A model generated the notes under the pieces. That model saw nothing but the letters and a program-made list of their open reading frames with translations, searched no databases and was not told where the DNA came from. A program made the translations under genes and the position numbers. Positions 1-64,000 of a DNA stretch of 64,000 nt are shown one piece after another; the first letter of the stretch is position 1; each line of letters opens with the position of its first letter. This DNA is from Marisa cornuarietis (taxonomy: Eukaryota; Mollusca; Gastropoda; Architaenioglossa; Ampullariidae): the NCBI GenBank assembly GCA_004794655.1, contig SMMW01000622.1:7191501-7255500 (forward strand), in the 5' to 3' direction.

Positions 1-206
1 TTAAATCCAACAATGACGCTTCCCTTTTTAAGGTTCAGTCAAAAAGAAACATGCTCAGTATGTGCAGAATAAGACTTTTTTTTACTCTTTTTCTGTATGT
101 AGATGTACAGTTCATGAGATTTGTTTTGATGAGATGATAATGTGCATTTAAAACAGAGTCAAAAACAGCCAGACAACAAATACTGTGAACACTTCATTGT
201 TAAAAT

Positions 207-3200
207 TCAACTGGATTCAGTCAATCTGCGCATTGTTCTGTGTCCCCAATATTCTTCAAGGTCAAATGGCTTGAAATCTGAAACCAAGAGGAAAATTCTT
301 TGATGACTTTCAAGATAAAAATCTGATGGGCAACATTCAAGGCAAAATAGATGTTACTTGAATTTTTTTAAATAATAAATTGTAATTGATTTAAGCTTAT
401 AAAGAATCTTTGATTTAGCTTTACTTTGTACCTTAGCTTTCTTATTCCATCTGCTCCTTCCCTTCTAGTACTATCCTTTAAGTGTGTGCATCTGTGTCTG
501 TTTATCTAACAGAAGTGCCTGGATAAAGAAAAAAAGAGAGAAAGTTGGTGCTAGGAACATTTTTCATTTTTTAAAACTGACCTGCAAAGTGCAGTGGCCA
601 ATTCTTTGGCTGGTATACAGCACTATATACACTTCTTGATAATGAGGATCATAATGATTATTGTATATGGAGTAATTTTGAGAATGCTGCGATTTAAATT
701 TTCATCCAAAATTAATAAATATATAAAACTCTTCCTTATACAATACCTGCAAGGTGAGGATTTGGATTTTTTTCCTTGTACCATTCTGGGCCACCTAAAA
801 AATGCAAAACATATCACAAGAAAGAAAAATAACCACAGATTAACAAAATGACAACAGCAGAATTAAAACAAAAATTCTCACATCATTTGTGGACCGAATT
901 AAAACTTACAGTGATGTAATTCAGCTTAATGAGAAATACAACTCCATTACAGTTCCAATTTGTTTTATTTTGCAAATTATTATTATTTTTTCTTTATACA
1001 ATGCAAAAATTAACTGCAATGAATTTTTCAAGAGTTCCTTTGCTTAGCTAAGAAATTATTGGCAAGTTCACAATATGATTTTAAAAAAACACAAGCAGAA
1101 TGGATTTTAGATCAACACACTACATTATCACATGCCTTGACATTCAATAACTAAAATGTTGCTCATATCTGACTGCAAAGAGAAACTGTACAAGTGCTGC
1201 ACTTTGAATCCTTTTTTTCATTTTTTAAATCATTATTCTACATATGCATGTATATGCATTATACATGCAGCCTGATGCAAATAAATCAAGTGTTTTTTAA
1301 TTATGTGATTATTTTTAATGAAAATATGAAAATTTTGGCTAAACACCTAAGAGTACTGGAGTTATTTGAAAGGGATTAAACAAATACTGTGATTTTAAGT
1401 TGCAATTTCAAAGAATAAGAATGCTTTTATTGGCCAAGTGACACTACACTGGAAATATGACCTGATGATGGAAGAAACAAAACAAAAGAAAGAATAATCA
1501 GGCCTATCTTATACATATGCAAATGCATACACACAACCCCCTCTTCCTCGCTTGCTGTCTCTTCCACACTCCACAGACACTGCCTCACAGACTGCCAAAG
1601 GACACATTCTACTAGTATTGGTCCTGACATGAGCTATGGCAGAGTTTACGAAGGCTATTGGTTCAGCAAAGTATTAACAAAAAAAAGCAAGTTTGTTTTT
1701 TAATATATCCACTATGAACTCAGAATTATTAATGTACACACACAGCATAGCTATCAATAAAATGGCAAAGAACATGTACAGCCAGTATAGCTATGTTCAG
1801 TACAAATAAAAAAGGCAAAGAATATGTACATAGCTATACTGTGTGTGCACATTCTTAGCCTTTTTTATTGATACTTTAACTGATCGAATATAGTGTACAG
1901 TAAATAAAACACGTACCTTCTTTGCCCCCTTCTTTAAATTGTTCATATTCTCTCATGACTTTATTCCAGTCTGCCAAAAATGTAACATCATTTTAAACAA
2001 AATAATAAACCAGTGGCAGTAAGAAGAGTTGCAGAAAGTAAGCACAAAAGGAATAAATTATAATTTTAAAAAGGAAGGACAAGTCAGTTTTTCACCATTA
2101 CTTAAACAACTGTATCATCAAATGAGTTCTTTGCTAATATCTAGAAGCACTAGAATGTTTTTCCCAAAAGACTTGCTTAAAAAATAGTGAAGCAGCTAAT
2201 GGTTACTCTGGTCAATACTAATCTAGGTAGAAAACTTGAATATGAAGTTTGAATATAAAAGGGCATACATATCAGCGGCCCTGTCCTTGAGTCAGTATAT
2301 CGCAGCCTAATCGAAAGCATCTTAACATTCAATATGTCAGTGTGGTTTGGCGTTCTTTCTGTCAAAGATAAAGCTTGTTTAACGAGAGTGGTCAAGAGTG
2401 CCAGCAAGATCATTGGTTCTCCACAAAGACCTTTAGGTGATCTATACATCAAGGCTGTGAGGTTAAAAGCTGTCAGCATCATCACAGGCCCCTCTCACCC
2501 ACTACATCGCCACTTCCAAATGTTACCCTCCAGCCGTAGATGGAAGCAAGTGGTCGCCAAGAAGAGTGCCTTTGCCAAGTCATTCTTACCAACCGCAATA
2601 GCTCTCTTGAACAGGACTAACAAAAGTACCTAGCCTGAATGTGTGTGGGTGTGTGTGTGTAAGAGAGAAAGAGAATGTGCATCTGCTAACTGTCATATGT
2701 GTGACAGGGTTAAGCATGAGTGTAACTGCATGAGTGTATGAAGTGTGATCGTAATCTCTTCAGTTTATTATGTATCCTTTTCTTCAGTTAAGTGTGGGAG
2801 CTCCCAGCAACAAAGGAAAATTTCTATCTCTGTTGTGACCAGACATAGACAATAAAGATGTATTGTATTGTATTTGATCCCTTTTTTCCTCATTAGAAGC
2901 ACACAAGCACTACAATCAACACATTTCAGAGGTTATGAAATGTGTTAATTGATTTTTACTATTATCTTAATAAAGATATAAAATTAGGGGAAAATGTATT
3001 TATTATACAATGACTTGAAGAGAAGCATCCTTGAACTAGTTGTAATCTCTTTCTGTGAAAATAGATAAGTACTTCATATACACACACACACACATACACA
3101 CATTTTGACTTTGGGAGCTCATTGGTTTATTTTTTTTAACCATGTTAAAGAAATGGGCAAACAAATCTGAAAGTTGTTCTATGACCCGATATATGATGGC

Positions 3201-4700
3201 TTCTGGTACGACTTGGGTACAGGTGACTCTTCTATATGCCCATTTGGTGGGAAAAGTATCAAGTTAAATAGTTTCTTGCAAAAACAATATGCATGCTATC
3301 AGCCAGGTAAGCTTAAACACATTCCTTTTAATAATTTTTCAGAAAATAAATGTTGTCTTAATATTTTCAAGTAACTTTAAAACCACACTACAAACTGAAC
3401 CTTACTTTCACTTAGGTATCGGACACATTCTTCATGTTGCTGTGAGAATTGTTCTTGCTGTGCACTGTTTTGTCGGGATGTTGGCCTCTTCCCATTAAAG
3501 ACTGGCCTGGGTGCGCTAGAAAAAGGCAGAATTACCTGAATGCCTTCTCATTTTTTAATAATTTATAAAAGTCTGAACTATTATACATTTTAAATGTTAA
3601 TACAACTCAAATTACCATACCCTGACTATATTTACTCTTATTTTCATCTAAATGATTAACGAAAATAGTAATAAATAGTTACCTGTTATATCCTTGAGAA
3701 ACAACACATTCATAAAGAAGAGTTTAATATTAAGTATCTACTATTTTCATCTGGTCCTTAAAGAAGCCACACTGCTAAAATTAGGAACAACAGACACTCT
3801 TGCTTTGTGATGGAAAATGAGCCATGTTCCACAAATCATTTTTAAAAAATGGTGCTGCCTATATACAATGAGTTAATACAAAAAACAACTGGAAAGGGTA
3901 AAATAATATTAGCAACTTGCTAAAGCACTCTACAAAAGAATATAACTGTAGTTTCTAGTAAACAATAGAAAGGATTCACTGTCTTTTCAAGACTTTGTAT
4001 ACATGACTTACTGAAGAATATCTATGCATCTTTCTGGATAGTCACCACTCCTCCCCAAAGCACCCTATTGCTTGCATAACATCCTGTATTGTATAACATT
4101 ATACAACAGAACCAATCACTTGTGCTTATAATATACGTTCGATTAAATCTGTTCCTGGAATCACACTTTCTTTAAGCAATCGCTTAAAAATACCGCAAAC
4201 ACCTTACGATCGATGCGTCTGAAACAAACTTTACAAAGCTTCCGCCTACTGCCAGTGACGGAATACCTTGTAACTAGTCTAATGCAATCTAACGTCAGGT
4301 CACTAAACTGTAGGTCAATCAAGAACACGTTGGAGCAGAAATCAAGACTGTAGTGTCCTTTATTCGGGCGGCTGAATTTTTAAACAAGGAAAAAAGTAAC
4401 CTAAATGGATACCTCCGTAAGAAAAACAGGTTAGGGAATGAAAGAATCATTGATTTACCTCATAGCGGGCCCAGGATCGTTTTTGCCCAAGCTGTATTCC
4501 CTGCTTTCGAAGCTTTCAAACTGTCTTTGAAGACCTTCGATCAAAAATAGTAAACATTTTTAAAACACTGAAATATTAAGTTTTTTAAATCACCTAATCT
4601 ACCTGGAAAAGACTATGAATTTCCCTCTAGGCCATCAAAATCTCATACCCCTTCGTGTGTTTGCAGCAATTTTGCTGGGTCCCTTCGGCAATGCATACAT
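207..4700 (-). CDS. MCRIP2: MCRIP1/MCRIP2-like protein, complete, 6 coding exons, about 114 aa
   Basis: Coding exons in transcription order are 4649-4700, 3683-3692, 3406-3515, 1917-1970, 747-794 and 207-277. All have GT/AG borders and the phases join, giving 345 nt including the stop. The start MYALPKGPSK matches the MCRIP2 start (MYTITKGPSK). Next come PRPVFNGKRP, the family signature HEECVRYLSENW (HEENVRF.SEAW in vertebrates), NPNPHLADFKPFDLEEYW and the end RRLTESS. PFDLE sits where vertebrate MCRIP1 has its CtBP-binding PIDLS, so CtBP binding may be weaker. In vertebrates these proteins link ERK signalling to CtBP repression and also occur in RNA granules; that role is family knowledge, not visible here. 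The DLEEYW tail resembles MCRIP2 (DLDEWW) more than MCRIP1, but one invertebrate gene probably precedes both. The long intron 3 (between 1970 and 3406) carries an antisense LINE fragment. Exon 3 has a second copy at 6625-6734. Confidence 0.92.
2283..2874 (+). mobile_element. 3' end of a non-LTR retrotransposon (RT C-terminal fragment plus UTR)
   Basis: From 2283 the plus strand reads VLESVYRSLIESILTFNMSV and continues through WFGVLSVKDKA to SFLPTAIALLN and a stop at 2633. This is the post-RT C-terminal region common at the ends of LINE ORF2 proteins. About 240 bases of UTR follow, with a TG run near 2640, ending in a short repeat tail (gtattgtattgtatt) at about 2858-2874. The fragment is 5'-truncated and lies antisense in MCRIP intron 3. 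Its last bases (catagacaataaagat) also end the SINE at 11826. The clade is not assigned. Confidence 0.7.
3683..3692 (-). other. 10-nt microexon (coding exon 2) of the MCRIP gene
   Basis: Exon 1 (ends 4649) leaves a phase-1 base and exon 3 (starts 3515) needs two bases before it, so a direct join would shift the frame. GATATAACAG lies between a pyrimidine-rich acceptor (gtttctcaag) and a strong donor (gtaact). It supplies exactly the 1-mod-3 length needed and reads G-Y-N-S across the joins, giving RRGYNSAPRPVF. Phase and both splice sites are seen in the sequence; use in mRNA is inferred. No other short exon between 3540 and 4640 was found that repairs the frame. Confidence 0.7.
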
Positions 4701-4965
4701 CTCTTGTCTCTGGCACGTTGCGCATATTTACTGCGCAGCGAAGCCATGCGTCCTTTCGAAATGAAGGCACCGTGCTTATTGCAAGCTCTCGGAAAGGTGA
4801 ATGAATAAGTCATGTTAAATTGTAGACATAGCCCTAACTCATTTCTGTTGTACTTTTATAGAGTCGTAAAATAATAGCAATTACAATCAATTTATAAGAA
4901 AATGTAGAAAACACGTCGACAGTTTAAAAGATATATATAGACTTAAACAGCAATTACTAATGTAA

Positions 4966-5036
4966 GCGCCGCTGGTGTAGTGGTATCATGCAAGATTCCC
5001 ATTCTTGCGACCCGGGTTCGATTCCCGGGCGGCGCA
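4966..5036 (+). tRNA. tRNA-Gly (anticodon CCC)
   Basis: This is a complete 71-nt cloverleaf. The 7-bp acceptor stem is GCGCCGC (4966-4972) with GCGGCGC (5029-5035), plus discriminator A at 5036. The anticodon stem is CAAGA (4991-4995) with TCTTG (5003-5007), and its loop TTCCCAT gives anticodon CCC at 4998-5000. The T arm is CCCGG-GTTCGAT-TCCCGGG. Both internal Pol III promoter boxes are intact: A box TGGTGTAGTGG and B box GGTTCGATTCC. A T run for termination starts near 5042. It lies 265 bp upstream of the MCRIP start codon on the opposite strand. Its 3' half recurs inside the transposon at 6927-6968. Confidence 0.97.
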
Positions 5037-5397
5037 TGTTTATTTTTGGGGAATTTTTATTTTCTTTAGATCATTTTTTTTATTTCTTTCTTAAGACTTT
5101 GTAATTTTTTAATAAATATTCTTTCTTCCCACTAACTTATTTTCTAATGTGAATTTATTTCCAGCGAGAAAGCTATATCCTAGTTTGCAAAGCTTGCTTT
5201 GTCCATCATTAATGAACTATGGCACAACTTTCAACAACTTAGAATGCGTCTCCTAGACTGCATATTATGCAATTGTATGTAGTGCAAATGTGTGCGTGAG
5301 TATGCATTCACGCACGCTTTTGTGCTTGGGTGTGTCTGCGTATGTGTATGCTTAATTGCAATTGCCTCAATCATGGTAAGGATATCTCTACCATAAC

Positions 5398-5935
5398 TTC
5401 ATCGATTTTAAGCAGGCTTCCGTTTAGTCTAGCACGAAGGTCTGTGGCACCTTGGTGTGGAAATTCAACATTGAGGAAAAACGCATCCGAACTATCCTAG
5501 AGCTGTACGAAGGTTTCAGAAGCTCGATGTGATGGTCGAGCTTTATTCGACGACGGTGGCCGTTCGCCAGTGCTGCACTCAGTTTCGGTGCTGTTCGACA
5601 TTTATCTGAAAAAGATCATGCAAAATACACACCAAGACCATCACACCTCCGTCTTAATCGGAGGGAAGCCACTAAGCAACCTACGCCTTCCTGATGACAT
5701 CGATCTCACGGATAACAGCAACAGCGAGTTACGACCTAACACACAAGCTCGCCCCCAGAACGAGCCGATGCGGGATGGAAATCAGTACAGAAGAGTAAAG
5801 TACGTGAACACGAACGGGCATGGATAGGCGAAGATCCGCATGAACGGTGTACAGCAAAAAGGATCCTCTTTGCTGTACATCTTGAAGAGGTGCAGAGCTT
5901 ACAGTATCTGGGCTGAAAAAAGATAGGATTTTATG
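5398..5935 (+). pseudogene. Decayed LINE reverse transcriptase fragment
   Basis: Several RT landmarks survive in shifting frames. IDFKQAF near 5400 corresponds to the first catalytic aspartate block. FDIYLKKIMQ at about 5596 corresponds to the LFNIFLE block. IGGKPLSNLRLPDDIDL near 5660-5710 corresponds to the FADDID block, with F replaced by LP. RMNGVQQ follows near 5840, then LQYLG near 5890. Stops and frameshifts rule out function. The order of blocks matches RTE-like or craniate-type LINE RTs. The open frame at 5570-5827 is part of this relic and not a host gene. Confidence 0.65.
5849..5880. repeat. Short perfect inverted repeat (hairpin)
   Basis: TGTACAGCAAA is followed, after a short spacer centred on a BamHI-like GGATCC, by its reverse complement TTTGCTGTACA. 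It lies at the 3' end of the decayed RT relic. No function is evident. Confidence 0.6.
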
Positions 5936-6624
5936 GTGTTTAATGGACCGATCAGTAAAGGATCGATATATTGATATTTTCTGCCATGGTTCACGTCGTC
6001 ATTGAGTAAACGTTAGTTGCTGCTGTCAGCTGACGCAATAATTATCCAGAACGGCAAATGTTCGGGAATGCAAGTAAAGAGAGTGAAAGAGTTAGCACTG
6101 CGCGGGCAGGCCGATCGAGCTGCATGTGTTAAATGAGTAACAAGCTTTTTTTTACAGTAAGACTTCGACACACGAGGGAACCAATATACGAGTAAATCGA
6201 GATACGAGCCAGAAATTCGTGGAAATTTTGTTCTTACTTACGAGTGAAAATTCGATATACGAGCTCGTCATTTATATACCGTAGCGTGAAGACAAAAAAA
6301 AAAAAATGTCGTCTTAGTGAAAATCTAAATGTTTCAAGTTAAAAACTGTGTAAATAGTCTTGTCTCATCAGCTGATTCATTCAGCACCTGTCTGCTCCCC
6401 GCCTCCCTCCCTCCTCCCCTGCCATCTGCCTACCTCCGTTATCGACAGTCTTCGTCTCCTCCAACTCGAAGGTAAGATTGATAAAAATAAGATATTCTTT
6501 ATTATTTTATTATCTGTATATTATACCGTATTTACATATAAATTGTGTTGTTGTGGGAAGGTTGGAACGCATTAATCCTATTTCCTTTATTTTTATTAAA
6601 ACCACACTACAAACTGAACCTTAC

Positions 6625-6734
6625 TTTCACTTAGGTATCGGACACATTCTTCATGTTGCTGTGAGAATTGTTCTTGCTGTGCACTGTTTTGTCGGGATGT
6701 TGGCCTCTTCCCATGAAAGACTGGCCTGGGAGCG
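6625..6734 (-). pseudogene. Captured copy of MCRIP coding exon 3, both splice sites intact
   Basis: This matches 3406-3515 base for base except at two positions; one is silent and one changes N to H in PVFNGKR. The acceptor (tttttctag) and donor (gtaagg) are both kept, and the frame is open. It lies upstream of MCRIP exon 1 on the same strand, so the normal MCRIP transcript would not include it. It would be spliced in only from a start upstream of 6734. It is most simply a dead exon copy. Confidence 0.85.
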
Positions 6735-6926
6735 CTAGAAAAAGGCAGAAGAATTACCTATAATTGCCTTCTCATTTTGTAATAATTTATAAAAGTCTGG
6801 GGCTAGCTGCACAACATGTTTCTACAGCTTAAAACTTTTTTAAAGAAGGAAATCTAGAAACTGAAGCTTTCAAACTGCCTTTGAAGGCCTTCGATCAGAA
6901 ATAGTAAACATTTTTTAAAACACTGA

Positions 6927-6968
6927 GATTCCCATTCTTGCGACCATAGTTCGATTCCCGGGCGGCGC
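6927..6968 (+). pseudogene. 3' half of tRNA-Gly(CCC), copied inside the transposon
   Basis: The copy begins inside the anticodon arm (gattcccattcttgcgacc) and runs through the T arm and acceptor 3' strand to the final A. It lacks the D arm and A box, and three bases around the T stem have changed (accatagttc instead of acccgggttc). It cannot fold as a tRNA. The flanking downstream DNA also matches that of the intact tRNA. Confidence 0.85.
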
Positions 6969-7499
6969 ATGCCTATGTTTTGGTGATTTTTATTTTCTTT
7001 GGATCACTTTCTCTTTTTTGTATTTATTTCTTAATAGTTTGTAATTTTTATTTATATTATTGTGCCATTAACATCTACTATACAGTGCTGTATATTATAC
7101 CGTATTTACATATAAATTGTGTTGTTGTGGGATGGTTGGAACGCATTAATCCTATTTCCTTTATTTTATATGGGAAAAATAGTTTTAATATACGAATTTT
7201 TGTACATGCGAGCTCGGTTGTGGAACGTATTAAACTCGTATGTAGATGTACTACTGTAGTTTAAAAGATGCTACAATGGGAAGTGCCAAGACACTGTGTG
7301 TGGGGGCACGGACTTTTAATGTAAGTCCGTGTCCGTGTGTGGGGGAATGGAGGCTGCGTCTTCCAAGCAAGGTGTGGTAATCACATTTTTGTTTGTTTGT
7401 TTGTTTGTTTTATTTTTGTTTGGTACCTCGGATTTTTGTACAATTTGAATTTTTTGCATTTTCTATATTATAGATTCCTATTATTAATTTCTTTTTATA

Positions 7500-10400
7500 A
7501 GCTATTAATAAGCACAGTCAACGACCTATGGGAGCAACATTTCTACTCCCATTGTGCCACGTCTCTCTTACACATGAAAGCTTTTATCAGTGCCATTAAT
7601 CGCGCTTTATCCTGTTGTCGACCAGAAGTGTTGGTATCGGCTACCATCTCCCACGTGTTCGCACGCATCGTGCGGGTCCGCCGCAAACAGAGACAGATTT
7701 GTGCTATTAGTGGCGGAACTAGTAGCCGGACTCCCTTCGGAAAAGAAGTGAGCGAAACTGGGAATTTTTGCAGTCTAATTCCAGTGACTTTTACTCGTGT
7801 CAGCATTGTGTTCGTCTAGTGTAAAGGTTGCGCTATTCACTGCTCAGTCAGTTGGAAAGACAGCAAGAACGAAACGGTCAGCCATTTATAGTGATTACAT
7901 TCTCGAGAATGGAATAGACATTTTTTGTATCACTGTCGTCATTAAAACTTGGCTACGAGAAGCTGGTGATGAGGCAAAATGTTGTAATTTGACACCACCG
8001 GGCTACACCCCCACTTCTTTTCCTCGATCGTGTTACAGCAACGCGCGGAGGAGGTATTGCCTTTGTTGTCTGTGATCGATTGCAACCACACATCACCTTC
8101 ACAGACAGCTTTCCCTTCAACCCTACATCGTTCGAACTTACACAACTGTCATTCAGGTCTGATCAGTCACATGTCAACGTGTTTTGTGTATATATACCGA
8201 CCGCCACCAGCGAGAAAGAATCAACTCGCGGACGCACTTTTTATCGAGGAATTTCTAGATTTCCTTGAGCATGCCAACAGCTTGAAGGGATCACTTCTTA
8301 TTGTTGGTGACTTTCACTTTCATTTCGAAACACCAACACAATTCTATGTGTCGAAAGTGCTCGATATTATTGGAATATTTAATCTAGCCCAGGCTGCTCC
8401 GGAACCCACTCGCACTCAGGGCCATATTGTGGACTGGGTGGTCTACAGAGATACGGAGATTGTCTTCTTAAGTCGCCAACCGTTCACCATGTATTGTCTT
8501 CGGACCATTTTTGTGTGTTGTGCATACTGGACCTTGCCAAACCAACCATGCCGCCTGCTTATAAGGAAGTGCGTAGCCTGGCCTCATTAAACATGGAGGC
8601 TCTTAAGGCTGACCTTTGCGCCAACATTCTGCATGAATCTATCATTACACAGCTGTTCCCCACTCTCTGTACTACGCTGGATAGTCACGCCCCACTGACT
8701 CGCCGCCTTGTCTCCAGGCATCCCTCCTCTCCTTGGTATATCGCCGTGGGTCCTGAGCTTCTGGAAGCCAAACGTGAACGGAGACGAGCAGAGTGGGTGG
8801 CGAGTAACTATAGACTCAACGTGCACCGTCAGAATTTTCAGGCAGCCAGGAATAATGTTACAGACATTGTTCACCGTACAAAGTCAACGTTCTACTCTGA
8901 AAAAGTACTTGCCTGTAAAACCATTAAACAGTTATTTAATGCTAGCAACAGTTTGTATGAAAAAAAACACTGGTACTCCACTCCCGTCAGTGTTTCCTGC
9001 ACAAGAACTCCCACAGAAATTTGCTGATTTCTTCACCAGTAAGATTGTATTCATACGCCAGAAGCTTGACTCTGCTGTTGTTCCAATCTCTTCTGTGTCA
9101 GATACACGTGAACTTGATCCTATTCCCTCCTCTCTTCTTGTCGATTGTCTAGACGTCCTGTTACCACATATATAACCTATATCATTAATCCTTCTTTCAC
9201 GTCTGGGCACTTTCCTCCCAAGTTCAGGTCGGCTATTGTTCGTCCACATAAAGAAACCATCTTTAGATCATAACTACTTAAGCAATTACAGACCAGTTTC
9301 AAGCCTGTCGTTTCTAAGGTTCTAGAAAAGATCGTTCTTTCCCAGCTTATTGCACACGTGGAGCAAAATCATCTTCTTAGTCCCTTTCAGTCGGCATATA
9401 GAAAAGGTCATGGCACTGAATCTGCACTTCTAAAAGTTGTAAATGATCTACTCCTCAGTGCTGACAATGGCAAAGTGTCATCTCTGGCGTTTTTAGACTT
9501 GTCAGCAGCATTTGATACTGTAGATCATTCTATACTTCTACACAGACTTCAGCACTCTTTTGGTATTCATGATGTTGCTTTGTCCTGGTTTCGATACTAT
9601 CTCATGGACCGAACCCAAACTGTGTGTGTGAATGGTGTTTACTCCGATGCTTCTGTCCTGAGATATGGTGTCCCGCAGGGATCAGTATAACACGTATAAT
9701 ACTTTTTGTGTTATATACCTCCCCTCTGTCTGATGTCGCATCATGCCATGTCACATGTGAGTTATGCTGATGATACACAGCTTTATCAGTCAGCTCCACT
9801 TACTGTACTGACACGGACAAAGAAATGCATTGATTATGTAAAGTCCTGGATGCTCCAAAACAGATTGCAACTAAATGATGACAAGACTGAACTGCTACTT
9901 ACTTGTCCAAAGAAATTTCTGAGTCATCCTTCTCTCCCTCAATCTCTGTCTATAAACAACTCAACTATTCCTTTCTCTACCACTGTCCGCAGCTTGGGTG
10001 TCATTCTTGATCAGACTTTGACTTTTCATAAAGCATGCTGATGTATGCAGAAATGCTTACCTTGAACATCCTAGGATCAGTACCATTCGTCACAATCTCA
10101 CAACGGATGCATCTAAAACTCTAATCTGTGCCTTTGCGCTGTCGAGGGTGGACTTTTGTAATTTTCTTTTAAATGGAATTCCCAAGTACCTTCTTGACAG
10201 ACTTCAAAGAATCCAGAATAACGCTTCGCCTTATCTGCAAACCATCTGGATATGAACATATATCACCTATAATACGCCCTCTTCAATGGCTGCCAGTCGT
10301 GGACCGTATAGCCTACAAACTTTCCACTTTAACTTACTCTGCCGTTTCTGTTACTGGTCCTCGGTACCTCTCAGAACTCACTCCCATCTATACGCCCGCA

Positions 10401-10790
10401 CGACCTCTTCGCTCATCTTCTGACACCAAGCTTCTTCGAGTCCCATTAAGACAAAGTCGTATGGACAGAGATCTTTCTCCTACCAAGCCCCATCCACTTG
10501 GAACAGATTACCCGTCAGCCTTCGATCGTTACTCTGATTCTCTTGCCTCCTTTAAGTCAAGACACATCTTTTTCCGAATTACGACTTAACTGCGACGTGT
10601 CCTGACCATTAACGTGTATAAGGTGTGTCTGTAATTTACTTTGTGTATGAGTGAGTGTATGTTGTAGAAGTGAGCGCGTCCGTTATATGTAAACATATTT
10701 GCATATTTGTTAATGATTTAGTCTATATAATTTATGTAAAGCGCTATGAGAGAATCTTTGGAAAGGCGCTATATAAATCCTCATAATACC
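7500..10790 (+). mobile_element. Broken CR1/L2-like LINE (endonuclease plus RT)
   Basis: Endonuclease remains run from about 7860 to 8500: YILENGIDIFCIT, WLREAGDEAK, LTPPGYTPTSFPRS, YRPPPARKN and LLIVGDFHFHF. RT remains follow: LSPFQSAYRKGHGTESALLK (about 9372), FLDLSAAFDTVDHS (9496), YGVPQGSV (about 9664), SYADDTQLY (about 9760) and LNDDKTELLL (about 9870). C-terminal fragments end near 10589. The 3' end has the GCGCTAT...GGCGCTATATAAAT motif typical of these LINEs (about 10740-10775). Many frameshifts separate the blocks. The left boundary is approximate. It sits between MCRIP and METTL26. Confidence 0.8.
9358..9690 (+). pseudogene. RT core of the CR1/L2-like LINE (fingers/palm)
   Basis: An open stretch of 110 codons holds FQSAYRKGHGTESALLKVVN, AFLDLSAAFDTVDHSILL and VLRYGVPQGSV. 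These are the conserved RT blocks before the YADD motif. The frame ends at a stop straight after GVPQGSV. The YADD block lies in another frame from 9706, so the enzyme is broken. Confidence 0.8.
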
Positions 10791-11269
10791 TTACTGATCC
10801 AGGGTAATCCCGTATACGGCGTTTCAATTTAATTTTGAAGCCCTATACATTTCTGTTATTTCTGTTCATAATTGTCATTGCAATCAACTTCTTTATCGCC
10901 ACAATTATAATCTTCCCCGTTGTCATCATCTTATTTTATTTTCCACTTAATGGTAGTTATATCACGTGGTTATATAAAACATTACCCTCTGGCCACACAA
11001 CCACGGATCGACAGATGTGTATTTTCGTGACACCACGGACTGTTCACAAACAATCTTGCAGAAATAAGTTAGAAATTTCTACATTGAAGAAGCTGTATTG
11101 CTAGGAAAAAGTGTTTTAACCTCTTTCTCCTAAATATATCTCCTAATATATTATGTACTTTCGATATCTATCAATTTGACGATTTCCTTTCTCTCGATTC
11201 CCTCAGTGGCCGAGCAATTATAGACCAAGGGAGGTAACTGCAATTTTACATTTCTCTCGTTTAAAAACA
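10790..11269. other. Intergenic stretch upstream of METTL26
   Basis: No gene or strong repeat is seen. The stretch contains the presumed METTL26 promoter and 5' UTR. No TATA box could be placed with confidence. The sequence just before the proposed start codon (aaacaATGGC) is a reasonable initiation context. Confidence 0.4.
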
Positions 11270-14200
11270 ATGGCTTACGCAGGTAGGTGATACTATGTAA
11301 TGCAAAGAAATTAAAGCACGTACGTCAAACCGGTTCATTTTTTTTAAAGTTTTTATTAAAATAATAAGGTGCGTCAAGGATAGGTGGTACGTCTAATTCA
11401 TCAATCGTAAACACAGACGAGATAGCATGAGATACGAATTACTGACTGGCGTAAACAATATATAGTGCAATCAACAGCTGCATGTGTCATTGATGATCGA
11501 TTTTTCTATTGAGCCTGGGACGATTTAACTTTTCTGTCTTGGGACGAAATGGACATAGCTGGGAGGAATTGACTTATGACTGTGGGGCAAAATGACCGAT
11601 GAGCCTTTCAGGAATATGATGATGTATAGGCCTATGTTTTAGTGGGGTTTTATTTTATTATTTGTTTAGCTTATTTGCTTACTTATTTGACTCGGTCTCA
11701 CACGAAAACATGCTGAAGTATGCATCTGTACTACCACACCCAACACAGTGCTAAAGAGTCTATTGAGGAACGCAGCTACAGCATTATTTTAAGCTCATTC
11801 AGTAATGGATAATTCATGCGGGGTAAACGGATACCCGAGTGGTTAGAGCAATGGCGTACAAACTGAGAGGTAATCTGGTTCAATATATCTGTGTGGCATA
11901 GCAAATTCCACTCAGAAGAAATTAACCAGCTGTCAGGAATGGGTACCAGACTCCATAGACAATAAAGATATATTAATATTAAAGGTTATTTTTATAGCGC
12001 CATTTCCCAGTCCTATAAGCAGGCACATGGCGTTTTACAAATGATACTAATTACAACAACAATAATCATGATAGGGAGAAATTGAAGAAACCAAAAAAGA
12101 CGACAGGAAAGAAAAAGGGATAACGGAAATAATAATAATAATAATATATTGTATGAGGAAAAACAAAATCAGCACCAACCTGGCAAAGTCTAAAATATCT
12201 ACATGACAGGTGCAGTCCTCTTTATATGGAGCTCAGCAAGGCTGTATCCTCTCTCCTGCACTGTTTAGCATATCATTGAAAATAATTATGCCAATTGCAC
12301 TAGAAAAAAATGAAGGTTCAGTCAGCATTAGAAGTAAGAAAATCACCAGCAAAGTTTGTCTGCATAGAGAGGCCATCTAACACAGAACAAAAACTTGCTG
12401 ATCTTGTTGAATATCTTGAAACAGTATCAACATGGCATATAGATTAATGCAGAAAAGGCTAAGCTGGTGACCTGAAGAGAACAGTATAGGGAGGTAGAAG
12501 AAGATGCAGATGAACTAAGACATGTCAAAAGCTGGAATAATCTCTCATTTGGAACAGCCCAGAGAACAAGAAAGTTTGCATGTAATGTAATATCATCAAG
12601 TGCCCCTACAGCCAATCAGAGCTAAGAATTGATGCTGATGCTGCTTACGATGATATATCTCTCACACACACGCACACACATATTTTTAGAGAGAACATGT
12701 TCGTGAATATGAAATTGTTGAAAAATAGTGTATTGAATCACAATGAATATGATTTATTTTTTAAAGTTTACCAGTTATTTGTAAAAGGTTATGAGTAAAT
12801 TTACATGTTTGTCATGCACAAAAAAATACACACAAATTTTATCATTTTTGCAAAAGATTGTTCAACTTTTAAATGGACACTAATGAAACTCAAGCTTGTT
12901 TTTACAGAAAAACAGGAAATCTATGGCGGCAGTGATGACCTGAAACAAATTTATGGCAGCAGTAGTGACCTGATACAAGCGCCAGCTGCAGATCGTAACA
13001 AGGGCCCCATTCTTGAAGTTCTGCAACAGTATTTCTCAGACATAGCACAAAATGCATTTGTCTTTGAGGTAGCATCAGGTCCAGGGCAACATATAGTCCA
13101 TTTTGCCCAGTATTTCCCATCCATCCTATTTCTTCCCAGTGACTGTGATCTCAGCTACCTAAGAAGGTATATATATGTAGTGCATTGTCCTGGGGGTTTT
13201 TTCTGTTTCTGTATTTGTTCCTTCCCTCCATATGCTTTGCTGTTAAATTCATGTTCAAAGAGGTTAAAGTTTTTATGTTTTCATTTTGCATAAATTTTCT
13301 ATGCAGTGGTGAAAGCAAGGGTAGTATTCTGCATACAGGATGACATATTGGTCACTTTTGAAACTAGTTGACAAGGACAAACTAGACTGTTGCCTTGGGC
13401 GCAAAGTGGGATGCAGAAATGGTCTGCATCTTTTTTCTGTAAGTGAGGAATAATGCTAGAACATCGTGTATATATTAGGCAGTGGTCTAGAACACAAGGA
13501 AGTTGGGGAAGAGCACAGAGATGGTCTTTATTTTATTTATTTATCTTTTTTTTACTTTGATGTTTGATGTTCTACAAATTTTAAAATAATGATAAGTTAG
13601 GCTTAGCTATCTTTTCTCAAATGAGAACATTAACAAGTATCTAGGTTATATATAACACCAGTGAGGGTTGTCACAGTACATATGCTGAAATTTACTAAGA
13701 ATTAGTTACAACAAATTATGCTTCAAGAAAGAGTGGTTGGGCTAGCCATTAAATTTGCTTGGCAGTTGGAAAGAACTATGACTCTCTTTACACAGCAAAA
13801 AAACAAAAGAAAGTGAAATTTTAAGCCTCAATTTGATGACTAGAACATATAAATTAATGTTTTATGTTTTACAATTGCGGGGTGCATCACTTTTCTTTTG
13901 CCAAGGGTGCAACATTGCATAGCACCAGGCCTGGACAAGGTTTAAGGCTTGCTTGTCTATGAAAGTTTGACACAATATAGATGCAACACTTCCTGACTTG
14001 CATCTAAAACATTCCATAGAGTATGCAAGTGAATCCATATGAAGTATTATTTTGGTTGTAAAAGTTCATATTGATCTGATATATCATGATGGAACAATAT
14101 ATAGACATTTTTCTTTAATATTTTGATCATTACCTTCTCTATAGCATCAGAAGAGCAGTGTTGAGGAAAATATTGCCAAAAGCAGAAACAATATAGTCAT

Positions 14201-16550
14201 TATTTTGAAGGCAGGATGTTGGGAATCAGGTTTTCAAAAAACAGAAGCCAAAGGAGTTGTGGTTTTGGGTACATCTACAAATGCATGCATTTACACACCC
14301 ACATAAACCATACAACCCCACTTCCCCCCAAAAAGAAAAAAATTAACAATCCACAATTTATGAACCTCAGCAACATCCATGCACTTCTAAAAACATAATC
14401 CATAGCTCTATTTATATGGTTTAATGAACAGCATCCAGGCCTACATCCACAAGACAGGTGTAAAAAATGTACTACCTCCAGTTTATATAGACATCACACA
14501 ACCCATTTCACAGTGGGTAGAGCAAGAGATGCTGAAACCTAATACCTGTGACGCCATCATCAATATAAACATGATTCATATATCACCATGGGAAACATGT
14601 GAGGTATGTTAGTTTATTAATATCTTTCACCTTCTTATGTGAAATGCTTACCTTTTGAATTTGTTCAGGATATTTTTCATATAGATGCTCTGAAGAGTAT
14701 TAGTTAAACAAGCAAAAGTTCTTCCTATGATCTAGGTTACTTGGATCATTCATGGGTTTATGAAAATAGAGTAAAAGAAAAAATTATTTAGCTTTTTTTT
14801 GTATTGTGGTGTTATGTACATAAGAAGCTAAATAAGTGGGCTCCGTTGTCACTTGGTTCCTGCTTCAGACTTTACTGGGCAACATTGTTTATGGTTCAGT
14901 GCCTTTTCTGACCTGCCAGAATATGTTTCACTCACCCATTTCCATTCAAGCAGATGGGTACTGGGTTTATCAGCTGGAAAAAGGATACCATTGGGCACTC
15001 CCCCCTCTTTTTTCTTTTTCACAAACTATTGTCTTAGACAATGTGAAACATCGATATTTCCCCTATAGCCATGAGTAGGTTCTTCTACAGTATATGCTAT
15101 TTTGCAGGGACTTCTATCAGCTGCTGGTCAGCTTTTAAAAACTGGAGGATTTTTGTACATGTATGGGGTAGGTATCAATAAAATATTCAACACATAAGGA
15201 TTAAGACAATTAACCAAGTCCTATTTATGTTGTTCATGGTGAGAAGGTGGAAAATGTTGACATTTTTAAGTACATGGGAACCATCTTTGACAGGAGACTT
15301 CATTGACAATACTTACTTCCAGAGGTAAAATATGCCAACTTCTTAATTACTTTTCTTTCCTTATGGCAGCACATAGCTCAAAGATCATTCTAATGCTTGA
15401 GTTTCTAATTCTGCCACCCTCTGATTACATCAACATTCGTCAGAGCATTGATTGAATCTATTTTTCAGCCATTCAAGATTGATGGCAGCATTTTTCCAGC
15501 AAGTAATAGCCAGTTTGATGCTATGCTGAGATCAAGGTGAGAATTAAAAATATGTCCATCACTGCAATCAAATGCAAGTTGTACCATTAATTCACTCTCA
15601 AAGGTAGCAGGTTAGCAAAACATTGATTCTTCATATGACCTTGAAAAAAGAATTCTGATGAAACTTTGCTGGTTTTATACAGGAATGCTTCATGGGGCTT
15701 AAGAGAGATCAATGATGTGAAAGCACTGGCAGAACAAAATGGGCTTCGGATGGAAACCATGGTATGGGAGAATTCAGAGTATTTTAGTGAAAGATCAGTA
15801 GCTGATCTTTCTTGTGTGTAAAATAAAAGTTCATTCTTTTCTTTATTCAAGCCTTCTGCAGTTTGATAATAGTTAAAACATGAAATAAGGAAAACATGTT
15901 GAACTAATATTTGTATAATTAATTTTAATGTTAGAGCCAGCACTAGGAGGGGGCCAGCAGGGATGATGGGAGCTCCCCGCACTAACAAATGCACTGTCGG
16001 GCCGAGACCTGCTACGTATGTTGTGCCAGCTTCCAAAGGCCCTGCTATTCTATTTGCCCAAGGCCCCGCATCCTCCTAGTGCCGGCTCTGTTAGTATAAT
16101 CCAGATTTAGTGTGAGCTGTCCATGTTGTTCAGAAAATGCATCTAACATGATCTTAAACAATCAGTTTGTGTGGAGAACAATATTTGTATTCACTTTGGT
16201 GAATAGCAAAATGCAGAAAAAGAGATGAAGCCTATTAATGGATATGCTTACATCCTCAAGGTTGCAAACATTGAGATAGCTTGAAGTATAGCTTAATTAG
16301 AGATATGTTTTACATTTGAAACAATGGGTTTTAAGAAAAGTGTGAGATGTGTATTGAAATTTGGCAGATATTTTAGGTCAACCACCAAAAGCAAAAGAAA
16401 AAAAATGTTTATAATTTTCTTATTTCATTGATAAACATCAGTGTGGTGGTGATTCGTCCATAGACATTTTTTTCATGGCTGACAGAAGTTTTTTATCCCC
16501 AGGTTGACATGCCAGCAAACAACAAATCAGTTATATTTTTTAAGAAGTGA
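11270..16550 (+). CDS. METTL26: METTL26 (DUF938 methyltransferase-like protein), complete, 7 coding exons, about 232 aa
   Basis: Exons are 11270-11282, 12908-13166, 14432-14603, 15108-15167, 15469-15536, 15683-15761 and 16503-16550. All have GT/AG borders and consistent phases, giving 699 nt. Family landmarks are AADRNKGPILEVL (about residues 31-43), the SAM-binding glycine motif FEVASGPGQH (57-66), PSDCDLSYLR, INMIHISPWE, GLLSAAGQLLKTGGFLYMYG, PFKIDGSIFPASN, WGLREINDVKALA and the invariant C-terminal VDMPANNKSVIF. The last block is nearly identical to vertebrate METTL26. The protein is predicted to be SAM-dependent, but its substrate is unknown. The start is inferred: a 13-nt exon (M-A-Y-A) with donor cag|gtaggtga in correct phase. 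Residues 9-28 are a decapeptide repeat (IYGGSDDLKQ, IYGSSSDLIQ) absent from the shorter vertebrate N terminus. Introns carry RT relics, a SINE and a MITE. Confidence 0.93.
11505..11610 (+). repeat. Fragment of the fold-back element family also found at 38671-39020
   Basis: The stretch reads gggacgatttaac, gggacgaaatggacatag, then ggggcaaaatgaccg. It follows the same order as the right arm of the element in HGS intron 2. It lies in METTL26 intron 1. Only part of the element is present. Confidence 0.55.
11826..11985 (+). mobile_element. tRNA-derived SINE with LINE-like tail
   Basis: The head looks like a tRNA: taCCCGAGTGGTTAGAGCA serves as A box and ctggttcaatat as a degraded B box. The middle part, gaatgggtaccagactccatag, is shared with the SINE at 36617. 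The tail, catagacaataaagatatatt, matches the 3' end of the LINE fragment at 2283-2874. It lies in METTL26 intron 1. Confidence 0.65.
12195..12480 (+). pseudogene. Decayed LINE RT fragment
   Basis: GAQQGCILSPALFSISLKII corresponds to the VRQGCxLSPxLFN RT block. Downstream, LADLVEYLETVSTWHI and then a frame-shifted INAEKAKLVT correspond to the region after the FADD motif. The FADD block itself is lost. It is probably related to the relic at 5398. It lies within METTL26 intron 1. Confidence 0.55.
15205..15465 (+). pseudogene. Weak LINE RT relic in METTL26 intron 4
   Basis: EKVENVDIFKYMGTIFDRRL at about 15242-15300 resembles the VExVDxFKYLGTxFD block that follows the RT palm in LINEs. The rest is too decayed to follow. 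It fills most of the intron between coding exons 4 and 5. Confidence 0.4.
15934..16088. mobile_element. 155-bp MITE with 17-bp inverted repeats and 5-bp target duplication
   Basis: GAGCCAGCACTAGGAGG at the left pairs with CCTCCTAGTGCCGGCTC at the right, one mismatch. Both ends are flanked by TGTTA (15929-15933 and 16089-16093). The element is much more GC-rich than its surroundings. It sits in METTL26 intron 6. The superfamily is not assigned. Confidence 0.75.
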
Positions 16551-16835
16551 TAACACCAGCCATACCACTTGGATGGGTTTGAGACCATGGAAGTGAAAAT
16601 AAAAGGAAAATTTATTGAAAGACAGATTTTATGCTGCATCAAGTCTACAGACTCGTATTTACACCAGCATATCACCACTGTGTTGGTGCCACTTTACATT
16701 CTTTTGCTCACTTGAGTGTAGTTTTAGCATTTTTCATCAGTCTTTTAACTGCACCAGAAAATGCCTTTTTTGGAATCTTCAGAATTGCATCACCCAATCC
16801 ATTGCCCAGCAAAGCATAATGAAAAGTCAGTGAAG

Positions 16836-16990
16836 CATATAGCTGAGTGGATAGAACACTGGCATTTGAAGCTGGAGGCATTCATGCTAGATGGTTCCAT
16901 AGCTATATACACCAGATCCTTAGAGAGTTGGAGAAAAGAAAACAGTGAGAAAGGTGAGCACACCCCTCACAAAAAAACTGTCCTTAATAT
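16836..16990 (+). repeat. Possible degraded tRNA-derived SINE
   Basis: tagctgagtggatagaacac resembles an A-box-containing tRNA head, and a weak B box (gatggttcc) follows about 40 bases later. The tail is not recognisable. The call is tentative. Confidence 0.35.
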
Positions 16991-19900
16991 GTGTGGTCAC
17001 ACACAATCACCATACTGCATTGTCCATATGATTGTACAGAATGAAACACCAAGCAGGACAGCTTCACACCTGTTTTGTTGGAGCTGGGGTTGTTGCTGTA
17101 AAGTATGCCTGTTGGGTAAACCATTTTGTTTTCTGTACAACTGCATATATACAATTTCTTGGGCTATTAAGATTAGGTTCTTTGCCTCTATTGAATATTA
17201 TAATGTTTCTGTGGTAAGTTGCTGTCAGTCCCTGTCACTATGTAGCCAACATAGTGGTACCACAGTCCTGATCACAGCTGTAGCTTTATGACCGAGCCCC
17301 TGTTCTCAGTTACCCTAAAGCTAGACTTGTTTAATAGTAGAACTATTGTTGGAGCTCCTAGTCCATTTTCTCTGGCCAGCTGGTCATACTATCAACATTT
17401 TCTTTAAGCCATGACAAATTTCCATAGCAAAGCATGGAAACATTGCTGATGTAAATAGAGATTAAAATCATTGAATGTAGGTTTAACCATCCTTCTGAGA
17501 GAAGTGCAAATATTTCAGATGCGTAAAACCTTCAAACACAACATTTAAAATACCGTGTGGCTGGGTGTGGTATGACATTTGTCACTATTAATAAAAACAA
17601 CTGCCAACCTAAAAATGAGACTATCCCCCTACCCCCCACCCCTACAAAAATACCATCTTTTGATCCACTGTGAAAAGAAGTGGGAGATGTGCGAGTGGTT
17701 CCAGATTGTAAAACATCTATGCAGACTAAAATTTGATTATTACTTAGTGTCACAAACCAGCTTTTTTTTTTTGGCTGGGAAAGGGATGAGAAGTGGGGAA
17801 AGGAAGAAATGGAAAAAGTAGAGAAGAATGAAAAGAGTGTTTTGGTTGTGCTTGGATTTTATACCTGTGATGGTTTCTTCCTTGGGGGGAGCGGGGAACA
17901 GTCTCCTGTGTGCTTTACGTCCTGACCATATTGTCATATTGAACCAGTTGAGGTGTCTGTCAGTTTTTGTCTTTAAACGGTGGTTGATTTTTTTTTTTTT
18001 TTACTTTGGTAAATTTAAATGGTGGAGTTTGAGAGGGTGATTATAGTTTTTTGTACGAGATAAATAGCCAAAAGTAGGTTGTTTGGGGGAAAGGGGAATG
18101 CTTTAGAAATTGACATACCGATTATTTTCTGTCCAGGTTTTTCGTGTTTTTTTTCTTTAGTCTTTATTTGTTCTTCTGGCCATCTACTGTATGTTCTTCA
18201 GGGGTTAGAATGTACCTAGCTTCGGAAAGAACAGAGCCAGGAGAAGAGACTGTTGCGTATGGTTTCTTTCTTCTGGAGAGACTGGCTTCGCGGAGGACTA
18301 CACCTTCAGAAGTGAATAAATATTGTGCTCTTGACTGGAGATGAAGATGTGAATCAATTGGATTCTTGACTGAAAAGGGAAATGAGTTGGAGTGTTTAAA
18401 CTTGAATTTAGATTTCGGGGTTTTTGTTTTGTTAATCATCATTTCTTCTTTCAAATTATATTTCTTTAAATTTCACTGTTGTTGTGTTATTATCTCGTCT
18501 GAAAGTCACTGTAGAGTGCACATGACACTTTGCTAAACTAATGCCAAATATGTAACTTACTAAACTGAATAAGCTTGACTTAAAGAGGAGATTCATGGCA
18601 GACAATAAATTTAATGAGTAAGCAGGAGGAATCAGTCCTTTGACAGTGTTAGGATCTCTTCCAGTACCTCTGCTAGTCTCTAATAAAACAGACTGCACAG
18701 TAACTATTTACATTTTTAAATTGTCAGATCACTAGTTGTACACTTTTTAAAATCCCTTAAAATAGCGCAAGAATACATGTGTAATAGGATGCATATTACC
18801 AATAGAAACTGTTTACAAGACTGTACTTGTGCAAAGATAGAAAACCTTGAAGCATAAAATACAAAGCCAATAACTATTTTACCAAACCCGACTTGCACAA
18901 TTCAGCTGTTGAAATTTGTGTATTATAATTGATAAAACTAGTGCTTGAAATATTAACATTTGTATTGCATTGGGTTTATTTTTAACCTTCTGGCTGTTTA
19001 AAAAAAAATGATAAAAGCTGTTTGGCAGTAGCTTTTGGTGAAAACATGCTGATGTAGGTTTCACCTGAAAGTCGGCAAGTTTTGTATGCTTACAATGGAG
19101 AAGCAGTATTATGCCATAAATTCATAACATTTTGACCTTTATTTTATATTAGGCACCACTAAATGCTGGTTGATGTTATTGCACTAATAATGAATTTGAC
19201 AATAAGCATGATTCGTGTTCTATAAATTTGTAGAGGTGAATATCACACCTGCATGACAAGAGTCAAGAGATGTGCTATTAATTCCTTGGATTTTTACTCC
19301 AGAGTAACCTAAATTTTACCAATCTACCTGCTGCTCCTAAACAAAAAAAGCTCTAAATATATTTTAATCCTTACAGCAGTGCATGCAACACATTTTAAGA
19401 ATCTGTTACACCATTGAGCGTTGATGTAATCAAGCAAACAATAAATAACCAACAGCTGTGATTTTTTTTTTAAGCTTCTAGATTATCAACTTTTACACAT
19501 CATAGTTCTGCTAAGTCATCAAGATCATAAGCAACAACATGCCCATGATAGGCAAATAAACATTTTCTCTAACAGGCCTGCCTCAGGCCAGCATGTATCA
19601 CGTTAAAATTTTATCACTTACCAGTGCAAGTCACAGATATTAAATCAAGCCATAGCAATGCCAAGAAGTGGAATGATAACAAACAAGAGAAATACTGTCC
19701 TACCCTAACCCAACAACCCCCAGCCAGCACAAGTCTTTTTGAGTTGGAAAAGAAAGAAAAAATTAAAAGTTTATGCAGCTGACATCACCCTTTGTATTTT
19801 CTGTCTACAAGTGAGGAGACAAGTTCCACATGTCCCAACCTACCTAAGACACCAGATTTCACAAGTCAACTCAAGTTTTCTAGTCCATCAGTTTCAAGAT

Positions 19901-20236
19901 ACTTCAATTCCTTTTCATTTTTACAGGTGTCACCAAATACCGATATTGCACATTTTAATTTTTTTTATAGGTTAAATTCTCCCCAGTCTAGCTGGATGTG
20001 AACCAATATACAACATGAAAACACAAAATTACATGGGTAATGCATTACTTAGCAGTTAAGCAGAACCAGCATTGAATGTCAATTTTTTCTTGACAATGCA
20101 AATGTCAAATAATATGAATAATGTATCAAACATTAACATATAAAATCACAATGTAAAAATTCTTGACCAACATGTTTTAGACAAGCACTTTTCTTTTCTT
20201 ATATATGTGCTTAGCAGCCAAACAACCATCAAGAAA
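16991..20236. other. METTL26-HGS tail-to-tail interval, no gene supported
   Basis: The two genes converge here, so the stretch should include both 3' UTRs. Several short open frames occur (for example 17828-18040 and 18164-18454), but none shows conserved residues, splice borders or repeat structure. A CT/T-rich patch lies near 17990 and 18145. No transposon could be named. Confidence 0.4.
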
Positions 20237-23200
20237 CTAATCAAACGAGATAAGCTGTGCATCCAATAAAGACTCGACTTGCTGGTGTTGTGGTATGGGT
20301 GGTTGCTGACCTACAGTTGGTTGCTGCTGGCTGATGGTTGGTGGTGGTGGCTGCTGCTGCAGTGGCTGTACTGGAGGTGGACCTATCTGGTTTGAGTATG
20401 TGGCAGGCATGCCGCCTATATACTGCTGGCTTGGTTGTTGATTCAGTTGTTGGTTACTGTATAAATTTTGCTGGGGTAATGCACCTGCCATGCCTGAAAG
20501 TATTGTATTATCAAACCAAAATTGAGAATATATTCATATTTTATCTTCCTAAAAGACCATTTAATGCCAAAAAGTTGTAAACCTTAAAAATGCAAAATAA
20601 TTTTACTATATGCATTAAAAATGTTCAGCATTTGACTTTTTGCTTCATTTTGGTTGCAAGGGTTACGCTCCAGAGACCCCTGTGACAGGAAAATCCGCAC
20701 AGAAGCGGCATTAAATTTATTATTTATATATATTTAAAGTCTTTATAAACCCTTCCCAAACTCCTATAAGGCTTTCACCTCTCTTATAAACACTTCATAT
20801 GCATTTCCACTGTGTACAATATTCATCCGCTGATGAAATATTTGTACATACTGTATTTTATTTTGATTTAATATTCTTTTTACATGTTTAAATTAACATT
20901 TTCGTTTACATTGTTTTAAATTTTTTAGGAAAAAATAATTAAAATCATAAATATTATATAAATACTTATATCCCACATAATCCCGTAGCAAAAACTCCGC
21001 AAAAGAGAATTAGATATATTAAAAATAAAAAGCACTACAGTGAAGCCAAATCTATACCAGATAGTAGAATGGATGCCTTATTCTTTTTTTAATTCTTCAT
21101 GTTAAACAGAAAAGCTTTCCATCAATCCTGCATAGTGATAATATTTTTTTTTTTTTAAGTACTTACTTTGCATGTTGAAAGAAGAATAGTCCATGCTAAG
21201 AGGTGGAACTGAATAGGGCTGAGTGGCAAGAGACACAGGCCCTCCCTGAATAGATGGCTGACCCATGCTTGGTGGTCCCTGCTCCACGTAACCCATAGAT
21301 ACTGAAGAGACGTATGTTGGTGCTTGTGGAGGCTGCCCTACTTCTCCCTGAGGATGTGGTTGATTCTGTCCCTGAGATTGGTAGCCACTTGGGATGCTAC
21401 CCAGTTGTGGAATGTAGCCCTGGTTTCCTCCTGGTCCCATTGCAAGTGTCTGCTACATGCAAAAATAGGGCAAAACTTATTTTGATGCATTTAGCTGGAC
21501 TATAAAAACTATAAAAAGAACTGACATTCCTATAAGAAGTATATTTTTAAAAATTTTAATTAACGAAAAGTTTAGCTACAAGTTTTAGAACAAGAAATTT
21601 GTATTTCATAAATAAGCACCTTACCCTGACTAGCTTTGAATTTGATGGATCAAACATGAGCACTAATGCCTTACCTGTGGCTGTGTGTACACAGACTGGC
21701 TTACTCCAGGTGGAATATACATTCCCTGGGGTAGCTGAGAGCCCTCCAGACCTGGTGGAATATTTTGCTGAGGCAGAGACTGGCCATACCCACCAACATG
21801 ATGCACAGGTGAGCCTTCGGTAGAGCGGGCAGGGCTGTAACCATGTACCACACTCTGAGGACCAGGTGTTATTCCTGGAGGAGGCATTATACCTGGCATC
21901 ATACTCTGTGGTGGCATTTGTCCATACACCTGAAAAGATGCACAAACTATAGCAAAATGTTTAAATACTCCTCACATCACAAAACCTCATTAAAAATATA
22001 TTGATCCTCTACAACCACTTTCCAGAGATCACAGAGCAAAGCCCTTAAGTTTTATGAAAAATATAGACCATTCAAAAACACACCTAAGAATGTAAACTAA
22101 ACTGTAACAATACTAAAACTGAATAAACAATCAATTTGTGCACCCTTACTTGTGGGTATCCATATGTCTGCATTTGACGCATATGGGTAAGCTGCTTTTG
22201 CTGCTCTAATCTCATGGCCAGTTCTCGTTCCTGCTCCTGAAGACGCTGTAAAGCCAGTTGTCGCTGCATCTCCAAGTACTCCTGTCGAACAAAAAAACAA
22301 TTTGAAAACAACAAACACTGACAAAGACATTAAAACAACTCAGTTTTAGATTTAAGACAACCATTTTGGATGTTCTTCTCATCCTTTCATATGCAGTCAG
22401 AACAACGGGGATGTTCTTGAGCCTGAGTTTCAATAAAGCTTTGTTAGAAACAGCATGAGTTATAGGCATGCTCATTCACTTGAGCAGCTCATCTTCACCA
22501 TGTTAAATTATGGTAGCACCTTGCAGTCAAATGTGTAAACTATGGTTTCCAGTAGTGTTTGCCACTCACATGTTTCTTCTGACGCATGATTTCTAGTTTT
22601 TGCATCATTTGTATCTGGCGCTGTCTCTCCATTTCCTCAAGCTCACGACGACGTTTTTCCCGATGTTCCTCTCGCAGTGAGTCCAAGGCTTCTCTGGCAT
22701 CACGCAGCTGAGTCAGCTTGTCTTGCAGTCCCTCATAGTATGCTGAAAAACATGCCACACTGTGTAAGCATGACTGCCTGAAATCTTGACCCACCAAGAA
22801 TAGTTCTAATGCATCTCTCCTAGTAACAAACTTGCCATGCTTTCTGAGAAGATCCCTTTCCTTTGCAACATCACACACAACAGCTCTTGCATAAAAAAAG
22901 TAGAAATATCTCTTCTCCAGTGACATAATCGCCATACTAAGAACAGCATAATGATATGTAGGCAACATTATACATGAAAACAGCAATCTAGAGCTGCCTC
23001 ACACCAATAGCTGCCAGTCAGCAGTTTCTGTAGGTTTTGAGCATGGGATTTATCTCCGTGCATTGCAACCAGACTGCAACCAGGCCATGCCCAAAACCAC
23101 AATGCTCAAGAACTTAACATCTTCAGAAACAGGAATCAAATACCCCATAAGAATAAAACTTTCTGCTCTTGACTTTTTAGCAGACTGTTTTAGAAGTCTT

Positions 23201-26200
23201 GGGTCTGAGGTTACTAATATAGTTACAAGTGATATCCTTCAAAAATAAAAGGCAAGTGGTATGTCTTTTTTTGACATTTTTCATTTTGATGTCGATTGTG
23301 ATATCTGAGCTCTACATCTTAAATCAACATCTCACCAGTCATGAATACTGAAACATTGTGAGAAATATTCTGGACAAGGACTCTTCAGTCTTTATTTAAT
23401 GGATGAACTGTTCCACTCAGTTCAACCCTCTCAATTAACAAACAAAACGATGTCCATCTTACCGCTAAAAAGAAATGTAACATTTTCTATAAAATTACAA
23501 GCAAGTGCAAGCATCCTCACAGCGACTGTCTTCAAGTTCTTGTTGGTACTTCAGAAGCTGTGGATGCATGTTGCTGATCACAGTGAAAAGGGACTGTACA
23601 GAGGAGTCATTAGCAATGGGGCGTCCTCGCTGAGAATTGCTGCGCATGCGGTTGACAAAAATCTCCAGACTGCTCTGCAGCGCAGCCAAGAACTGGGCCT
23701 TCTCAGATTCAGACTGTTCTCCATTCTGAATAGGTTGCTCCATACCAAGAGGAATCTGTAAGAAGGGGTAAAAATTCCACCTGTTCTCTATTTAGATCCT
23801 GTCAATATTGTCACCCAAAACGTCAAATCAACATTTCCTGTCAAGGAATTTTTTTGCCAAAACCCAGCGACAGACATTTCTGCTAATCATATACAATAAG
23901 TTACTCTTTCTTAAGCCAGCCTATAAAATTCTTGAGCTTTTGTACAAACCTCTGTAGTCTTAGTCCCTGTGGTTTGTGGAGCATTAGTCACAATAGGAGC
24001 AGAAGGCATTGTTGTGACAACTTTGGCCTCTTCAGAGCGTTTCTGCCAATAGTTTCGGTTCAAGTAGCGGGCTAATTCAGGATCCATATCTGATGTGTCA
24101 ATGGAGGGTATGACCTGCATACAAAAGGAAAACTATTCTTTGACTCCATACTGCAATGCTGGACACTTCAATAAAAAAAAAAAAAGTTCTTTCATCTTTA
24201 AAACTGAGCACCCATTTCCAAAGATTTTATGGCTCTTAAAAATCCAAATTTATGATAAAAGTAACTGGTCAGGAGGATACCCCAAAACTTAAAATCTGTT
24301 CTGAATATCTTTAAGGGTTTTTGTTAAAATACGTGTTTAAATACCATATAAATAGTGTAAATGTTTTTTGAATACCTACAATGGAAACTGATTTTAATTG
24401 TTTTCATTAAAAAAAATGTACAAGTATTTTAAAAACACAGCTACACAATAATATAAGTCATATACCAAGACTCTTGAGGTTTAGTAAACTAAAGACAATG
24501 ATCTATAGGATGACACAAGATTTTTTTTATATTTCAAAAGATCTTGGAGATATAAGCCATCAAACTTGGTACCCAACCGTGAACTTGGCAACTGGAGATT
24601 TTTTTTCTTTAAATATCAATTTCAGCCAAAATAATGCAACATATCATCCTTAAGTTTGGGCACTTCTAAATAAAACTGCAAAATTTCAATGCTGTACCAC
24701 GCCTATCTTGAGAAATTTGTTTTTGCATTCAAGCACCAGCAGTCAAAAACAGCAATTGGAAAAATTCAAGTTTGAAGTTTTACCATGCACATAGCGTGTG
24801 GCAGATCACTTTAAAAAAAAGTCTCTCATTTTTATGCTACAGCCAAAACTGTTATTTTTTCTAACACTCTTTACCTTAAAAAAAAAAACACCAATTCCTT
24901 CAAGCTACTGGTAATGGTAAAGAACAGCAAATATGCACAATATGATGAAGCATAAGGGAAGGTGCTAAGTAAGAAATGAATACTGATTGGTCAATTGGTC
25001 AAGACTGCTCCGATGGTGTTGGTTTTGTAAAGAAATATGCACAAAATAAACCTGGTATAAAACTCTAGGAGGAAATTACCAGACCGAACATCTGACCAAC
25101 AAAGCATCTTTCTACTTGAAGAGCATACATTTCACTTACAGCAGTTGAGCTACACGAAAATCTGCTGGTAATAAAGCCTTACAATATATTGTGCTAAGCT
25201 TACAGTGGCCTGAGCCCCATCTGGATGAGATGTAGGCTTGTTGCTGCTGCTACTTCCATAGACACCATAATTCTGCCTCAAACGGTCACGCTGCCATAAA
25301 AAAAAAATTCTTAATACTACCATTCCAAATCTTTATTTCTTTAACACATGCTCATCTCTTATACAAAAAAGTTGAAATGGTAACCATTTTAGATGGAGTC
25401 TGATTTTAAAGAACTTTGCTTTGAAACATGTTCAGCCAAAATCTGCCTGAAACTTAAAATTCTTATCATGACCACCTACACAGCCTGAAAGGGGACTTCA
25501 ATTGAGGCATTCTGACAATAGCGCAACTCAGTAAGCACCTCTTTCTCTTTTGATTCAGCCTCTGAGCGTGACAAAGCCAAAGCAAGCTGCAGCTCTTCCT
25601 CCTCAGCTATTTCCTGTTCAGAGCGAGCTGGTGGAACCTGTAAGTAACACAAACTTACTAAACATGTCAACTGGCAATATAAAAAGAGACATAAGAAAAA
25701 AGTACACTTTTATCAAATTCTTGCCAGTAATTTGACGCAAATGATTTGCAGCCTCGCTTCTTAAATCTGTTCCATATGTCATGAGATAACTCTAATGGGT
25801 AGGTAATAATCGCCCCAATTAGTGTCTAGGGCGACTTTTTGACAAGCCTGAGGCCCCTTTTGCAAGAAAGAGGGGGCGTATGTCTAGCGTAGAGGTATTG
25901 TTTTGAGTAGATCGTGGAAGTGGTGCGTAGGGCAGACGGCTCTAAGTGGTTTCGGCAGCCAAGCGTGACTGGCCGGCTGGCCGAAGGTCAACAATGTCTA
26001 GGTGAGAGAGACACCCCGGGGGCTCGCGCACCTGTCTGCCAGACCACGTAAGTAGGACATGGGGAGGGAGGCTTAGGCACCTGTCCATCACGCCACCCGT
26101 AGGCATGGCCAATGGTCAGAGTAAGCAGATCTCCTCTTGTCGTTATTGGCTGTACTTGTTGCTGATTGGATGATGAGTGAGTGACCAATGGCATCCCTCG

Positions 26201-29200
26201 TTGTGTGTATCTGTAAGAATGTGGGATAAAAGTAGGGGGACGAGAACACGCTTCGCTTACTTTCGGCAAGACTGAGACTGGTATCCAGGGCGCTGCGTTG
26301 CAGTGGATTGACTCCTATCTTGCTGATAGATCTCAGAGAGTGATTGTCGGCTCTGCAAGCTCTGAGGCAGTTCCTCTGGTGTGTGGCGTACCACAGGGAT
26401 CCATTCTGGGTCCATTATTATTTTCTGTATATACTTCACAGCTTGGACAGGTAATCGAACGCTTTCAGATGGGACGACAGCTCTTTGCGGACGATACACA
26501 GATTCTAAACAGTTTTCCCCCTGACCCAGCAGTGGCTAGGAATGCGCTTCAATGACTTAAATCTTGTTGTGTCGCAGTGAAGGCATGGATGACCAGAAAT
26601 CGTCTTAAACTCAACGACGACAAGACAGAAGCGTTACTGTGTGGCCCCAGGGCCAGAAGGGAGCAGATCGGCATTAGTGCCGTACAGGTCGGCGACGCCT
26701 CCATAGCCTTTGCTGTGTACGGGACCTCGGGCTGTTTATTGATGCAGAGCTCTCCATGTGTAACCATGTTAGTTCTGTTGTGGCAAAATCCTACTACTTT
26801 TTGAGGACTTTAGGTAGACTACGGCTTATGCTGACTCAAGCTGCTGCCAACTCACTTGCTGTGGCTACCATCATATCAAGATTAGACTACTGTAATAGTG
26901 CATTGTGGGGTATACCTGCTACACAGTTGGATCGACTCCAAAGAGTTCAAAACACAGCCGCCAGGATTGTCACCCGTGCAAAGTGGTCCACTAAGCACAT
27001 CACGCCTATCCTACAGAGCCTTCACTGGCTCCCAGTGAAAAAGCGCATTGATCACAAAGTGCTTTCGATTGCACAGTCCTGCATGTTTAAAACTGCTCCT
27101 GAATATTTACAAGAGGTAGTTCCTCCTTACCAGCCGTCACGTGGTCTGCGCTCTGGCTCCCAGTCACGCTTCTGTCTCCCTGCAGTGGAAGACACAAACA
27201 AGAAGCGCACTGGAGCCAGGGCCTTCAAAAATGCGGCACCTAAACTGTGGAATGCTCTGCCATCGTCATTGTCCACCATCACCTCACCAACCACGTTTCG
27301 AAAAAGACTGAAGACCCATCTGTTTATTTAAGACGGACTTAAACTTAAACAACCAAGCAACACTTGTGTCTTTATTTTTTACTTTCCTGGTATTTATCTA
27401 TTTATTTACTTTATTTTATTTATTTTTTTTTTCTTATTTTTTATTTATTTTGTTTTTGCTGCGCAATGAGCATTCTTCCGAATGGATACCTGCGCATTAC
27501 AAATGGACATCATCATCATCATCATCATCATCAAGACGTCAGAGTGGACGGAGCAACTGGTCAGCAGCCGAAGCGACTTCAGCTTCCTAACACCAGCTAC
27601 ACTTCTGCCTCGAGACCGAGTCTTAAGCCACGAGGGCAAGACTCAGGAAGAAAGAAGCTGAGTTAGAGAACCTTGAGAGAAGGAGGTGAGTCAGTGACGA
27701 TGGACTGTCAGGACTGCCTGCTGTCGCCGTGGAAATCAAAGGGCTACGTGACCAGGGCTTGCACTACCTGTGTGAGGTAGACATTTGACGTTAAGGCCGC
27801 CAGAAGTCGTCGGTTCTCAAGGAGTGAGAATGCCTGTTGGTGGTGTTCGTTTGGCGGCTGTACGTGGCATTACAGTCGTCGAAGACACCACGTGTGTGCC
27901 TAGGAGTGGGACAAAGCTCGAATCTGTGTCGCAGGGAGAGCAGTCGTCGCTCTCTGACGTGGTTGGCAGTTCGAGGGGGGAAGACAACGGACCGTCAGAA
28001 AATACTTCGAGGGAAGTCGTCAGCGTGTAGTGACAGTCAGCAGAAGAATTGGACTCACAACAAACCAGCTTTAACAGAGCTAAGTGGTTGCGCTTGCGAG
28101 TGTGAATAGTAGTTGAGAGAGGTAACAGCACTGTAACATCAGAAGTACGTTTTAGCACGGATAATATTGGTACCCCCCATAGACGAGTCCATTTGCTTGT
28201 ATTCATTGTTTGGAATGCTTTTGTGGTAAATAAATGTTTTCTTTATTGTTATACGCTAAAATCACACGTCGTTAAGTATTGTGTTCAGGGAAGAGCAGGG
28301 GTGGGGGCTCGTGAGCCAAGTAGTGAAACTGAATGATTGACATGTGATTATCCTATTTTCCCCTGCAAGTTTATGTTGACATGGGCAGCTAGAGTTGACA
28401 TAACTAGTGCCCACGTGCCCGACTCCCCAGGGCCAGTATTCAGGTTCTGGTTGAGAAAACCAGGAATACTGTCACACCATAGACTTAACAACTTAATGTG
28501 CATGTGTGTGTATATACATATATCTTCGTGTATACCTGAGACTGCTTGGACAGAGGACTGGCAAGGTATTCAGAAGGCAACTCATCATCCTTCTTACCAC
28601 CTCTGAAACATAGAGGAAAATGTATGTTATGAAAATAAGAATAAAAAACAACAGTATCTGGGAGGGAAATAACAATGTGATCTTCTCTTGATAAGATCAG
28701 CTATTCTTTAATGGCAAAAATCTGATGAGTTTTAAGAAATAAATAGTTTTAAAAATGATACAAGTTCGGCATGCAGCCAAGTCTTTAAATCATGGAAATT
28801 AATGATTAAGTGGTATAGACTTTATATTTTCTGATCATTCAAAAAAATACAAAAATGTTGACAATGTTCTAGCAGATTATTGACACTTCTTGCACGCTAC
28901 AGAAAAATAAAAATGTTATTGATAATTAAAACACAATTTAAGATAGTATCCTGTACCAAAAGTTAACTTACGGTTTGTTGATCTTGTCATAGCATGAGTC
29001 ACAGACACGAACCTCTCGCTCAATACCAAATTTGGGTATTATGGAATTTTTGCTTGAGCATTTTTGGCAGAAGACATATCCACAATTTCGGCAGTGGTGC
29101 TGGAAATAATGCCAATAAAAGATCAACAAAGTTACAGTTTAGAATAGTACATATTACAGTATTGTGTGATTGAAAATCTATTCTATAAAATCAAACTATT

Positions 29201-32200
29201 ACTCAAATTAGCGAAAGATATGGCAAACTTTTATTTGTGAAATGATTGGGTTGCTGGAATAGAGCACACCACAAGTATGGTTAACCAAATAAGCAATAAA
29301 ACTTGGTCTGTTCATTCAGGGAGTGTTCTCCCCATGAATTCTCTTAGTCTGATAACTACTATCTAACTACCTAGTTTTTTTTATCTAAAAGCTGCAAAAA
29401 ATAAGATGATTGCTACACTGCAGACTACTCATTTGTTGCATGTTCTAATACAGATTTTCATAACAAAAAAGAAAAATAAGACAACTCAAATATTTTAATT
29501 ATGCAATAATTTCTTGCACAATACTGCAGTATATTTTATTAAGAATTCTCCTTTAAAAGTTTTATGAATTATAAACATCAACACTTAAAATAAAAATGTC
29601 TAAAATTTACACACCATTGAAAATACTATTTTAGGTAGTAAATTTTGTTGTTCAACTTTTTATCAGATGATACGACTGTATGGCAATCACTGTATTATCC
29701 ATCTCAATTCCAGTTGCGTGCTCCTAATTGGACTAATGACCAACGAGCACACAAATTCCACCCCCTTCCCAAATCCGATCTTGTCAGACTAGCGAGTGCA
29801 CCTGAACAGTATTTCGAGTGAAGGTGAGGAGCAGCTCAAGATATTAGCAGTTTTGGAGTGACCTAGTTGAATCTGAAATAATGTCAGATTTAGATACTAC
29901 TTTGATAAATATACATAAGGTTCACAAGCTTTTGTTATATTGTTTTGATGATAAATAAATTCATTTTTCACACCTACCCTCACAGATTTTCTTTCAAAGC
30001 CTTGTGTTGATACTGACTCTTGTTCGAGCCCATTTGAGCCTTAGTTATGCACAAAAGAAACGTGCAATGTTGTATTTTGTTGGAATCAGCATTCTCTTAC
30101 CTAACTCGCTACGCGAGTAAAAGGCCTATGCTAAAAATAGTTCTAAAACTATTTTCAACTTTCTTGGGTCACCCATTCCAATTTAAATCATTCATGGCTA
30201 TTGGCTTATATGGTAGTTTCCGGTGAAAAGAAAATTCAAACGATGTGTTTCAACTGATTCCCGACATTATTTGTCCCTAACCACCTGCAGCCATCTACAA
30301 ACACCAGGCAGCAAAAGCCATATGGTGAGCATGCAATCCTGGAGATGTAGTTGCACCTCAGATGACACAAAGTTTATCCATACAGCTTCTTAACAGCAAA
30401 CACTGTATCAACAGTGCACAAAAGAATGAAGTGGATAAAATCTGTTCTAATGAAACAAAGCTGGTCAGGTGAGCTCACTGGTCAAGAAGAGCAGTATCAG
30501 GGGCGAGTTGTATGCTCACTGGTAACTGGTAACAATTGTCCAATTAGGAGCAAACAGCTGGAACTGAGGTGGCTAATAGGCTGATGTCTACAGTCATGTG
30601 ATCTTGTATGATATTAAGAAGAAATAGCATTTCTTAAAATTATTAAAGTTTGTTTCTCTTATAAAGTGACAGTAAATATTTTTAATGACACAAACAAATA
30701 GAATATGCATTTCAATATTTTACTAGAAAAATATACAGAATTTCAATATCAAAGAATTAATATTCCCCACCTTGCGCTGCACCATGCCAAACTGTACTCT
30801 ACATCGAGTACATGTCTCCCCATCTTTCCACTCTGGAGCTTTCTCTGAAGAGAACATAGCATCAGCCTCCTTCAAGACTGGGAACTTGTGCCCTGCACAT
30901 AAACCAGGACAGTGCAGAACATGAATCAAGGGTTTATAATTAAAAAAGAAAAACAAACAAAACTTTGCTGTTATGGACTAAAATCTTCAAGATTGGGTCT
31001 CTAGGCAGTTTAGCCTGCTTTATGCTATAATAAATATTTACCAGAAAAATGTATGCACCAAAAAACAAGGCACAAAAACACTTATTTTACAGTAAAGACT
31101 CTGGGTACATGCTACCTCCAAATTGGTAGTGGGGCGACCATCCCTAACCCAGCGGGTCCCCAGGTGGCGGATAGGGGAGTGGCCCTTAGATATAAGGGTT
31201 AGCTGCGAAATAAGTCTAGGTCCCTTATGGGTCCTCGATCGAATAAGCAGTCCCGGACCAACTGGCGGTACACCTAACAGGATGGGGCGGGTAAGTAGGT
31301 GGCACTACTATACCCCACCAAAATCCCCCAGATGTCCCAGGACGGGTGTATCATGCGAGTAAGAGCCGCGCTATAAGCTCTAGCCCCCTGTGTTCCCAGG
31401 GCCAGTTTCTGGACTAGGAACGGGAGGAGGTTTGGCCCCCTACGTGCGGCATGCAGGCCCACCGGTGGGTGGACAAGCCCTGGTGCCCACGAACCAAACC
31501 CCGAGGTGGTTCCTTGGCACCAAAAACCAGCCTTGTGCTCCCAGGGATAGGCTTTTGAGCCAGAAGCTAGGAGAAGGAAAACTCTGATATAACACCCGGC
31601 CAGAGGATGGTCGTCAGCCTTGGTTGGCAAGTCTTCTACGAGAAGGAAAACTCGGACAAGAGAAACCAACGCCGAAGACGGATGCGCTGGGCCAAAGTGC
31701 GCGTAACGGCAGTGCAACGCTTTCCGCTCAAATGATGGATGACAACAGATCAAATCGTGATGATGCTTTACCTGTGGAGTCCCCCCGGGCAGGTAGAGTG
31801 TCGGGTCCCGAGCCTCAACGGGATCCACCCCAAGTTACCGGCGGTCACCCCGTCCCGCGATGTGGAGTCAGGTCACGGAAACGGAGGGTAATGGCTATTG
31901 ACCAACGAAAAACAACAGCCCGAACAACCAGACCTCTAAACATCCTTCAATGGAATGCTGAAGGGGTTTTCAACAAAAAGCTACCTCTCACTGAGAGGCT
32001 ACATACAGACAACATAGATGTAGCCTGCATCCAGGAAACCCATCTTAACCCAAATCATCGCTTTGTAGTGAGAGGTTACCAAGCTTTCAGGCTGGATAGG
32101 GAGGAGAGACACAAAGGAGGAATTCTGTTTTTAGTCAAGAACAATATCCCAGTACGAGATTTCACTATTGACACAAATCAACAGTCGGAGATCCAAGGCA

Positions 32201-35200
32201 TAACCTTTCTCTTGAAAAAAACAGAAATAAACATAACCAACCTATATTGTCCTCAAGACAAAGAACTGTCCCTCCACCTCATCAACATTGCTGAGGAAAA
32301 TACAATAATCCTGGGAGATTTCAACAGCCATTCTACCTGCTGGGGATACACAGCGACCGACAAGAGAGGAGAGGAGGTAGAAGACTGGCAGATAGAAAAC
32401 AGACTGATGCTGCTGAATGAACCAGATGATCCGCCAACATACTTCTCCAGAAGATGGCTCACATCTACCCCAGACCTTGCTTTTGCCACCGGAGACCTCA
32501 CAAAAAAAGCTAGAAGAGATGTTCTGAGCCAGCTAGGTGGAAGTGACCACAAACCAGTTAAAATCAGTGTTGAAACAGATGAGGAATCTCAAGACCCCAA
32601 ACTGTTTCCAAGGTGGAACTACAAGAAGGCCGACTGGGAGATGTATGCCTCTCTGACTGATGTATACACCAAAAACAAGAAAGACCGCAACATCAACAGA
32701 CTAGTCAAGGACTTGAACAGGGCCATCCTAAAAGCCGCCCAAGAAGCCATACCTCGAGGTGCAAGACGAAATTACAGACCCTACTGGACAGAAAAGTTGC
32801 AGAATTTAGAGAACATCGTACAAAAGGCCAGAGAAGAAGTGGAAACAACATTACCTTGAAAGCTGCCACTGCTAAATACAAAAAGACATATCTGCAGGCT
32901 GCAAGGAAAAGCTGGAGGGAGAAAACAGAGCAACTCAATTTGGATAAAGATGGACAAATGCTCTGGAAATTAACAAAAACAATGAATGATGAATGTACCA
33001 GAGGAGCCCCAGTCGTCATTGAGCACAACCAAGAAATATACTCGGGAAGAAAGGCAGCAAACATCTTCATAGATAAATATGAAGATTTCAGTAACATCAC
33101 TGTGCCACCAGAACAAAAAGAACAAATACGACTGGAGACCAAAAATCAAGAAGAAGAAGAAGAGAAAGAAGTAGACGAAGTAATGACAAAACCCTTTTCC
33201 ATGCAGGAGCTACAAGAAGCGCTGAAAGGAAAAAAGTCACCAGGGCCAGATAAGATCACGAATGAAATGCTCTTGCATCTTGGCTCCAGAGCCAAATCAG
33301 TCTTGTTGGACACCTTCAACAACAGCTGGAAAAGTGGACATGTACCACAAATTTGGCGCGAAGCAGAGATGGTACCAATCCATATGAGAGGAAAAGATCG
33401 AAAGAAAGTTGAAAGCTATAGGCCCATCAGCCTCACCAGCTGCATGGGAAAGCTAATGGAAAGACTGATCAATACTCGGCTCAAATGGTACATGGAAAAG
33501 AATGAAGTCTTTGCACCACAGCAGGCTGGCTTCAGAGAACATAGGTCTACCGAAGATCAAGTGACCTACATTGCACAGAAGGTAGAAGACGGATTTCAGG
33601 AGAAGAAAATCACCCTAGCAGTGTGGGTTGATATGGAACGAGCCTTTGATCGAGTGTGGAAGGATGGACTGAGATTGAAGCTCCGTCAGTGTGGCGTGGC
33701 AGGATCCATGCTTAAATGGATAGAAGAGTACCTGCACAACAGGCAAGCCAGAGTACACCTCAGTGGGCAGTACAGCAGGAAAAAAGTACTGCGGGATGGC
33801 GTTCCACAGGGCGGAGTTCTCTCCCCTACATTATTCCTCATCTTCATCAATGACATTGTTCGAGATCTCCCGAAAAATGTCTTCGGAGCCATTTATGCAG
33901 ATGATCTCGTGCTCTGGTGCACAGAAGAGCACATTACCACAGCAAACTACAGAATGCAAGAAGCACTGAAAGTCCTGGAAGCGTGGACTCAGAAGTGGCT
34001 CGTGGCTATCAACACACAGAAAACCACCTACACTATTTTCAACCTGTCCCCCAAGACACAGAGGGCAACGCTGAAGATCAATGGACATACATTGCCACCA
34101 GAAGACACCCCCACTTACCTAGGTGTGGCCCTTGACCGTCATCTCACCTGGAAGCAACACCTGGAGAAATCACAGGAACGGCCTGGCGCTGATGAAAAAG
34201 CTCACAAGCTCAACGTGGGGAGCAGATGCGAAGATTCTGAAGAGACTGTACACAGAAAGAGTCAGACCGGTACTGGAGTATGGAATGGCAGCATGGGGAA
34301 CTGCAGCTAAATCGAATTTCGACAAAGCATCCAAGGTCCAGAACCAGGCAGCGCGTATCATCACTGGTGCCATGCGATCTACACCCATTTCTGACCTGGA
34401 AACCGCCACTGGCCTGGAGTCGCTGGAATCAAGGCGCGACACCAAGATCCTGACACAGTCTGCAAAGCTGAAGCGTCTGTCAGACCATCCAATGAAACAA
34501 AGGATGGAACAACCCACAAAAGGAAGGCTGAAGCGCTCCAGCTTCATCCACCAGGCCAGACTGCTGGAGCGAAAGAATCCAGACCTCTTGGATCAAGGAC
34601 CAAAGGAAATTCCTAGGACGCAAAACCCTGCCTGGAAGCGTACTAGCGAGCCTCGAATCCAACTCAGCATCCCTCAAGTGGAGAAGAAGGGCACACAGAG
34701 CGACAAGGTACGCAAGGCCCTTGCCCTGGAGCACATACATGATCACTATACAAGACAAACATGGACTCATGTCTACACCGATGGATCTGCTACGGAGGCT
34801 GTACGAGATGGAGGAGCCGGTATCTACATCAGATACCCAGGTGGGAATGAAAAAGAACTGTCCATCCCCACTGGCAAGTATGCCACCAACTACAAGTCAG
34901 AAGCGGAAGCCCTCCGTACAGCTATAGCCACAGTGGCAAACAGCACCGAGACGTCGGACTCCATTGTTTTCTTTTCTGATGCCCTCTCCGTCCTCCAGGC
35001 CTTGCAAACATCCAAAAACAAAGAACTAGATGACCTGTCTCTTGAACTCACCTCCCTCTGCACAAGGCACACTGTCACACTGCAGTGGATTCCTGCACAC
35101 TGTAACCTTCTGGGTAACGAAGCTGCCGACAGGCTGGCAAAAGAAGGATCGGCAAAAGAACAAGTCAACAGAGTTGTGTCCTTTGCAGAGGCAAAAACCA

Positions 35201-38200
35201 TAATCAAGGCAAAACAATGGGAGATATGGCAACAAGAGCACCCCAACTACAACAAGATGGATGGCTACCATCTTCTGACCAGACGTGAGCAGGTTACCAT
35301 CTTCCGCCTGCGTACGGGACATAACCGGCTAAACTGGCACCTTTACAACAAATTCAAAATTGGCCAGTCTGGCCAGTGCCCTTGCGCTACCGGTAATATG
35401 ACCACAGAACACATATTACAGGCCTGTCCCACATACGCCACCCTCAGGAGGAAGTACTGGCCGGAAAAAACGGCAGTGACCCAAAAGCTCTACGGTGCCC
35501 TGGCGGACCTGCAGCAAACAGCAACCTTCATCAAGGAGACTGGCCTCACCATCTGAGCGATCGAGAAAAAAAAAAAAAAAAAAAAAAAAAAACAGTAAAG
35601 ACTTACGTCCGTCCACTTACTCTAGCCTTAAGTATGGTGTGTATATGGGCTTGCAAGCAAATGTGTGAAAATGAATGCTTCTCGCATGTAGTTAAACGCT
35701 GCAAAAAATAGATCCTATGGCAAAATAAATATACAGAGGTAGAAGGTAGAGGATGCTTGACTACAAATGTTAAAGAGAAATGTAGCTCATCTATGTCCGT
35801 TTAGCATGCCAAAGTGGTTTGACATCGACACAGATGCTACAATGATTCAGGTGCAACAGCCCTAGTACAAGAAGCCAGGCCCCCACATCAGGCAGTTAAT
35901 TAAGGTCTCCGCATATTTTATAATTCACTTCAGGAATATTAAAAGCTTTGATAATATTTTAACTTACCTTCCATCTTCAGCAGGTGGAATGTATCTTCTA
36001 CAGCTCTGTAGCTTGGTTCATTACGGAAGGCATGGGACCACGTTTGAATAAGTTCAAGAATCTTTCCTTTGACAGGATCTGAACGGACCTAGTAAATCAT
36101 TTAATAGGTTTAAGCAATTAGTTTACTTCCACTTATGATGAACAGTTTAACTGGTCAATTGTAAAACAGACTATTTACTGTTATTAAACAGTACTTATTC
36201 CATGTATAACACTGATGAAAACTAGATTAGAATGATTAGTAAATAGTTCCAACATTATTACCTTTACTTGATCTTTTAGAAATTCCATAAAATCCTTAGT
36301 AGCAACTTCTTGATGAAATGGAGTCCCACAGTTTTTAACACAGGTCTCCAGGACCTAAGACATGTGTTAACATAATTTAAATTCTCAAAGTATGCTAAAC
36401 AGAAAAAAATCTAATGCAACACATTATGTGAAAGTAATGCACTTCAAATGCTCTGATGCTGTTAAAGTCAGCATGGGATGACGATTCCTAAGACTGAACG
36501 CACTGACATGCACAGGATAAAAACATTTCAAAAGCAAGTACTGAAATATATAAGACCAATCATTCTGGATGAAATGCTGGGCTGGGCTTTGGAAATGAAT
36601 GTGATGACACTTATATAGGGGAAGCAGATGGCCGAGTGGTTAGAGTGCCTGTGTCTGAACTGAGAGAACACACTGGTTCAGTTCACGAAAGCAAACTTCC
36701 CCAGTTGACCCAGCTGGTGAGAATGGGTACCTGATTCCATAGAAGGTTGGGGAAGACAAGGCAGTAAGGGATAGGAGATGGGCACCACCCTAATGTAAAG
36801 CTGGCCCCGAGAAAAGTAAGGTCTCTAACACCTCACCCTTCAATGACCTGAAAAGGTTAGGGGATTACCTCTACCTTACATTTATATAATGAAAGTCATG
36901 TGATCTTTGATGTCCTAAGGTTCCTTCATGACAGCTCACTCATTAAGAGCACCCACAAATAGAATTTGTGTGGTGCTGACATTACAAGTTGAAATGAGGT
37001 GCATTAGCAGAGGGGTGTTGGGTATGATAACAGAGGGGAGTGGAGCCCAAAAGACTGAAAAGAAAGGCATCAGGCATGGAGCTGTGTACTGCTGATAAGC
37101 TACCTTTAATAAACCAGGTAACAAAAATATTTTAGTTTTTTTCCGTCAGTTAAAATTAGGTACAAGCTTAAGCCATGATCAACTTTAAAGCTCTGCCCAG
37201 TTTTGGCACAACACATTGAATAGTGTTGAATGTCAGCCTTCCTATATCAAATTTATTTCTTGACAGATTTAAACATCTTACTTGTAAGGCATAGGAAGCA
37301 ACATGGGGATTATCAACTGCGATTTTCTTCCTAATACCAAGCACAGCAAGTTTTGGTCTGAAACATAAAACAATCTTTACAGCAACCCATCTATTAAACT
37401 CATATTTTAAAATGTTTCATCACTTTTTAAAAACATGTTTAGGTTAAAAGGCTTTCAATGAAAGTTTCACTTATATGTCTGTCAGAGAGAATGAGTAATT
37501 TTGACATGCATACTTTGCCCTGGCACAAAGCTCATGGAAAAAAAAGTGTCGTAAGTCGCAATTATAACCAAGTGAAAACTACAGATTTCAACAATTACAA
37601 CAATGACAGGATTTAGAATTTATCCTTTTTCTCACATGCCATACTTAACTAAACACAAGTTCATGATCTGTATGAACCTAAAAATTTTTTGTGGGCATAC
37701 TAGACATCAGAATTATGCTGACTCTGAATCAGGATGGTCATAGGTTATTTTGACCCAAGACCATATTGCCCCACAGCCTAACTCAAACCACCCCAGCTAC
37801 GTCAATATCATCCCAACTAAGATCATATATTCACATGTAAGCTCAGCTGCCTTTTTTAAACAGTCTTGTAAATAAGTTCAACCACCATTTTACTGAACAA
37901 AAATGGCTGCTTGCCAGGAGGGAAATAGGTGTTTTACACCACACCAGTAACTAAGGCTATATCATAGCAAAGAAGCCAGTCCTGTAAACATATGCCACAT
38001 GCAGAGAAAGAACAGCATGTTCAAGTCGAGATCTGAACCCAGGACAACCAATTCTCACTGTCTTGGTGACAGACACTAACTGCTACACCAGTGGACCACC
38101 CTATTACTGCTTGGCAATGCACATGTAGAGAACATACCTTATAATGACACATCAACACAATTCTCTCTTTAAAGAATTTTTTTTAAATTAAAGATTCTCT

Positions 38201-39702
38201 CATCATCTTATTTTGAATTTGTATTTTGACATTTTTACATATGGTGTCTACTCTGCAGTTGAGAAATGATGTAAATGAACAGGTCAAAGAGAAAGGTCAA
38301 GGGTGCTCACGCACGTGGGGCGACGGGTGACCGTGTGCTCGCTATTTTTCTTGCATACATGATTATCCTTGATGTAAGTTATATATATATATATGATATG
38401 ATTGTTACTGCCCACTTCTTTTTTCATTTTTTTCACTGTTGAACAAGAGCATATTCAGAATATTCCCATATTCGAATTGCCCACTGGAACAAATAAAGTT
38501 GGTCATTGTAAATCCAAATTATTACTACTGTATGCAGAGGTGTTACTGTTTGGGAATTTACTTAGTGCATCTTACTATAGTGGTGCACCAACAGCACTGT
38601 CGTTAGTTAATAATAATGTGGATTTCATATACCAAAATACAAACTCAAAATAAAAAGCTTATCTTCAAACGGTGATAGGTGAACTCATCACAAGACCATT
38701 TCGTCACTACCATTTCGGCCCACACCAAAAGTCAATTCATCACACGCATGTCCATTTCGTCCCACATATAGTCCATTTCATCACAAAACAGAAAAGTCAA
38801 ATCGTCACGGCATGTATGGCTCTTTTAATATTTGACGTTAATAGCTACTTGTTACATTGGTGCTCGATCCGCCTTTTGGGCTTGTGATGATTTGACTTTT
38901 GTGTCACAATTTGGCTTTAAGTGTTGGGATGATGTGGTCTTACTTGGGACAATATGGACATAGCTGGGACAATTTCACTCAGGCTGTTGGGCGATAGTCT
39001 TGGGGTGAAATGACCGGCCACGATCAGAATACCAGGATGTACTAAATAATACCAAAGTAACTTACTGGACATCATTCTGCCGGACAGCATCCACAATTTG
39101 TAACATGGAATCCCAGTCTGGTTCAAGTAACAAGTGGCTGGTTGCCTTCTCTGTAAAAAAAAAAAAAAGGGGGGGGTGGACTTGTTTGACAAATTAAGTA
39201 GAATATGTCTGAAAATACATATCTAAAGGAACTGGCTTGCAAACGTATAAATATGTACTTTTTAAACGTCAAAATTTCGCGAACATTTTTACAATGGATC
39301 ATCCCCTGTACGTCTTACACTGCTTTCAAATATTTCTACACTTACTCATAAAAAGTTATTAACTGCTCTTTTAATGAAAAATTAAATTACAATATTCACT
39401 GTATTTCACTTTTAAAAACATTTATAAGCAATTTGTTAACACCACAGGCCTACATTTTTTGCGTTTCAGTTGTAACTCGCCAGAAACACGAGATTAATTA
39501 CAGCCATAAATATGAAGGAACAACAAAAAAAAGTAACGAAAATGTGTTAAATAGAAACAAAAAAATACAACCTAATTTATAAGTTTCCACTGATGATAAT
39601 AAATACGGAAAAAGTGACATACAAATTTCTAAGTACATTTTTTAACGTAATTAACAATATTTACTTACCGAGGCATTTATCAAACACGGAACTACGAAAC
39701 AT
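20237..39702 (-). CDS. HGS: HGS/Hrs, ESCRT-0 subunit, complete, 17 coding exons, about 803 aa
   Basis: Exons in order are 39669-39702, 39066-39150, 37282-37357, 36262-36354, 35968-36088, 30771-30892, 28972-29099, 28536-28602, 25539-25637, 25204-25290, 23950-24114, 23521-23755, 22570-22742, 22150-22281, 21675-21929, 21167-21449 and 20237-20493; all phases join (2412 nt). The VHS domain is residues 1-136 ([40 protein letters not shown]). The FYVE zinc finger is about 158-218 and contains KHHCRNCG for PtdIns3P binding. A ubiquitin-interacting motif [17 protein letters not shown] lies near 250-265. PSAP at 341-344 is the TSG101-binding motif. [13 protein letters not shown] precedes it. A helical coiled coil (about 440-535) contains [13 protein letters not shown] and [18 protein letters not shown]-rich tail ends in the clathrin box LISFD. 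The protein sorts ubiquitinated cargo on early endosomes. It converges with METTL26 and diverges from ARL16. Introns 5, 6 and 8 hold large transposons. Confidence 0.97.
26290..27533 (+). mobile_element. 5'-truncated CR1/L2-like LINE
   Basis: RT remains are [44 protein letters not shown] and [14 protein letters not shown]. The C-terminal signature is [14 protein letters not shown], then [32 protein letters not shown] and LKTHLF, with a stop at 27331. At least two frame breaks occur (near 26555 and 26750). A 3' UTR ends in a run of eight CAT units at about 27509-27533. It is inserted antisense to HGS. Confidence 0.8.
26756..27331 (+). pseudogene. C-terminal ORF piece of the CR1/L2-like LINE
   Basis: An open frame of 191 codons covers the region after the RT palm, including [40 protein letters not shown] and the terminal [12 protein letters not shown]. 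This is the hallmark C terminus of CR1/L2/Crack-type LINEs. The upstream RT motifs lie in other frames. Confidence 0.8.
29694..30577. mobile_element. Element with imperfect long terminal inverted repeats in HGS intron 6
   Basis: The left end (attatccatctcaattccag, then gctcctaattggac) is the inverted counterpart of the right end (gtccaattaggagc, then agctggaactgaggtggc) over about 40 bases. An outer gagcacac/tgctcactgg match extends it. About 880 bp lie between the tips. No transposase is visible. The target duplication could not be settled. Confidence 0.5.
31089..31100 (+). repeat. Left target-site duplication of the I-like LINE
   Basis: ACAGTAAAGACT here is repeated exactly at 35592-35603, directly after the LINE poly(A) tail. 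Together they fix both ends of the insertion. Confidence 0.9.
31624..32859 (+). CDS. LINE ORF part 1: AP-type endonuclease
   Basis: The endonuclease blocks are [69 protein letters not shown] and the catalytic GGSDHKPV. The N-terminal 90 residues are basic and low in conservation. The frame stops at 32857-32859 and the protein continues in the next frame from about 32856, so one base has been lost or gained just before. The enzyme nicks target DNA for reverse transcription. It may itself be intact as a truncated protein. Confidence 0.85.
   Translation: MASLLREGKLGQEKPTPKTDALGQSARNGSATLSAQMMDDNRSNRDDALPVESPRAGRVSGPEPQRDPPQVTGGHPVPRCGVRSRKRRVMAIDQRKTTARTTRPLNILQWNAEGVFNKKLPLTERLHTDNIDVACIQETHLNPNHRFVVRGYQAFRLDREERHKGGILFLVKNNIPVRDFTIDTNQQSEIQGITFLLKKTEINITNLYCPQDKELSLHLINIAEENTIILGDFNSHSTCWGYTATDKRGEEVEDWQIENRLMLLNEPDDPPTYFSRRWLTSTPDLAFATGDLTKKARRDVLSQLGGSDHKPVKISVETDEESQDPKLFPRWNYKKADWEMYASLTDVYTKNKKDRNINRLVKDLNRAILKAAQEAIPRGARRNYRPYWTEKLQNLENIVQKAREEVETTLP
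32856..34310 (+). CDS. LINE ORF part 2: reverse transcriptase
   Basis: RT motifs run in order: [97 protein letters not shown] and the catalytic [11 protein letters not shown] (about 33885-33915), then [13 protein letters not shown]. The frame was probably entered from the endonuclease frame before a shift, so it has no proper start of its own. A second shift near 34175 separates it from the RNase H part. Confidence 0.85.
   Translation: MKAATAKYKKTYLQAARKSWREKTEQLNLDKDGQMLWKLTKTMNDECTRGAPVVIEHNQEIYSGRKAANIFIDKYEDFSNITVPPEQKEQIRLETKNQEEEEEKEVDEVMTKPFSMQELQEALKGKKSPGPDKITNEMLLHLGSRAKSVLLDTFNNSWKSGHVPQIWREAEMVPIHMRGKDRKKVESYRPISLTSCMGKLMERLINTRLKWYMEKNEVFAPQQAGFREHRSTEDQVTYIAQKVEDGFQEKKITLAVWVDMERAFDRVWKDGLRLKLRQCGVAGSMLKWIEEYLHNRQARVHLSGQYSRKKVLRDGVPQGGVLSPTLFLIFINDIVRDLPKNVFGAIYADDLVLWCTEEHITTANYRMQEALKVLEAWTQKWLVAINTQKTTYTIFNLSPKTQRATLKINGHTLPPEDTPTYLGVALDRHLTWKQHLEKSQERPGADEKAHKLNVGSRCEDSEETVHRKSQTGTGVWNGSMGNCS
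34175..35556 (+). CDS. LINE ORF part 3: post-RT linker, RNase H and C-terminal Cys/His motif
   Basis: The frame carries [16 protein letters not shown] and [18 protein letters not shown]. RNase H catalytic blocks follow: VYTDGSATE (first Asp), [11 protein letters not shown] (Glu), [12 protein letters not shown] (second Asp) and [20 protein letters not shown] (His, final Asp). It ends with [14 protein letters not shown] and a CxC-H-C motif. All RNase H catalytic residues seem present. The open frame extends back to 34123, but residues before about 34175 are out of frame with the RT. Confidence 0.85.
36617..36850 (+). mobile_element. tRNA-derived SINE in HGS intron 3
   Basis: The head, gatggCCGAGTGGTTAGAGTG (A box) and actGGTTCAGTTC (B box), is tRNA-like. 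The body reads gacccagctggtgagaatgg, then gctggccccgagaaaagtaa and ggattacctctacc. The middle matches the SINE at 11826. It lies between HGS exons at 36262 and 37282. Confidence 0.75.
37738..37830 (-). repeat. Arm fragment of the fold-back element family
   Basis: ttttgacccaagaccatattgccccacagcc followed by ccccagctacg and atcatcccaact is the reverse complement of the right arm at about 38910-39010, with scattered changes. It sits in the same HGS intron 2. Confidence 0.5.
37870..38102 (-). mobile_element. tRNA-derived SINE, minus strand
   Basis: Read on the minus strand from 38102, ggtggtccactggtgtagcag looks like a tRNA 5' half and tgggttcagatctcg like a B box. A body ending with caagcagccatttttgttcag follows. 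It lies in HGS intron 2, in the same direction as the gene. Confidence 0.6.
38671..39020. mobile_element. Fold-back element with about 140-bp inverted arms
   Basis: The left arm repeats phrases such as ccatttcgtc, gtcaattcatcac and gtcaaatcgtcac. The right arm holds their complements (gatgatttgacttttgtg, gggacaatatggac, gggacaatttcac). Arms are built from short diverged sub-repeats. It ends 46 bp from HGS exon 2. Partial relatives lie at 37738 and 11505. No coding capacity is seen. Confidence 0.6.
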
Positions 39703-40371
39703 TGTGAGGTAAAAGCAGACTACACAAGCTTTACGTACACTCAGAGTAAGCAACTTCGTGAATCACGTATTACTGAATCACTGTGCGGTCAGAATCATAT
39801 GAGCAAATATGGCGTACGAAAGGATGCTTACGTCGCTGAAAAACTGTATAAAATAACTTATTCAGTTTTTCTTTTAATTTTATACATTAATATTTCTAAG
39901 GCAGTTTAAGAAATTATTTAATATACTTAAGATATTACAAATATAAATAAAATATTGACCAACTTAAACATTTAAATGATGTAAGTGAATGTCAATGTAA
40001 ACAGTGATCGCGCAACGCATTATCGATAATATGCCACATGGTTTTCATAGTTCTGCAAGATATATTTCAACTAGGGACAGTGATATGATTATGATGTGTA
40101 TTAGTTTCTGGCTATTTTAGTTTGAAGTGTTGCCTTTGAAGATGCGCTGCATCACGGTGCAATGTTTCTGAGACTTTGTCGCGAATCTCGATCATTTATC
40201 CTACTGATTTTTTATTTAGTCATTCTCATTCTGATTCATTCTTAATAATTACCTACCTTCGAGAGTTAGAATCGGTTGCAGGCATAGTAATGCGCACGGC
40301 ACAAAAGTGTCCTTGAGATCTTGAAGTTTTCTCAATTATGCCTGGATCATTCAACACCTGTTTCAAGAGAC
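39703..40371. promoter_or_regulatory. Shared divergent promoter region of HGS and ARL16
   Basis: Only 669 bp separate the two start codons, which point away from each other. A YY1-like word AAATATGGCG lies near 39806, a motif common in bidirectional housekeeping promoters. No TATA box could be assigned. Transcription starts are unknown. Confidence 0.6.
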
Positions 40372-43300
40372 ATGTGTCTGTTGATAGGCCCATCGGGTGT
40401 TGGAAAAACTTTGCTGCTTAAAACACTGCAGACAGGAAACTGTATCTAAACCGAAAAATTTCTTTTTTAACACAGTAGCAACTTTTGTACATGACTATAC
40501 ATGCACACAGTAGATTTTTTGGCAACGTTCTTAAGTTTCTTAATATAATAAAGTAACAATATCCATTTTCATTAAAACTTGAAATATTCCAGTTCAAATT
40601 ATTGAGCAGGTCAATGAGTATAAAATGATTTTAATCCTTACGACTTCTCAGTCTTAAATATACTATACCTTCACTTCACAAAGAACTAAAAGCAGAATAT
40701 AACAAATGCACTGTGACAGTGACACTGCCTTAACTAAGAGAAGATAGTGGTTCCAAGAGTTTCACTGACAGCTTGGAAGATGTGCCTTCCACTATTCCAA
40801 CAGTAAGCTTTTACTTAATTTCGCTTGTATTTCATATTTATTATAATTTAACATTTATTATATTAGAGATAAATATGAGATTTATCATCATTTTCACTCA
40901 CTGAACAGCACATAGATGATAAAGTAATGATGATGATAAAAAGTACTGAAGTGTAGGCGCTTGATGTTCACACAGACCTGCAGAAAATTTCTGCATAAAT
41001 GTGAAAACATGTGCTCATGTACTGTGTGTTAGGTTACATATCACTCTTTCTTAATACAGTTTTTCTTTGTAGTCATATTTGAGGCATTCCATGTAATAAT
41101 AATAAAAAAACATGTGACTTGTATAGTTCATGCTTATGAAGGAGCATGCTCTCAACGCTTAAGAAGTAGGAGCTATTGACAGCTATGTTGTTGGGTGTAA
41201 GGAGTAATGCTTGTGGAACAGATGTGCTTTTAGTGCACGTTTCAAGGATTTAATGGTGGGTAGATGGCAGAAATGGAAAGGAACAGAGTCCCACTGTTTG
41301 CAGCACTGTAACTAAACATCTGGTGACGCTATGTGGTTGTTCTGGTGACAGGGATAGAGAACGTAGTCATCAATGAGCGGAGTAGTCTGACAAAGAAGGG
41401 AGGGGAAGAGAAGCTCAGAGAAATAGTCAGAAGCCTGCAACAACAATAACAAAAGCAAGAATAATTTTTTGTTTTTTTTATCTTAATAGGTCATTTTTTC
41501 CTCTGTTACAAAGTGCCACATTACAAACTTTTGCTTACTTTAGTCTTACAATACACTGACACACATTTCAGAACTACATTATTAAACTTAAAAAAAAAAA
41601 GATGATTATTAGCATTGTATCTCAAGAATGGAAGGGGTTAGTTGCCAAAAATTGTGGAATAGTATCCTGTACTGAGCTTTACTCAAACATTAAGAAGATA
41701 TTTTGCACTCCACTAGTTCCTTTAAGATTAAGCAGTATTTTGTCATTTTATGTTTTCATCTTCCAATGGTGATAGTAGACCTCTTTGAACTTAAGTGCTC
41801 TAATATTTTGTGTGTGAGAGAGAGAGTACCTCCAGTTCACTGAAGCTAGGTATCACATTACTATTTATCATAGTTATCATCAACAATAAAAGCAGGGCAA
41901 TGAGTAGTGCATGTGAACATATTTGATGTAAATAACAGATCTCTATTGATGAAACTGAATTGTCAGGGCAGGGATTTTTTTCTGTATGTCCTTTTTCTAG
42001 AAGAACCAGAGTACGTTAACAAACAGAAAGCACAACTAATCTTTTTCTGAGGGTGGGTGTGATTTTATATAATTTCAAGGGATTTTACACATTTGTGACA
42101 CAGCTGCATGGAAGTAATAAGGATTGGATAAAAGTATGCAAACAAGGAGAATTAAACTCATTGAATGATACTGCTTGCTTTTTCTTTGTTTTTGTTTTTT
42201 AAGCAGTTCTTATTTTTCAGACTGGGACAAACCTTGTCAGTATTACAGTCCATAAAAAGCAAGAGGTGACAGTAAGAGAGGTTGGAGGATCCATGGGACC
42301 CATTTGGCCTAACTATTATAAAAATGCCAATGCAATAATGGTCAGTAAGTTAAAAACAAAATCTCAAGACGTTGAAAGTTGCTGTTTTATCATCTACTAA
42401 TGTTCCATCTGCTGTTCATACAGTCACTGCATTTTAGCATGTGTCTCTTTTTGGTGGTTATTTCTGTTGTCTTCATGCTGGCATGATGTCTTTCTGCATG
42501 CTCAGTACATGCTGGACCTGTCTAACCGATGTCAAGTGTCTGCAGCCTGCATCCAATTGCTGACTATGTTGATACATCCATGCAACGCTGCCACCCCTAT
42601 ACTGGTGCTGCTGAACAAAAAGTAAAAATTTTGCTTTATCTGCTTTTATAGTCCTTAATACTAGATACAATATCTATGAACCAAATAAAGATCAAAATTG
42701 TACCAGAAAGGCTTGCTTTTGTAGATTAATAGGAAATTTCCTTGACCCCACTTTTTGTTGTGGTCCAGAACACACGAAAATCTGAGCTTGTCAGGTTATC
42801 CAGTTGCAACTTTTGTCTGTACTGGTTGGTCTGTTTATCAATCTAAACATCCATCTTTCTCCGTTTAAGGTAAATTTCAGCTTTGTATGCATTCATATTT
42901 TTTTTTTGTTCTGCATGTGTGCATGTGCTGTCCATTTGTTTGACAAGAAGTTTAAGAAAGTGGTTGTTTTAATGTGAGAGAGAGGCTGAGGGGAAACATC
43001 CTCAAACGTGTATAAAAAAACTGTGTATTCCATTTCAGCACTCCCTTGTGTTTGATAAAAGTATGATATAAAATTTTGTAATGGTGAATAAAAAATGTAT
43101 TTTAAAAATGAATATAAATTTCCCTTTTGAATTATGCCGCAGTCTGTTTGTACATGAAATGCACACAATTCAATATATTTTGAATAAATTGTATATACTT
43201 GTCCACAGATGGCTGCAAGGATCTTTTGACCCTATTTTCTAATTAGTGTTCTTGTGGCTGTTCAAACCATTTGTTTTTATAGTAAGAGTAATGGAAATGC

Positions 43301-43509
43301 AAGGGGATTCTGGTCACTTACGTTGTTGCAGAGATTTATCATCTGTTACAACCAGTACTGAGATAAAATGGCTGCTCCATCTGGAAGAACTGATAAAGCA
43401 AGCTACCCAGAAAATAACCATACTGGAGGTTAGTGCTAAGACCGGACTTGGTTTGGACCAAGTGGCGCGATGGATTCATGATAATCATCGGAAATCTGTG
43501 CAAAGCTGA
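40372..43509 (+). CDS. ARL16: ARL16, divergent Arf-like GTPase, complete, 5 coding exons, about 180 aa
   Basis: Exons are 40372-40441, 40744-40802, 42221-42340, 42506-42621 and 43332-43509 (543 nt; phases 1, 0, 0, 2). MCLLIGPSGVGKTLLLKTLQ holds the P-loop GPSGVGKT (residues 6-13). The G3 region is REVGGSMGPIW (62-72), with no catalytic Gln, as in vertebrate ARL16 (RELGGCMGPIW). The guanine-specifying NKKD is at 120-123; it appears only if the acceptor before 43332 is used, which decided the exon border. ISAKxG-like VSAKTGLGL follows, with the end near residue 180. There is no N-terminal myristoylation glycine. The exon 2 acceptor (aagag|aag context) is the weakest. Vertebrate ARL16 has been tied to cilia and Golgi export. 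A poly(A) signal aataaa lies near 43831. Confidence 0.93.
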
Positions 43510-46500
43510 TTAGTGCTCAGCTAATTATTGCCAGCATTACAAAAAATTTTGTTACTGTTGTAATTTTATTTAAACTATGTTGAATTTTTAGTATGTTATG
43601 AACACTATTTGTATACCATTCATGGTAGTTACATTATACTGATGGTAACATGAAGTAGTATCCTGTTTATGTAGCTTGTATACTTAGTTAAATAGTATCA
43701 ATCTGTCCATTGGATGAAGATGCAGAAGTTAGTCTCATCTAAGTGCATCCTTGATTATTTAAATGTAGATCTGTTCAAAAACACTTCACACCATAGTCAT
43801 TTATAATTGTACTGATCTGGTAAATTGTAAAATAAATGGCTAAAGGCAAGGTAGCAACTATTTTTTAATCAGTAGGCATTGTCTAGGATCGAAAACTATG
43901 AAATCTAAAGTTGAAACATTAGCTACATGTATGTTAGACAGCAAAGAGTGGTTCTTCAAAAAATGTTTGTTAAACATTCTTCTTCTGCACATAATTCAAC
44001 AGATTGATCCAGTTAGGATATCTAATTTAGTTTTGTCTTACTTGTCTGCATCTTGTTTTATTTTCCCTTATGCCTGTCATCTGTGTCCTGCAGAACATAT
44101 TTAGAGAAAGTGGCATGGTTAACTGCTTAAGTAATACCTGCATGTACAGTATTGGTTTACAATAAAATATATTTCAGATGTATTCATCAATATTGTATGA
44201 GATCTATAAGTTTCTGTAGGTAAATGGGAAAAAGCAGTCTTTCTCAAAATCAATAAGATCTATATTTAACATCCTTGAAGTGTAAATACTGTTCGAGACA
44301 AGTGGCTGCAAGTAGATTGCTGCAAGTACCCTTAAAAGGATTGCAGCACTGTAGGTGCCAGTTTTGAAAAAAATATTTTTGTTTGAAGTAAAGTCATGGT
44401 TTCCTGCACTTTCCTCCAATCATGTGAATGTGTAAAGTGGCATCACAAATTTCTTGACAAGTTTAATGCATCTTGCTCTGTTTAAAGTGAGATCTGGATG
44501 TGCACCATCTGTGAGATCTCTGTTGCTAGCTCAAAAAGCTTGCTATCAGCCAGCAAAAGATATGAAAGCACGATGAAAATTGAGAAACCTTTCTCCAGGA
44601 AATATTGAAAATAGCAATAAAAAGAAATATGGCCATGTTTAGTCTGCATTTGAAAAGACTTGGGCAGATTTTCCATATCTTAAAGCCTGGCTTAACCCTT
44701 GTTCCTTGTCTCTAAATTTTTTTCTTGCACTTTTTAATGGGATAATTGAGACAATGATTTTCAATATCATTTGTCAGCAACAAGTTAAAACATGATTTTT
44801 TTTGGGGGGGGGGTAAATCTAGAGGTCCATAATCAGCATGCAAGGGAATTGGTCATAGTCATGTTTCATTATTATAGGTTGTGAAGATAGAGTACTTCTT
44901 GCTCAGGTTTATTCCTCTGGAATGTCTTCTTGAGAGGAAAGAAGGAAAAACTATGTTGTCTTCCTATCTAGCACATTCATGTCAAATTAACAGGTATCTG
45001 CATGCCAAATACACAGAAAGAAAAGACTGACTTCTTAATGATGTTTTTTTCTGTTTGTGGGTGCCTGTTAACAATTTCTTTATATCATTAAATTAATTTA
45101 ATGAAATGTTACATGACAATTTGAGGGCAGTCATGTCAAATTTTAAGGGGTTTTGTACATTTGTGGCTGTCTTATTTTTCACCCTTTTAGGCCATGAGAT
45201 TTTAAGATATTTCAAGCCATTCCTTAAAGGCTTAAATTTTCCTGTATTTCAGTGTTTTCTTACTTCTTGTCATTTTGAAATTTTTTGACTTTTTAATGTA
45301 TTTCATTTCAGTGGTTGCCATTCCTGTTATCTTACTCTCACATCGGATTACCTTTAACAAGTATTTTCAATAAGCATTCTAAGATTTGTGTGTGTGTGTT
45401 TTTGAGTGTGTGTGTATTTGTGTGACGTCCATAAAAATAATTGATCTGTATGTCTTTATACCATTTTATGAATCATCAGATTTAACAAGACCAACACACT
45501 AGGCTGTTTTAGAATGACATTATGAATATAATGTTCCATTTTAGTCGGATGAAATAAAATAAATGTTTGCAAATTATATTTGTAAAAATATTGTGAAAGT
45601 CATTATATTTCAAAATGTAACTTGTTTTTCCCAAATACTTAAAAGAAGTGAGGGAAAAAGAAAAAGGCAAGAAAAGGGTTTTATCATTTTATATATTTAT
45701 ATGACACAAAGCTCAAGCTTTGAGCACTCTCACATACACAACATTTCAATATGCATTCTATGCATGAATGTATTGTCAAGACCTAAGAAGCGAAAGCAAT
45801 TCCACCCTCCACTCCTCTCTGCCACTTTAAAAAATGGTTCCATTTTCTTTAATGAGTATAAAATCACTGATAAGATGATGATGAGAATCATTGCAGTCTT
45901 GGTCTCTTTCTTCATATCTGATGAAGAGCTACTGTAACAATGAAAACAAACTCTGAGCATATGCAAACATTTGACTGCCCAAAAGTACACAAAAAGAAAA
46001 GTTAAAAAAATAATAATAAACTCTAAATATCTGAACATTCAAAGCACCAATTAATTTTACAGAATTAAAAAAATCACAAATATATATACACATAATATAT
46101 ATATATATATGTAAGCATTATCCCTTAAGTATTGTAGCATGGGTGTGCATTAGGGTATTACAAAAATACAACAAATGCAAGGACCTCCATCTCCATCTTT
46201 TTTAAATTTAAAGTGCTGATATGAAGCATTCATGTCCTAATGCCACATAAGTGCTACAACCACTAGACAAATATACAACATGCCTATTCTGAAAGAATAA
46301 AAAGGATGTTATGATACTGCAGAGTGTACTCTTGCACCAAATGTTTCAAAGAATATTGCTTGAAAAAGAGACTTGTTTTACTACAGCTACCCTTTACTCA
46401 TTCTGAAGAAGTTTGTAATGCTCATGAAGACTTTGTGGTTACTATGAGGTTACGCCCAGTAAAAAACAATAAAATACTTGTTAAAGTTAGACACACGCTT

Positions 46501-47686
46501 CCACAAATCTCTGGCTGTATTATACTTAGAGGAACATTTGTTGTGTCTTCCAGACCTTAACCCCTGCCCGGCAGCTTATCAGACTATAACACCAAGTGCA
46601 TCTTGTTTTTGTAAGTAGAAGAATGTAAATGGTATTTTTTCAAAAAAGTCTTGTAAATTCTTTTTTTTCCTTGGGAGTATTCTAAGAATCGGATGATATG
46701 TTGCACAATACATGACAGCATGAAACTTGTAAACTGCAAGATTAGGGACAAATGTGTAGGTCAGTCGGGCAGATGCATACCCCATTGTCTTTCCACATAA
46801 TAATAATAATAATTAAAAAAATCAGTTAAAATTTAATGAACATTACGCTTTGACACTTTTATCAGTTATGTTTGTAGCTGTAACTGCCTCATGAATATCC
46901 AACAACTCAAATCCTAAGAGGTAGCATCTTTTCTCCATATCTTTCTTTTTGAGATGATACCCAGATGAACACTCAATTTCTGTGGCATTTGTCACCATCC
47001 TGTCAATCTTGGTGGTAGTGATAACGAGGAAGATAGTAAATGCTTATTAAATCATCAAATTAATATAATGAAATAATAATTAGTCTCTTCATTAATACTT
47101 GTGAAAAAAAAATTAAGAACACCTTGATGTTTCCCAATCATAAACTGGAAGTTTTCAAGACCTCCGGTTAAAATTATTGGGGATTTACCAACCAGTCAGA
47201 AAAAAGTAGAAACTCTCTTACATGAGTTACACACATTCTAGACATGGAAAACTGGCACTTGCTTATGTATGAATTATAAATATATGAACTGACCACTTTG
47301 AGACAATGTCATAGCATTGTTTTCTCCAATATCTGATACTATTTGGTGTGGTTATAGAAGAAAATTTGTTCTCTTCATTTATAACTTTATCTTGCAGTTT
47401 TTGTTTAAACTAACAAAGCTAATGTTTTACAAATCCTGAAGAAATCCACACCACTAGCCATGTATATTGTGGTTAATGATTAAATGTCCTTAGCTAAGAA
47501 GATGATGAAGGGAAAATATGAGGCACACAGACTTCCCCTATTTCAGTCATCGGTCATTATTTTACCTCTTTTTTGGAAGGGAATGGGTGTGGGGGACCAC
47601 TGGGTGAGCTATTGCTGGTCAAATATGTAGATACTAACTTGCAATGCCAGGCACGACAAAATTGACTGCAAATGCTAACACATACT
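43510..47686. other. ARL16 downstream interval, no gene supported
   Basis: It includes the ARL16 3' UTR with AATAAA near 43831. TG repeats occur near 45390 and TA repeats near 46085. Short open frames (43898-44104, 45563-45937, 46324-46560) show no conserved features. A 65-codon minus-strand frame ending near 46846 is listed among the findings. Confidence 0.4.
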
Positions 47687-47804
47687 CAGGGTTTCCTATC
47701 CATAAAAAAAGGTTTTCATAGCGTCATTTAAACTGTTGGGACTTACTCAGGGTTTCCTATCCATAAAAAAAGGTTTTCATAGCGTCATTTAAACTGTTGG
47801 GACT
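47683..47804 (+). repeat. Perfect 61-bp tandem duplication
   Basis: Unit 1 is 47683-47743 and unit 2 is 47744-47804. Both begin tactcagggtttcctatcc and run through an A7 tract to gttgggact without a visible difference. The unit is the left end of the MITE at 47687-48075. Confidence 0.9.
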
Positions 47805-48075
47805 TAGCCCCACCTCTCACCATAATAAAAAATATTAGTCTTATTAAACATTGGCAGGAAAAGCACACTAATTTATAATTGTTCATATTATCATGACCTT
47901 TATCAGTGTTTTTATGCATTTAATAAAATGTCACTGAAGTCTGATAGCAAATAATCATGAAATACTACCTTTCACATCTGGTTTATTACAAAATCTTAAA
48001 CAATGATACCGACACCAAATCACTTACATTTTCTGACCCTCAGTGAATATTTACTTTATAGGATGGGAAACCCTA
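47687..48075. mobile_element. MITE with cAGGGTTTCC-type ends and ATACT flanks
   Basis: The left end CAGGGTTTCCTATCC pairs with the right end GGATGGGAAACCCTA. ATACT flanks both sides (47682-47686 and 48076-48080). The first 61 bases are duplicated in tandem. hAT-like ends are suggested, but hAT elements make 8-bp duplications and only 5 bp are seen here, so the superfamily is open. Confidence 0.5.
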
Positions 48076-48080
48076 ATACT

Positions 48081-51000
48081 CCGGCGCACTTTAACATAAC
48101 AGCTCATATTCTTGCATGCCACTCTTCATTCTTTTGCATTCCATTTATGGCAACTATATCAAAGAATCTTGGCTTTTAAACTTTACAGATATTATGTAAC
48201 TGGTCGGCATGTTAACTTTTTACAAAGACATAAAAAAGAGCATCGTTAACTGTAATTTTTCTTCCACTCCAATGAAAAATGTACAAGAAAGGGTGAAGGA
48301 ATGCTTTTAAAAACAGAATATTAAAATGAATGTCAAGAAAATCTGAGCACAATAATAAGGTCATGGTTTTGTGATTAGTATAAATAGCACATCTAAAATT
48401 AGATAAGGAGGGATTTACAAAAGTACCCCTTTCAGAAGAACTGATTAAAAACAATAAATTATGCTCCCTTGCATGCATGTACATGAGTGTGTATGTGCAG
48501 TGAGTAGCTACTATCTAGAACCAGGTGCAATATATGCATTATATTAAATACTCATCACAGCCTACAATGTAGCATTTGCCGACAAACTAGCAAACCTTTC
48601 GAATATTATATTCCTAATTTTGATCATCGGCTAGACAGATTAATCAACTTTACATGACTCAATGTCTTTTTATTCTTCATTGGAAATAAACATTTTGTGG
48701 GGTTGACCTCTATAGCCATAAAATGTGAACACCAAAGTAGTAGTCTTCTTGTTCTCTTTTCATATAGAATGAAGTGTTTATAGTGGGTATTACAGTGACG
48801 CTGTTTAAGTTGCTGATGCAGCACAAAATTCAAGCTGGGTATCATTTGTTTTTATGTCACAGCATTATAACTGCAGAATTTTAAAGATGATAAAGGAATG
48901 TGTGTGAAATATAAAGCTTTAGTGGGATGAATTTGAAGGAAAATATTTCTGGATAAAAGCACATCGGGTAATCATGGAACGAATACCTGCATCGCAGGTA
49001 TATGAGAACATCGTGGTCACAGAGACCTTATGAGACAAAAGAACTGTCACTCTATTTTCAATTTATCCTGTTGTGGATTATGATTCTTTTCATCTGACAA
49101 CAAGACTTCTTCACAAGAAACAATAGCAATAAATGCATGAAAAAATATTCTGATAAAACTGGACACACAATTTCAACAAAAACAATGGACTTTGGAAAAA
49201 GGCATAATTTCATTGCCAAAATATAATATGCTCTAACCTTTCCGTGATGCATACTTACGTCACAGCAACAGCAAACGACCAGCTAATCACATTTGGAGTA
49301 TGTGATAATGTAATCATTACATGTTCTTAATCACAACTGCAACAAGTAAGAACGTGATGATGTCAACTTGTAGTCATGGATGGAAAACAGTCTAATTTTT
49401 AAAAATCCTGTAAACACTCCTGCCCATCACAGCACTCTTTTATGCACACAAACTATATTGCACATGTGCATCCATAAGAACACCACACACAGGCAGAGAC
49501 AAAGAGAATTTCTCATGAAACCTACTGAGTCTTGTAAATACATAAGGATACCAATACTGTGCTATTGTTAATATCAGTATATGGATGAAACTGTCAATTA
49601 CACTTGCAGAATTCTACATGGCATGAACACTGTCTATAGAATTTTTTCTACTCAAAGTTCTTTTCTCTCACAGCTTATGTCCTGTTTCACTTAGAGACAG
49701 ATGTGTTGAACTGGCAGTATGGTATATTAGGACATGAGGTATAATAGTTTCCTCCTAAGTTCAGCATCACAAAAATCCACAACTCATAATCTGATCCGGG
49801 TAATTTTGGTTGGTGTAGGTATGCATGTTCACAAATTATTAGAAATAAAAACATTGAACAATAAATGGATAATCATAACCTCAATTCAAATATATGTAGT
49901 ATTTATAATGTTTAAAAAACAAAATATATTTTGACAGTTTCACCTCCCTCCAAACCACCACCAAGGATTTTACAAAACATTAAAAAACACCAATAATTTT
50001 AAGGGCATTTCTGGGGTAAATATATGCAAAAAACTATTTTCAAAACCCAGCTACATCATGTGCAGAACATTTCACGTTTTCAGATTGCATGTGCGCTTAA
50101 TGAGAGAAGATAAAAGAGAAACAGAAGACAGAAAAATGTTGACACAATTACTTCCAACAAACCAACTATCACAGACTTTTCCGTGCTAAATACAACATGA
50201 ACTCTTGATGACGGTTCCACCCACCCTCAGGGAGAGGGTGTTGTTGCATATATTCTGTTTTCCAAATCACAGCCATCGCATTTTCCCCTGAAATCACATT
50301 TGGGTTTTTGGGGGGTTTTTTCAATTTTTTTCAGATATGTATTTTCTCTTTAAGAATACTTCATAAGCATGCAGACCACTCTTATCTTAAGCCTTAAATT
50401 GTACAGAAATTCTCATTACAGCCAACAAGTGTTTGACAATGTCATTTTATGTCTAATATTGCTGACCCCAAGCAACTGATCTGTGAAGCCTAATTCTATG
50501 TGAAGGAATGGAGATACAGCATAACAGAGCTGCATAATGGCACTTTGCTACTCAAGCATTTTCCCTGTAACATCATTTCTGTAAGACAGTAAAATATATC
50601 TGACAACTGTTAATTTGGGACCTTTCCTATCAGATTAATATAAAGTCGCTCAGTGAGTGCTACTAATCTCTTGTCAACAGAAAAATGGCAATAAAAAGCA
50701 TCACATCTTTTGGAAACTTTCATGTTCTTGTTTATACCCAATCAAGATTGATATTTTTTGAAAAGCAAATTCCAATGAGAAAGGCTGTAGTTTTTAATCC
50801 TGCTTTAATGAAAAACCATTATTGACCACAACCAAATCATCCAATAATTTTTTTAAAAGATTATTCCTTTATAATATTAAAAAAATAACCTAGCGGTCAG
50901 TTTGACGCAGAAGAAAATTCTAATCCACCTGTTAAAAGTATGTGGCACTGCTAAATCTTAGGTTTGGTATTTTCATGCTCTTAACAGAAAGCATGATTGG

Positions 51001-52177
51001 GAAAGAATATGCATATAGCGGACTCTCCATGCTCATAAAAGTTCAAAGACTACAAACTTGCTGCGTTCTAGTGATGTCATACATAAATTCTCAAAGCATT
51101 TTATACCCTGGGAAAAGCATTCTAAGTTTAGTAACAGAAATAGAAAAAATTAAGAATTGCTCAAATTTTCATTCAAAATCTGTTGTTTTTTTTATTTACC
51201 CACCCACTCCCCTCTCTCTCTCACACACACACATACCCACTTGTCTCTTTCTTATAATAACTATTTCCTCTTTTGGGTGTGAGCTTAGTGTGCTGCATAC
51301 CAAAAAATACTGACAGCCAACAGTCAACCAGCAGCAGTATTTCCTACGCCCACCAACCCATTTATGTAATGGGAAAGGGGAAAAGGAAAAAGGAAAAGAA
51401 CTCAGATTTAATTAAAAGGACTGCCTAATATTCTAGCAGTATTCTATTTCTCTCTTTCTCTCACTCTCTCACACACACAGAAGTGAACAGAACAGTGTGA
51501 AGTGAGATAATGATATTGCATTTCAGCAACTGAGTATTTTAGCGGTTCAACCTGGGACTTAATTTGATTCTATTGATAACATCTTATGCTGGGTTTAATT
51601 AAAACAACTCTTCTGATGGCAGTCAAAACAAAACAGGTTTAATCTTGATTACTGTGTCCTACCACATACATTCAGAATTCTGCAAAATACAGTTAACAAC
51701 CTCTAATTTCCCTGCACAACACAAAAGCCTTACACTTGAACACAATGGGACCACTAGGATTGTTCTGTAACATCACTTTTGCCATTTAAATCACTCTTCA
51801 CAAACACATCTCCTTACTTCATGAAGCACTTTCACATTAAAATGCATCAATACCATGAGCAAGGATTTTACCCACCATGGGCTGGAAGTAAACAGGTACT
51901 GATACCAATGTAGCTAATCCCAATGTTATTCTCAAGTTCAGTGTGCAAGTCTCCAAACAAAATATCCATGGACAATCACCTGAATCAGGTTTAAGTTCAC
52001 AGGAATTCTCTGGACGTTTTACTCTCCAAAAAGCATGGTAACCAGTCAGCAAATGATTGCAGATTATACTCAACAGATTCTTCACAGGAACAGCTTCTTC
52101 ACATGAACACCATTCCAAAAAAAAAAAAATGCAAATGCAAATCCTGCATATCAGCAGTTAAGGCAAATACCCAGCCT
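48081..52177. other. Interval downstream of the USP gene, no gene supported
   Basis: The part next to 52177 is presumably the USP 3' UTR, of unknown length. CT/CA microsatellites lie near 51210-51235 and 51450-51478. Open frames such as 50942-51313 and 51837-52118 have no recognisable content. No transposon could be named. Confidence 0.4.
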
Positions 52178-55100
52178 TCAAACTGAAGACTCCCGCAAGT
52201 GTGGTGCAGTAACGTCATCAGCAGCCTTCTTTGGTCTGCTATGCTGGAACATGGGACCACGGTAAATTTGAGACCTGTTCTCTCTCACAACCATTGTTGG
52301 TTCTCGGATGGCATACTGCGGTCCACTAAGGACCACACTGCGCTCAATGCTAAATCTATCCTCTGAAGATGGTTTGCCATAACTTCCACTGCTGCTGGAC
52401 ATGGACAGTCTGTCAGCAGGAAGGGAAAATCCGCTGTGCCCTGAATACCTCTGTGCAGAAGAAAGGGCTAGGCTAGGGCTAGTCAGATTACTGTGGTACA
52501 GTATATTATAGTCTGTAGAAGATCTTGGAACCATGGGTGGCGCTATAGGTTCACGACGTTCTGAACGCATATCTCGATTGCCACGTGCTATGGTTGCAAA
52601 CTTCTGATCAGGCACCCCATGTGGTCTTCTGCTCCTGAATGAGTGGTCAGCTGGGGGGAAAAAAAATCAACTTTTAAAAGTTTCAAAAAGAACAAAAACA
52701 CTTAACCTGAACATTTTATGATAATGACAAAAAACAATCGCGAAGGAGCAAAGAGCTAAAAACAGAAAAATGCAAAAAAGAACAATTATTCAGAAATGAA
52801 TTGGGCAAATGGAGAATCTTATCTGAAAAATAACACTACAAACTGCTGAGCTAGTTGACAAGTACTTCTGTAGATCAGAACAGCAGATTAATAAGGAGTA
52901 CACTTTTGATAAATCTCTAATTTGAAATGAAGTATACTAACTGGAGATTTCCCATATGTAGTAGTAAAATTATATGATCACAAAATCTCTCACACTCATG
53001 CATATGTGTTTTCCATCCCACCCACCTGTAAAAGGCAAGTTAAACATCTCTTCAAGCAATTTAGTAACAATATTCCCAACCACACCAAAATGTGCCCCCT
53101 TTCCAACCTTACTTCAGCTTTTGAAAGATACGAAATAATTTTTGTCTAGAGCTTTCAGTCAATAACCAACCTTCAACAGGTGACATTCTTGTTCCAAAGC
53201 GTTCATTAAGCTCTCGCACAAGGCCTCCCATTTTAAGATTACTTTCTTGTTTATCCCTTGGAATTGGGCTTGTGGTAGAGGGCTTGTCATCTGGAAGTAG
53301 AACCTCTCGTTGGTTGTTCCACAGTGGGATATCCCTGGCTGAGGACCTTGCTGTTTTTGGGAGGTGATCTAAGTCCCTTATTTCCCTCTCACTAAGACGA
53401 TGCTGTATTTCCCTGGTGTTTTCTTTTGGTGCAGGAGATGGTGGTGGCTGAATATCTCTTCTTGGTGATGAGGTAGGGGAAGTTGTGATAGAAAGATGAT
53501 AGCTGTTTGGCCGATTCATAACAGATGCTCCACTAGAGCTGCTATCTAGTACCCGTGCATTGTCTCCAATTTTTCCACCAACTGATTTTGGTGGCAAAGG
53601 AGGTTTGGTAGTAAGCGGACGTGGTATGTTGGATACTCCTGATCTGGACAACAAGGGAGTGGCCTGACTACTTGACTCATTGTCCTTGGCTTCTGCCAGC
53701 TTCCTGTCAAAGGAACCAGGATCATTAGGAAACGAAGAAATTCTAGAATCAAGAAGGTCAAATTGTCCTGACTGTGAGGTATGAGAGTCATGAGAGCTCT
53801 GAGTGTCACTAGAAGATCGAGAAGACTGAGATTCATAGACCTTTGGGTGCGGCAAGACACGTGAATATCCGTCATTCTGGTATGGTCTATGAGAAAATTG
53901 TGATGATGTTCTTGGGGCAGGCTGGTGATCCTGAAAAGGTCTGAATGAATGGTCCACAACCGAAACATCTACTGCTTTTGTTGATCGTAAACAGTTCTTT
54001 TGAGGGTCAGGACTAACGGTAGATTGTGTGTCTACATCAACTTTACTAGCTGGTGAATCATGCATTTGTTGCTGTCCCATTTGATGTGAGTCATGGATTT
54101 TATCTCCATGTTTACTATCAACAGGTAGATGAGCTAGTTGAGGCTGTAGAATTTCTGTTCTCAGTGTTCTGGGTATCTCACTTTCCATTAGGTCTTTGCT
54201 CTTCTGAGGAACAGTGGGTTTAGGAGGCAGTTGAACCTGAAGGACATGTGGCAGAGACTGGCTACTGCTTTCTGCATGTTTATGCTCTGGTTCAGTTTGC
54301 TCTTTCTTGTAGACCTCCGAAGTCTTAGTCTCCAGATCAATCTTCCTACCTTGCACCCCTGCATCAGATGCATGACGATAAAGAGTATGCCGTGTGGGAT
54401 TGAATGATGTTCTTGGTTTGTTCGCTGTCAGACTCTGCTGAAAGGAGTCTATGGCAAAATTCTGCCGCCGCTGAGGCTGAGGAGTTAAAGGTCTAATAGC
54501 GGGTCTGCGAATGGGACTTGATGGTCCATTCCACTCTTTGCTAAGACTTCGACGGAAAGGTAAATATGATGTGTCTTCTTCATCATAGTTGGAAGAATTC
54601 TTCTTGATGGTACTAGTGACTCCTGAGTTACTGTAGCGCTGTGGTGATGAGGTTTTATTCAGTTTAACGAAAGAGTCAATAGAAAAGACCCAGTGCACAG
54701 CAGTGTGAATTTTCTGATTGATAAGCTTTGTCAAGCTGCGTCGCTGGTAGAAAAGGATGTAGGAGAACTTGGTGACAACTTCATCCTCAGCTACAGCATG
54801 CACTTTCCGATCATCAAACTCCTGCCATATCCCATCCAAGGCGTTCTTGCAAAATGCTGCACAAATGTGATGAGACTAACAATCAAAAGTTTCAATAAAA
54901 TTAACATAATGCTAATAAGGTGAGATTGGTAAGTGTATAAAAAAGCAATGTGGGGCATTTGGAGGGGGGGTGGAAGAAAGAAAACTTGTACTGTTTTGTG
55001 TTAGTGCATTTTGAACTGTATATAGTTTAACTACCACTCCATGTAAAGCTGTAAAAAAATCTGAGTTTATAATGTTTATTTTCCTTGAAAAAAAAGGAAC

Positions 55101-58100
55101 CTGTAGTAAATTAAACTCACCAGTGTAATGACCACCCATCATGTTGCCATAGTGATTGCAAACACCAATCAGATCATAAGTAACATCATCAGGCCTGAGA
55201 TCCTGATCACTTCGATGTACCATGTGTGGAGTCATGTCCAGATTTTCCACAGGAAAGTTGACAAGAGTATTGAGCTTGTTTCTCCTCAGTCCTGTCTACA
55301 GACCAGAAGGAAAATAAGCATCATCTTAAGCATTGGTCAAATCTGATTAAATGTTCATATACTTTCCTCAGGTGTTCACCTTGACCTTTTTTCATGAACC
55401 AAATAAAAAAAAAATCTTTCTGAAACCATTCTGCTTCTCTACACACCTTTTACTCACCTGTTTGAAGCGTTTAAGGTGAAGAATTAGAACATCAGGGAGA
55501 GACCACAATCCTAATGTTTTAGTGGCACCTTTTTGAGGCTTCTTGCAATGAGAACAAAGCCAAGCATCTTCTCCCGCCAACTGCATTTTAAAATTATTAA
55601 ACATGTTTTAAATATAATATTAAAAAACATGCCTATGTCAGAAAACTATAGGATTTTGCCTGTAAGACTGACAAATTTAAAAAAAAAAACCTGCAATTAC
55701 TCATTGAAAACTGTTGGATATTATCCGAGGAAGAAAATTTCACTCTTGCATACCATTCCTGAACAAGAAGAAAATAAGAAATCAGACACAACCAAATCAT
55801 AAAATTAAGGATAATAATACAGTTAAAGAGATGATAAAAAAGCTTACAGTCTCAGTATCCTATATTCATTCAAAAATCTCTCCCACCAACCCATCCCCCT
55901 CTTTACTGACCTTCTCTTCCTGTGTGTACAACTGGAAGCACTCTTGTAATGAAACAGCGACAGGCTGCTGTGCAGATGAGCGCACTTGACTCACTGACAC
56001 ATGTTCCCCAATATGCTCCTTGTCATCCTTTATAACTCTATCACGAAACAAAACCTGTCTGTTAAAATATCTTGTTATTCCACTTTTGTGGCTCCAGTTT
56101 CACAACTATCACAGCCATAATGTCAAAATTTTATTGCATTTGTTCCTCTGCTCTAATGTGATCTGAAATGGTGTGATAAATACTTGATAGACAAGAAATA
56201 GACATAACAAAATTTGTTATTTTTTGCATCAAATTTCACAAAGAATGTCAACAAAGACAAGAATCAAGTAAGGATGCATATTCTTCTATGCACATAAGTA
56301 AACATACCTACATGCAAAATTTAACTGTAAAAACTCTATAAACAATAAAAAACATTAAAATATACAAAATTTTGCCTAAATTAATGCTAATAATTTTGCA
56401 CGAGAAATATATTGTCATTTTTTTTTAAATAGAAATTCTATGCTGCTGGAACCTTCAGTGATTACCCTATAAAGGAAGTCATGGATTACAACAGAGAGGT
56501 AAGGCCAAACAATATTTTCATATTTCTGACTGTGTACTTAATACTAAGAACTAAAGTGGAATAAAGTCACAGACCTTCCAAAAGGGGCAAACAGAGCTAG
56601 CAATCAGAGCAACTTAAATTTTTAGTAAACCATTATCTGAAATAAATGAAAAAAGCTAAACATGTAAAGGTCTACTATAGTGCAGAGATTTTTTTTTTTA
56701 CTTCTTGACTTAGTCCTAGACAGCATTTCCTAAAATGTGAATGAACAACCCCCTTTTGACAATGTTTTTCCCCTTCACTCTGGATGGTGATGTTTATAGA
56801 GCTATATCTTAATAAAGGAGTGGGGTGTTTTTCCTCAGATGTTTGGAAATGCTGTCTTGTACAGATCTCTGTGCAGTCATTTGAAGTCAGTTTTGCATTG
56901 TAGTAGACCTTAACTTTCATAATCTTTTAAATGGTAATGTTTATCACTTTGATTTGAATATAAATGTAGCAATATGTTCTATAAAATCTATTTTTAAAAA
57001 AGCCTACAAAAGTTAAAGTTAATTCATACACTTCTTTCACATCTGACTCCCACTCAGCAACAAGTTTAAGATGTTGTGGCCCAAACTCCTCACCAAGCAT
57101 AGACAGCACTCTAAGACAAAAATGGGAAACAAAAAAATGCATCAGATCATCTGCTCCACCTTCCAATCTGGTCATATGCAAAATACTTAATACAGTCTTC
57201 CTATCTTGAAATTGAAGTAATAGTCTCTCGTAATCACTTCCTTCTTCAGCACTGTATTTCATAAAAATTTGTTGAGAATGAAATGGGTGTTTTTTTGTTA
57301 GGTGCTCTGGATAGTGTATTAGTTATGATATACTCTTTAATTACAATAGTATTTCTTAATTAGCTTTATCACAAAAAGAGAGTGAAAATATCTCACATGC
57401 CTAAGGTTTTATCCAACACATAAAAAAATTTATGTCTTTTATAATATTATCTATTATCACTTCTTCCTCTAATTGCTGCTTAAACCATATGAAATTATTT
57501 GAAGAGTTTCACAAGATGAACACCATTCAGATTATTTACAACACCTAATAAATCATTTATCTTTGGGATAAAACCCTCAGACAAAGCAAGCAATGGTCCT
57601 TGTCCTCTAACTACAATGAAATGAAAGAAACTGCATTTCATAAAGAGTTCCTCTGAAGGAAAACTAATATCTTCTACCTGTCTACAGTCTCTGTGTAAAG
57701 AGGCATCTCAACATCTGGAGGCAGATAAACTGGACGAGAACTGCCATCAACAACTTGCAGCTGAAATAAGTACTGCAACCGCTGGGAACACATGGAGAAG
57801 TCTATTAATTTAAAATGTACAGATTATACATGTACCTTGACATTTCTGTTCTAATACTAAACCATCTACAAAGCAAAAGAAAAAAATCTTTTTAAAGAAC
57901 AATTAAGAACAATAACGTTTGTCACAAATATAAAAATATTATTACTTTGAAGTGCTTACGTGTAACACAGAACATGTATATTTGTATAAATGGCTGTGTC
58001 AAAACAACTACAAAGGTGTGATTAAGGTGGAAAATTCAACTTTTAAGTTTCATTATGCCTGTTTAAGGTTCTACAATTTTACATACCTTATCCAAGACCT

Positions 58101-61100
58101 CTCGTTTGACTGCATCCCCAAGTTTACCAAGAATCTCTCTTTGCAAATTCTTCATGTTTATTTCTCTTGAAACTCTTATCACTTCAGGATGGCAGAATCT
58201 TACAAAAGTCAGGATATTTGTATATTACAAAATTCATATGTATTTTCAAACAGCATTACATAGTCTATAAAAAGAGTGCTTCCCACATGCAGATGCAGCC
58301 AATATGTGTCATGTTAATGTGACTCATTGACAAAATTGTTGCAAAATGACTTATTAGTCTTGATTCAAATTAAGCTAAAGACTTTACAGGTATTGATCGA
58401 CTTATGAACTATGCTACTTACGACCATTCGACTTTACGACCACAATTGCTAGTCACGATTGCTCCGCGTCTGGCAGCGCAAATGTTGCCCAGCTAGTTTT
58501 GATATGTTTTGCAATTGAGAAAATGTTTCCTATGGTATTTCTTACACATGTATTTTGTATTTTTTACACTCGTATTTTGTAATTTTGCATGTTTTGCAAA
58601 TATTAAACCAGTTGTACAGTGTTTTACTTAAACCTGAGGAATGTAAAATAAGAAACAAAATGGTGTAGAGATGATACAAATGGCATAAAATAAATAAAGA
58701 AAATTATGATAAAAAAAATTACTTGAAGATTTTTTTAACATCATTTCATAGTTCTGTACATAGCATACTCGACTTACGATCAAATCGAGTTACGACCGGT
58801 CTGTCAGAACCAATCATGGTCGTAAGTCGAGCAATACCTGTATTAAAATACAGACACCTAGCTATTAACAGAACACTGATAGACTACAAATGAAAACAAA
58901 TTAAACGTTAAAATTTAACAAATAAAACCATATTCTTTAATGTTCGATTATTTCACCTCTAAACAGTAAACAGAAGCAAATGTTTTATGCCCATAGTAAC
59001 AATTAGCAAATAACAGACCAACGTAACATAATAATCTTCACATTAACATATAGTACTAAGGTTAATTGTAAAAGACCAAGAAACCTGTATGCAACTACTG
59101 CTACTGAATTTGAAACTATAAGCCAGCCTGAAGCCGTCTCAAACCTACTATTAAATGTGTTATTTGTCAATAGCTTAACACTATAACCAGACCAAATCTG
59201 CATTAATATATTGGTTAATTTGCTTAAATATTAAAGGAGCCAATGATTAATGTGATGATGAAATTATGTGCACAAGTACTGGAGAAAATAATACATGGAA
59301 AATAAATTTTACATATACTGTAAATATAATTATACATACATATGGTCATGTATGTGTATTACTGTGTGTACCTATAGGTACAATTTAATGCAATCTACTA
59401 GGTTGAAATTTGCTTATGTGTATATTTCATATTATACATATACTGCACTGGTATTGGTATAACTTATAAATATACAAATAATCTCAATGCTCCCAGAGGG
59501 CAAAAGAATAAAGTACCTTGAATCTTGAATACTATGCTTACAATGATACCATATTTCTGCCAACTCTACAAATGCTTTGATGCAGAGATGAATGGAACTA
59601 TCACAGACCAGGGTTTTTTTTAACTCATGAAAGACACACACCTCTTCAGTGCAGTGACAGTCTTCTCAACATGCAGGACAACAATCTGTATTGTCTCAAA
59701 GGCTGAAGACTCCTCTGCTGACTGATACTCCTCTGGGTACATCTCAATGGCATAAATGCACCCATTTTCAGGTAAGTCTGAAAGAAGCTGTTCATTGCTG
59801 AAGGTGGCACAGAACCCATCTTTTGCCAGTTGGCACAAAACCAGCTGTAACAAAGAAAACAATAAGAATTTGTGAAAGAAGATTCATGAAAGGAGACCTT
59901 TCTCCTTGTTACTGTATTTAGTTGAAGCCATACCAAACTGAGTTTTTTTTAAAAACTGGTGATGAAATTGAAGAAAACAAATAACTGACAAAATATATTC
60001 TTGTAGATATAGTTTAAAAAAGCACTCTCGTAAAGATGAGAAAGATAGTAAGAGGAAAAAAGCCTACAACAATCAAAACAAGATCTGCTCCTCAGTAAGC
60101 TGTGTAAGAGCAAGCACTTGTTTTTTTTCCACTTGAGTGATTTGTGCCACAACATAAATGAATGCGTCCCTTTGTGTTTTGGTCTACAATATAAATCATT
60201 ACAAAAGTATCTTATATGAATGGGTTGTAAATGCATCATACACAAAGTTAACTGAACTGTCTAAACAAACTGCGAACATGCATAGAATTTGTCGTCATCT
60301 TTATGAATGAAGCATCAAACAAATAAAAAATGTTTCCACATTTGGCTAATAAACAATTTTTCTGTCATCAGCATCATCTACAGCTGACAATGGTTCTTTT
60401 ATACTTCCCAGCAGGCTTAAAAAAATGTTTTTAAACTAGAAATATCAGTAAAATAGCATCTCTGTAACACAAGCCTACTTTCTGGACAACACTTTTCAGC
60501 TACTTTAAATAAAAAAAGACTGTCAATTTCTATCTCAAAATCAAAATGAGCTACAGCAGCCCTCCCTCCAGCAATAACAATTCTAACAACACATTGTGGA
60601 GAAGCTCATAAGGAAAGTGACAGATTATTCATAACTTGTTCATTTTCTCACACAGGGCAAATAAAAAAAATGTTTCCTCAATTCAAACACAACTCAAAGA
60701 AATTGCTCCCTTTCAAAAACAATTTTACAGAGTTATAATAATGCAGTGCTATGGATTCATGAAACTTTAAACTGTTTTTCCCACATGTAAGCACAGGCAT
60801 GCTTAAACATGCAGACTGCATCTCTCCCTTTGTCTCTCTCTCTCTCTCTCACACATCCATCCCCATACAAATGCATGCACACATACACACATATTCACAT
60901 TCACAAGTAGGTAGGGTGGTTTCTGCTCTAGCAGACATTTGTAAGAAAGTAATCTGTTTAGAAGCCCAGGTGCCTTTGCCTGTGACCTGCGTACTTATCT
61001 GGTTCTCTTAATTGTGGCAAAGCAATACTTTCAAGATGTTTAGAACCCAGTAAGGTCAGTGGGTGTACAAATTTTCCTCAGCCTTTAAAATGACTCAAAT

Positions 61101-62237
61101 GACTGTAAACCAAGCTTTGTAGATGCTTGAATTGAGGTAATTACTGAGACAGGCAAAGGGCCTTTTGTTTGGATCAGACCTATTCTCGTCAAGTAGCACT
61201 CAAGAGAATGTATGAATATAGCAGCCTGAAAAGACCTAAGGTGGACAGCCAAGATTGTGCTGTTCCTTCTAGTATATTCATAAAATTTCAAACATGTGTC
61301 TGTAAAACAGCTATCTCACCCAATCCCAGCTGCCTCTCCTTGCCTAGAACTAAGTAGTATGTTAATTACTAACTTTTCTCTCTTATTTTTCTGGAAAGCT
61401 ACGTATGTATATGAATATATAGAAAAAGAGAGAGAGAAACATAGAGATATGGATAGCAGTATCTCTCCACTCTTTCCCTACAGCATAAATGATTTTCAAC
61501 CAAAGCATGACATATTTAACACTGGGTAGGAAGTTATTTATAAAAATGCATCTCTTTAAACTGAAATAAGTAATGTTATTACCTTACAAAACAGGGTACA
61601 TGACAAGTCTAGAAAGTAAATGTTAAACACAAGAAATATTGGTTATTCTTGTTAGTTCTTTATAGTTTACTTGAACATGTATACTTAAAAAAAAAGTGTC
61701 CTGAACTCTGAAATGTTAAGTGAAAGGACAGAAGCTTATGAGTATGAAAAGACTTTTTTTGTAAGTTCTAGCTGGTTATTATAACTTGATATTTGACATT
61801 TTATTTCTTGACCATTTTACCTTATTAAGTTGAAACTGTTTTAAAACATCACTAGAAAACAACATTGTAAAAAATATATTCTACAGAAACAAAATACTTA
61901 CCTGGTCAGCAGGAATGGATGTTTCTGTGGACAGAGCATCCCTCAAGTCTTTGACAGTGTCATATATATTCAGACTCAGTCCAATGGTTATCTCTTTTCG
62001 ATATTCACCAAGATAGGCAACAGTGACATAGACCGGCCTAAGGCATTTCTGCGGCAAAGGCAGAGACACACACAGGTAGGGATCAAAAGTATTAGAGTGT
62101 CGGTTACAATAGGGACAAGTGAGTGATGAGCAGTGAAGTGCCTGAAATAGCTGAGTGATGAAGCTACTGCTGGTAGAAGATTCTGCTGCTTTTGCAAGTT
62201 CCTCATCTGTCTGGGCATGATCAGGTGAAACAACATT
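52178..62237 (-). CDS. USP43: USP43/USP31-type ubiquitin-specific protease, 5' part missing, 10 coding exons seen, 1144 aa
   Basis: Exons in order are 61902-62237, 59642-59844, 58087-58198, 57678-57781, 57032-57110, 55911-56054, 55458-55580, 55121-55295, 53171-54856 and 52178-52650; phases all join. LTCPYC with [15 protein letters not shown] (first exon) and AWLCSHC (exon 7) supply the two CxxC pairs of the USP zinc ribbon. [33 protein letters not shown] and the His box [18 protein letters not shown] follow (catalytic His at about residue 423 of the visible part), then [10 protein letters not shown]. The spacing and wording track human USP43 closely. A 560-residue Ser/Pro-rich tail is encoded by one 1686-nt exon. 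The protein ends in ESSV, a class I PDZ ligand; human USP43 ends ESSF. The Cys box exon is not seen and should lie to the right. USP31 is the alternative name. Confidence 0.92.
58387..58840. mobile_element. 454-bp Tigger/pogo-like MITE in a USP intron
   Basis: The left end CAGGTATTGATCGACTTATGA matches the reverse complement of the right end at 19 of 21 positions. TA flanks both ends (58385-58386 and 58841-58842). Inside are further ttacgac/tcgactt words and no transposase. It lies between USP exons at 58087 and 59642. Confidence 0.8.
60831..60905 (+). repeat. CT microsatellite followed by CA-rich tract
   Basis: A run of CT repeats (about 60834-60850) passes into a loose CA-rich stretch. It sits in the USP intron between 59844 and 61902. 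Confidence 0.8.
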
Positions 62238-63404
62238 CTGAAACAGATGAATATATCCTTTAAAAGATGTTAAAAAAACCAATATCACATTGATCTAGGC
62301 TCTAACATGTTAATTAACTGAAACATTACACATTTTCCAAAATGGTCTAAGATTAACAGATCAACTTCTCGATATATGCCTCTCACAGTCTTTGGGATAA
62401 AGAATACAACAGATATTAAAAGACAACAACATGCAAATGGGCAGCACACCATTGCTAAGGGTGGGGGGAATGATTAATCTAAAATAAAAGCAAGTAACAG
62501 TTATCTTTCATAAGGGTATTTAACTGACACAGTAAAAACTTAGTCCATCTATGTTCATAATTTAACAAAAGTTTAGTCACAATGAAGACTATTCTGCTCT
62601 AATATTTTTTTTAACAGCTCAAACAGGGATCCTGAACAGTTCTTTTAAGAGTTCTCTCACTATTTGAAATGCAGCTATGACTACAGTTTAAATTTCCCTC
62701 TACGAATCAAGATAAACTGATGCTTTTTTGTAAAGCTTTTGTATGCTGCTTAAATACGAGTTATCACCTACACTCAAAGAAAAGAAAATTTCAGTGGCAA
62801 CAGCATCGCATTTGTTCAATGTTTCCCATAAGCTAGGAAAGGGGTGGGGAGTTGGGTGAAGGCAGAGACTAGATATAAGAGGGTGAACTCTGGACCGAAG
62901 GGAAAACTCGTCGGTTAGAGTTATCTTTCGTAACTGGATGTAAAGAAACAACAGGGCACAAGCCAGCGAAGCTGCCCGCGTGAGGCAAGGTGGACAATTT
63001 TGTTCAGCAATAAACTTTCAGAACGCCAGATTTAAATTAAGTTCAAAAGGGATACGTTTCCACACCTTCCCGAAGGACGAAGGGAGGTAGGCTATGTATT
63101 TATTCTCAATATACGATCTGTACTGTAGTTGAGTGCCGTCTGCTATAAGCGGTTGCTCATCACTGTGAAAATTAAAATTATATACTGATTATACTGTGAA
63201 AGTTTGAGGTGTATTATCACTTATGAAATGATGAACCTACAAATTTTTTTATAGGATTATCATTCAAGGCATTCGTCACTGGGGTGAGGTGTTGGCGGTC
63301 ACGTTTGGTACGCCTATGTACACAGTATCATAATGCTATCACTAGTTAATTTTGCATTACTGAAATATTTGTTACTAATATATTGAAACAATTATCGCAA
63401 CAGG
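62238..63404. other. Interval upstream of the visible USP exons, nothing supported
   Basis: It should be USP intron, or a promoter if the gene uses an internal start. No exon with the USP Cys box was found on the minus strand. A slightly more GC-rich patch near 62940-62990 has no assignable role. Confidence 0.35.
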
Positions 63405-63590
63405 TGCAAAATATGGATGAATTTTACAAGAAGGAAAGATTTTGACCACCTTAAACCATCTGACGTATGGAAAAGGCTACTGTCTGTGTTCAGATCATTT
63501 TGAGGAAAGTCAGTACAACTGTCCAACCCCCAAAAAAGTCTTGTGTGGAATGCTGTACCTACAGTTTTCTCCATTCCAAATCTACCTTGC
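63405..63590 (+). pseudogene. Decayed THAP zinc-finger domain
   Basis: In one frame NFTRRKDFDHLKPSDVWKRL appears (63420-63479). After a one-base shift the frame reads CLCSDHFEESQYNCPTPKK (63481-63540), the C-x2-H part of a THAP C2CH finger. Back in the first frame comes LVWNAVPTVFSIPN, the AVPT box. The order and wording match the second half of THAP domains in transposase-like and 52-kDa-repressor-like proteins. Two frame breaks make it dead. The N-terminal C-x-C half is not found. A P-element-type transposase source is possible but unproven. Confidence 0.6.
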
Positions 63591-63807
63591 AAGGTTGATA
63601 ACTTACAATTACTAGTTCATATTATATTTCCATATACTACTAACCCCAATTTTACTTTCATAGGCCTTTGCTTTTGTCATATTTTCTTTTCTTTTTAAAT
63701 TAACATTTGTCATGCTAGGTCACTCTAACTGGCATATAAGTCTGATGTTGATCATAGTTTGCAGTGCAAAAGGTCTGTTTGAAGGTGTGCATGTTTGTAC
63801 AGATTCT

Positions 63808-63829
63808 ACATATATATATATATATTTGG
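63808..63829 (+). repeat. TA microsatellite
   Basis: About ten TA units occur between unique sequences. The rest of 63591-64000 shows no gene or named repeat. Confidence 0.8.
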
Positions 63830-64000
63830 GCTACTGTTAACTCCTTTTCATTATGCTAATAGGTGCAAACCCTGCAAATTACATTGCCATATACCTGTAT
63901 ACCATATACCATATGTCTAACAGGCTTGAGGGGACTAGCTCTCCACATTTTCGTTTTCTTCTGGGGATTTTATGTGCTTATAGTGGCTATTGTACCGATC

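Follow-up and report, generated by a model that had tools for sequence, protein, structure and literature searches.

A non-autonomous Tigger-like transposon of the gastropod Marisa cornuarietis was found to carry, at one internal point, a patch made of copies of its own sequence and of the neighbouring MCRIP–tRNA-Gly(CCC) locus. We consider it probable that a break in the resident element was filled from these two sources and that the filling was subsequently eroded. All coordinates refer to the window, that is the whole stretch of 64,000 nucleotides analysed.

The element and its genomic family

The element spans positions 6155–7256, begins with CAGTAAG and ends with ACTACTG, and is flanked by TA target-site copies at 6153–6154 and 7257–7258. 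Its terminal inverted repeats align to each other. From the TA duplication and the CAGT/ACTG inverted ends, which are the mark of Tigger/pogo elements, we take it to be Tigger-like. A search of the organism's own genome (534 Mb, 572 contigs) gave 704 candidate places, and 40 of these were scored, namely the window copy and 39 others, all of which were retrieved; a consensus was derived from 18 of the 39. The family is approximately 567 bp long, and the mean distance of the 39 other copies to the consensus was 6.0%, a value inflated by a few badly aligned copies. TA flanked 24/39 of these copies on both sides and 37/39 on one side or both, showing that the TA-flanked repeat family proposed in an earlier sequence-only reading is real. 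A patch shared by most family copies would have spoken against that reading. The patch was absent from all 39 other copies compared (39 of the 704 candidates), ruling out the patch as a component of the repeat family, and a copy with the same patch elsewhere would presumably have outscored those seen.

Consensus 355–359 was matched by 39/39 of the other copies. The 40-bp bin at consensus 320–359, corresponding to the window near 6480–6515, is rich in indels (10 of at least 5 bp among the 39 copies). Two bins at the right end of the consensus held 12 and 13 such indels, partly from lost right ends, and in L014, L021, L025, L030 and L032 the alignment to the consensus faded near the right end. 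One further copy, L012, has a different insert of 616 bp at consensus 404–414 (L012:653–1268) flanked by an 11-bp element repeat; this insert looks retrotransposon-derived because of its flanking repeat and its similarity to repeats in L061–L063.

Other features were noted in the window around the element. The interval separating the element from the tRNA gene contains a near-perfect 32-bp palindrome (5848–5879), and a reverse transcriptase frame of a retrotransposon (9358–9690) lies approximately 2 kb past the element, beside a frame (8030–8590) with no Pfam match. Another retrotransposon, at 31624–35556, is of the non-LTR type; its overlapping open frames encode endonuclease, reverse transcriptase and RNase H domains.

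Geometry of the insert

The left part of the element (6155–6515, plus strand) corresponds to consensus 1–355 and the right part (7048–7256, plus strand) to consensus 359–567. Between consensus 355 and 359 lie 532 bp of inserted sequence (6516–7047), and just 3 bp of the element (ATA) were lost at this point. With the insert removed, the window copy measured 570 bp compared with 567 bp for the consensus and had 30 mismatches in 562 positions compared (5.3%). The copy without 6516–7047 is an ordinary family member, and the question therefore became that of a 532-bp insert at a single internal point.

The first piece of the insert is an 80-bp block (6514–6593, plus strand), a templated copy of the element's own 7088–7167 (consensus 398–477) joined at a shared CT. 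The two blocks form a direct repeat in which 79/80 positions are identical, and the right one is native. Consensus 356–397, 42 bp expected before the block, is missing on the left side, which fits the left block being inserted sequence. The patch had previously been placed between two 80-bp copies belonging to the element. The repeat stands, but its left member is part of the insert and the element resumes at 7048 rather than at 7088. The block is followed by a 2-bp filler, TA (6594–6595), for which no template was found.

All pieces of the insert lie on one strand and in the order of their donors, with offsets of 3219, 3224, 2354, 1933 and 574. The collinearity with nearby donors claimed in the sequence-only reading thus holds, with the distance of the MCRIP and tRNA donors from the patch measured as 1.9–3.2 kb instead of 1.6–3.2 kb. 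The bases shared at the joins, as judged by eye, were CT, CTG (also a transposon target), G, A and TT. Closer donors were sought in 306 kb (200 kb around the window, the window itself and other stretches), and only a 63-bp piece recurred elsewhere; pattern scans of viral contigs and genome contigs gave 0 matches.

Pieces copied from MCRIP and from the tRNA gene

The MCRIP gene lies on the minus strand from ~4700 to ~208. Its product belongs to FAM195/MCRIP (Pfam PF14799, E 1.5e-29) and is 99% identical with the Pomacea canaliculata protein over the 95 residues given, which makes an apple snail the probable host. With the P. canaliculata protein as a guide, the donor exons were set at 3406–3515 (exon 3) and 4459–4534 (exon 2), both on the minus strand. 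Positions 6596–6799 (minus strand) are a copy of intron 3, exon 3 and intron 2 sequence from donor 3377–3575, with 195 matches, 4 mismatches and 3 gaps. As the earlier reading had recognized, the 110-bp exon 3 copy within it (6625–6734, minus strand) retains the same acceptor and donor splice sites and an open frame; it differs from 3406–3515 by one synonymous change and one N-to-H change. The local donor was the sole match of the 6596–6799 piece besides itself among the 40 of 424 candidates that were scored. The second MCRIP piece (6863–6928, minus strand) had been read as a stretch upstream of exon 1; it is instead the end of intron 1 with 26 bp of exon 2, copied from 4509–4573 with 61 matches, 4 mismatches and 1 gap, and the local donor was its sole genomic match (3/3 places scored). 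Since intron sequence was kept on both sides of exon 3, a retrocopy origin of the MCRIP pieces was excluded, and the patch was copied as DNA, by something like break repair.

The remaining pieces come from a tRNA-Gly(CCC) gene at 4966–5036 (plus strand). Its 3′ half (donor 4994–5036) is copied at 6927–6969 (plus strand) with 40 matches and 3 mismatches, confirming the half tRNA reported from the letters alone, and its 3′ flank (donor 5037 to ~5109) at 6970–7049 (plus strand) with 63 matches, 8 mismatches and 3 gaps. Chance similarity of the pieces was excluded by the window alignments and by shuffling of the tRNA flank, for which 0/300 shuffles were as good. The three places scored in the genome search that covered the exon-2 piece were the patch, the exon-2 donor and a place on contig C559, the local tRNA match coming from the window. 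The place on C559 is a second tRNA-Gly(CCC) (L079, G000:C559:1187280-1187600), which also matches the tRNA body and has an unrelated flank. The copied flank scored 47.0 against the local gene and 14.5 against the C559 gene, the latter score being reached by 138/300 shuffles. The C559 gene was therefore rejected as the donor, as it shares the body and its flank is no better than chance. At three adjacent bases of the copied half (6946–6948) the sequence is unlike that of either intact tRNA-Gly(CCC) gene; this cluster is therefore likely to have changed in the copy.

A second small transposon within the patch

The stretch between the two MCRIP pieces includes 63 bp for which the window offers no source. 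These matched 39 further scored places (40 of 424 candidates scored) at 87–97%. When six of the matching places were aligned, the sequence was common from one and the same left boundary and different before it. In 5/5 longer stretches (L074–L078) the repeat was ~252–261 bp long and its beginning recurred, inverted, at the opposite end, the inverted ends being GGGCTAGTTGCA. Of the triplet pairs flanking it in these five stretches, read by eye, three were CTG/CTG and the other two CAG/CAG and CTG/TAG. Positions 6800–6863 (plus strand) thus represent the initial 64 bp of a second transposon, next to a CTG at 6797–6799.

The second transposon begins exactly at its terminus, and the exon-3 piece stops exactly at the donor CTG (3573–3575). 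The join at 6799/6800 therefore looks like a transposon insertion and not like a template jump, and recognition of the 63 bp as a transposon end led us to abandon a history of four template jumps. It follows that the copied intron ran past 3575, which makes a single continuous copy from 3377 to ~5107 the simplest history. The second transposon was either already present in the copied allele or arrived later.

Probable repair of a break in the resident element

According to the reading that we favour, a resident Tigger-like element of ~567 bp would have broken at the AT-rich, indel-prone site between consensus 355 and 359. Repair synthesis would first have copied 80 bp of the element, starting 39 bp past the break, then proceeded in one forward run through the MCRIP–tRNA locus, from position 3377 as far as 5107 or beyond, and finally returned to the right part of the element. 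The second transposon would subsequently have entered the CTG in the copied intron 2, unless it came with the copied allele, and two deletions would have removed most of it together with the copies of 3576–4508 and 4574–4993. We infer a single event, a continuous run of 1.7 kb and this order of the later events, and the synthesis may have been that of SDSA or of microhomology template switching. The run could have been less continuous, in that the small transposon may predate the copying and the two gaps may be template jumps.

A break in the resident element is the simpler reading because the element is complete across the insert and lost 3 bp, and repair from its own and neighbouring sequence explains its completeness, the small size of the loss, the bases shared at the joins and the proximity of the donors. 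The argument from the 3-bp fit is weakened by the indel-rich stretch at the break, and this bears on the explanation that was our first reading, a tandem duplication. Here, 3377–6593 would have been doubled in head-to-tail orientation, one boundary lying within the element; three deletions would then have removed parts of the second copy (most of the small transposon with 3576–4508; 4574–4993; and ~5110 to consensus 358), and the left copy would have lost consensus 356–397. Duplication followed by deletions predicts collinear pieces on a single strand, including the 80-bp repeat, as observed, and a patch piece ending inside a transposon argues for one or more true deletions. However, two additional deletions are required, and the loss on the left (from consensus 356) must by chance start within 3 bp of the point at which the element resumes on the right (359). 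It was this fit, revealed by the family consensus, that led us to downgrade the tandem duplication; since indels are frequent in this stretch, the coincidence is less improbable than it would otherwise be and the duplication stays alive, as an unlikely account.

Divergence and age of the pieces

The pieces fall into two classes of divergence. The 80-bp pair differs at 1/80 positions and the exon-3 piece at 4/199 (together 5/279), compared with 15/179 for the exon-2 and tRNA pieces (Fisher p 0.0015); for the exon-2 piece on its own the contrast was not significant (p 0.07). An 80-bp pair of the element's age would be predicted to show 8.5 differences, against 1 observed (P 0.002), and the 2/89 differences in the intronic portions of the exon-3 piece are likewise too few for that age (P 0.004). 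The exon-2 and tRNA pieces fitted it, with 19 differences expected and 15 observed (P 0.21). On these counts, the 80-bp and exon-3 pieces look younger than the remaining patch. A single event therefore needs faster change in the tRNA region or later gene conversion, the alternative being two events. Faster change beside tRNA genes is documented (PMC8113476, citing Thornlow 2018), and such change would make the tRNA part compatible with one recent event.

The fit of the exon-2 and tRNA pieces to the element's age makes capture near the time of insertion possible. The element would in that case have excised, and the gap would have been repaired from the sister or homologue with a detour through the MCRIP–tRNA locus, so that the capture was linked to the transposase. 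The 15/179 differences are compatible with this, but both sides must then have been copied to within 3 bp of one internal point, and neither the 80-bp pair nor the intronic portions of the exon-3 piece seem as old as the element; we regard such a course as rather improbable. The sequence-only reading had proposed gap repair with template switching as part of transposition. Its first part, copying at the DNA level by break repair, is supported by the retained introns, whereas the tie to transposition is not, since an element complete across the insert with 3 bp lost favours a break in a resident copy.

Two repairs at one weak spot, an older one giving the exon-2 and tRNA pieces and a younger one giving the 80-bp and exon-3 pieces, would explain the two divergence classes (p 0.0015). 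The younger insertion would need to strike the older junction, and the exon-3 piece meets the transposon end at its natural CTG target, from which it follows that this piece originally extended further and probably belonged to a single run. Two such repairs are very unlikely. It is also doubtful, with a small chance of being right, that gene conversion with neighbouring sequence repeatedly refreshed the exon-3 piece and the 80-bp block, or that a second break at this spot was again filled from the same locus; if so, the transposon would be a local bank that swaps sequence with MCRIP. Judged from the exon coordinates, the exon 3 copy ends in the phase taken by exon 2, and in-frame splicing of it would be conceivable.

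Comparison with known systems

The patch belongs to a class described in Pace 2009 (PMC2671141) and Tan 2021 (PMC8277862). Pace 2009 reports that interrupted TEs reveal 824 proximal repair duplications (RDs) in human alone, including 20 two-donor chimeras and two full exons, with microhomology of 2–9 nt, deletions of 1–15 nt and filler of 1–68 nt at the breakpoints inspected. The window patch resembles the RDs set out there in being an insert within an otherwise complete TE with a donor less than 5 kb away, in the microhomology, small deletion and filler at its joins, and in containing a whole exon with flanking introns, as those occasionally do. Measured against the description in that paper, the insert in a continuous TE is 532 bp (at least 50 bp in Pace 2009), the donors of the exon pieces lie within 5 kb and at only one other place among the places scored, CT and TT are shared, ATA is lost and a 2-bp TA filler is present at the joins, and the introns copied around exon 3 speak against retrotransposition; the unpatched counterparts compared were paralogous copies of the element (39/39). 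Unlike those vertebrate cases, it occurs in a gastropod, combines one exon with a portion of another and with half a tRNA, was later hit by another transposon and would stem from a run of ~1.7 kb, of which ~454 bp are left, compared with a proximal maximum of 619 bp in Pace 2009.

Tan 2021 reports 370 Pack-TIRs in 100 animal genomes, with the parental copy within 15 kb for 160/281 and a Pack-Tigger1 in gibbon, and prefers gap filling without transposition for single-copy Pack-TIRs; its main text has no words beginning with 'mollus' or 'tRNA'. As in these animal Pack-TIRs, which are mostly single copy, host DNA lies in a TIR element with a nearby parent and an internal break, and both ends of one TIR element flank host DNA within the 100–5000 bp stated there. 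Unlike them, the eroded patch would fail the 80–120% patch/parent length screen of Tan 2021, as the donor span 3377–5109 is 1.73 kb and 6594–7047 is 454 bp. Plant Pack-MULEs, as presented in the same paper (PMC8277862), likewise hold host gene fragments within TIR elements, but the window element is not a MULE and the patched copy was seen at one place among the scored copies. The view in the sequence-only reading that such capture is known mainly from plant MULEs is outdated in light of the counts in PMC8277862 and PMC2671141. The discontinuous duplications and deletions with microhomology of a few bases resemble MMBIR as presented in Hastings 2009 (PMC2621351); in contrast with that model, the gaps in the window at least partly look like later deletions rather than template jumps.

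Taken together, the locus provides a well-resolved mollusc case in which a host exon would have entered a DNA transposon through the mending of a resident element from adjoining DNA, the route probably being break repair rather than a moving element collecting genes. It also illustrates the erosion of such a patch, which bears on event counts, since at least one published screen, as described in Tan 2021 (PMC8277862), discards eroded patches.
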